Of a DNA stretch of 37,606 nt, positions 1 through 37,606 are shown in pieces. The position numbers and the translations under genes are program-made. Position 1 is the first letter of the stretch, and every line of letters starts with the position of its first letter. The stretch is from Sulfurimonas sp. (GTDB lineage Bacteria > Campylobacterota > Campylobacteria > Campylobacterales > Sulfurimonadaceae), in NCBI GenBank assembly GCA_028689055.1, contig JAQTWZ010000016.1:1-37606 (forward strand), written 5' to 3'. The notes under the pieces were generated by a model, which was given only the letters and a program-made list of their open reading frames with translations, did no database searches and was not told where the DNA came from.

Positions 1-66
1 ACCACCAATACTTTTACCAGCTTTTATATCACGAGCAAATTGCTCTACATCTATTTCTATCTTCAT
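1..66 (-). CDS. IS256-family transposase, N-terminal fragment (runs off the window)
   Basis: Only the first 22 residues are visible, beginning MKIEIDVEQFARDIKAGK and ending SIGG at the edge. The start ATG at 66-64 has a good ribosome-binding site (AAGGA, complement of 74-78). The GKxIGG segment near the N-terminus is like that of mutator-type (IS256) transposases, where it precedes a conserved LTPLIKQ-like stretch. That stretch would lie outside this window. The nearby terminal-repeat-like sequence supports the call. Such a transposase would move the element by a DDE-type cut or copy reaction. The fragment is too short for the catalytic residues to be checked. Confidence 0.5.
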   Translation of the reverse strand, partial: MKIEIDVEQFARDIKAGKSIGG

Positions 67-125
67 GTGTCATTCCTTGAGTAAATATAATTTTACCCGA
101 TTGACACGGAATTATGAACGGTCCC
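1..125 (-). mobile_element. End of an IS256-family insertion sequence (partial)
   Basis: Seen from the minus strand, the element enters from beyond the window edge and ends near base 125. The last bases read GGGACCGTTCATAATTCCG inward, which resembles the terminal inverted repeats of IS256-family elements as I remember them. The start of a transposase-like reading frame lies just inside. The 8-9 bases next to the end (about 126-134, TATATTTT-like) could be the target duplication, but the other copy is outside the window. The insertion sits about ten bases past the stop codon of the last glycosyltransferase, so no gene visible here is broken by it. Confidence 0.55.
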
Positions 126-135
126 TATATTTTTT

Positions 136-1527
136 TTAATTAAAGTCTAAATCAATCAACCTTTCTTTTTTTATCCCATAATTCTCAGAAAGATCCTGAA
201 GAATTTTGTGGTTTCTTCCAAAAACAGTCAAAATAATTTTTGTATCATTGAGTGATAGCGCATCTAGTCCTCGTATAATTTTACCATGAAATTGTTCTCC
301 GTGCTTTCGAACATCAATATCAACAAAACACTCTATATACTCTATTCCAATAACACTTGACACTAAATAAGCACCTGTTCCAGTTCCATAAATAATATAC
401 TTCTTACTTTGATCTATATTCATTGAAAAATAATCAAATAAAATATTAAGATATTTTGAGAAGTTTAAACTCTTAGATGGATTAACGTTAAAAAAACTTA
501 TTTTCATATCCTGTATTATAAACTTAGATTCTTTAGTGTCAAAAATAATTTCCATTTTGTCTAAGTATTGATTGTATGGAATCGGATCGTGATTTTTATC
601 TTCAATAATATCAAGTATTGCATGAGATGTACTTTCCCATACTTTTCTTATTGAGTTTATACTTTTATAAGCTTCATTCCCCATCTGTTTCCATCCAGAA
701 AGATCAATTGGCTGCGGGTTTAAAAAATCAAATAGTATGCCATTTATGCCATTGTTGATGTATTCATTCATAGTAGGAAAATTTGGTGATATTACACATT
801 TACCCAAAGCCATCGCTTCTAAAAAAGTTTGACCTATTCCCTCAAACGATCTCGGGGCTATAAACACATCACATTCATTCATTATATTCAAAAGTTCATC
901 TTTCGTGTCAAACCAACTAGATAACGTAACATTATATTTTTTTCTATCCTCTTCACTTGGCATTTCAAACCAAGTATCTTTTGCAGCCTCATTTTCAACT
1001 CGATGAAGATGAACAGACTCTACTTGTGAAAAATCAATTATATTTTTCAGTAATTTCCAATTAATCTGTGTGCTTCGCTGCCAAAAAAATATTTTTGCTT
1101 TTTCGACTTTAGCATTTTTCAAATCTAAAGCAGGAACTTCAGGCGCATACTGTAAATACACATTTTTTTTAAAGCCAAAAAACTTAAACTTATCATATAA
1201 ATTTTTTGAAAAATTGATAAATTTATAGTTGAAATATTCACTCCACTGAGCGTAAGTCATAGTCAAATCATTATCAAACATTGGAACTAAAATGATATTT
1301 TTGCATAATAGTTTTTCCAACTCTTCAACCTTTGGAAGCACTTGAAAAAAGACTAAACTTTCATAATTTTTTTCATTCAAATCAAAAACTATTAAATCAG
1401 CCTGATAACTTGATGGTAATGTCCAATAACAATCAACATGATACTTAGTCTTTAAAATATTTATAAAGAACTCTGTTGACAAAGTTTTTTGATGAAAACT
1501 ATGTCCTATATACGCTACTTTTTTCAT
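136..1527 (-). CDS. GT4-family glycosyltransferase with extra C-terminal Rossmann-like domain
   Basis: This 463-residue protein is a retaining GT-B glycosyltransferase (GT4/group 1), expected to work in the cytoplasm on a nucleotide-sugar donor. The C-terminal half of the catalytic part shows the family signature APRSFEGIGQTFLEAMALGK, with the two glutamates of the EX7E motif, followed by a variant of the usual SN/SP-x-PTMNEYI segment. After the catalytic domain, residues 375-463 form a separate domain that starts YIIYGTGTG and includes FVDID and a VFGRNHKIL strand-loop. Domains of the same type end the GT at 1542-2621 and the GT at 3634-5070. I chose the start at 1527 because AAGAGG lies six bases upstream; an in-frame ATG at 1545 would overlap the upstream gene but lacks a comparable site. 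It is the last gene of the glycan operon. Donor and acceptor are unknown. Confidence 0.85.
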   Translation of the reverse strand: MKKVAYIGHSFHQKTLSTEFFINILKTKYHVDCYWTLPSSYQADLIVFDLNEKNYESLVFFQVLPKVEELEKLLCKNIILVPMFDNDLTMTYAQWSEYFNYKFINFSKNLYDKFKFFGFKKNVYLQYAPEVPALDLKNAKVEKAKIFFWQRSTQINWKLLKNIIDFSQVESVHLHRVENEAAKDTWFEMPSEEDRKKYNVTLSSWFDTKDELLNIMNECDVFIAPRSFEGIGQTFLEAMALGKCVISPNFPTMNEYINNGINGILFDFLNPQPIDLSGWKQMGNEAYKSINSIRKVWESTSHAILDIIEDKNHDPIPYNQYLDKMEIIFDTKESKFIIQDMKISFFNVNPSKSLNFSKYLNILFDYFSMNIDQSKKYIIYGTGTGAYLVSSVIGIEYIECFVDIDVRKHGEQFHGKIIRGLDALSLNDTKIILTVFGRNHKILQDLSENYGIKKERLIDLDFN

Positions 1528-1541
1528 TAAACACCTCTTTC

Positions 1542-2621
1542 TCACAAAGTAATAATTTTACTTTTCTCTATACCTATATTTCTATGTAGATAACTTATAA
1601 TCTCTTGCTCTCTCCCGAGAACACTTATTAAAATACAGTCATATTCAAAACCACTTAATTGATTGGGATGATAAACTGTTTTAGAGTCTAACGCTATCCC
1701 CTTATCTACAATAACAGCTATGCTATTTTTTAGATAAAGCTCACAAAATTTACCAGCATGACCATATCCATACAAAGCAATTTTTTTATATTGACATTGA
1801 ATTTTTTGAAGTTTTTCAGCCAACCTATTAAACAAATGATTGAATAATACATTTTCTATTGAGGAGTTTTGGTATAACCCTAAATGAAGTTCTAAGAAAG
1901 ATGTATGGTGAAATATATCTTCCATATTGGGTAAATATCGAGACATTATGTTTAAAATTTCTATGTGTGCGTAAATGACATTTTGTTGCCAAAGCCCTCC
2001 CTGTAAGAAATTGACAATCGGGAACGGTACAACTTGATAGCTAGCCTTATCTAATCCACTTCTCATAAAGAAATCAACATCACTTGCGTATTTATAGTGC
2101 AAATCAAAAAGAATCTTTTTTGCTATGTCCATCCTTGTAAAAGTAGCCTGATGATTACATCTAAATTCTGTAAAAACATCTTCTGCTTTCATTGGAAAAA
2201 GTGTATAAATCCACTCTTTTTCTTGGTCTATTACATTGACAAAACCAGTCAAAATTTTTGTACCTTCCTGCATAGCTGTTATCACATCCGTAAGCACACA
2301 ACTGCTTGCAAAACTATCTCCAGCATTCATAAAATTGATCCAATCACCTGTCCCAGCATTTATCCCTTTGTTCATTGCATCATACACCCCATCGTCGGGT
2401 TCGCTGATCCAATAAGCCAAATATTTTTGATATTTTTTTATAATATCTATTGTACCATCAGTGCTTTTCCCATCAATGATAATATACTCAAGATTAGCAT
2501 AATCTTGTTCTAGAACACTTTTAATAGTTTCCTCTAAATATTCCACAGCATTATAAGTAACTGTTACTACTGTTACTGTTTTGTGCATCATTATAGTATC
2601 ACTCATATTTTTGTATTTCAT
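1542..2621 (-). CDS. GT2-family glycosyltransferase with extra C-terminal Rossmann-like domain
   Basis: A 359-residue GT-A fold glycosyltransferase of the GT2 (WcaA-like) type. The N-terminal part shows TVVTVTYNAVEYLEETIKS, then IIDGKSTDGT (nucleotide-binding aspartate) and EPDDGVYDAMNKGI, the metal-binding and donor region typical of the family. There are no membrane segments. The last 80 residues (about 279-359) are a separate domain beginning KIALYGYGHAGKFC and containing ISVLGREQEII, closely matching the C-terminus of the GT4 at 3634-5070. Several ATGs are possible (2621, 2606, 2591, 2588). I keep 2621 because AAGAGA lies about ten bases upstream, but a start near 2588 (MHKTVTVV) would better fit the usual N-terminus. 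The gene overlaps the 3' end of gmd, so translation is probably coupled. Confidence 0.87.
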   Translation of the reverse strand: MKYKNMSDTIMMHKTVTVVTVTYNAVEYLEETIKSVLEQDYANLEYIIIDGKSTDGTIDIIKKYQKYLAYWISEPDDGVYDAMNKGINAGTGDWINFMNAGDSFASSCVLTDVITAMQEGTKILTGFVNVIDQEKEWIYTLFPMKAEDVFTEFRCNHQATFTRMDIAKKILFDLHYKYASDVDFFMRSGLDKASYQVVPFPIVNFLQGGLWQQNVIYAHIEILNIMSRYLPNMEDIFHHTSFLELHLGLYQNSSIENVLFNHLFNRLAEKLQKIQCQYKKIALYGYGHAGKFCELYLKNSIAVIVDKGIALDSKTVYHPNQLSGFEYDCILISVLGREQEIISYLHRNIGIEKSKIITL

Positions 2622-3573
2622 AACTAATCATCTCTTGAATTATCTCATAAAGATTTTTAGTATGCCCCCAAACTATTTGTTCTTTCAACTTAGTTGGGTT
2701 CCCACACAGTGACATATGTTCACTTGCTCTAAAAAATTTTAGATCCACCTCTACGTACTCCTCAAAGTCCAAATCTAAACAGACAAAAACCATCTCTATA
2801 AACTCTCTAACTGTGTGTAAATGCCCTGTTGCAATAATAAAATCATCTGCTTGATTATGCTGAAGAATATTCCACATTGCCTCGACATAATCAGGTGCAT
2901 ACCCCCAATCTCTTTGAGCATCAAGATTCCCTAGATAGAGTTTTTTCTGCAAACCATATTTAATTCTTACAGCTGAAGAAATAATTTTTTTTGTAACAAA
3001 CTGATTACCTCTTCTTGGGCTTTCATGATTGTACATTATTCCAGTCGAAGCAAAAAGTCCCTCTTTTTCTCTGTAATTTTTAAGAAGATAGTGACTTGAA
3101 ACTTTTGAAATTCCATAAATACTTTTTGGATTAAAGGGTGTATTTTCAGTTTGTGGTGTTTCATTGGGTTCACCAAACATTTCACTGCTACCTGCAAAAT
3201 AAAATTTACACTCCCTCTTTACTTCTTTTATAGTGGAAAGTAGATAGTGAGTTGAATTAAAATTGTTATTTATAGTTTCAAATTCATCATTAAAAGAATA
3301 ATTCACAAAACTAGAAGCAGATAAATGATAACACTCATCAGGCAAAACTTTTGAAAATATTTTATATATAGTCAAATGATCATTCAAACTTCCCTCATGT
3401 AAGTGTAATCTTTCCTTAATATTCTTGATATTTGATAATTTTTCAATATCTTCAAAAGATTCTCTTCTTATTATCCCATGTACTTCATATCCTTTGTTTA
3501 GTAGAAACTCTGCCAAATAACTTCCATCTTGACCCGTTATTCCTGTGATAATTGCTTTTTTATTATTTAACAT
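2599..3573 (-). CDS. gmd: GDP-mannose 4,6-dehydratase
   Basis: This enzyme converts GDP-D-mannose to GDP-4-keto-6-deoxy-D-mannose, the branch point for GDP-perosamine, GDP-fucose and GDP-rhamnose. It is a short-chain dehydrogenase/reductase of 324 residues, slightly shorter than the common 340-370. The NADP-binding motif TGITGQDGSYLAEFLL is at residues 10-25, the GSSEMFG segment at 128-134 and the catalytic YGISK at 153-157. PRRGNQFVTKKI and QRDWGYAPDYVEAMW are further Gmd signatures. The ATG at 3573 is preceded by AAGGGAG. The 60 bases between it and the upstream GT4 hold no clear gene or terminator, so I read it as part of the same operon. The aminotransferase and formyltransferase upstream show that the likely product is a perosamine rather than fucose; no fucose synthase is seen. 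Confidence 0.92.
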   Translation of the reverse strand: MLNNKKAIITGITGQDGSYLAEFLLNKGYEVHGIIRRESFEDIEKLSNIKNIKERLHLHEGSLNDHLTIYKIFSKVLPDECYHLSASSFVNYSFNDEFETINNNFNSTHYLLSTIKEVKRECKFYFAGSSEMFGEPNETPQTENTPFNPKSIYGISKVSSHYLLKNYREKEGLFASTGIMYNHESPRRGNQFVTKKIISSAVRIKYGLQKKLYLGNLDAQRDWGYAPDYVEAMWNILQHNQADDFIIATGHLHTVREFIEMVFVCLDLDFEEYVEVDLKFFRASEHMSLCGNPTKLKEQIVWGHTKNLYEIIQEMISYEIQKYE

Positions 3574-3633
3574 TTATTTTTTCTCCCTTCGAATAATCTT
3601 TAGCCCTTAAAATCTTTCATAATCTTGCACTTT

Positions 3634-5070
3634 TTAAATCTCTAATGTAATTATTTTTTCTTTTTCAATATGCAATTCTTTAGTTAAGTTTTTAATAATC
3701 TCTTCTTCTCTTCCCAAAACAGAAATGATGATTTTGTCGTATTTCATATTTTCTAAGTTTCTTGGATGATTATTCTCATCAGCTATATCGACATATCCTA
3801 CTATTTTTTCTGGAATTAAAGCTTGGATTGTTTTGCCTATTGTGCCGTTGCCATAAACAACAATATTACATTTTAGTTCTTTTAATTGATTATATAAGTT
3901 ATTAAATTGCTTTGAAAAAAGTATATATTCGTCTATATATACTTTTTTATCATAATTTTCACTTTTTAATTTATAAGATAAAATGATTTTTAATAGCGAA
4001 CTAGCTAATAACTGTAAAAAATATTTTTGCTTTTCAATTAAACTATCACTAGATATCAGATTCATATCTTCTGAAATTAATTTTTCCATTTTAAGTGCTA
4101 ATTTTTTATGGCTACCTGCCTTAAAAAATAAGATATTATTATCCACAATTTCCTTATTAATCTGTATGTTAGATACGATACACTTTTTACCAACAGAAAT
4201 AGCATTATAAACACTACCGCCTCCTGGGCCACCTTCAAATAATGTAGGTTGGATTAAAGCTACAGAACATTTAATTATTTCAATCTGCTCTATTTTTGGA
4301 ATAATTCCTAAAAAATGAATTCTATTTTTTAACTCAAGTCCTTCTATCAAACTAAATAATTCTGCCATATAAGTTTTAGAACGATAATCATTTAATTCAC
4401 CAGTACAAACTATATGAATACTTTTATTTTTTATCAGAGAGAGTGCTTTAAAAGCTGTTCCATGGTCCTTATGTAACCAAAATTGATTTGATATTACAAA
4501 ATAATGTTTGGGAAGTTTGTATTTTTCTATTAAAGTACTATTATTTTCAAGATAATCTAAACTTTCAATTATTGGAGCAAATGGGAGTGACACAATTTGA
4601 TTTTTTTTTGCACCATAAAATTTAACTAAATCTTTTTTTGTATCAATAGAATTTACTATTATTAGCTTTGCCATTTTTATCATTTTTGAAAAGTTTAAAT
4701 CTCTCCTACTTATTTCTTCTTGAGAAAAAAAATGTGGTAAATATTTATGTTGACAATCTGGAATATAACCTATCCAATTTAATGAATTTTTAGGTTCAAT
4801 AATTCTTATGCTTGGTAGTAATAAATCTAATTGATGATTTAAGTGTAGTTCTCTTATTTGTGTGTAAAATACAAATTCTTCTGTTTGAAAGTTGTTTCTA
4901 AAATCATCAACAATATGCTTATTGCAATTTATTTCGAAACATAAGTGTAAATAAATATCTTCTTCCTGCGAAATATTTTTTAAACCTATTATAATGTTTT
5001 TTAAAAAATCTATTCCACCTTGCCAACCTATAAATCCTGTGGTTAATATACCAATATTTAAATTTTTCAT
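3634..5070 (-). CDS. GT4-family glycosyltransferase with extra C-terminal Rossmann-like domain
   Basis: A 478-residue GT-B glycosyltransferase. Residues near the N-terminus (ILTTGFIGWQGGIDFLKN) match the acceptor-side loop of GT4 enzymes. WIGYIPDCQHKYLPHFFS and the EGGPGGGSVYNAI segment (a variant of the EX7E donor loop) are the clearest family signs. Residues 401-478 form the additional domain: IVVYGNGTIG, GYVDI, then IIISVLGREEEII and EKIITL at the end. The start codon overlaps the stop of the N-formyltransferase gene as ATGA, so the two are probably coupled. The gene is very AT-rich (a sampled 60-base line near 4021 is about 22% GC) and contains an A9 run near 4601-4609. It may transfer the formylated sugar made by the neighbouring enzymes, but this is inference. 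Confidence 0.85.
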   Translation of the reverse strand: MKNLNIGILTTGFIGWQGGIDFLKNIIIGLKNISQEEDIYLHLCFEINCNKHIVDDFRNNFQTEEFVFYTQIRELHLNHQLDLLLPSIRIIEPKNSLNWIGYIPDCQHKYLPHFFSQEEISRRDLNFSKMIKMAKLIIVNSIDTKKDLVKFYGAKKNQIVSLPFAPIIESLDYLENNSTLIEKYKLPKHYFVISNQFWLHKDHGTAFKALSLIKNKSIHIVCTGELNDYRSKTYMAELFSLIEGLELKNRIHFLGIIPKIEQIEIIKCSVALIQPTLFEGGPGGGSVYNAISVGKKCIVSNIQINKEIVDNNILFFKAGSHKKLALKMEKLISEDMNLISSDSLIEKQKYFLQLLASSLLKIILSYKLKSENYDKKVYIDEYILFSKQFNNLYNQLKELKCNIVVYGNGTIGKTIQALIPEKIVGYVDIADENNHPRNLENMKYDKIIISVLGREEEIIKNLTKELHIEKEKIITLEI

Positions 5071-5831
5071 CTTTGTTTAAATAAATCCTTGTATTTAACT
5101 AATTCATTAATATTATTTATTTCAATTTTCTCATTCGTATCTTTTTCAAAAACAGCACCATTATATGGAGGAAAATACATTGCTTTTACAAATTGTTTTG
5201 CATCATTTATATCAATTTCAGAAAATTTAAATTTGCCATCAAAAGGTATTTCTCTTTTATAGTAGCTTGTAGCACCTATTTGAAGATATCCTTTGTAATC
5301 ATTTAATAGAAGCTTAAAAACTTTTGAAAAATATTTTATAGATAAACTTATTAGCTTATGATACAAACTAAATGCTGTATCCTCAGGAAGTATTTTTAAT
5401 TTTTTTTGAAATAATAACCGACCATCATCGATATTTTTATTCATGTAATGAAACGAAATACCCGTATATTTTTCATTATTGATAATTGCCCAGACACTTG
5501 ATTTTGTTCCTCTGTATTTTGGTAATAAGGAAGGGTGTAAATTGATTGCCTTATAGTTCACAATTTTTAAAATATTATCACTAAGAATATACCTATAATA
5601 TACCGAGATTATGTAGTCTGGCGAGAATTCTGAAATTTCTTTTTCCATCGAATTAATATTCTGAAAAATAAAGTTAATCTTATTATTTTTTAAATGTTCT
5701 ATAAAATATTCATTTCCTTTCACATCATGTGTAAATACCATAATGGACTCTAAAGATATGTTAAAATTTATTACCAATTGATAAAAGCATTCTAATCCAG
5801 CTCTTCCAAATCCACAGTAAATTACCTTCAT
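5067..5831 (-). CDS. Nucleotide-sugar N-formyltransferase (GDP-perosamine N-formyltransferase candidate)
   Basis: A 254-residue member of the formyl_transferase family, which uses N10-formyl-tetrahydrofolate to formylate an amino group. The conserved active-site block is present: AINLHPSLLPKYRG, with Asn97 and His99, and the acidic IDDGRLL with Asp135 completing the usual Asn-His-Asp set. It lacks the length and tRNA-binding C-terminus of methionyl-tRNA formyltransferase and ends with a short segment containing FPPYNGAVF, as in sugar formyltransferases. I chose ATG 5831 because it begins the Rossmann-like MKVIYCGFGRAG and overlaps the per stop as ATGA; an upstream ATG at 5867 adds twelve residues inside per. 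Sitting directly after per and near gmd, its likely substrate is GDP-perosamine, as for Brucella WbkC. dTDP-sugar substrates cannot be excluded from sequence alone. Confidence 0.82.
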   Translation of the reverse strand: MKVIYCGFGRAGLECFYQLVINFNISLESIMVFTHDVKGNEYFIEHLKNNKINFIFQNINSMEKEISEFSPDYIISVYYRYILSDNILKIVNYKAINLHPSLLPKYRGTKSSVWAIINNEKYTGISFHYMNKNIDDGRLLFQKKLKILPEDTAFSLYHKLISLSIKYFSKVFKLLLNDYKGYLQIGATSYYKREIPFDGKFKFSEIDINDAKQFVKAMYFPPYNGAVFEKDTNEKIEINNINELVKYKDLFKQR

Positions 5832-6925
5832 GCTATATTCACAAAAAAACTCTTTATAATAGCGCAAATATTACTGACGTCTTGCTTATCTAAGTCTGGA
5901 TAACTAGGTAGGTTTATTCCTCTTTTCGATAAGTCCTCAGCAATTTTAAATTGCTCATGAATATTGTACATCGGCATTTTGTGTATCGGATTAAAAATAG
6001 GTCTAGTTTCAATAGAGTTTTCTTTTAAATAAATTCTTAAATTATCTCTCATTTTTTCATTTTCAGTTAAAATTGTACACATCCAATACGAATGAAAACA
6101 TTCTGATGATTCTTTATGAAAGACTATTGGTAAAGATTCTAATTCATCTTTATAATGTCTAGCTATCATCCTTTTTTTATCCAGCACAAAACTAGCTCTT
6201 TCTAATTGAGCTAAACCAATTGCACACGCGATATTTGTCATTCTGTAGTTATATCCTAATATATCATGCCAATATTCTTTATTTTCTGCTAGACCTTGTC
6301 CCTTTAGTTTTAAGATTTTTTTATATAAAGATTCATTATTTGTAGTAATCATACCACCTTCACCAGTGGTTATAGTTTTATTACCAAAAAAACTATAAGT
6401 TGCAATATCACCAAAGCTACCAACATGCTTGCCTTTATATCTAGTACCAAAGGCCTCGGCACAATCTTCTATTATTTTTAAATTATATTTTTTTGCTATT
6501 TTGACAATATCGTCCATTTTTGTAGAATGTCCATATAAATGCACAACTACAATTGCTTTTGTTCTAGAAGTAATTTTTTCTTCTATTTTTTTTGTATCCA
6601 TCTGCCAATAGTCATTTTCAGAGTCTACAAAAATAGGTTTCGCTCCAACATAAGTTATTGCATTTACTGATGCTATATATGTTAATGTAGGAACTATTAC
6701 CTCTTCAGTTTCTTTGATATCTAATGCAAGTAAAGCTAGATGTAGTGCAACTGTTCCATTCGTACAAGTTGTTGCATAATCACATTTTACATATTCTGAA
6801 AACTTATTTTCAAAAAGGGATATAAACTTACCTTTTGAAGAAATCCAAGTTGAATCTAAACATTCAGTAACATATTTTTTCTCTTGTTCGCCTATAATGG
6901 GCTTATAAACTGGATATTTATACAT
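5828..6925 (-). CDS. per: PLP-dependent sugar aminotransferase, probable GDP-perosamine synthase
   Basis: A 365-residue DegT/DnrJ/EryC1/StrS-family aminotransferase. It would convert GDP-4-keto-6-deoxy-mannose plus glutamate to GDP-perosamine using pyridoxal phosphate. Visible features are TCTNGTVALHLALLAL (cofactor phosphate region), EDCAEAFG with Asp154 facing the pyridine nitrogen, and SFFGNKTITTGEGGM with Lys183 as the Schiff-base lysine. The lysine separates it from ColD-type 3-dehydratases, which have histidine there. The SFFGNKTITTGEGG block and the start PVYKPIIGEQEKKYV resemble RfbE/Per proteins more than the UDP-sugar PglE/PseC types. The ATG at 6925 follows AAAAAGG. Its place beside gmd and a formyltransferase supports the substrate assignment, which remains inference. 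Confidence 0.82.
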   Translation of the reverse strand: MYKYPVYKPIIGEQEKKYVTECLDSTWISSKGKFISLFENKFSEYVKCDYATTCTNGTVALHLALLALDIKETEEVIVPTLTYIASVNAITYVGAKPIFVDSENDYWQMDTKKIEEKITSRTKAIVVVHLYGHSTKMDDIVKIAKKYNLKIIEDCAEAFGTRYKGKHVGSFGDIATYSFFGNKTITTGEGGMITTNNESLYKKILKLKGQGLAENKEYWHDILGYNYRMTNIACAIGLAQLERASFVLDKKRMIARHYKDELESLPIVFHKESSECFHSYWMCTILTENEKMRDNLRIYLKENSIETRPIFNPIHKMPMYNIHEQFKIAEDLSKRGINLPSYPDLDKQDVSNICAIIKSFFVNIA

Positions 6926-7028
6926 TTAAAACCTTTTTGAATACCAAAACTTGTGCTGTACCATCTTCATTTTGTTGATTTTCATCGTAGCAATAATCAT
7001 ACAAATCTTTATACCATTTACTTAGCAT
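6919..7028 (-). pseudogene. Out-of-frame C-terminal piece of the upstream methyltransferase
   Basis: The 97 bases between the methyltransferase stop (7022) and per hold an open frame of about 36 codons. It ends GTAQVLVFKKVLNV, which looks like the last beta strand of a class I methyltransferase. One extra A in the A5 run at 7037-7033 (coding strand) would join the methyltransferase to this frame without a stop and end it at 6919, overlapping the per start by seven bases. Other junctions in this operon overlap in the same way. I therefore read it as a displaced tail rather than an independent gene. A free 36-residue peptide starting at ATG 7028 is the alternative. Confidence 0.45.
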
Positions 7029-7756
7029 TTCATTTTTATATTTGTAGGATATTTTTTATATAAATAATCTATATATAATCCCCGATGAGATAGAGTTTTA
7101 GACCATCTGAATTTACTTAATGTATCTAATAAACAAGTTTTATAAATTGATTTTTTTGTTGAATAATACTTTTGATACTCTAATATTAAACCATATTTAG
7201 CAAATATTTCTTTATATTCATCTGTCGTATAAATACTCACATGATTATGAAGTTCATTTTCTTTTGTAATTAAAATTTCTCTAATTTTTTTTGTTAATGG
7301 ATTATTGAGTAATTTAAACAAAGGATTTAACTCATAGTATTGAGGTGTTAAACAAGTAGTAACTAAATATGCATTCGGTTTCAGAATTCGCGATATTTCT
7401 TTTGCAAGTTTATCAATATTTGGAATATGTTCAAAAACACAATTACTAAAAATTCCTCCTAAACAATTATTTGGAACAGGAATATTATGTGCATTCCCTA
7501 AAAACACTTTATTGTAGACATTGTTTGTTGATGCTAAATTTACAGCATGCTCTGATGCATCTATTCCATATTCTAATTTTTCATTAAATAAAATACTTGC
7601 AATTAATCCATCCCCACAACCTAAATCTAATATTGGTTCTTGTAAATATTTTAGAAAAGGTGAAACACTATATAATTCATGTGCTCTGAACAATGAGAAA
7701 AAATGAATTGGGTAGTACTTTTCTAATAAAATTTTAAGATAATCTTTATTTTTCAT
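7022..7756 (-). CDS. Class I SAM-dependent methyltransferase, probably frameshifted near its 3' end
   Basis: As read, 244 residues. The SAM-binding motif I is ILDLGCGDGLIA, followed by a GIDAS acidic strand end, GNAHNIPVPNNCLGGIFSNCVFEHI (motifs II/III) and a KEISRILKPNAYLVTTC strand, all typical of Methyltransf_11 proteins. It probably methylates a sugar or sugar intermediate of the glycan made by this operon; the acceptor is unknown. The start ATG at 7756 follows AAAGG with good spacing, 18 bases after the upstream gene. The frame stops abruptly after NIKMKC, while a nearby frame continues with a plausible terminal strand (see the entry at 6919-7028). The catalytic core is intact either way, so the shortened protein may or may not fold. 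Confidence 0.75.
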   Translation of the reverse strand: MKNKDYLKILLEKYYPIHFFSLFRAHELYSVSPFLKYLQEPILDLGCGDGLIASILFNEKLEYGIDASEHAVNLASTNNVYNKVFLGNAHNIPVPNNCLGGIFSNCVFEHIPNIDKLAKEISRILKPNAYLVTTCLTPQYYELNPLFKLLNNPLTKKIREILITKENELHNHVSIYTTDEYKEIFAKYGLILEYQKYYSTKKSIYKTCLLDTLSKFRWSKTLSHRGLYIDYLYKKYPTNIKMKC

Positions 7757-7774
7757 TCATAACCTTTAAATTAT

Positions 7775-9025
7775 TTATTTGATTTCCCCAAAATACATTA
7801 TCCTATTTATTTCAGTTTGTTTTTTCTCTAATAAATTAAAATGTTTTAAAAAGTTATTCAAAAACCATTCATCATTGTACCAATCTGGTATTGGTGGAGT
7901 TTTATTTATGTCTCCAGCATATAAACCAAGTGGCATAAATTCTATAATGACATATTTACTCGAATACTCTTTGATAATATTAAGTATAGTATCAATTTCT
8001 AATTGAGATGTCAAAAGTAAGTGATGAGTTAAGGCTAAACAAAGAACAAGTTCACCTTTATGCTTTTTGATACTAGGTTTACTAAATGCAATAGCCAAAT
8101 CATTAAAAGTCACTAAAATATTTTCATTTTCGAGGTTACTATATAAATTATTGAGTGCTTGATGATCCCTATCTATACAGATAACTGATTCTATACTTTT
8201 ACATTCTTTTAATATCTTTTTTGCAATAACTCCAGCATTTGAAGCTAAATCTACAACTGTTTTAAGTTTATATTTATTAATAATATTTATAATTTCTAAA
8301 ATTCTTGATGTATCAAACTTTTTTTTATCAATGTGATATTCTGACCACATAGTTTTTTCATAAGGCAGATTTAATGAAGACACTATATCCTTAAGACTAG
8401 AAATAGAAATTTGTTGATGTCTACTTATTCTATCTTTTTCTTCAATAATTGAATTATATATTTTATCTGGTACATAATTTTCCATTCCCTTTATAGATTT
8501 CTGATATTCAAAATTTGGTTGTAGCGCAAGTAACTGCAATATTTTTACCTGAGATTCTACAAATTCTCTATATGCAATCCAGTTATTTGAGCTAGACTTT
8601 TTGACAAAACTGTCAAAATCGATGTGCATACATTTTCCAAAATAGAACATGCAATTTAGAAGATGAGCATCTCTTAATTCATAACCATATTTATTTGCTA
8701 TCTGATTAACCATAAGTGTTGTTTTGGCAGCATCTTTAATCATATCAAAAGTCCAAGTATAAAAATAATTATCGAAAGATATTAATTCCTGTTCTATTAT
8801 TAATTCTTCTTTTACTTGAGTATAAGTATTATTAATTTTTGTTTCTGGGAATAATTTATTTTTGATTAATTCTTGAATTAATCCTGATTTCATCAACTCA
8901 TTTGCCCAATTATGGTATTGTTTTTTTACGACCATTAATATCTTAGAATCTTTATAAATATAGTTATTTGTAAGATGTGCTTGCAATCTTAATCCGCTTA
9001 TTGATTTTAAATCTTCATTATTCAT
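7775..9025 (-). CDS. NoeA-like methyltransferase with N-terminal kinase-like segment
   Basis: A 416-residue protein with two parts. Residues about 80-145 contain LRDAHLLNCMFYFGKCMHID followed by FDSF, a pattern that resembles the degenerate kinase-like segment of NoeA-type proteins known from rhizobial nodulation clusters and other glycan loci. Residues about 255-370 are a SAM-dependent methyltransferase core: VVDLASNAGVIAKKIL (motif I), CIDRD, then ALTHHLLLTSQLEID and YVIIEFMPLG. The paired histidines of ALTHH are a feature of this subgroup as I recall it. The start overlaps the 3' end of maf by eight bases, so it is coupled to maf. A role in methylating the flagellar or surface glycan is inference from position. 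It is AT-rich like the rest of the island. Confidence 0.68.
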   Translation of the reverse strand: MNNEDLKSISGLRLQAHLTNNYIYKDSKILMVVKKQYHNWANELMKSGLIQELIKNKLFPETKINNTYTQVKEELIIEQELISFDNYFYTWTFDMIKDAAKTTLMVNQIANKYGYELRDAHLLNCMFYFGKCMHIDFDSFVKKSSSNNWIAYREFVESQVKILQLLALQPNFEYQKSIKGMENYVPDKIYNSIIEEKDRISRHQQISISSLKDIVSSLNLPYEKTMWSEYHIDKKKFDTSRILEIINIINKYKLKTVVDLASNAGVIAKKILKECKSIESVICIDRDHQALNNLYSNLENENILVTFNDLAIAFSKPSIKKHKGELVLCLALTHHLLLTSQLEIDTILNIIKEYSSKYVIIEFMPLGLYAGDINKTPPIPDWYNDEWFLNNFLKHFNLLEKKQTEINRIMYFGEIK

Positions 9026-12000
9026 TTATATATACCTTAAAAGTTTTATTCAGGAATTTTTTTACTTCAAAAGAGTTTAAAAGTGAATCAATTCTCTTAA
9101 AATAGTACCACTCATTGATTTTATCGGCTTGATTAATTTCATATTGAGTATTTTCTGAAATTTTTATTATTTTAGAGAAATATAAATTAGCATTGTTATT
9201 ATTCGATTTTTCTATTTCTTCACAAGTATAATCATATAAAAAATGATTGAAATTATAAGGATCTCTTCCGTCATTAAAATCAAAAATTTTTAAATTTGAT
9301 TTATACCAATTATTTACAAAATAAATTCTATGAGTTAAATCATTTATACCACCAATATTTATTATCAAAGGTAGATAAGATTTATAATCATTAATATGAT
9401 GAAATATAAATAATTCTATATTTTTCATCACATCAGCTAACGATGTAGGAATAATTATTTCTATATTCTGAAAAATTTGTTTGATTTTTTTATCATGGTT
9501 TCTTATAAAACAAAACCCCTTAAACTCAACATCAGGAAACCTAACCATCAACTCCTTAATATACCCTACAAACTCCTCATCCCCCAAGTTCTCTTTTGTA
9601 GCTAAAAACCCAATACTATTTGGTCTATAAGTGTTTTTTAATTCCTCGCTTATTGGCTGATTCAAACTATTCATAAACTTAAATTCATTGTATCTTTCAT
9701 CATTCTCAAATATTTTACAAACAACAGAGTTTTCAAACTCTGTTTTAGAATTATCAACAAGTTTTAAACTATTTGAAAAATTATTTCTATCTTCTATTGC
9801 ATCAAATAGGTGAAGCTTAAATAAATTAGCTTTTGTTCCATTCAGAATTTCCCAGATTTTATGATAATAAGATGATTTTTTTGTTTGTTCTGGAATTGAA
9901 GAGTGAATATAAACAGAACAGTTTTCAACTATATCAAAAACATTTGTAGGCACGACAAAATCTATTTTTGATATGTGCTCAGCAAACATTTGTGATATAA
10001 GGGCTTTTTGCTCTTTAGTAAAATAAAACACCTTATACATTACATCATAATCTTTTTCAAACATAATGCTTATTAGTTTTACAAATTCCTTATCTTCGAG
10101 GTTATCATTTGTTACTAAGAACCCTATAACATCTTCTGTGCTACTGCTTTGAAGCTCTTCTTCGTTTATTTCTCCTTCAAGGGTTTGTATAAAGTATAGC
10201 TCATTATACTTCTCATCACTGCGTTTGATGACATCTATAGAATCTCGTGGCAACTCTTCCCCACTCTTTGCATCTCTAAACACCACTGCGTTTATTTGCT
10301 CTTGATATGCATCGGGAACATCATATAAAATCCCCCGCATCTCTACATCAAAGATTCTACCATGTTTAGCTTCAAGTGTTTGAGTTGTAAAACTATCAAT
10401 TTTTGTATTGCCAACATAGACTTCAACAAGAGCAACTTTTTCCATGAGTGTTCTTGCTTGTGCATAGTCAATGGTTTTCACTATGGCATCCATCACCCCT
10501 GCAAAGGTAAATAGCCATGCTCTATAGTGACTCATAAGATAAAAGAGTTGCTCTTTTTGAGCACTTTCACTCTCGGTATTATAAACCTCATACGGAGCGA
10601 TTTCTATCTCTTGGACTAGCATTATCGACTGCGCTATATGCCAGACAACTCGCTCGAACATCTCTTCACTATAACGTGCACGCAAGGCTTCTACACGAGT
10701 CATTAAATCTTGTAGTTGCACTATCGTGAGATCTTCAAACGCCATTTCGCTCACTTGAGCTACATCCAAAAAAAGGACTTTTACATCTTCTAAAAGAGCA
10801 GCTACATAAGATCGTATCTCTTCTACTTTTTGCCATGTCTGTATCTTAACTTCAAGTTTTTTTTGCTTTGAAACAGAGGAAATTTTTATATTCTCTTTTG
10901 TTGTTGATCTCTCTACGGACGAAGCTATAGCCTCTTCAAATCTAAGCTCTTTTGTACCAAAAATTCGTGCACCACCCTCCGTAGCATTAATCGTGAGCAT
11001 CCTATCTTTGATATCACCGATATCTTTTTCAAAAAAGTTACGAAACATTGTCCAAGTATGATTAGTGCGTACTTTTTTCTCACCGCCCCATCCTTCTACC
11101 CACACATCTGTCTCTTTGGTTTGTACATCATTTTCACCAAAAACATGACCTTTTGCATGAGAAGCACCATCTTCTGCATATGCCAAATCTTGACCTATCA
11201 AAATACAATTTTTAAATCCAGAATAAAAAATAAGCTCATACCCCATATTTGCTGCACTTGAGCCAATACCCAAAAAACCCCACTCTTTTGGTCCTGTAGC
11301 TATCATATATCCAAGAGGTCGCAAACTTATTTGAAGTATTCCACCTTTTGGAGATTCGATGACATCTTTATGTTGCAGAGAGCTCAAAGCTATCACGACA
11401 TCTTGATATCCATCTTCAGGAACTTGCTCAAAAAAACGTGCACTCTCTTTCACTCGCTCCATAGAAACAACCACATCGGGTTTAATACCAGCTTTATACA
11501 AAACAGGGAAGCTTGCATCAACTGCGATGATTCTCACATATGGTGCTATTTTTTTGAGCAAAGGTAGCTGTTTTGTGAGAGATGGACCAGTAGAGACGAG
11601 CACTGCCGTATCAGTAGTATTTAATTTGTTCAGCAAATCCACCAGCGGAGGTGTCTCAAAAAGTTTTGCTAAATTAATGATATGATGCTTCAGTCCTATG
11701 AGTGCATCTTTTGCGTCATTTCCTGCAGCATTAATAGCATGATAAGCACCTTCTATCAATCTTCTATTGACCTCTAGCATATCTTCATGAAAACATTTTT
11801 CATAATACGATGTCATGATATGCAAATCATAGACTTTTGCATATTTTTGCTCTTCATAATGGTCAAACAAAGCACGAGCTACTGGAAAAGTCACTTCATT
11901 TTTCCCAAAAAGTACTAGACGTCCATTTTCTATCTCTTGCGAAAAATCTATCATATGTAAAACGACATAGAGAAGCTCCGGTTCTGGCTCTATAACAACT

Positions 12001-12305
12001 ATGCATTTATGGTTTTGGTTTGTCAGTAAATGTTTGAGAAAGGTCCCATTTCCAAATCCGTAAAAATAGAGATAAGGATATTTCGCAAAAATTTCAAATT
12101 CTTTAATCTGCGTTTGGCATCTCTCAGCCGGAGAGCCCTCGTATAAAGCTATAAAGTGCTTTGTTTGTACAAAATTTAGTGTAGCAACATCATTTTCATC
12201 CATATAGATTTCAAAATCTTCCACCTCTTTGATATCTGAAAGATTTTTGGCTAGTGTTGCACTCGCATTTTGAAGTGCTTCAATGTTTTTTTGAAAATAA
12301 GACAT
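9018..12305 (-). CDS. maf: Motility accessory factor (Maf, DUF115/6-hydroxymethylpterin-like fold) with extended repeat C-terminus
   Basis: Maf proteins of Campylobacterota and Aeromonas are thought to transfer nonulosonic or related sugars to flagellin in the cytoplasm before secretion. The core is clear: YGFGNGTFLKHLL (residues 82-94), LVSTGPSLTKQLPLL (236-250), AVDASFPVLYKAGIKPDVVV (261-280), LGIGSSAANMGYELIF (345-360) and LIGQDLAYAEDGASHAKG (369-386). At 1095 residues it is far longer than the usual 600-700. The extra part, from about residue 650, holds two similar units and a partial third (see the repeat entries). The start at 12305 follows AAAGG. GC content falls from about 40% in the core to about 20-25% in the extension. 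The gene stands first in the glycan operon and next to flagellin, which fits a role as flagellin glycosyltransferase. Which sugar it uses is not known. Confidence 0.88.
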   Translation of the reverse strand: MSYFQKNIEALQNASATLAKNLSDIKEVEDFEIYMDENDVATLNFVQTKHFIALYEGSPAERCQTQIKEFEIFAKYPYLYFYGFGNGTFLKHLLTNQNHKCIVVIEPEPELLYVVLHMIDFSQEIENGRLVLFGKNEVTFPVARALFDHYEEQKYAKVYDLHIMTSYYEKCFHEDMLEVNRRLIEGAYHAINAAGNDAKDALIGLKHHIINLAKLFETPPLVDLLNKLNTTDTAVLVSTGPSLTKQLPLLKKIAPYVRIIAVDASFPVLYKAGIKPDVVVSMERVKESARFFEQVPEDGYQDVVIALSSLQHKDVIESPKGGILQISLRPLGYMIATGPKEWGFLGIGSSAANMGYELIFYSGFKNCILIGQDLAYAEDGASHAKGHVFGENDVQTKETDVWVEGWGGEKKVRTNHTWTMFRNFFEKDIGDIKDRMLTINATEGGARIFGTKELRFEEAIASSVERSTTKENIKISSVSKQKKLEVKIQTWQKVEEIRSYVAALLEDVKVLFLDVAQVSEMAFEDLTIVQLQDLMTRVEALRARYSEEMFERVVWHIAQSIMLVQEIEIAPYEVYNTESESAQKEQLFYLMSHYRAWLFTFAGVMDAIVKTIDYAQARTLMEKVALVEVYVGNTKIDSFTTQTLEAKHGRIFDVEMRGILYDVPDAYQEQINAVVFRDAKSGEELPRDSIDVIKRSDEKYNELYFIQTLEGEINEEELQSSSTEDVIGFLVTNDNLEDKEFVKLISIMFEKDYDVMYKVFYFTKEQKALISQMFAEHISKIDFVVPTNVFDIVENCSVYIHSSIPEQTKKSSYYHKIWEILNGTKANLFKLHLFDAIEDRNNFSNSLKLVDNSKTEFENSVVCKIFENDERYNEFKFMNSLNQPISEELKNTYRPNSIGFLATKENLGDEEFVGYIKELMVRFPDVEFKGFCFIRNHDKKIKQIFQNIEIIIPTSLADVMKNIELFIFHHINDYKSYLPLIINIGGINDLTHRIYFVNNWYKSNLKIFDFNDGRDPYNFNHFLYDYTCEEIEKSNNNNANLYFSKIIKISENTQYEINQADKINEWYYFKRIDSLLNSFEVKKFLNKTFKVYINE
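9393..9704 (-). repeat. Maf C-terminal repeat unit 2 (protein repeat)
   Basis: Residues about 868-971. It starts NDERYNEFKF, continues IGFLATKENLGDEEFV and ends PTSLADVMKNIELFIFHH. A third, incomplete copy seems to follow at residues about 1063-1085 (INEWYYFKRIDSLLNSF). The YNE-like anchors are spaced 172 and 192 residues apart, so the extension is built from phased units. Confidence 0.75.
9897..10220 (-). repeat. Maf C-terminal repeat unit 1 (protein repeat)
   Basis: Residues about 696-803 of Maf. It starts SDEKYNELYF, passes through IGFLVTNDNLEDKEFV and ends PTNVFDIVENCSVYIHS. It aligns with the unit at 9393-9704, sharing YNE, IGFL-T--NL-D-EFV, D-FVVPT/E-IIIPT and a terminal -IE-hydrophobic strand. 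A weaker match extends some 45 residues upstream in both copies. Confidence 0.75.
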
Positions 12306-12351
12306 AAAAACCTTTGCTTAAAAAATTATGCATATATATTACTATGAGTGT

Positions 12352-12357
12352 ATTATA
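12352..12357 (-). promoter_or_regulatory. Candidate -10 box for maf and the glycan operon
   Basis: The minus strand reads TATAAT about 47 bases upstream of the maf ATG, with T-rich sequence further upstream and no recognisable -35. This is the usual form of vegetative promoters in Campylobacterota. No sigma-28 or sigma-54 pattern was found here, so the glycan operon may be transcribed independently of flagellin. Confidence 0.45.
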
Positions 12358-12420
12358 TCGACTTAAAAGTGATTGACTGAAGCTAAAAACCTAAAAAAAT
12401 AAAGAAGTAGAAAGAAGAAT

Positions 12421-12444
12421 GAGGCGTGACGCATGTCACGTCTC
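12421..12444 (-). terminator. Probable flagellin terminator hairpin
   Basis: GAGGCGTGAC and GTCACGTCTC pair over ten positions (one G-T) around a GCAT loop. On the flagellin strand the stem is followed by a T-rich stretch (ATTCTTCTTTC), not a pure T run. It lies 66 bases past the flagellin stop and before the maf promoter. Confidence 0.55.
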
Positions 12445-12454
12445 AAAGTTTGCC

Positions 12455-12482
12455 AAAGAGTATAACTTGTGTCCTACTCTTT
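12455..12482 (-). other. Second hairpin downstream of flagellin
   Basis: AAAGAGTA and TACTCTTT form a perfect eight-base stem around a 12-base loop, between the flagellin stop and the terminator hairpin at 12421-12444. No T run follows, so it is more likely a 3' mRNA-stabilising structure than a terminator. Confidence 0.4.
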
Positions 12483-12509
12483 ATACGTTTTTTAAAGAAA
12501 CGCTTTAGA

Positions 12510-13982
12510 CTACTGTAGTAATCTTAAAACGTTTTGTTGCACTGCGTTTGCTTGACTCATCGCATAACTTCCTGATTGTGCAAGAATGTTAGCTTTTGCG
12601 AAGTTTGCAGACTCAGCAGCAAAGTCAACGTCACGGATTTGAGATTCCGCAGCTTTAACATTTACCTGTGTTACAGAGATATTATTTACTGTAACTTGCA
12701 TTTGATTTTGAACCGAACCGATATTTGAACGGATACTGTCAAGTGTTTCTTGAGCAGATTGTGCTATTTTCATCATAGCTTGTGCGCCAGCATATGTAGA
12801 AACACCCGCTTCAAGATCATCAGCATTGCCAAGAACATTAGCATTTGCAAAAGCACCCATCGCTTCAGCATCTGCATTGCTAATCGCACCCATCATATCA
12901 CGAAGACTTACACTAGCTGTGTTTGTTGTTGCTAATCCTGTACCACCATCACCTGTCATTGCCATTTGAATATCAGCAGCACCTGCAGCAGTTAAAGTAA
13001 GGCGTCCTGTAAATGTACCTGCCATACCAGTTGCTCTTGAATCAAGTCCAGTTGTAATTATAGCTCTTCCGTCTGTAGAAGAAAGTTCTAAATAACCACG
13101 ATCATCAACAGATGCAACAACACCTGTTGTCTCTTTGTATTGGTTAATAACATCTACTAAAACACCACTGTTATCATTAAGTTCAACTGTAAGACCAGAA
13201 GCAGCAACAGTAGTACCATTTATAACAATCGCAGCTGTAGTAGCACCTGAAGTGATAGCCGCTGTACTCGTTTGTGTTAAGCTCCAACTAGCGCTTACAC
13301 CTGTTTCATTAGAAGATTTATTGATAACTTCAGCCAAAACACCGATACCTGTTCCCGCAGTTGAACCGATAGTTACAGTTTCAAGAGCGATTGTACTTCC
13401 ATCTGCTTTAGTAAAAGTAGCTGTTGCAGCTCCTGTTGCTGTTCCCATGTTGCTTGTCTCAAAACGAGTATGACCGATTTTATCAGACGACGTAGCTCCG
13501 ATTGACATACCGATAGTCTCATTTGAATATGCACCTACTTGGAAATTTACATTTGTAAATGCACCAGAAAGTAAGCTTTTACCGTTATATCTTGTTTGTG
13601 AAGATATATTGTCAAGTTGCTCAGTAAGACGTTTGATATCCGCTTGAAGAGTTTTTCTTGAACTTGAGTTTTGACCATCTTGAGCAGCTTGAGCAGCTTT
13701 AGTTTTGATTGTGTCAAGAATTTTGATCTGCTCATCCATTGCTTTATCAGCAATTTTTGCAATCGAAATACCATCATTCGCATTGCTAATAGCTTGTCCA
13801 AGAGAAGAAGCTTGAGAACGAAGTGAATCTGCGATACTCATACCAGAAGCATCATCAGATGCCGAGTTGATTCTTAGACCTGAACTCAATTTTTCTAGTG
13901 AACTATTGATGTTAAGGTTATTCATTGACGCGTTTGTGTGTGCGCTCATTGCCGCAATGTTTGTGTTAATTCTAAATCCCAT
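12510..13982 (-). CDS. flaA: Flagellin
   Basis: The structural protein of the flagellar filament, 490 residues, exported by the flagellar type III system and so without a cleaved signal peptide. The N-terminal D0/D1 region (MGFRINTNIAAMSAHTNA, then LSSGLRINSASDDASGMSIA) and the C-terminal helix (residues about 395-490, ending QANAVQQNVLRLLQ) are strongly conserved. Residues 86-126 (IKILDTIKTKAAQAAQDGQ and following) match the Campylobacter/Helicobacter type, which is known to escape TLR5. Residues about 175-385 are the surface-exposed variable region, rich in Ser, Thr, Ala and Gly and full of possible O-glycosylation sites. AAAAGGA precedes the ATG by six bases. A sigma-28 promoter lies about 75 bases upstream. 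Position next to maf and the sugar genes suggests that it is glycosylated. Confidence 0.96.
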   Translation of the reverse strand: MGFRINTNIAAMSAHTNASMNNLNINSSLEKLSSGLRINSASDDASGMSIADSLRSQASSLGQAISNANDGISIAKIADKAMDEQIKILDTIKTKAAQAAQDGQNSSSRKTLQADIKRLTEQLDNISSQTRYNGKSLLSGAFTNVNFQVGAYSNETIGMSIGATSSDKIGHTRFETSNMGTATGAATATFTKADGSTIALETVTIGSTAGTGIGVLAEVINKSSNETGVSASWSLTQTSTAAITSGATTAAIVINGTTVAASGLTVELNDNSGVLVDVINQYKETTGVVASVDDRGYLELSSTDGRAIITTGLDSRATGMAGTFTGRLTLTAAGAADIQMAMTGDGGTGLATTNTASVSLRDMMGAISNADAEAMGAFANANVLGNADDLEAGVSTYAGAQAMMKIAQSAQETLDSIRSNIGSVQNQMQVTVNNISVTQVNVKAAESQIRDVDFAAESANFAKANILAQSGSYAMSQANAVQQNVLRLLQ

Positions 13983-14000
13983 AATAAATCCTTTTCGGGT

Positions 14001-14015
14001 AGAGCCTTTCGCTCT
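14001..14015 (-). promoter_or_regulatory. Hairpin in the flagellin 5' untranslated region
   Basis: AGAGC-GAAAG-GCTCT forms a small stem-loop about 20 bases upstream of the start codon. An AAGGA motif lies upstream at 14037-14041 and another AAGGA forms the ribosome-binding site. Two such GGA motifs in a flagellin leader are what CsrA binds in C. jejuni and Bacillus; here this is inference only. Confidence 0.4.
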
Positions 14016-14056
14016 TGTTAATTTTGTATCTTGACATCCTTGCCTTGATATTAAGT

Positions 14057-14083
14057 AAATCGACAGCTCAAAATATAACTTTA
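14057..14083 (-). promoter_or_regulatory. Sigma-28 (FliA) promoter of flagellin
   Basis: The minus strand reads TAAAGTTA, 11 bases, GTCGATTT. The consensus is TAAAGTTT-N11-GCCGATAA, so spacing is exact and 12 of 16 box positions match. Transcription should start near 14049, giving a leader of about 65-70 bases. Confidence 0.82.
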
Positions 14084-14131
14084 ATAAATTTGTATTTATT
14101 TTAAAATTTTATTTTTTTAATCTTTTTCGGG

Positions 14132-14137
14132 TACACT
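14132..14137 (+). promoter_or_regulatory. Candidate -10 box for the topA operon
   Basis: TACACT is followed by TCCGCC. The same layout (TATACT then ACCGCC) appears upstream of the cold-shock gene at 23429, and the upstream side is T-rich. It would give a leader of about 40 bases. The alternative TATACT at about 14157 lies too close to the start. Confidence 0.35.
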
Positions 14138-14181
14138 TCCGCCATCAAAAAACAACTATACTATATATATAGGAAACCTAT

Positions 14182-16395
14182 TTGAACTTAATTATCGTCG
14201 AATCACCAGCCAAAGCTCGTACTATCAAGAACTTTTTGGGCAAGGGATATGAGGTTATCGCCTCAAAAGGTCACATCAGAGATTTGCCAAAGTCACGCTT
14301 TGGCATCACTATAGATGAAACAACAAAACACCTCGTACCTGCATACAGCGTTGCAAAAGAAAACGCAGCCACCGTAAAAGAGATAACGGCTCTTGCAAAA
14401 AAGAGTGATATCATCTATATCGCAACCGATGAGGACCGTGAAGGTGAAGCTATAGGCTGGCATATCGCTCATGCTATCAAAAAAGACCCGGCAGAACTTC
14501 CGCGTATCGTCTTTCATGAGATAACAAAAACAGCTATCAACCATGCACTCGAATCCGCGCGTAAGATAGATATGAACATGGTAAACGCGCAACAAGCACG
14601 CCGTCTTCTTGATCGTGTCGTGGGATACAAACTCTCTCCGCTTCTGAGCTCAAAAATCCAAAAAGGTCTCTCAGGCGGACGCGTACAAAGTTCTACACTC
14701 AAACTCGTCGTGGACCGTGAACGCGAGATACGCGCTTTTGTGCCACAAGAGTATTGGACGATTGATACGATGTTTGTCAAAGATATCGAAGCTTCTCTTA
14801 TCTCCCACAAAGAGGAAAAACTCTCCAAACTCTCTATCGAGAACAAAAAACAAGCTGAGGCTATTCTCACAAGCGTAAACGCAGACAGTTTCATCATCTC
14901 TGCTATCGAGACAAAAGAGAGAAAAAGTGCGACACCTCCGCCTTTTATGACTTCAACCCTGCAGCAAACAGCTTCAAGCAAACTTGGATTTACGCCTAAA
15001 AAGACGATGATGGTCGCACAAACACTCTACGAGGGTGTAAAAACACCTGATGGGACAAGTGGTGTTATCACTTATATGAGAACGGATTCACTCAATATGG
15101 CGGCAGAAGCTGTAGGTGCAGTTCGCGGTATTATAGAAAACAGATTTGGCAAGAAATACCTGCCGAACGAGCCGAAATTTTACGGTAAAAAAGCAAAAGG
15201 CGCACAAGAAGCTCATGAGGCAATCCGCCCTACTATGCTTCACTTCACGCCTGAAGTCGCAGCTGCCTTTTTAAAAGCCGATGAGATAAAGCTTTACCGT
15301 CTTATTTATGAGCGTTTTATGGCATGTCAGATGGAAGATGCGCGTTTTGAGCAACAAAGTATCACTTTTAGCGGCTCTGAAAATATCTACCGCGCGACGG
15401 GAAGAAAACTACTTTTTGACGGTTTTTATGCAGTTACGGGTGCTGAAGACAAAGACAAACTTCTCCCAACACTCCAAGAGGGTGACAAAGCAAATCTTCA
15501 AAGCGTCAAACCTGAGCAGCACTTTACAGAGCCGCCTGCGCGTTACTCAGAAGCTAGTCTCATCAAAAAACTCGAAGCTGAAGGTGTCGGACGTCCATCA
15601 ACCTATGCTCCGACAATTGCAACGCTCAGTTCACGTACCTATGTAAGTATAGAAAAAAAACAGATTATCCCGACTGAGATGGCGTTTACGGTGACTGAGA
15701 TACTTGAGAAAAACTTTGCAAATATCGTAGATATCTCTTTTACGGCAAATATGGAAGAAAAACTCGATGAAGTAGCCGAAGGTCATGTTGATTGGCAAGA
15801 ACTTCTGAGCGACTTTTATTTCCCGTTTATAGAACAAGTCGATGAAGGTAAAGAAAAAATAGTCTCTCTTAAGATGGCAAAACCTCTTGGTCGTATGTGT
15901 CCTCAGTGTGGTTCAGAACTTCTTCTGCGTTCCGGAAGATTTGGTCAGTTTGTCGCATGTAGCGGCTTTCCAAAATGTAAATACACAGAACAAGTCGATG
16001 ATGCAGGCAATAAAGTAGAAGAAAAAGTAGAAACTTCAGACGAAAAATGCGACAAATGTGGCAAAGATATGGTCATCAAAAACGGACGAAACGGTCAATT
16101 TTTGGCTTGTAGCGGCTATCCTGAGTGTAAAAATACGAAAAGCATGGCTACTGAGAGTAAAACTTCCGAAGTTCCATGTCCAGATTGTGGAGGCAAACTT
16201 CTTTGGAAACAGTCTCGCAGAGGTGCGTTTTGGGGATGTGAAAACTATCCAAAATGTAAATTTATCTCCAAATTTGAACCTACGACTCTCAAATGTAGTG
16301 AAGAGAAATGTGATGGCGTGTTAGCTCCAAGAACTTATAGAAACAAAGAAGTTTATGAGTGCGTCAAATGTAAAACACGAACGCCTCGTGAGTAG
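14182..16395 (+). CDS. topA: DNA topoisomerase I (type IA)
   Basis: This 737-residue enzyme relaxes negatively supercoiled DNA by single-strand passage. The Toprim motif is present at the N-terminus (LIIVESPAKARTI, with the acidic ATDEDREGEAIGWH at residues 81-94). The catalytic tyrosine is Tyr298 in GVITYMRTDS. The C-terminus has three four-cysteine zinc ribbons (starting CPQCGSELL, CDKCGKDMV, CPDCGGKLL) and a fourth, more divergent one with CSEEKCDG and CVKC. The start codon is TTG at 14182, giving the conserved MNLIIVESPAK N-terminus. AGGA lies about seven bases upstream and no ATG in frame fits. It leads a five-gene operon, with the phosphoesterase starting 15 bases after its stop. The shift to about 45% GC relative to the glycan island is marked. 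Confidence 0.97.
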   Translation: MNLIIVESPAKARTIKNFLGKGYEVIASKGHIRDLPKSRFGITIDETTKHLVPAYSVAKENAATVKEITALAKKSDIIYIATDEDREGEAIGWHIAHAIKKDPAELPRIVFHEITKTAINHALESARKIDMNMVNAQQARRLLDRVVGYKLSPLLSSKIQKGLSGGRVQSSTLKLVVDREREIRAFVPQEYWTIDTMFVKDIEASLISHKEEKLSKLSIENKKQAEAILTSVNADSFIISAIETKERKSATPPPFMTSTLQQTASSKLGFTPKKTMMVAQTLYEGVKTPDGTSGVITYMRTDSLNMAAEAVGAVRGIIENRFGKKYLPNEPKFYGKKAKGAQEAHEAIRPTMLHFTPEVAAAFLKADEIKLYRLIYERFMACQMEDARFEQQSITFSGSENIYRATGRKLLFDGFYAVTGAEDKDKLLPTLQEGDKANLQSVKPEQHFTEPPARYSEASLIKKLEAEGVGRPSTYAPTIATLSSRTYVSIEKKQIIPTEMAFTVTEILEKNFANIVDISFTANMEEKLDEVAEGHVDWQELLSDFYFPFIEQVDEGKEKIVSLKMAKPLGRMCPQCGSELLLRSGRFGQFVACSGFPKCKYTEQVDDAGNKVEEKVETSDEKCDKCGKDMVIKNGRNGQFLACSGYPECKNTKSMATESKTSEVPCPDCGGKLLWKQSRRGAFWGCENYPKCKFISKFEPTTLKCSEEKCDGVLAPRTYRNKEVYECVKCKTRTPRE

Positions 16396-16410
16396 TATAA
16401 AAGAATAGAT

Positions 16411-16935
16411 ATGAAAATAGGTATTCTCTCAGATACACATAAAAAGTATAAAAAAGCAAAAAACATCGTTGAGCTTCTTCTGGCCGATGGTGCTGAGTTT
16501 TTTATCCATGCCGGTGATATCGTCGAAAAAGAAGTCCTTGAGCTACTCGCTGCAACCGGTAAACGTTATGTGGCGGTCTATGGAAATAATGACTCACACC
16601 TTGTAAGCTATCACAACGAATACAATCTTGTGCAAGAGCCTTACTATTTTAAACTTGCAGAGACAAACTTCAAACTCATGCATCTTCCTTTTTATATGAC
16701 GCCCGATACGGAGGTCGTCGTCTTTGGGCATACGCATCAGTTCAAGTCTGAGTTTATCAACGGCACACTTTTTCTCAACCCCGGTGAAGCCTGCGGACGC
16801 AACAAACCACTCTCAGAATGTGTGATGCTAGAAGTCACTGCCACTACTTTTGATGTGACTTACTATGCTAGAAAAAAGAAGACAGATTATTTTGAAAAAG
16901 TAAACTACTCCTACACAAGGATAAAAAATGGATAA
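16411..16935 (+). CDS. YfcE/MJ0936-type metallophosphoesterase
   Basis: A 174-residue calcineurin-like phosphoesterase. Family members hydrolyse phosphodiesters with two bound metal ions, often Mn; the natural substrate is usually unknown. The metal ligands are all visible: ILSDTHKK (Asp8 and His10), HAGDIV, VYGNND, a later His in MHLPF and VVFGHTHQ. FLNPGEACGRNK near the end is typical of the YfcE/MJ0936 branch. The ribosome-binding site is weak (AAAGAAT), consistent with coupling to topA 15 bases upstream. Its 3' end overlaps bioB by eight bases. Confidence 0.88.
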   Translation: MKIGILSDTHKKYKKAKNIVELLLADGAEFFIHAGDIVEKEVLELLAATGKRYVAVYGNNDSHLVSYHNEYNLVQEPYYFKLAETNFKLMHLPFYMTPDTEVVVFGHTHQFKSEFINGTLFLNPGEACGRNKPLSECVMLEVTATTFDVTYYARKKKTDYFEKVNYSYTRIKNG

Positions 16936-17773
16936 AGAGATATTTTTATGTTCTATCTGCAATATCAACAGCGGAACTTGCAATGAAGACTGTAAATTTT
17001 GCTCTCAAAGTGTCCGATACAAAGCAGATATAGCGCGTTATAAACAAAAACCAATAGAGCGTATTCTCGAAGAAGCTGTAGCAGCTAGAGATAATGGAGC
17101 GCTTGGTTTTTGTCTTGTTACGGCAGATAAAGGGCTCAATGACAAAACACTCAAGTTTGTCTGTGACGTGGCAAAAGCTGTTCTTGAAGTAGCTCCCCAG
17201 CTGCGTTTGATAGCCTGTAACGGTACTGCAACACTTGAACAACTTTTGACACTCAAAGAAGCAGGTATCAAAGCGTACAACCACAATCTTGAAACATCAG
17301 AAGCTTTTTATAAAGAGATATGTACAACACATCCGTGGAGCGAACGCTATGAAACCTGCCAAAACGTCAATGCTTCAGGTTTGGTTCTCATCACAGGAGG
17401 CATCTTCGGTCTTGGTGAAACGCAAGAAGATAGAGTTTCGATGTTAGAGTCTCTAAAATCTCTCAACCCGACTTCAGTGCCTATAAACTTCTACCATCAC
17501 AACGAAGCCCTTGAGCTGCAGCCAAATCCACTGACTATAGATGAAGCGCTTGAACTCATCAAACTCACACGCACAACGCTGCCTGATGCGCAAAGAATTA
17601 TGGTTGCAGGCGGGAGAGAACTCATGTTTGGTCAAAGACAAGAGGAGATTTTTGCGTATGGGGCGAACTCTATCGTCATAGGCAACTATCTCACAACTGC
17701 AGGGCGCGTTATGAGCAAAGATCTTGAGATGCTTGCTGCACTGCAACTTGATGTCGCCAAAAAAGTAAAATAA
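16928..17773 (+). CDS. bioB: Biotin synthase
   Basis: A radical-SAM enzyme that inserts sulfur into dethiobiotin, the last step of biotin synthesis. At 281 residues it has the short length of the H. pylori and C. jejuni enzymes (E. coli 346). CNEDCKFC at 18-25 gives the three cysteines (18, 22, 25) of the radical-SAM 4Fe-4S cluster. Of the three cysteines that hold the auxiliary sulfur-donating cluster in E. coli, two are in place (Cys62 in GFCLVT, Cys97 in LIACNG). The third, expected in the CSGG/CTGG position, is Ile155 (VLITGGIFGLGE, codon at 17390-17392). An arginine (223) near the Arg260 position is present. YNHNLETS and VPINFYHHNEA match the family. It starts inside the 3' end of the phosphoesterase gene. 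Other biotin genes are not in this window. Confidence 0.9.
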   Translation: MDKEIFLCSICNINSGTCNEDCKFCSQSVRYKADIARYKQKPIERILEEAVAARDNGALGFCLVTADKGLNDKTLKFVCDVAKAVLEVAPQLRLIACNGTATLEQLLTLKEAGIKAYNHNLETSEAFYKEICTTHPWSERYETCQNVNASGLVLITGGIFGLGETQEDRVSMLESLKSLNPTSVPINFYHHNEALELQPNPLTIDEALELIKLTRTTLPDAQRIMVAGGRELMFGQRQEEIFAYGANSIVIGNYLTTAGRVMSKDLEMLAALQLDVAKKVK

Positions 17774-17779
17774 CGTATC

Positions 17780-18952
17780 ATGAGCTCAAATGTAACACTG
17801 ATATTTACAATCTCTTTGATTATTGTATTTTCGCCTTTTGTTGCAAAAGCACTGAAACTTCCGACAACTCCCATAGAAATCATTCTCGGCTCTTTTTTTG
17901 CCTATATAGGTTTTATCCATCCGGAGCACCTTTTTGATGTTGTTTCGGAGTTTGGATTTTTATACCTTATGTTTATCGCAGGAACAGAAATCAACCTCAA
18001 AAAAGTTCTCAAAATGTCTCCTAGCGTCATGAAGCGCGTTATCTTTTATCTGATACTTCTTTATACTTTTGCTATAGGTTTTTCTTTGTATCTTGAGCTT
18101 GGAAATATCTTTATGGTACTTTTGCCGCTTATCTCGGTAGGTCTTATCGCCACACTCTCCAAAGAGTACGGCAAAACCCCGTGGCTAGCACTCTCCATGA
18201 CCGCAGGAGGTATAGGAGAGGTTGTGAGTATCGGATTTTTGACTATCACTTCAGCAACCCTGCATTCAGGTATCGGACTTGGGCTTGCACAGACACTTTT
18301 TGCTCTTGTCCTTTTTTTAGTTTTTATGTTTTTGCTTTTTCGTGCAATGCAACTTCTTTTTTGGTGGTTTCCAGAGGTCTCAACAGCGCTCATGCCACAT
18401 AACGACAACAAAGAACAGGATATGCGTCTCTCGATGGGGATTTTCTTTTTACTTGTAGGCGCGATGCTCTATCTTGAGCTTGAGCTTGCCTTTGGAGCAT
18501 TTTTGGCTGGTATCTTTATCCCTACTTTTTTTGAGCACAAACAGGATCTTCCTGATAAACTTTCGTCGTATGGTTTTGGATTTTTGATACCTATATTTTT
18601 CATCCATATCGGTGCCTCCTTTAACCTTGAAGCACTTATGATGGATGGACTTATAGGAATGGCTTTGATGATAACGGGAATTATGACTTTGATACGTGTT
18701 GTTGCATCTCTAGTCTTTATTAAAGAGCTTGGGGTTATTGACTCTCTGCTCATGGGGCTTTCACACTCTATGCCGCTTACTCTTCTTATCGCTATGGCAA
18801 CCCTTGCGTTTAATGCACATTCTATCGATACCATGCACTATTATGCTCTTATTTTAGCGGCACTTTTTCAAGTTATCGGCGTTATGATTGTCATCAAACT
18901 GCTCAATAATTACAAACTCAAAAAAGCAGAACCTGCAAAAGTGAGGTCTTAA
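17780..18952 (+). CDS. Cation:proton antiporter, CPA2/Na_H_Exchanger family
   Basis: A 390-residue inner-membrane protein with about twelve hydrophobic segments spread over its length. It belongs to the KefB/NapA-like CPA2 group, which exchanges Na+ or K+ for protons. Signs are LPTTPIEIILGSFFAYIG near the N-terminus, FGFLYLMFIAGTEINL (transmembrane helix with the acidic residue in place of the usual D/E of the family), LELELAFGAFLAGIFI and FGFLIPIFFIHIGASFNL. There is no C-terminal TrkA-N domain, unlike KefB/KefC. The ion cannot be told from sequence. The start lies six bases after bioB, with no good ribosome-binding site, so it is probably translated by coupling. Confidence 0.85.
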   Translation: MSSNVTLIFTISLIIVFSPFVAKALKLPTTPIEIILGSFFAYIGFIHPEHLFDVVSEFGFLYLMFIAGTEINLKKVLKMSPSVMKRVIFYLILLYTFAIGFSLYLELGNIFMVLLPLISVGLIATLSKEYGKTPWLALSMTAGGIGEVVSIGFLTITSATLHSGIGLGLAQTLFALVLFLVFMFLLFRAMQLLFWWFPEVSTALMPHNDNKEQDMRLSMGIFFLLVGAMLYLELELAFGAFLAGIFIPTFFEHKQDLPDKLSSYGFGFLIPIFFIHIGASFNLEALMMDGLIGMALMITGIMTLIRVVASLVFIKELGVIDSLLMGLSHSMPLTLLIAMATLAFNAHSIDTMHYYALILAALFQVIGVMIVIKLLNNYKLKKAEPAKVRS

Positions 18953-18955
18953 TAG

Positions 18956-19312
18956 ATGCGTCGTTCAGTTTTACTTCAATTGGCTCGAGACTCCATCGCT
19001 GAAGTGCTTGAAGCACAGCGTACCATTGATAGAAATGCTCTTTTAGAGACCCATCCGCTTCTCGCCCAGCAGATACCCTCAAGTGTCAATATCTATCTTG
19101 AACGCAAACTCAGAGGTTCTGCTTCTTCGGGTACAAGCACAAGTTCTCTTTTGGAAGATATCATCAAAAATGCAAAAAGAGCTGCGTTTGAGGATACAAA
19201 CTTCAGACCGCTCTCCACTTCAGAATATCTCGACTGCGAAGTCGAAATCATCCTTGATACGCCAGATGGCGTGATAAGTCAAAGAGACCCTGCTATACTT
19301 TCGACTGTATAA
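18956..19312 (+). CDS. Shortened AMMECR1-domain protein
   Basis: A 118-residue protein. The segment from about residue 51, KLRGSASSGTSTS, then LEDIIKNAKRAAFEDTNF and RPLSTSEYLDCEVEIILDTP, aligns with the AMMECR1 domain (ELRGCIG, then ENAKAAAFEDPRF, then PLTEEEL...EIEISVLTP). The hallmark RGCIG is replaced by RGSAS, and the last 60-70 residues of the usual 180-200 are missing. The N-terminal LLQLARDSIAEVL also fits the domain. AMMECR1 function is not established. The gene starts three bases after the antiporter stop, preceded by GAGG, and closes the topA operon. Its last 20 bases overlap the end of the convergent flavoprotein gene, so there is no room for a longer C-terminus. It may be a decaying copy or a minimal version. 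Confidence 0.6.
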   Translation: MRRSVLLQLARDSIAEVLEAQRTIDRNALLETHPLLAQQIPSSVNIYLERKLRGSASSGTSTSSLLEDIIKNAKRAAFEDTNFRPLSTSEYLDCEVEIILDTPDGVISQRDPAILSTV

Positions 19313-20258
19313 AACAGGCTATAGCGTAACCGTGGTTGAGTCCAAGTGCGATACTGCCGCCGCTCTCTTGTGTGATATCTCCTGCGACGAAAAGTCCTGA
19401 GATATTTGTCTCATAATTTTCATCATGAACAGGTTTGCCATCTTCCTCTTTGATACCCGAACTTGCCAAAAAAGCGCTTGGAGTCGTGCCGCCTATAGCA
19501 TAGATAACTCTATCAAAACTCATAGGTTCTTTTTCATTGAAAAGTACTTTTACGCGTCCTGCATCATCCTCAACTCCGTGGATATCCACACCCAAAATAG
19601 CTTGAAGTTCTTTGTGCATAATCGCATTTGAGATATTTCTTTGGTTTGTAGGATTTGCGCGTCTAAAAGTCTCTCTTCTATAACATATAGAAACTTCATT
19701 TAAAGCGGCAAGATCGACGGCATACTCGATTGCGCTATCTCCGCCGCCGACGACAAGAACACTCTCACCGCCCTCACAGCCTTCTAGTGTGTAGCCAACT
19801 TTTTTCTTGAGTGAAGGAGGAATTTTGTACTCAGGTTTGTTTGGTTTACCCATACGCCCGATAGTCACTACAACATATCTTGCGTTTATGACTCTCTCAC
19901 CTACACTCACTTCAAAATACTCCTGCTCATGTACATCAGTTTTTTTTACGATGCTTTGTACTTCTGAATGCGTTTGAAGTTCTACGGAGTGATTATCAAT
20001 GATCTCATCAAAAAAATCCAGCGTGCTCTCTTTTGTGCCATCTACAAAATAAATCCTGCCGTCAAGCTCAACCTTTTGACCTTTCCAGTCTTTATCTACG
20101 CGTTTGTTTTCTTTGTAATACTTTCTGATAGTTGAGTTGTGATTGACATCTTTTTCCAGCAAAACGATATCGCGAATGCCGAGCATATAGCTCTCTACTG
20201 CAGTAGCGATGCCCGCAGGACCTGCCCCTATAATGGCTAAGTTATACATATGATTCAT
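19293..20258 (-). CDS. YpdA-like NAD(P)/FAD-dependent oxidoreductase
   Basis: A 321-residue flavoprotein of the thioredoxin-reductase fold. FAD binding is shown by LAIIGAGPAGIATAVES near the N-terminus, NAD(P) binding by VLVVGGGDSAIEYAVDLA near residue 165-182, and the second FAD contact by GLFAVGDITQ-like GLFVAGDITQESGG near the C-terminus. The CxxC redox pair of thioredoxin reductase is absent, as in YpdA-type proteins (bacillithiol disulfide reductases in Firmicutes) and related epsilonproteobacterial proteins. The true electron acceptor is unknown. I keep ATG 20258 because AAGGAG lies five bases upstream; ATG 20249 is possible. It is transcribed towards the AMMECR1 gene, overlapping it by 20 bases, and follows msrA by 43 bases. 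Confidence 0.8.
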   Translation of the reverse strand: MNHMYNLAIIGAGPAGIATAVESYMLGIRDIVLLEKDVNHNSTIRKYYKENKRVDKDWKGQKVELDGRIYFVDGTKESTLDFFDEIIDNHSVELQTHSEVQSIVKKTDVHEQEYFEVSVGERVINARYVVVTIGRMGKPNKPEYKIPPSLKKKVGYTLEGCEGGESVLVVGGGDSAIEYAVDLAALNEVSICYRRETFRRANPTNQRNISNAIMHKELQAILGVDIHGVEDDAGRVKVLFNEKEPMSFDRVIYAIGGTTPSAFLASSGIKEEDGKPVHDENYETNISGLFVAGDITQESGGSIALGLNHGYAIACFIQSKV

Positions 20259-20301
20259 GATGGCTCCTTGTTAAGAGGAAGATTTTAACATAGTTTCCTC
20301 T

Positions 20302-20829
20302 TTAGCCAACTTTATCTGGGAATGTGAGCATAAATTTTTGGAGTTTTGGGGCGATTACGACCTGACAATAGCCTTGCGCTGCGTTTTGTGCGTAGTAGTT
20401 CTGATGGTATCCTTCGGCTGGATAGACATCTCCAAGCGGGCTTACTTCCGTTACTATTTTATCTGAGAAATCTTTTTGTGCCAAAGTGAGTGCTTTGTCA
20501 ATCTCTGCTTTTTCTTCTGTGTTTGCATAATAGATGACTGAGCGGTACTGCGTGCCTCTGTCTGCGCCTTGTTGATTGAGTGTTGTAGGATTGTGGACTA
20601 CAAAAAATATCTTCAATAATTCTGCCAAAGAGATGGTATCGGCATCATAAGTTATATCTACGATCTCAGCGTGTCCCGTCGCACCCGTACAGACATTTTC
20701 ATAACTCGGATTTGCACGTTTGCCGCCAGTGTAGCCACTGATAGCACTAAGCACCCCTACTACATTGGAGTAAACCGCTTCCACACACCAAAAACAGCCG
20801 CCACCCAAAACCAATCGCTCTTTTTTCAT
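20302..20829 (-). CDS. msrA: Peptide-methionine (S)-S-oxide reductase MsrA
   Basis: This enzyme repairs oxidised methionine (the S-sulfoxide) in proteins with thioredoxin as electron donor. It is 175 residues when started at 20829. The active-site GGGCFWCVEAVY lies at residues 8-19, GYTGG and YENVCTGATGHAEIV follow, and YHQNYY is near the C-terminus. I chose ATG 20829 because AGAGGAAG lies five bases upstream and the conserved start follows at once; an ATG at 20871 would add 14 residues without support. No MsrB domain is fused. Cytoplasmic, since no signal peptide is seen. Confidence 0.95.
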   Translation of the reverse strand: MKKERLVLGGGCFWCVEAVYSNVVGVLSAISGYTGGKRANPSYENVCTGATGHAEIVDITYDADTISLAELLKIFFVVHNPTTLNQQGADRGTQYRSVIYYANTEEKAEIDKALTLAQKDFSDKIVTEVSPLGDVYPAEGYHQNYYAQNAAQGYCQVVIAPKLQKFMLTFPDKVG

Positions 20830-21052
20830 TTTCACTTCCTCTATTTGAATTGTAAAATTATTACACAACACTCTTGGAGTTCTTTACATAAATCTCTTTA
20901 TAATCATTTGTTAAGTATTTTTTATACTATAGCCCCCCACTCCATTGACTTAAAAGAATAGAACAATTTCTCAATACATCACAAAAATCCAATGTAATTA
21001 TCTCGTAACATGCTTCTCGTACTATAGCAAATTTTAAAATTGGATAGTAACC

Positions 21053-22879
21053 ATGTCAGATCAAAAATTATTGCAGGCTACTTTGGATGAGATCAACGAA
21101 CTCAAAGTTGAGATATTCTCTGCGGATACCGAAGTGGACGTTAACTCTGCATATCATAGAAGTTTGCTCAATCTCAAACATTACCTTATTCTTCGCAGTA
21201 AAGACAGAACAAAACTTCAAGAAAAACTCTTTTCCCTTTCTCTCTCTTCTTTAGGGAGATCCTATGCTCATGTTGCATGGAGTATAAATACCTTACATGA
21301 GCGAATAGATACCGGTCTCTCATGCAAGGCTTCACATAATTTTGCTTCTGATCTTTCCATACATAGCGCTACAAAACTTAGTTCATCCAATGCCGCACAA
21401 CTTTTTGGCGGTAAAGCAAGTTCTAATTCCTTAAAGCAAAAAACAGCAATTATGGTCACTTTACCATCATATGCAGCAGAAGACAATGGAATATTAATCC
21501 ATGATCTTGTAAATGCCGGAGTGAATGCTTTTCGAATCAATACGGCTCATGATGATGCCAATATCTGGAAAGCTATGGCTGATATCATCGCACAAATCAA
21601 TGAATCACGTGATGTAACCTCCAAAATAAAAATATTTGTTGACTTAGCCGGTCCAAAAATCAGAACTGCAAAGATAAGAGAAATCAAAACTCCGATAGAA
21701 ATAGGAAGTAATAAAATACAAAAAAACATCCTTATCTTTCACGCAAAAAGTATGGCTACCATTCCTGAATCTTTGAATGAGATAACACGACAAAAAAAAC
21801 CAGCACGTATTGTTGTCAATAAAAAATTATTTAAAAAACTCGAAAATGGTTCTGCTCTTAAAATAATCGATGAAAATTCCAAAAAAGCTTTTATCACAGT
21901 CACTGATATCAACGATGTATTTGCTACAGCGACTATTGATAAAAAAGTCTATTTGGGTGATGCCGCTAAAATATATAGAAAACGAACTCAAGGAAAAATA
22001 CTTAATATACAAAAACAGCCTGAGCCGATACGACTTCAAAAAGGTGACCTCTTACTCATCGGTCAAGGTGATAAAGAAGGTCAAGCTGCCCGCTATGATG
22101 ATGCTATGAATCTTATTGAGCATACATATATAGGCTGTAGTTTTACCGGTATTGAAAAATATGTCAATATTGGAGATAAACTTTTTATAGACGATGGTAA
22201 GATAGGTCTTGTAGTTGTAAAAAAAGAAGACGCACTTATCACCTGTCAGGTCGTATTAGCAAAAGAAAATGGAACACTTCTCAAAGAAGAAAAAGGTATT
22301 AACTTTCCGGATTCTCATATCATGACGGCCGCGCTAACACAAAATGATAGAGAAGACGTCATAGCCATTTTGGATTTTGTGGATCACATCAGTCTCTCTT
22401 TTTGTCAATCTGCACAAGATGTCAGTGATCTCAAAACTCTGCTACGAAAACATGGCCGTGAAGATATAGGTATCGTTGCAAAGATAGAGACAAAACAAGC
22501 CGTTTCCAATATGCCAGAAATTTTGGAAGAGCTTTTAGAATGGGAAAAAAGAGCTATCATGATAGCACGAGGGGATCTTGCGATTGAAGTCGGTTTTGAA
22601 AAGCTTGCATATATCCAAGAGTCTCTACTAGATATTTGTGATGCTGCTCATGTACCCGTTATCTGGGCCACACAGGTTTTAGAAAACCAGATGAAAAACA
22701 ATCTGCCAAGTAGAGCAGAGATAACAGATGCAGCAATGTCAGGAAGAGCCGAGTGTGTTATGCTAAACAAAGGTGCTTTTGCTATAGATACTATAGGCGT
22801 CCTCAAATATATTTTGGACGATATGCACTCTATCTCAAAAAAGAATAGACAACTTTTGAGCAAAGAGACACTCTGGTAG
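21053..22879 (+). CDS. pyk: Pyruvate kinase, large form without the C-terminal domain
   Basis: Transfers phosphate from phosphoenolpyruvate to ADP. This is a 608-residue variant with an N-terminal helical extension of about 130 residues (containing LLNLKHYLILRS and LSSLGRSYAHV) and a large B-domain insertion. The active site is kept: AFRINTAHDD (Arg and Asn of the usual RLNFSHG), FVDLAGPKIRT, GINFPD, HISLSFCQSAQDV, VAKIETKQAV (Lys and Glu), IMIARGDLAIEV and ATQVLENQMKNNLPSRAEI. After AECVMLNKG the protein ends within about 40 residues, so the allosteric C-terminal domain of classical enzymes is missing. Similar large forms occur in other proteobacteria. The ATG at 21053 follows a weak TTGGA. 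It appears to be a single-gene unit. A metabolic direction different from glycolysis cannot be read from sequence. Confidence 0.82.
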   Translation: MSDQKLLQATLDEINELKVEIFSADTEVDVNSAYHRSLLNLKHYLILRSKDRTKLQEKLFSLSLSSLGRSYAHVAWSINTLHERIDTGLSCKASHNFASDLSIHSATKLSSSNAAQLFGGKASSNSLKQKTAIMVTLPSYAAEDNGILIHDLVNAGVNAFRINTAHDDANIWKAMADIIAQINESRDVTSKIKIFVDLAGPKIRTAKIREIKTPIEIGSNKIQKNILIFHAKSMATIPESLNEITRQKKPARIVVNKKLFKKLENGSALKIIDENSKKAFITVTDINDVFATATIDKKVYLGDAAKIYRKRTQGKILNIQKQPEPIRLQKGDLLLIGQGDKEGQAARYDDAMNLIEHTYIGCSFTGIEKYVNIGDKLFIDDGKIGLVVVKKEDALITCQVVLAKENGTLLKEEKGINFPDSHIMTAALTQNDREDVIAILDFVDHISLSFCQSAQDVSDLKTLLRKHGREDIGIVAKIETKQAVSNMPEILEELLEWEKRAIMIARGDLAIEVGFEKLAYIQESLLDICDAAHVPVIWATQVLENQMKNNLPSRAEITDAAMSGRAECVMLNKGAFAIDTIGVLKYILDDMHSISKKNRQLLSKETLW

Positions 22880-22962
22880 CTTTCTCAATAGGCTTATAAA
22901 ACTAAATATATAAGGCTATATAATCTTATTTGTCACATACTCATTTTGATAAAAATTCTTGC

Positions 22963-22968
22963 TACAAT
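22963..22968 (+). promoter_or_regulatory. Candidate -10 box for the cupin gene
   Basis: TACAAT lies 26 bases before the ATG at 22994, with no spaced -35 match, as is common in Campylobacterota. Confidence 0.35.
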
Positions 22969-22993
22969 TACTAAAAAATAGTGAGGAACTAAA

Positions 22994-23344
22994 ATGTATT
23001 GTAAAAACAGTAGCGAGTATGAGAAAAATCCTATCCCTAAAACGCAACTCACCAACATAGCCGTACTTTCTCCAAAAAATGAAAAAGATTTTTTAGTGCG
23101 TAAGATAACAATGCAAGCAGATGGAAGTATGCCAAACCACACAAACGAGATACAACATCAGCAATATGTCCTCAGCGGTGAAGCAAAAGTGGTTGTCGGT
23201 GATGAAGTATATCATGCCAAAACAGGCGATTTTATCTACATTCCAGCCGGTGTAAATCACTATTATGAGACATGTTATGGTGTCGGATATGAGTTTTTAT
23301 GTATGATTACGACGCAGGAAGATTGCATCAAAATGCTTTCCTAA
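22994..23344 (+). CDS. Small cupin-domain protein
   Basis: A 116-residue single-domain cupin. The beta-barrel is marked by a first motif NHTNEIQHQQYVLSGEAKVVV and a second motif GDFIYIPAGVNHYYET, with histidines and a glutamate placed to hold a metal ion. Cupins of this size are often isomerases, dioxygenases or sugar-binding proteins, and nothing here decides between them. The ATG at 22994 follows GAGGA with good spacing. No signal peptide, so cytoplasmic. It seems to be transcribed alone. Confidence 0.75.
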   Translation: MYCKNSSEYEKNPIPKTQLTNIAVLSPKNEKDFLVRKITMQADGSMPNHTNEIQHQQYVLSGEAKVVVGDEVYHAKTGDFIYIPAGVNHYYETCYGVGYEFLCMITTQEDCIKMLS

Positions 23345-23428
23345 TACAAAAAAGCCCTGTTGCTAGAGAGTTTAGTGGCAAATTACTACAAATTTTCACA
23401 TTCTCTCCTTCCTTTTGAATTATTCAGC

Positions 23429-23434
23429 TATACT
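23429..23434 (+). promoter_or_regulatory. Candidate -10 box for the cold-shock gene, giving a long leader
   Basis: TATACT followed by ACCGCC, the same layout as upstream of topA. It would give a leader of about 140 bases, similar in length to that of E. coli cspA. A hairpin at 23545-23561 (CACTTAC, AAT, GTAGGTG) sits just before the ribosome-binding site AAGGA. TATATT boxes nearer the gene are alternatives. Confidence 0.35.
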
Positions 23435-23584
23435 ACCGCCAATGAAAGATGATTTTAGTTACATCTATTAGTCTGCTTTATATTGATAACTCCTTGTTAA
23501 CAGTAAAATTCACCTAAGAACAAACTTTATATTAGATTTTCAACCACTTACAATGTAGGTGTATTAAACCACAAGGAATTAACA

Positions 23585-23803
23585 ATGGCAGAATTAGTAA
23601 ATGGAACAGTAAAATGGTTCAACAGTGAAAAAGGTTTCGGATTTATCGAACAAGAAAATGGTGGTAAAGATGTATTCGTACACTTTCGCCAAATCAACAG
23701 CACTGGTTATGGTCGTGTTTCACTAGACGAAGGTCAAAAAGTAACTTTTGAAATCGGTCAAGGCGAAAAAGGTCCACAAGCAGAAAACGTTACAGGTCTG
23801 TAA
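23585..23803 (+). CDS. csp: Cold-shock protein (CspA family)
   Basis: A 72-residue single cold-shock domain that binds single-stranded RNA and DNA and acts as an RNA chaperone. The RNP1 motif KGFGFI and RNP2 motif VFVHF are intact, together with GTVKWFN at the N-terminus and KGPQAENV near the C-terminus. It starts at an ATG preceded by AAGGA and is followed at once by a strong terminator, so it is a single-gene unit. The neighbouring 240 bases upstream hold no other gene. Whether it is cold-induced or constitutive is not shown by the sequence. Confidence 0.96.
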
Positions 23804-23810
23804 TTTTTCT

Positions 23811-23845
23811 TTAACAAGCGAGTTTTTCGCTTGTTAAGCTTCTTT
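23811..23845 (+). terminator. Intrinsic terminator of the cold-shock gene
   Basis: TTAACAAGCGA and TCGCTTGTTAA form a perfect eleven-base stem around GTTTT, followed by GCTTCTTTT. It begins eight bases after the stop codon. Confidence 0.88.
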
Positions 23846-23995
23846 TAAAAAAATCTTCAAATGCACTTCTATTTAAGCAAAAAATCAAGCCAAATATTTT
23901 AAAAAACAGATTTTACAAAAGATAGAAAACTAAATTTTGTCACTATCCTTAAAAGAACTAGTTAATGGGGTTGAAGATGACCTATCCCTTCTCTT

Positions 23996-24096
23996 TCAAA
24001 AATCTCCCTTAAAATTCTCAATGTCCACATCAGCTTTTCTTGTAGTGTAGGAAAAAGAGTTGTTTTAAAGTTAAGAATTTTAAGGGACATTTTTGA
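23996..24096. repeat. 23-bp inverted repeat in the large intergenic gap
   Basis: The arms 23996-24018 and 24074-24096 are reverse complements at 22 of 23 positions (for example CCCTTAAAATTCT against AGAATTTTAAGGG), separated by 55 bases. The spacer has a smaller CTTTTC/GAAAAG pair. It lies in the 512-base gap between the cold-shock and OmpA-domain genes, where no convincing protein gene is found. It could be a miniature element remnant or a structured RNA. Confidence 0.7.
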
Positions 24097-24105
24097 TAGT
24101 GTTGG

Positions 24106-24226
24106 TATAATATTTTTTATAGAGTTTCTTGTGTTTTGGTTGTTTCTTATAGTAAAAAATTTTACCTGAAACATTAAGCATCGAGCCCCCTTGCAAATAA
24201 AATCTAGCTTGAATGAGCTTTTTTTT
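24106..24226 (+). ncRNA. Possible small RNA: promoter-like box to T-run
   Basis: A TGGTATAAT box at 24103-24111 follows the second arm of the inverted repeat. About 100 bases further on, a short AGCT-TGAATG-AGCT stem is followed by eight Ts (24219-24226). If both are used, a transcript of about 110 bases would result. No protein frame covers it and it resembles no known RNA family that I can name. The stem is short, so the call is weak. Confidence 0.2.
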
Positions 24227-24281
24227 CAAACTTCCAAATGACTTAAATTATGTGGTGAATTTGGAGATTTTCAAGAGGCTC

Positions 24282-24287
24282 TATAAT
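24282..24287 (+). promoter_or_regulatory. Candidate -10 box for the OmpA-domain gene
   Basis: TATAAT lies 28 bases before the TTG start at 24316 and downstream of the T-run at 24219-24226. Confidence 0.45.
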
Positions 24288-24315
24288 GAAAAACAAATAT
24301 TCCTAGGAGAACGGA

Positions 24316-24924
24316 TTGAAATCATATTTATTACTCTTTTTTACTCTTACACTTCTTGCTCATGCAGAAGAGACTTTTAGCTATATCGTCCCTGTTTCTG
24401 TAGAAAAAGCACCTGCACAAACCATATCTGAGTCTATAAAGCCGCAAGAGACGAAAACGCAGCCGAGTGAGGTCGTCCTTGTAAATACCCTGACAACAAA
24501 AGACAGCGATGCCGATGGGATAACTGATGATAAAGATTTATGCCAAAAAACTCCGAAATTTTTTCGTGTTGATAGTGCAGGTTGTCCTGAGCAAGCTCTT
24601 TTGCCGGTTCATTTTGATGCCGGTGCTTCAGCACTTTTGGATACACATATCAAAAATGTCAAAGAGTTTGCAGAGTTTGTCAAAAAAAATAAAGAGTATC
24701 AAATCATCATCTACAACTACACGAACGATCAGGGTGAACCAACAGCCAATAGAACACTCTCTCAAAAAAGAGCAAACGCAATCAAGGAAGCACTTATTCG
24801 TAATGGGGTAAGCTCAACAAAACTCACAGCCATAGGCAGAGGTGATGAAAATCCACAAGCAGACAATACAACTCCCGAAGGACAAAAGCAAAACAATCGT
24901 ACAGAAGTAGAAATAATTCTCTAA
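24316..24924 (+). CDS. OmpA-domain protein with a calcium-type repeat
   Basis: A 202-residue exported protein. The N-terminus MKSYLLLFFTLTLLAHA is a signal peptide, probably cut after AHA (residue 17). There is no lipobox cysteine. A DSDADGITDDKDLC segment at about residue 63-76 is a thrombospondin type 3-like calcium-binding repeat. Residues about 95-202 are the OmpA C-terminal domain, which binds peptidoglycan: FDAGASALLDTHIKNV, NDQGEPTANRTLSQKRANAI, AIGRGDENP and NNRTEVEI. No outer-membrane barrel is present, so it is likely a periplasmic, peptidoglycan-bound protein. The start is TTG, five bases after AGGAGA. The gene end overlaps convergent panE by four bases. Confidence 0.87.
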   Translation: MKSYLLLFFTLTLLAHAEETFSYIVPVSVEKAPAQTISESIKPQETKTQPSEVVLVNTLTTKDSDADGITDDKDLCQKTPKFFRVDSAGCPEQALLPVHFDAGASALLDTHIKNVKEFAEFVKKNKEYQIIIYNYTNDQGEPTANRTLSQKRANAIKEALIRNGVSSTKLTAIGRGDENPQADNTTPEGQKQNNRTEVEIIL

Positions 24925-25808
24925 AATATATGCCTTGGCAAAAGTGTTTTATACATCTCTTGCATGAGCGGGGTTTCTACTCCTCTTTTTTGACCTTCTT
25001 GTACGATATAGCCGCTCAAACTCTCTAGCTCATCTCTTTTGCTATTTTGAAAATCCAGATGCATAGATGTCGAAGCGTCTTGGGGCAATGCACTTGCAGT
25101 CTCCATCGCTTTTGCGACCTCATCAGCGATATCTATCCCCTTCGCAGCTGCCACGCCTGCTATCTCTTGAAGAAGTTTTTCACACATCTCTGGATGCGTT
25201 TCATAAACACGGCGGATGCTCATGTCGTAGTACGTCGTAAGTGTCGCAAACGCAGAGATAAAAATATACTTTTTCCAAATCTCTTTTTTGATATCAAGCG
25301 GTGTTTTATTGCGCAGTCCTGCCGCGTCAAAAAGTTCTTTGACACACAGAGTTGCTTCTGTCTCTCCACCGAAAACAGCCGCAAAAACCTTCCCCTTTTT
25401 GCGTATAACTCCCGCTTTTTCTTGATGAGAAAGGATATAAACGCAGCCATCCAAAACAATAGATTTACTTATTTTTCGTAAAACATCTCCATTGGAGACT
25501 CCGTTTGCAAAACTCAGCAAAACAGTTTTTTCATTAATACAAGAGGCTATCTTTGCATACGAAGCTTCAAGGTCATAACTCTTGACACAAAACAAAACAC
25601 ACTCAAAAATACCATCCGCTTTTTCAAGTGTTCTCGCATCAAACTTCACACTCCAAGAGAGTTCATCTTCAACGATTTTCAAGCCCTGCTTTTGGATTGT
25701 TTCCAGATGTGCACCTCGCGCAAAACCAACTAGCTCATGCTGCGTTTTGCTCAAATTTGCACAGATATATCCGCCGACTCCGCCAAGTCCCACGACTGCT
25801 ACTCTCAT
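24921..25808 (-). CDS. panE: Ketopantoate reductase family protein (ApbA/PanE)
   Basis: A 295-residue NADPH-dependent reductase. In the classical role it reduces 2-dehydropantoate to pantoate for coenzyme A synthesis. The N-terminal nucleotide-binding motif is VAVVGLGGVGGYIC. FANGVSNGDVL corresponds to the NG-containing substrate region, IWKKYIFISAFATLT carries the catalytic lysine, and STSMHLDFQNSKRDELESLSGYIV matches the C-terminal signature with its Ser, Arg and Glu. The start overlaps the end of the GGDEF-EAL gene by four bases (ATGA), so it is translated with a signalling protein, an unusual partner. Family members often act on other 2-oxo acids, so the exact substrate is uncertain. Confidence 0.82.
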   Translation of the reverse strand: MRVAVVGLGGVGGYICANLSKTQHELVGFARGAHLETIQKQGLKIVEDELSWSVKFDARTLEKADGIFECVLFCVKSYDLEASYAKIASCINEKTVLLSFANGVSNGDVLRKISKSIVLDGCVYILSHQEKAGVIRKKGKVFAAVFGGETEATLCVKELFDAAGLRNKTPLDIKKEIWKKYIFISAFATLTTYYDMSIRRVYETHPEMCEKLLQEIAGVAAAKGIDIADEVAKAMETASALPQDASTSMHLDFQNSKRDELESLSGYIVQEGQKRGVETPLMQEMYKTLLPRHIF

Positions 25809-28306
25809 CTTTTTTCCTCTTGTATAAACTTTTTCAACGCCTCTATGCCAAGCGGTTTGGAGTAGTAATACCCTTGAATCTCATCACAATCCTGCCCTTC
25901 CAAAAATGCAAGCTGCTCCTGCGTTTGGACACCCTCGGCAGTCACTAAAAGCCCTAGCGTTTTTGCCAAAGCAAGGATGACTTTGACGATAGCGACATCT
26001 TCTTGTTTTTCCGGTATATGATCCACAAAAGATTTGTCAATTTTGAGTCTGCTGATGGGTAACTTTTGCAGATAACTAAGCGAAGAGTATCCCGTACCAA
26101 AATCATCAATAGCCAAACCGATCTCCATCGCTTGAATCTCACGAAGTGTCTGCAAGGCTCTGCTTTGGTTTGTCGCGATATAACTTTCCGTAATCTCAAG
26201 CTCCAACTGTTGTGCTTTGATGCCCGTTTTTTCTATCACTTTACGAAGTGTTTGCACCATATCACTATCTTTTAACTGGATACTTGAGACATTCACGCTT
26301 ATTTGTTCAAGTATAAAACCCTCTTTTTGGAGCTGCACAAAATTGCTGCAAGCCTCTTCAAGTATCCATGCTCCGAGATCGATGATGATTTTTGTCTCTT
26401 CGGCTAAAGGAATAAACTTCAAAGGAGAAAGCAGACCAAATTTTTCACTCCTCCAGCGCACAAGTGCTTCAACTGAAACTGTTTTCTTACTGAGGCATGA
26501 GACTTTTGGCTGAAACTCTAGAAAAAACTCATCAAAAGTTTTGACGCTCTGCTTGAGTGCAGCTATCCACTCCATGCGCTCATGTAGCTCTTGTGAAAGA
26601 TTTTGAGAAAAGAAACTAAAGCTGTTTTTGCCTTTACTTTTGGATTTGTACATCGCCAAATCCACATTCTTTATCAAAGAAAGCGCATCTTCTCCGTTCT
26701 CAGGATAGATTGCTATACCGATACTTGCCGTCACTTTAAGCTCAGTATCATCCACATGAAATGAGTCTCTAAAACCTTCTAAAATTTTTTCAATAACACT
26801 CTGTATATCTTTTATATTTGAAATCTGTTCTATAAGTATATAAAACTCATCTCCTCCGATACGAGCAAATGTATCTACTGAACGCAAATTCTCAAGCACT
26901 CTTTGCGTAACACTCTGAAGAAGTTTGTCTCCCACATCATGCCCCATCGAATCGTTTATCTCTTTAAACTCATCAAGATCAAGCATCAAAACAGCCGCCT
27001 TAGAACTGTTTCTCCGTGCTATTTTTATAGCATGTTCGAGCCTTTGCGTAAAAAAACGCCGATTTGGCAATCCCGTGAGAGTGTCATGATTGGAGAGATA
27101 AAAAAGATTTTCTTCAGAAGCTTTGAGCTCAGATTCTCGTTTGCTCACAGTCGTTGCAAGAGTGTTTACACTTTTTGATATCACTTCGAGTTCATCGCCG
27201 CTATAGAGCACTTTAGATGGCGTATAATCCCTTTGTGCTATCTTTTCTATCTGTTTCATAAGCAGTTCAAGAGGTTTTTGCAGAGCTTTTTTAACAATCG
27301 TCCGAAGAGCCAAAAGCATAGCTACCATAAGAAACAACAAAATAATAAAGAACTTTTTTCTGTTCTCTTCAAACTTTGTCTGCAAAAGAGATTGCTCTAA
27401 CATCGCTACAAAATAGATCTCTCCCTGACGCGTTTGCATAGACATTACGGCTCTATAATGTGTATCTGTCTTTTTCACAAAAAGCTGTTTCACTCCCTCT
27501 GGGTACATGAGCGGTGTTGCGTCTGAAGTATTGTTCACATCATTATTGATAGTGATTTGCATATTGAGATTTTCTGAAAGTGTCGCAAAATACGCAGCGT
27601 CGAGCCTGCTTGCCATCTCTATATGTCCGGCAACTTTTGTTTTATTTTCTTCGTAAATATTGTTATGGCCTTTTATAATCAGGCTGTTTTTGAGAAAATG
27701 GTGCGAAACCGTATCCTCTTGAAGCATTTCATTGTTTTTGTAAAACGCAGCATGCCTAAAAGCAATGGTATTTTCCTCAATATACGCTCTTTGGACAAAC
27801 TCTGTATCATTTTCATCTTTACTATAAAGAACTCTCTGTGCGTTTTCATAAGAGATAAAATGCATCGTGTAGTGTGTATCTTCTTTGGTGACATATGCGA
27901 TAAGCTCTTCATTTGCGCCATAAAGAGCGATATCATCGTTAAAAGAGTGTTTTACTTTGTCAAGCAAATTTTTTGCGATACTTTTTTTCTCTTCATCGAG
28001 CAGGAGATGATTGTAGTTATTTTTCTCTTCATACTTATTTATAAGATCCAAAGAAGCCTTAAGCAGCTCATCTGTCTGCGCAAATGAGATGCCCGTGATA
28101 AGTTCTTTTTCTTTTGTTTTTATATTCAGAGCGATACGTTCAAAACCGTGTAGAACTCTTTTTTTGGTCTCTTGCAAATAGTTTTCTTTTAAAAAAGAGT
28201 CAAAATAAAAACCAATAAGAGCAAAAATAAAAAACATCAAAGATACGATGATAAGAGAGAGTTTGGCGCTTAAGCTTAATTTTTTAGAAAAAAGATGTCG
28301 TATCAA
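25805..28306 (-). CDS. Membrane GGDEF-EAL cyclic-di-GMP protein with periplasmic sensor domain
   Basis: An 833-residue inner-membrane signalling protein. Transmembrane segments at about 15-35 and 318-337 enclose a periplasmic domain of about 280 residues, probably Cache-like. A HAMP-like linker (about 335-390) follows. The GGDEF domain (about 400-565) has an intact RIGGDEF at 482-488 and an RxxD product-inhibition site at 475-478. The EAL domain (about 575-825) keeps SVEALVRW (EAL 613-615), ELEITES and DDFGTGYSSLSYL (734-746). So both synthesis and breakdown of cyclic-di-GMP are possible; which dominates is unknown. It overlaps the periplasmic binding-protein gene upstream and panE downstream by four bases each. 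The binding protein is a likely partner for the sensor domain. Confidence 0.9.
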   Translation of the reverse strand: MIRHLFSKKLSLSAKLSLIIVSLMFFIFALIGFYFDSFLKENYLQETKKRVLHGFERIALNIKTKEKELITGISFAQTDELLKASLDLINKYEEKNNYNHLLLDEEKKSIAKNLLDKVKHSFNDDIALYGANEELIAYVTKEDTHYTMHFISYENAQRVLYSKDENDTEFVQRAYIEENTIAFRHAAFYKNNEMLQEDTVSHHFLKNSLIIKGHNNIYEENKTKVAGHIEMASRLDAAYFATLSENLNMQITINNDVNNTSDATPLMYPEGVKQLFVKKTDTHYRAVMSMQTRQGEIYFVAMLEQSLLQTKFEENRKKFFIILLFLMVAMLLALRTIVKKALQKPLELLMKQIEKIAQRDYTPSKVLYSGDELEVISKSVNTLATTVSKRESELKASEENLFYLSNHDTLTGLPNRRFFTQRLEHAIKIARRNSSKAAVLMLDLDEFKEINDSMGHDVGDKLLQSVTQRVLENLRSVDTFARIGGDEFYILIEQISNIKDIQSVIEKILEGFRDSFHVDDTELKVTASIGIAIYPENGEDALSLIKNVDLAMYKSKSKGKNSFSFFSQNLSQELHERMEWIAALKQSVKTFDEFFLEFQPKVSCLSKKTVSVEALVRWRSEKFGLLSPLKFIPLAEETKIIIDLGAWILEEACSNFVQLQKEGFILEQISVNVSSIQLKDSDMVQTLRKVIEKTGIKAQQLELEITESYIATNQSRALQTLREIQAMEIGLAIDDFGTGYSSLSYLQKLPISRLKIDKSFVDHIPEKQEDVAIVKVILALAKTLGLLVTAEGVQTQEQLAFLEGQDCDEIQGYYYSKPLGIEALKKFIQEEKR

Positions 28307-29220
28307 AAAATCGGCTCTACTTTTGTAACATTCTCTTTTGTCACAAGTTGCACAGGTATAACGATATGTTTTGGAACTTCTTTTTTAGAGAGTATTTCCA
28401 ATGCCACAAGCGCGCTTTCTCTGCCGCCTAGAGGAAACCGTACAGACGCTGACTGCTCAGAAGCTTTGATAGCCTCATGAGCTTCACTCGTATAATCGCA
28501 GCCGACACTTACGATTGATTTATTATCTTTGTTATTATGTTTGTATGCCAACCGAAAACCGCTGAGCATACTGTCGCTTTGTGAAAATATCGCGTCAATA
28601 TGTATCCCATCCTCAATGAGTTTTTGCGTTTGCGCAATAGCATCTTTTCTCAGATAGTTTCCCACTCTTGTGATAACTTTGATATCTTTATATTTGGACA
28701 TCTCTTGTTTGAAGCCCTTTGTTCTCTCTTTTGTCACATCCGCTTTTTGCAGCCCTTCAAACAAAAGCACCGTACCTTTTCCCTCTAACCGCTGCGCTAT
28801 ATATGCAGCTCCTATCTTTCCTATTTTTATATTGTCCGAATTGATAAAGGTAGTATAAGCATCTCCTTCTATCCCTCTATCGAGGATAATAACCGCTATA
28901 CCTTTTTCATAAGCCTGTTTGATGACTGGCACAACTGCTTTTTCGTCGTTGGTTCCTACGATAAGCACATCTACATTCATATTTATATATTTTTGTATCT
29001 GGTAGATGAGTAAAGAGGTTTTGGAGTTTGCATCAGAATAGACAAATTGTATCTCAGGATGTTTGGAGAGTTCATCTCTTACTTCAAAAACCTGAGCCTT
29101 TCTAAAGTCATTGGACATCGTATCCTGCGCAAAAGCGACTATTTTTTGGCTAGACTCAGAAGCACTCACCGAGAGAGAAAAAAAGAGATAGATTCCAATA
29201 AATATTTTAAAAAGCACCAT
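28303..29220 (-). CDS. Periplasmic binding protein of the RbsB/LuxP type, probable sensor partner
   Basis: A 305-residue protein with an N-terminal signal peptide (MVLFKIFIGIYLFFSLSVSA, cut near residue 20). The mature part is a type I periplasmic binding fold: VAFAQDTMSNDF, VLIVGTNDEKAVVPVIKQAY, IILDRGIEGD, GAAYIAQRLEGKGTVLLFEG and DAIFSQSDSM are typical sugar-binding (Peripla_BP_4) segments. No ABC transporter gene is next to it. It is instead coupled by a four-base overlap to the GGDEF-EAL gene. AGGTGA precedes the ATG and a clear -10 box lies 33 bases upstream. By analogy with LuxP-LuxQ and NspS-MbaA it may report a small molecule to the partner; the ligand is unknown. Confidence 0.83.
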   Translation of the reverse strand: MVLFKIFIGIYLFFSLSVSASESSQKIVAFAQDTMSNDFRKAQVFEVRDELSKHPEIQFVYSDANSKTSLLIYQIQKYINMNVDVLIVGTNDEKAVVPVIKQAYEKGIAVIILDRGIEGDAYTTFINSDNIKIGKIGAAYIAQRLEGKGTVLLFEGLQKADVTKERTKGFKQEMSKYKDIKVITRVGNYLRKDAIAQTQKLIEDGIHIDAIFSQSDSMLSGFRLAYKHNNKDNKSIVSVGCDYTSEAHEAIKASEQSASVRFPLGGRESALVALEILSKKEVPKHIVIPVQLVTKENVTKVEPIF

Positions 29221-29252
29221 TCTTTCACCTGATTTCTGTGATTTTGTGAAGA

Positions 29253-29258
29253 ATTATA
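29253..29258 (-). promoter_or_regulatory. -10 box of the binding protein/GGDEF-EAL operon
   Basis: The minus strand reads GGTATAATTC with TATAAT at 29258-29253, 33 bases before the ATG at 29220. Confidence 0.55.
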
Positions 29259-29294
29259 CCCTTTTTTGGCACACCGCTCGGCCACTTTTTAGAA

Positions 29295-29300
29295 TATAAT
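29295..29300 (+). promoter_or_regulatory. -10 box of asnB
   Basis: TATAAT lies about 60 bases before the asnB ATG, preceded by a T-rich stretch (CACTTTTTAGAA) as in Campylobacterota promoters. It is divergent from the -10 box at 29253-29258. Confidence 0.5.
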
Positions 29301-29358
29301 ACACAACTCTAAACGAAGTTTACAATGAGTCTTCTCAATGTATCACAAAAGGAAAAAA

Positions 29359-31161
29359 ATGTGTGCAATTTTTGGAGTTTTCGGAGAGTTTGATAGTGCT
29401 GTGGCAAGATTTGCACTCTCCAAACTTGCCCATAGAGGACCAAACTACTGTGGGATACATGAGCGAGAAAATCTTTTTTTTGCACATCAGAGACTCAGTA
29501 TCCTTGACAAAAGTGAGCGTTCCCATCAACCGCTCAAACATGAAAAGATTCTCCTCTCATTTAATGGCGAAATATACAACTTCAAAGAACTCAAAACAGA
29601 ACTTGATTTTGATTTCAAAACGCAGGGCGACAGTGAAGTCATCATCGCCGCTTATCTCAAGTGGGGCGTGGATTTTGTACAGCACCTACGCGGTATGTTT
29701 GCTATCGCCCTTTTAGACGGAGAAACACTCTATCTCTTCCGTGATCGGCTTGGAAAAAAACCTCTTTTTTATCTGCAAACTCCGAGCGCGTTTGTCTTTG
29801 CTTCGGAGATAAAAGGGCTCATTCCATTCGTGCGCAAAAATGAGATGAATGATGATGCTCTCATGAGCTATCTGAGTTTTTTAGCACCCACACCGCCATA
29901 TACTTTTTTCAAGGGTATATACAAACTCGCAGCAGGAGAATATCTCGTCTATCAAAACGCAGCCCTTAAAGTAGCGCGATATTTTGACCTCCTAAACGCA
30001 ACACCAAATCAAATAACTTCAAAAGACGAAGCTATCGATAAACTCTCCAAGCTTCTTGAAGAGTCCGTTTCGCTGCGTTTAGACGCAGATGTGCCGATGG
30101 CTTCATTGCTCTCCGGCGGTATAGACAGCGCTTCGCTCAACGCGTACGCACTGGCTCATGGAGCCAAACTTCAGACCTATACGCTGGGATATCAAGAGTT
30201 TGCAAAATACGATGAAAGACAAAACGCAAAGGCAAGTGCTGCGTTTTTGGGGCTTGAAAACAAGGCTGTGGAAATTTCACAAGATGATTTTATAAACGCA
30301 AGCGAGAAAGTCTTTGACGCACTGGATGAACCACTCAATGATCCCGCCGCCATCCCTTTGTATCTGCTTTTTGAGGAGATTCAAAAAGATGGTTTCAAAG
30401 TTGTACTCAGCGGAGAGGGAAGTGATGAGCTCTTCTTGGGCTACCGACAATATTTTGAGTATCTCGACATAGAACAGGCTTCAAATCTGGCACACAAAAA
30501 CTGGCTCAAAAAATATTTCCGTGCCAACTTCTCTATGAACCGTGAATGGGAGTGGTACAAAAGAGTTTTTGATGAGACACTTTTATTTCGCTCTTCAGGC
30601 GAAAAATTTACCGACTTACAAAAAAATCTTCTGCTTAAACGCAATGTCCGTGACAACGAATCGCTCAAATATCTCCAAAGTTACCGTGAGCGTTTTGAAG
30701 CTTCAGGACATACAGACGAGAGTATCTGGTACAGTTATATTGATCTCAATCTTTTTCAGGCGGAGCATTTTTTGACCAAACTCGACCGTGTGAGTATGGC
30801 GCACTCTATCGAATCCCGCACACCATTTTTGGATCATGAGCTGGCTTCTTGCGTTTTTTCTCTAGCACCGCATCTTCGTTATGAAGACAAAGTGACCAAA
30901 TCCCTGCTCAAAGAGATTATGAAAACGCAACTCGATGAGAACATCCTCAAACGCAAGAAAAAAGGTTTTGCAAACCCTTATATGGAGTATCTTATCGCTT
31001 CAGGAAAACTCTCTCTTATAGAAGAGGTAAATGCTCAAACAGGCTTATTTAATGCAGATGAGTTACAAAAATATATACAAACCGCCGCAAAAGGAAGTTT
31101 CAAACAACACCTTTGGGGTCTTTATGTATTATCTTTTTGGTTAAAAAAACATTTATTATAA
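29359..31161 (+). CDS. asnB: Asparagine synthase (glutamine-hydrolysing)
   Basis: A 600-residue enzyme that makes asparagine from aspartate, glutamine and ATP. The start is ATG 29359, eight residues after an upstream in-frame ATG, because it places Cys2 as the glutaminase nucleophile (MCAIFGVFGE) and follows AAGGA. The amidotransferase domain shows LAHRGPNYCG, HQRLSILD and SFNGEIYN. The synthetase domain has the PP-loop LLSGGIDSASL, VLSGEGSDELFLGY and the later SIESRTPFLDHELA. No glycan genes adjoin it, so a general role in asparagine supply is most likely, although similar enzymes amidate surface sugars. It has its own promoter. Confidence 0.92.
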   Translation: MCAIFGVFGEFDSAVARFALSKLAHRGPNYCGIHERENLFFAHQRLSILDKSERSHQPLKHEKILLSFNGEIYNFKELKTELDFDFKTQGDSEVIIAAYLKWGVDFVQHLRGMFAIALLDGETLYLFRDRLGKKPLFYLQTPSAFVFASEIKGLIPFVRKNEMNDDALMSYLSFLAPTPPYTFFKGIYKLAAGEYLVYQNAALKVARYFDLLNATPNQITSKDEAIDKLSKLLEESVSLRLDADVPMASLLSGGIDSASLNAYALAHGAKLQTYTLGYQEFAKYDERQNAKASAAFLGLENKAVEISQDDFINASEKVFDALDEPLNDPAAIPLYLLFEEIQKDGFKVVLSGEGSDELFLGYRQYFEYLDIEQASNLAHKNWLKKYFRANFSMNREWEWYKRVFDETLLFRSSGEKFTDLQKNLLLKRNVRDNESLKYLQSYRERFEASGHTDESIWYSYIDLNLFQAEHFLTKLDRVSMAHSIESRTPFLDHELASCVFSLAPHLRYEDKVTKSLLKEIMKTQLDENILKRKKKGFANPYMEYLIASGKLSLIEEVNAQTGLFNADELQKYIQTAAKGSFKQHLWGLYVLSFWLKKHLL

Positions 31162-31503
31162 TTTTTTATAACAACTATGACACTTTTGTGTAACATTTGT
31201 CTATTTTTGCCTCATTTTTACAAAAAAAATTATTTAAAAATTTACTAATAATAAATATAACTTCATCCAAATCTATAAAATCAAAAATAGCCTATATTAC
31301 GAGGATGTGAAAGATATATCACTTTAATGTGATAATTAAAACACGAACAAACATAAAAGATTCTTATTTTCTTTATAAAGATATCAACAACACTCATATA
31401 ACTAATCATAATCGTTAAGTTTCTATTTATATAATAATTTATAATATTCCTGCAGTCCGAAAATCGAGAGTGATTTTTGAAATATAACATTCAAGGGGAA
31501 AAA
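31162..31503. other. Gap upstream of the FccB operon
   Basis: About 340 AT-rich bases with no convincing gene. A six-base stem TATCAC/GTGATA with a six-base loop lies at 31317-31334, and the symmetrical arms could be an operator half-site pair. The promoter box is at 31440-31445. I see no strong terminator for asnB. Confidence 0.4.
31440..31445 (+). promoter_or_regulatory. -10 box of the FccB-like operon
   Basis: TATAAT followed by ATTCC, 58 bases before the ATG at 31504. The upstream side is very AT-rich and has no -35 match. Confidence 0.45.
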
Positions 31504-32922
31504 ATGAATATGAATCGTCGTAATGCACTAAAAATCGGAGCTGTGGGCGTTGCCGCTGCTGCCGTATCTACTTTAACAGGTTGTAACAATGCAAGCGCAA
31601 CACCGGCTGCCGGTACGTGTGCAACTACTGCAGGTAAAAAAAACGTCCTTGGTAAACACCAAATAGTTGTTATCGGTGGAGGCTTTGGTGGTCTTACTGT
31701 TGCAAAAGGTTTAAAGAAAAAAGATAGTAAATTTGATGTACTTGTAATTGAAAAAAATGACACATTTATGTCTTGTCCTTTTTCAAATGCTTACCTAGGA
31801 AAACTTGAAGGTCTTAACCTTGGAACATTTATCTTTGATTATGCGCAACCGGTTCAAGCACATGGTTATTCGATGTTAAAATCAGAAGTTATCGGAATTG
31901 ACAGAGTTGCTAAAGAAGTTCACACAGCAGCAGGTATCGTACAGTATGAGATTTTAGTTCTCTCTCCGGGTATCGATTATGACTATGAAAACCAATTTCC
32001 AACATTCTCAAAAGAAAAAATTGCTGACCTTAAACGCAATGCACCGGGCGCACTTATCCCAGGTTCTGAGCACGTTGCACTTGACAGAATGCTCAAAGGC
32101 ATGGATGACGGCGATGTAGTCATCACTGTTCCATCAGGCAAATTCCGTTGTCCTCCTGCTCCGTTTGAGCGTGCAAGTATGATCGCTGCATTTATGAAAA
32201 AAGAAGATATTGCCGGTAAAGTTATCATCCTTAATCCAGGCAAAGACATAGCAAAAGGAGCTGCGTTTAAAGAGTCTTGGAAAGAACTTTACGGTGACAA
32301 AGTAGTTCACATGGATTTTTGTAAGATTGATGATGTAGATACGAAAGGCAAAACAATCTCTTTCACACAAAAAATCCCTACAGGCCAAAAAGACGCTGAT
32401 GGATTTGACATCATGAAAGAAGAGAAAAAATCTCACAAATATGCGGTTCTTAATCTTATCCCGAATAACAAAGCAAATGGTGTTATAAAAATGTCAGGCG
32501 TTGAAGTAACAAAAGATTCATTTGGTAAAGTACTTATGAACGGTTGTTCTTTCCAAACAAAAACAGATAAAGATATCTATGCGATAGGCGATGTTGTAGG
32601 TCACGGTGTTCCACCAAGTGGTCAAACTGCTGTTTGGACTGGACAACAATGTGTTGAAGAAATTGCACACCGTTTACATGGCAAGCCTTATGAACTTGCA
32701 GTTAAAACAGCTACAATACACGCAGGAAATGTTTGTTACTCAATGGTAGGCGATAAGCCAGAAGAAGCTATCATGGTAACTCATGACTTTAGCTGGACAG
32801 GCGCTGTTATCAATGGTGCAGCAAAAGTTCCAAAAGGTCCAGACGGAAAATTCCGTTCAGCTGCTACTGCAAAAGCGAACCGTGACTGGTACCGCGGTAT
32901 CATGGCGGATTTATTTAACTAA
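31504..32922 (+). CDS. FccB-like periplasmic FAD flavoprotein (sulfide dehydrogenase family), Tat lipoprotein candidate
   Basis: A 472-residue protein of the flavocytochrome c sulfide dehydrogenase/SoxF family, which oxidises sulfide or related sulfur compounds in the periplasm. I chose ATG 31504 for the AAGGGG site and the N-terminus MNMNRRNALK, a twin-arginine signal, followed by LTGC at 24-27, a possible lipobox. IVVIGGGFGGLTVAKGL (54-70) binds FAD. MSCPFSNAYLG (Cys91) fits the cysteine that binds FAD covalently in FccB. FRCPPAPFERASM (Cys216) fits one redox cysteine; the second is less clear, with Cys348 (NGCSF) a few residues from the expected place. YAIGDVVG is the second FAD contact. 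It is the first gene of an operon with a Rieske protein and a cytochrome. The true substrate is not proven. Confidence 0.83.
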   Translation: MNMNRRNALKIGAVGVAAAAVSTLTGCNNASATPAAGTCATTAGKKNVLGKHQIVVIGGGFGGLTVAKGLKKKDSKFDVLVIEKNDTFMSCPFSNAYLGKLEGLNLGTFIFDYAQPVQAHGYSMLKSEVIGIDRVAKEVHTAAGIVQYEILVLSPGIDYDYENQFPTFSKEKIADLKRNAPGALIPGSEHVALDRMLKGMDDGDVVITVPSGKFRCPPAPFERASMIAAFMKKEDIAGKVIILNPGKDIAKGAAFKESWKELYGDKVVHMDFCKIDDVDTKGKTISFTQKIPTGQKDADGFDIMKEEKKSHKYAVLNLIPNNKANGVIKMSGVEVTKDSFGKVLMNGCSFQTKTDKDIYAIGDVVGHGVPPSGQTAVWTGQQCVEEIAHRLHGKPYELAVKTATIHAGNVCYSMVGDKPEEAIMVTHDFSWTGAVINGAAKVPKGPDGKFRSAATAKANRDWYRGIMADLFN

Positions 32923-32928
32923 AACCGG

Positions 32929-32944
32929 AGAGGCTTTTGCCTCT
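32929..32944 (+). terminator. Hairpin between the FccB-like and Rieske genes (attenuator candidate)
   Basis: AGAGGC, TTTT, GCCTCT, followed by TCTCTTT. The six-base stem and weak T tract suggest partial termination or 3' end protection, which would lower expression of the two downstream genes. Confidence 0.45.
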
Positions 32945-32973
32945 TCTCTTTAACATATATTATAAGGATCTTC

Positions 32974-33702
32974 ATGGATAGAAGAAATTTTTTGAAAGTG
33001 ACTGCTGCAACGGGAGCACTTGTCGCCATTTCCCCATCTACAATCACAGGCAAACTCTACGCTGATACAAACATCTTATACCAAACATACGAAAAAGTCC
33101 AACTTGTTGATGCAAGTGGTGTTGCTATTAAAGCGAGTACGCTCAAAAAAGAGACTAATTATGTGTTTAATTATCCTTATGTTTCAACCCCTTCCATCTT
33201 ACTTGATCTGGATACACCAACAGCACAAGATGTAAGTCTCAAATCAGCAGATGGACAAGAATATATCTGGAAAAGTGGTGTAGGTGCAAAAAGAACTATC
33301 GTCGCATACAGCGCTATCTGCTCTCATCAGCTTGCACACCCGACTCCAGATGACAGTTTCTTACAATACTGTACAAAAGATAAAAAGACTATGGCGTATG
33401 AACATGGCGGCGTTATGGTCTGTTCTTCTCACCTCTCTGCGTTTGATGTAAAAGAGGGTTGTAAAAGATTGGCAGGTCCAGCCGCGCAACCTTTGGCTTC
33501 AATAGTTATCGAAGTAGCAGCTGATGATACACTCTGGGCTGTAGCAGTTTTGGGACCTGATAAGTTTCATGAGTATTTCCAAGCTTTTAAACCTGAGTTT
33601 AAAAAATATTACGGCGGTAAAAGAGAGGCAAAAAATCTCGTAAACGCAAGTGCCAAAATGGTTACTCTTAATGAGTACACCAAAGAAATCATCCAATACT
33701 AA
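32974..33702 (+). CDS. Tat-exported Rieske 2Fe-2S protein
   Basis: A 242-residue periplasmic electron carrier. MDRRNFLKVTAATGALVA is a classic twin-arginine signal. The cluster ligands follow the Rieske rule C-x-H and C-x-x-H: Cys116 and His118 in ICSHQLAHP, Cys150 and His153 in VCSSHLSAFD. The two extra cysteines that form a disulfide in cytochrome bc1 Rieske proteins are missing at those places (Ala and Ser); Cys133 and Cys163 are elsewhere. No cytochrome b gene is near, so it is probably not part of a bc1 complex. It lies between an FccB-like flavoprotein and a cytochrome c, which suggests it passes electrons between them. AAGGA precedes the ATG. Confidence 0.87.
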   Translation: MDRRNFLKVTAATGALVAISPSTITGKLYADTNILYQTYEKVQLVDASGVAIKASTLKKETNYVFNYPYVSTPSILLDLDTPTAQDVSLKSADGQEYIWKSGVGAKRTIVAYSAICSHQLAHPTPDDSFLQYCTKDKKTMAYEHGGVMVCSSHLSAFDVKEGCKRLAGPAAQPLASIVIEVAADDTLWAVAVLGPDKFHEYFQAFKPEFKKYYGGKREAKNLVNASAKMVTLNEYTKEIIQY

Positions 33703-33712
33703 AAGGAGAAAC

Positions 33713-34129
33713 ATGAAAAAAGTAGTGCTAAGCATCCTTTGTCTTGTCCTTGCTTCATCATTGTATGCACAGACAAAAACCGAACAGTCCAAACTTGCTG
33801 CAGATATGAGAACTATGCTTGCAGCTGTTACAGATATACAAAGAGCAGGTTTTTATAACAACAAAACAGGAGTCAAAGAAGCTGCAACAAAACTTATAAA
33901 AAGTCTTGACTCACTTTTGACTACCGACCCGACATCTTATTTACCGAACGATAAAGCAGATGCCGGAAAATTTGCCAAAAAAAGAGAACAGATGATAAAA
34001 CTCTATACAGAAGATCTCATCGTCTCTATAGAAAGTGAAAATATTGAGGATGCAATGGATAACTACTCTCGTATTCTCAATGAATGTACATCTTGTCACT
34101 CACGTATTCGAACAAAAGCGTGGAAATAA
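33713..34129 (+). CDS. Monoheme c-type cytochrome with C-terminal heme site
   Basis: A 138-residue periplasmic protein. MKKVVLSILCLVLASSLYA is a signal peptide cut near residue 19. The single heme site CTSCH is at residues 125-129, close to the C-terminus, and the rest is helical. This layout is that of cytochrome c'/c556-like four-helix proteins, unlike the N-terminal heme of ordinary class I cytochromes. I chose ATG 33713 because AAGGAG lies four bases upstream and it begins the signal peptide; an earlier ATG lies inside the Rieske gene. It is the last gene of the FccB-Rieske operon and a strong terminator follows. It would take electrons from the Rieske or flavoprotein partner. Confidence 0.86.
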   Translation: MKKVVLSILCLVLASSLYAQTKTEQSKLAADMRTMLAAVTDIQRAGFYNNKTGVKEAATKLIKSLDSLLTTDPTSYLPNDKADAGKFAKKREQMIKLYTEDLIVSIESENIEDAMDNYSRILNECTSCHSRIRTKAWK

Positions 34130-34138
34130 TCCTTTAAG

Positions 34139-34162
34139 ACCTCTGCGTTTTGCAGAGGTTTT
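34139..34162 (+). terminator. Intrinsic terminator of the FccB-Rieske-cytochrome operon
   Basis: ACCTCTGC, GTTTT, GCAGAGGT is a perfect eight-base stem followed by TTT. It begins ten bases after the cytochrome stop. Confidence 0.85.
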
Positions 34163-34212
34163 ACCCTCTCTTTAAGCACACGCAATGAGAAAGTAAGATA
34201 CGCTTACGCCTC

Positions 34213-35085
34213 ATGAATCATACACACTTTACATATCTTCTTATACTATCAATGTTTCTTTGGGGTGCTGGATGGACTGCACTTAAAATACTCACTGCTA
34301 CGCTTCCTGTAGATATCATCGTCTTTTGGCGTTTTTTTATTGTTAGCCTCTCTTTTTTACCTATTTTATACTTTATCAAAAAACCTCTGACGCTTAACAT
34401 TTCAAGTCTAAAATATATTCTTGGAAGTTCTGTACTCAATATCTCTTTTATGGTTTCTTCTTTTTTGGGCATCAAATATGGTCTCGCAGGTTCAGGCAGT
34501 GTCATCATTACCACACTCAGCCCAGTTATGACTTTTTTACTTGTAGCACTTGTCTTTAGAAGGAGACTGGAAAATATCCAATATTTTGGACTCGCACTTG
34601 GAATAGTTGGTGGTGTTGTGATGCTTGAACTGAGCGATCTTTCTCTCTTTTTTAACAGTGCGAATATCTACTTTTTACTCTCCGCCACGATTTGGGCTGG
34701 GGTCACCATGCTCTCACAGCATTCACAAGTGCATATTCATCCCGTACATTACAGCTTTTTTATCTCTCTCACAGCGACTATCGCATCCTTTTTTTATACC
34801 TACAACGCAGATCTTTTAGTAGTATTTGAGCAGGGAAGCGAGTTTTGGATTGCGCTTCTCTACATATCCGTTTTAGGTCAAAGTGTCGCAACGACGATAT
34901 TTTTTATAGCCGCAGGAAAACTTGGAAGTGAGAAGACAAGTTCTTTTATGTTTTTAGTTCCCGTTTTTGCTCTTATGATAGCATGGCTCATTCTCGATGA
35001 AGCGATACAGTTGCATATTGTTGTAGGCGGTGCAATCAGTGTTTTAGCCCTCTTGTTTATAAATAAAAAACCAAACACTTTTTAG
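34213..35085 (+). CDS. EamA/DMT-family transporter
   Basis: A 290-residue inner-membrane protein with about ten hydrophobic helices arranged as two EamA repeats. The first repeat begins LILSMFLWGAGWTALKIL and ends in YGLAGSGSVIITTLSPVMTFLLVALVF. The second includes LLSATIWAGVTMLSQHS and SFMFLVPVFALMIAWLILDEAI. Family members export amino acids, nucleosides or other metabolites; substrate cannot be predicted. The ATG at 34213 has no clear ribosome-binding site. A terminator upstream and a promoter at its 3' end separate it from both neighbouring operons. Confidence 0.88.
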   Translation: MNHTHFTYLLILSMFLWGAGWTALKILTATLPVDIIVFWRFFIVSLSFLPILYFIKKPLTLNISSLKYILGSSVLNISFMVSSFLGIKYGLAGSGSVIITTLSPVMTFLLVALVFRRRLENIQYFGLALGIVGGVVMLELSDLSLFFNSANIYFLLSATIWAGVTMLSQHSQVHIHPVHYSFFISLTATIASFFYTYNADLLVVFEQGSEFWIALLYISVLGQSVATTIFFIAAGKLGSEKTSSFMFLVPVFALMIAWLILDEAIQLHIVVGGAISVLALLFINKKPNTF

Positions 35086-35087
35086 TA

Positions 35088-35093
35088 TATAAT
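35088..35093 (+). promoter_or_regulatory. -10 box of the MotA/ZorA-like operon
   Basis: TATAAT begins two bases after the EamA stop codon and 31 bases before the next gene. The sequence upstream is the T-rich end of the EamA gene. Confidence 0.45.
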
Positions 35094-35123
35094 TCAAAAC
35101 TTATTTATCAACTAGGAAACGCA

Positions 35124-36254
35124 ATGCAAGTTCTTCAAAACAAAAAAAACTGTTCTGCAAACTTTATCGTCATCTCAACCATTCCCGTACTCTTTTTTCT
35201 CTTTGTATCTCTTGGTTTTATCGGCTTTATTCCTTTAAATATATCTTTACACACATTAGCTATTTTAGGTTTTATACTTTTTATTTTTTTACTTTTTATA
35301 CCTCACAATGCCAACTATAGCATCTGCAAAATGCGTGACTCCTATGCTGTTTTAGAAGAAGAAATCCAAGAAAAAATAAACGCAACCATGCTGCATTTTG
35401 GGGATGAAAGTAAGTCTGTGCTAGATTTACAAAACTATCTTCACACACACTATGCAGATATCAGAAACAACAACTTCGTCTCCGTAGCCTCTTCTATCTT
35501 TCCTATGATGGGTATTTTAGGGACTTTTATCGCTATCGCCATTTCTATGCCAAACTTTTCCGTCAAAGAAACAGCAGCCCTTGATAATGAAATAAGTATG
35601 CTTCTTAGCGGTGTTGGTTCTGCGTTTTTTGCTTCTATTTACGGTATCTTGCTCTCACTTATCTGGACCTACTTTGAAAAAAGAGGTTTGAGTAAAGTAG
35701 ATGTCTATTTTGGAATGATTAACAATATATTCGCGGCATCATTATGGAGCAGAGAAGATCTTATCATTCACAAGCAAGCTCATGAAGATCAAAAAGAGAG
35801 ACTACTCATCTCTGCTCTTAAAGAAACTTTTGATTTAGATTTCATCAAAACGCTCAACACCCAGCATCTTGAGAGTTTTGAGAAAATCATGCAGGAGAGT
35901 AATCAAAACTTCACAAACCTTGCTACTCACCTCTACAAAGCCTCACATGAGCTCCAAGAAGTGCTAGGTGAAGTTGATAAATCACAAAGTGCTGTTGGTG
36001 CTAGAAACCATATCGATAAGGCTTTGGTGGATTTTACCGTCGCAACACGAAGCTTTGAAAAAACGACAAAACTCTTTAGTGCTGAACTCAATAATTCGCT
36101 CAATCTTACTTTTACAAAAATAGACAGTGAAGTCGGTAATATCGTCATAAAACTTGCAGATTTTGCCGCTCATGTCTCTCAGGAGAGCCAAGAAACGCAA
36201 GAGAGTATCAGAAAATACCACCAGTTGGTAGCCAATCAGCTTAGAGACAAATAG
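35124..36254 (+). CDS. MotA/TolQ/ExbB-family proton channel subunit, ZorA-like
   Basis: A 376-residue inner-membrane protein. Hydrophobic segments lie at about 13-37, 42-60, 118-141 and 160-182. The last two contain the conserved channel region (SSIFPMMGILGTFIAIAI and LLSGVGSAFFASIYGILLSL), where Gly, Ser and Ala residues face the ion path in MotA/TolQ/ExbB proteins. The C-terminal 190 residues are a long, soluble, probably helical tail, as in ZorA of the Zorya anti-phage system and unlike ExbB or TolQ. It would form the stator ring of a proton-driven motor with the next gene. AGGAAA precedes the ATG. The following gene begins right after its stop. MotA itself is less likely, as there are no flagellar neighbours. 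Confidence 0.82.
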   Translation: MQVLQNKKNCSANFIVISTIPVLFFLFVSLGFIGFIPLNISLHTLAILGFILFIFLLFIPHNANYSICKMRDSYAVLEEEIQEKINATMLHFGDESKSVLDLQNYLHTHYADIRNNNFVSVASSIFPMMGILGTFIAIAISMPNFSVKETAALDNEISMLLSGVGSAFFASIYGILLSLIWTYFEKRGLSKVDVYFGMINNIFAASLWSREDLIIHKQAHEDQKERLLISALKETFDLDFIKTLNTQHLESFEKIMQESNQNFTNLATHLYKASHELQEVLGEVDKSQSAVGARNHIDKALVDFTVATRSFEKTTKLFSAELNNSLNLTFTKIDSEVGNIVIKLADFAAHVSQESQETQESIRKYHQLVANQLRDK

Positions 36255-37235
36255 ATGTTTAGAAAAAATACAAAAGATGAAGATACAAATTTCTGGCTCT
36301 CGTATGCCGACCTTATGGCGGGTTTGCTTTTTGTATTTATCCTGCTTATCGGCGCTATCGTCGTAAAATCAATCGTGCTTAAATCCAATCTTGAGAGTAA
36401 AGAGAACTCACTTGAGAGCTCTTTGCAGCTCCTTTTGTTACGTGATACTGAAGTGCAAAGGCTCCAAGCCCTACTATCACAAAAAACAGATGAACTTAGT
36501 GATAAAGAAAAAGAGTTCCAAAACACACTAGAACTTACCGCGCAAGAGATTATAAATCTCAACAGCGTTTTACTCTCTCAAACAATGCATATAGATGATC
36601 TCAACGCAACAATTTTAGCTCTCTCCGGTGAGCTTGTAAATAAAGAAGATGCACTTGCACAAAATCAAAACAAATATGACATTCTTATCGCAAAACTCCA
36701 AGAGCAAAAAGCAAAGATTAAAAGTCTCACAGGCATAAAAATAAAAGTCATTGCCGAACTCAAACAAAACTTAGGCAAAAATATACAAATTGACCCGATA
36801 AGCGGCTCATTGAGACTCTCTTCCAATATTCTCTTTGATAAAGGAAGCGCCGAACTCAAAGAATCATCGAAACACGAGCTCAAAAAAGTATTTATTAACT
36901 ATGTAGGTGCGCTCACTTCCAACAAAAATATCAAAAACCAACTTGATAAAATCATCATCGAAGGGCACACAGACAGTGATGGCACGTATCTCTACAACCT
37001 CGACCTTTCTCAAAAAAGAGCCTACGCCGTTATGCGTTATCTATTGACACTTGATTTTACTGAGAAAAATAGTCTCAAACCACTTCTGCTTGCAAGCGGA
37101 AGAGCAGATCAAGATACAATCAAAGATAAAAAAGCACAAGAAGATAAAGAACTCTCACGAAGAATAGAGATAAAATTTACCCTTAAAAACGATGATGCGC
37201 TCCATGAAATAGAGAGGATTTTGGACTATGAGTAA
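36255..37235 (+). CDS. MotB/ZorB-like OmpA-domain motor subunit
   Basis: A 326-residue protein with one N-terminal membrane helix (about 17-40). NFWLSYADLMAGLLFVFIL includes Asp19, in the place of the proton-carrying aspartate of MotB and ZorB (DLMxGL pattern). Residues about 40-165 are a long coiled coil. Residues about 190-315 are an OmpA peptidoglycan-binding domain: ILFDKGSAELKESSKHEL, IIIEGHTDSDGTYLYNLDLS, ASGRADQ and ELSRRIEIKF. It follows the channel gene with no gap and overlaps the next small gene by eight bases. With the channel it should form a cell-wall-anchored proton-driven complex. What it moves or does is not shown. Confidence 0.87.
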   Translation: MFRKNTKDEDTNFWLSYADLMAGLLFVFILLIGAIVVKSIVLKSNLESKENSLESSLQLLLLRDTEVQRLQALLSQKTDELSDKEKEFQNTLELTAQEIINLNSVLLSQTMHIDDLNATILALSGELVNKEDALAQNQNKYDILIAKLQEQKAKIKSLTGIKIKVIAELKQNLGKNIQIDPISGSLRLSSNILFDKGSAELKESSKHELKKVFINYVGALTSNKNIKNQLDKIIIEGHTDSDGTYLYNLDLSQKRAYAVMRYLLTLDFTEKNSLKPLLLASGRADQDTIKDKKAQEDKELSRRIEIKFTLKNDDALHEIERILDYE

Positions 37236-37389
37236 CTTCGAACCTAGCTTTCTTCATCTAGCATCAAGGTATCTTGAGGAAAAACTACATGAGCGAACAA
37301 AAGAGAAAAAACCCCAAGCCTTTAAACCCGAACAAGGAAAAAAAGAGCGTGGCTTTTTAAAATTTATCCACTCGTTTTTTAGATCCTAA
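37228..37389 (+). CDS. Small basic protein of the motor operon (53 residues)
   Basis: The frame runs from ATG 37228 (overlapping the MotB-like gene by eight bases, with AGAGAGGAT about 12 bases upstream) to TAA 37387-37389. The protein starts MSNFEPSFLHLASRYLEEKL, continues with a lysine-rich stretch (HERTKEKKPQAFKPEQGKKE) and ends FLKFIHSFFRS, a short amphipathic or hydrophobic tail. It has no signal peptide and I recognise no family. The tight overlap suggests it is made with the motor proteins, perhaps as an adaptor. A convergent gene begins one base after it. Confidence 0.6.
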   Translation: MSNFEPSFLHLASRYLEEKLHERTKEKKPQAFKPEQGKKERGFLKFIHSFFRS

Positions 37390-37390
37390 A

Positions 37391-37606
37391 CTAACGCAGT
37401 GTGACTGCATATCCTTTGTTAGTGTTTGCAAGAGAGTATCTGTAGTATCCGTCAAGCTCTATTACGACACGATAATAACCGGAGTGATTTCCTACTCTAA
37501 TTTTTGAAAAAATATTTTGTGAAACTTCTTTTGTATAGGCTTTGATATTTGCATCTCTTTTAAAATCTAAGACTATTCTGTGCGGATGCGAGAGCAAGAA
37601 GTTTCT
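37391..37606 (-). CDS. AMIN-domain protein, C-terminal part (runs off the window)
   Basis: The last 71 residues of a larger protein that enters from the right. LLSHPHRIVLDFKRD, then VSQNIFSKIRVGNHSGYYRVVIELD and a closing YRYSLANTNKGYAVTLR match the beta-rich AMIN domain, which binds peptidoglycan in AmiC amidases and PilQ-like secretins. The domain normally precedes a catalytic or channel domain, but here it ends the protein. The N-terminal part is outside the window, so its role cannot be decided. It is transcribed towards the motor operon and its stop lies one base from that of the small protein. Confidence 0.65.
   Translation of the reverse strand, partial: RNFLLSHPHRIVLDFKRDANIKAYTKEVSQNIFSKIRVGNHSGYYRVVIELDGYYRYSLANTNKGYAVTLR

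What the first reader, a model, noticed from the sequence alone, without database searches (positions are those of the whole stretch)
35124..37389. ZorAB-like motor operon with an added small protein and no Zorya effector
The channel protein has a long soluble tail and its partner has the DLMAGL helix with Asp19, a coiled coil and an OmpA domain, as in the ZorA-ZorB motor of Zorya defence. The usual ZorC, ZorD or ZorE genes are not here. Instead a 53-residue basic protein overlaps the motor gene, and the operon ends against a gene for a peptidoglycan-binding AMIN protein. It may be a free-standing proton-driven motor with another job, such as envelope maintenance or defence using the small protein as adaptor or effector. 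This is the best candidate here for an undescribed system.
Basis: partly seen in the sequence, partly recalled or inferred. Interest (0 to 1): 0.66.

Follow-up and report, generated by a model that had tools for sequence, protein, structure and literature searches.

The report
Free-standing ZorAB-like motor with small partner
Three adjacent genes in a Sulfurimonas bacterium encode a proton- or sodium-driven membrane motor related to the motor of the Zorya anti-phage system, without its DNA-attacking partners but with a conserved small companion protein; relatives are near-universal and unstudied in Campylobacter-like bacteria, so this looks like a working motor with an unknown job.

Summary
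A (35124-36254) is a MotA/ExbB-type channel protein with a cytoplasmic tail, B (36255-37235) has the ion-path Asp19, a long coiled coil and an OmpA domain, and s (37228-37389) is a real gene: frame kept, dN/dS 0.07-0.23, homologs after B in five families of the order. In the channel-core tree A groups with ZorA, away from MotA/TolQ/ExbB (98/100), but as its own clade (94/87). No ZorC, D or E gene was seen beside any examined copy. The pair is no Sulfurimonas oddity: it occurs in 146 of 298 Campylobacterota genomes and in 110 of 120 of one family (Campylobacteraceae by inference), there mostly at one fixed locus (PPIase-fba-A-B, the position of Cj0598-Cj0599, unstudied as far as I could find). 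28 of 43 carriers lack any detectable flagellar MotA, so it is not a flagellar stator. The AMIN neighbour is convergent and kept with or without the pair. Best reading: a free-standing, peptidoglycan-anchored ion-driven motor with an ancestral A-B-s operon, doing cellular work rather than carrying standard Zorya defence. What it drives, and what s does, are inferred. New variant of a known kind.

The parts
35124..36254 (+). A: MotA/TolQ/ExbB-family channel protein, 376 aa, four predicted TM segments (res 15-33, 45-63, 124-142, 157-175)
   Evidence: PF01618 34.6 bits; hydropathy; groups with ZorA, 98/100 against Mot/Tol/Exb
35523..35525 (+). T134 of A, ion-path Thr in TM3
   Evidence: Aligned with ZorA T147 (K. 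pneumoniae); kept in 29/29 relatives
35634..35636 (+). S171 of A, ion-path Ser in TM4
   Evidence: Ser in all Campylobacterota A and in the six ZorA checked, Thr in MotA/TolQ/ExbB
35649..36251 (+). cytoplasmic tail of A (res 176-376), mostly helical
   Evidence: helical prediction of low confidence
36111..36143 (+). conserved motif near the distal end of the tail, FTKIDSEVGNI (res 330-340)
   Evidence: I333 invariant and D334 nearly so in an otherwise variable tail; pattern found in most relatives but not all
36255..37235 (+). B: ZorB-like stator subunit, 326 aa
   Evidence: OmpA 55 bits; PADLOC ZorB1 PDLC00609 197 bits
36309..36311 (+). D19 of B, ion-carrying Asp in DLMAGL
   Evidence: Invariant in alignment A2
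36381..36749 (+). periplasmic coiled-coil stalk of B (about res 43-165)
   Evidence: AF2 helix 9-176, pLDDT mostly 65-80; length varies among relatives
36831..37151 (+). OmpA-like peptidoglycan-binding domain of B (res 193-299)
   Evidence: PF00691; invariant G237, T239, D242, G243, N248, S252, R255
37228..37389 (+). s: small basic protein, 53 aa, start overlaps B by 8 nt
37345..37386 (+). C-terminal basic/aromatic, possibly amphipathic stretch of s (ERGFLKFIHSFFRS)
   Evidence: Hydrophobic moment 0.73, share of shuffles as high 0.006 here, but not significant in most relatives; pattern kept in the alignment

Best explanation
A, B and s form an operon for a free-standing ion-driven membrane motor of the ZorAB branch. 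Shown: the gene order, the ion-path residues (B D19; A T134 and S171), the OmpA domain, the placement of A beside ZorA and apart from Mot/Tol/Exb, and purifying selection on s with homologs in the same position in other families. Inferred: by analogy with ZorAB and MotAB (5:2 complexes), two B subunits are held to peptidoglycan by their OmpA domains on a coiled-coil stalk while five A subunits turn around them as protons or sodium pass; the A tails form a cytoplasmic shaft whose distal end drives or releases a partner; s, made together with B by overlapping genes, sits on the cytoplasmic side and couples or regulates this. The motor does ordinary cellular work, independent of flagella and of Zorya nucleases, and was kept by vertical descent in Campylobacteraceae with patchy loss or transfer in Sulfurimonas.
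For: Nearest solved structures are ZorA (8vvn, 8vvi, 8qyk) and ZorB (8qyd, 8vvi, 8vvn). Core tree: A plus ZorA against Mot/Tol/Exb 98/100, Campylobacterota A one clade 94/87. TM4 Ser shared with ZorA, Thr in Mot/Tol/Exb. No known effector gene seen beside the mapped copies. 110/120 genomes of family f11 carry B; in mapped copies from six f11 genera A-B follows PPIase and fba. 28/43 carriers have no MotA hit. s: dN/dS 0.07-0.23; a profile from other families ranks post-B ORFs of four Sulfurimonas loci 1-4 of 2265, the window's s second at E 1.9e-5; the reverse search puts four post-B ORFs first of 5427.
Against: No function of any member is known to me or found in the library searched. s is missing in f11, in several other relatives and in one Sulfurimonas carrier, so it cannot be essential to every motor of the clade. 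The A tree rests on 100 columns with long ZorA, Mot and Tol branches; the B tree is unresolved. A could not be folded with confidence. That s is cytoplasmic or binds A is inference from its lack of a TM or signal.
Confidence: 0.55

Rival explanations
1. An anti-phage system of a new Zorya type, in which the motor senses phage at the envelope and s, or effectors encoded elsewhere, act.
For: Nearest kin are ZorA/ZorB; patchy in Sulfurimonas, 23/76; a small third gene takes the place of effector genes.
Against: Near-universal in f11 at one locus; no known defence genes noticed beside mapped copies; s has no domain hit in Pfam, PADLOC, NCBIfam or PHROGs and was not found at the loci where the pair is most conserved; the plasmid search found only one weak A hit.
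Confidence: 0.15
2. An envelope force generator like Tol-Pal, in which B's long stalk and OmpA domain move or tether peptidoglycan or outer membrane, for instance during division.
For: Long, length-variable stalk of B; OmpA domain; PPIase (PEB4-like) beside the pair in f11 and AMIN/DivIC-like genes beyond it in many Sulfurimonas carriers.
Against: Neighbours are not shared between families; AMIN is kept without the pair; a TolQR-like pair exists in the same genome; the conserved motif near the end of the cytoplasmic tail suggests work on the cytoplasmic side.
Confidence: 0.2
3. An accessory or alternative stator of the flagellar motor.
For: MotB-like helix and OmpA domain in B.
Against: Separate from MotA at 98/100; 28/43 carriers lack a MotA hit; the host genome has its own motAB.
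Confidence: 0.03
4. A plain gene pair followed by a chance open frame.
For: s is short, weakly conserved in sequence and absent in some relatives.
Against: Frame kept beyond chance, dN/dS 0.07-0.23, and homologs in the same position in other families.
Confidence: 0.03

Closest known systems
ZorA-ZorB of Zorya type I (8qyd, 8vvn)
   Same: ion-path Asp/Thr/Ser, OmpA domain, cytoplasmic tail on A, gene order A-B; best profile matches
   Different: no ZorC/ZorD; four predicted TM segments in A against three; A tail ~200 residues against 450-530; B has a longer stalk; separate clade; extra s gene
ZorA-ZorB of Zorya type II (8vvi, Sulfuricurvum kujiense)
   Same: A of similar length (378 aa), same ion-path residues
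   Different: no ZorE; type II A lacks the N-terminal part of ours; B short
Cj0598-Cj0599 of Campylobacter jejuni
   Same: by position (PPIase-fba-A-B) the same pair; Cj0598 is listed as hypothetical, function unknown (PMC5841378)
   Different: identity inferred from position and recall, sequence not compared directly; no s gene at the f11 loci
Flagellar MotAB
   Same: four TM segments in A, OmpA-domain B, Asp in TM
   Different: other branch of the tree; TM4 Thr; carriers without MotA exist
TolQR / ExbBD
   Same: MotA_ExbB domain of A
   Different: other branch; TolR/ExbD have no OmpA domain (general knowledge)

Membership tests
Zorya anti-phage system | ZorA/ZorB above NCBIfam curated cut-offs | tested here: not met
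   A best 42 bits against 500; B 69.7 against 400
Zorya anti-phage system | adjacent effector genes (ZorC+ZorD, ZorE, or type III genes) | tested here: not met
   None recognised beside the pair in the window or mapped relatives; a true type I locus, L047, scored ZorC and ZorD as a control. Neighbours of the relatives were judged from maps and a few domain scans, and type III genes were not searched by name
Zorya anti-phage system | A and B fall within the ZorAB clades | tested here: inconclusive
   A next to but outside sampled ZorA (Camp 94/87, Zorya 71/64); B tree unresolved
Zorya anti-phage system | ion-path Asp in B and Thr/Ser in A | tested here: met
   D19, T134, S171
Zorya anti-phage system | ZorA-specific beta-sheet in the cytoplasmic domain (PMC12505986) | tested here: inconclusive
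   AF2 of A has mean pLDDT 41
Zorya anti-phage system | protects against phage | not testable with these tools
   needs plating assays
Flagellar MotAB stator | groups with MotA | tested here: not met
   28/43 carriers without a MotA hit
TolQR/ExbBD | groups with TolQ/ExbB; B without OmpA domain | tested here: not met
5:2 ion-driven rotary motors (broad) | MotA_ExbB protein with a single-TM Asp partner in one operon | tested here: met
5:2 ion-driven rotary motors (broad) | 5:2 complex that rotates on ion flow | not testable with these tools
   needs purification, cryo-EM, single-particle assays

The most novel reading that the evidence does not exclude
A further kind of peptidoglycan-anchored rotary motor, neither flagellar, Tol/Ton nor defensive, ancestral in much of the Campylobacterota, that works on the cytoplasmic side through the A tail and the small protein s; Zorya's motor may then be a relative recruited for defence.
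Probability: 0.4. Interest if true: 0.8.

Novelty: new variant of a known kind. Interest (0 to 1): 0.58.

Why it matters
Zorya is the best-known use of this motor branch. A near-universal, non-flagellar ZorAB-like motor in Campylobacter-like genomes means the branch has a cellular use that can be tested by simple gene removal, and it gives a comparison point for how the Zorya motor came to sense phage. The conserved third gene is a concrete handle on what such a motor acts on. It also warns that ZorB profiles score high (PDLC00609, 197 bits) on genes without Zorya effectors, so defence surveys of this phylum may over-call if B alone is trusted.

Tried and rejected
AF2 of A (3 sequences, pLDDT 41) and the OmpA part of B (pLDDT under 50) were too poor for fold search, so none was run. 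A single-sequence search with s found one convincing relative; reading the position after B and profile searches found the rest. The B tree did not resolve. A shared tail-end motif between A and ZorA was tested against heptad-preserving shuffles: two ZorA tails score above the best shuffle (13.9 and 11.6 against 7.9), but at internal positions, so no homology of the tail ends is claimed. Link to AMIN rejected. MORN-repeat protein and RND genes lie upstream in most Sulfurimonas carriers but not in the window, so they are not counted as parts. Literature on Cj0598/Cj0599 gave no function. One search was a script error, repeated correctly. Spread outside Campylobacterota was looked at only in plasmids.

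Full report
What is there. The window is one contig (G000:C22) of a Sulfurimonas genome; relatives found by B are named Sulfurimonas in their record titles. A (35124-36254), B (36255-37235) and s (37228-37389) are in one direction with no gap between A and B and an 8-nt overlap of B and s. A has PF01618 at 34.6 bits and B has PF00691 OmpA at 55.1 bits; MotB_plug stays below its cut-off; s has no hit in Pfam, PADLOC, NCBIfam or PHROGs. A has four hydrophobic segments and about 200 residues after the last. B carries NFWLSYADLMAGLLFVFILL with D19, then a long helix (residues 9-176, pLDDT mostly 65-80), then the OmpA domain. The window ends inside the convergent AMIN gene; its last 127 bases overlap contig C51, which continues with AMIN, a DivIC-like gene, eno and recA.

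Which family. Profiles of A and B from 15 relatives match ZorA and ZorB best among solved structures (8vvn, 8vvi, 8qyk for A; 8qyd, 8vvi, 8vvn for B). In a tree of the 100-column channel core, A and ten ZorA-type proteins separate from MotA, TolQ and ExbB with 98/100, and the 29 Campylobacterota A proteins form one set (94/87) apart from the Zorya set (71/64). Many ZorA, Mot and Tol branches are long, so the exact join is unsure. The TM4 ion-path residue is Ser in all Campylobacterota A and in the six ZorA checked, and Thr in MotA, TolQ and ExbB; the TM3 Thr is common to all. The B tree did not resolve. NCBIfam Zorya cut-offs are far from met, and no ZorC, ZorD or ZorE was recognised beside the pair, while a real type I locus (L047) scored all four parts as a control. 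So it works like ZorAB by anatomy, but is not filed as Zorya.

How widespread. A was found in 146 of 298 Campylobacterota genomes, 19 of 58 genera. B was found in 110 of 120 genomes of family f11. In the f11 copies mapped (six genera) A-B follows a PPIase gene and fba, and in most is followed by the same desulfhydrase/ACC-deaminase-like gene. The PPIase and aldolase of one f11 genome match best the solved Campylobacter jejuni proteins 3rfw and 3qm3 (that these entries are from C. jejuni is from my own knowledge). By position the pair is therefore Cj0598-Cj0599 (gene order in C. jejuni from my own knowledge); Cj0598 is listed as hypothetical, function unknown (PMC5841378). In Sulfurimonas 23 of 76 genomes carry A, many at the AMIN-eno-recA site, while AMIN is in 75 of 76 and its 3' side is variable. 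A MotA search found no hit at E 1e-15 in 28 of 43 carriers, including all 16 of family f6 and all nine of genus g34 tested. The motor is thus not tied to flagella.

The small gene. In 24 loci, 18 have an ORF of 39 aa or more starting at B's end, against 2.75 expected from dinucleotide shuffles; L100's is probably spurious, as it does not match the family pattern. Pairwise dN/dS is 0.07-0.23 where dS could be computed, though some dS values are saturated. A profile of Sulfurimonas s proteins puts post-B ORFs of other families at ranks 1-4 of 5427 (best E 3.4e-4), and a profile without Sulfurimonas puts the ORFs after B of four Sulfurimonas loci at ranks 1-4 of 2265, the window's second at E 1.9e-5. 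Homologs by position and pattern occur in families f1, f6, f8, f9 and f20. They share an N-terminal pattern F-x-[PA]-x-x-[LIT] leading into a helix-like stretch, a basic middle of variable length, and a C-terminal aromatic/basic stretch. Amphipathicity of that end is clear in the window but not significant in most relatives. No s was found at f11 loci, nor in L035, L042, L043, L096 or L099. The least number of changes of s presence on the A tree is six, which fits an old gene with losses but cannot prove direction.

How it most likely works. By analogy with the solved ZorAB complexes (PMC11890865), A and B should form a 5:2 ion-driven motor with B tied to peptidoglycan. The longer stalk of B and the conserved motif near the end of A's tail suggest that it spans from the wall to a cytoplasmic partner; s, its start overlapping the end of B and without a TM or signal, is the natural candidate for a partner or regulator. 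These last steps are inference. Conservation at one locus in f11 and the absence of recognised defence genes nearby argue for a cellular job over defence; envelope work is a live rival.

Verdict. The AMIN link is not supported, and defence is possible but not favoured. New variant of a known kind, with an open and testable function.

Noticed in passing
L048:8806-12224 (G049:C56): A ZorAB type II-like pair (890-aa A, 248-aa B) lies between exbBD-like genes and PPIase-fba-efp-like genes with no ZorE beside it: another effector-free ZorAB-like pair, at a locus akin to that of the f11 pairs.
   Followed up: partly
L106:107-8483 (Prevotella plasmid pE2-28, NZ_CP091789.1): A ZorAB-like pair sits between two FtsK-annotated genes and hypothetical proteins, with no known Zorya effector in the stretch shown; it may be a further Zorya-like type.
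   Followed up: no
L161:4144-6674 and L162:242-2850 (G378, G379): A second A-B pair in two Sulfurimonas genomes, with a 592-615 aa A and a 251-252 aa B without the long stalk, next to a peroxiredoxin gene: in size between this family and ZorAB.
   Followed up: partly
L033:3726-8561 and most Sulfurimonas carriers: RND transporter genes and a 205-aa MORN-repeat protein precede A in most Sulfurimonas carriers; in the window an EamA transporter gene (34213-35085) is there instead.
   Followed up: partly
window 37391-37606 and L114-L142: The 3' side of the conserved recA-eno-DivIC-AMIN block is variable across Sulfurimonas and holds many different genes.
   Followed up: partly
L131:215-1326 (G393): The B gene appears split into two open frames, either a decaying copy or an assembly error.
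   Followed up: no
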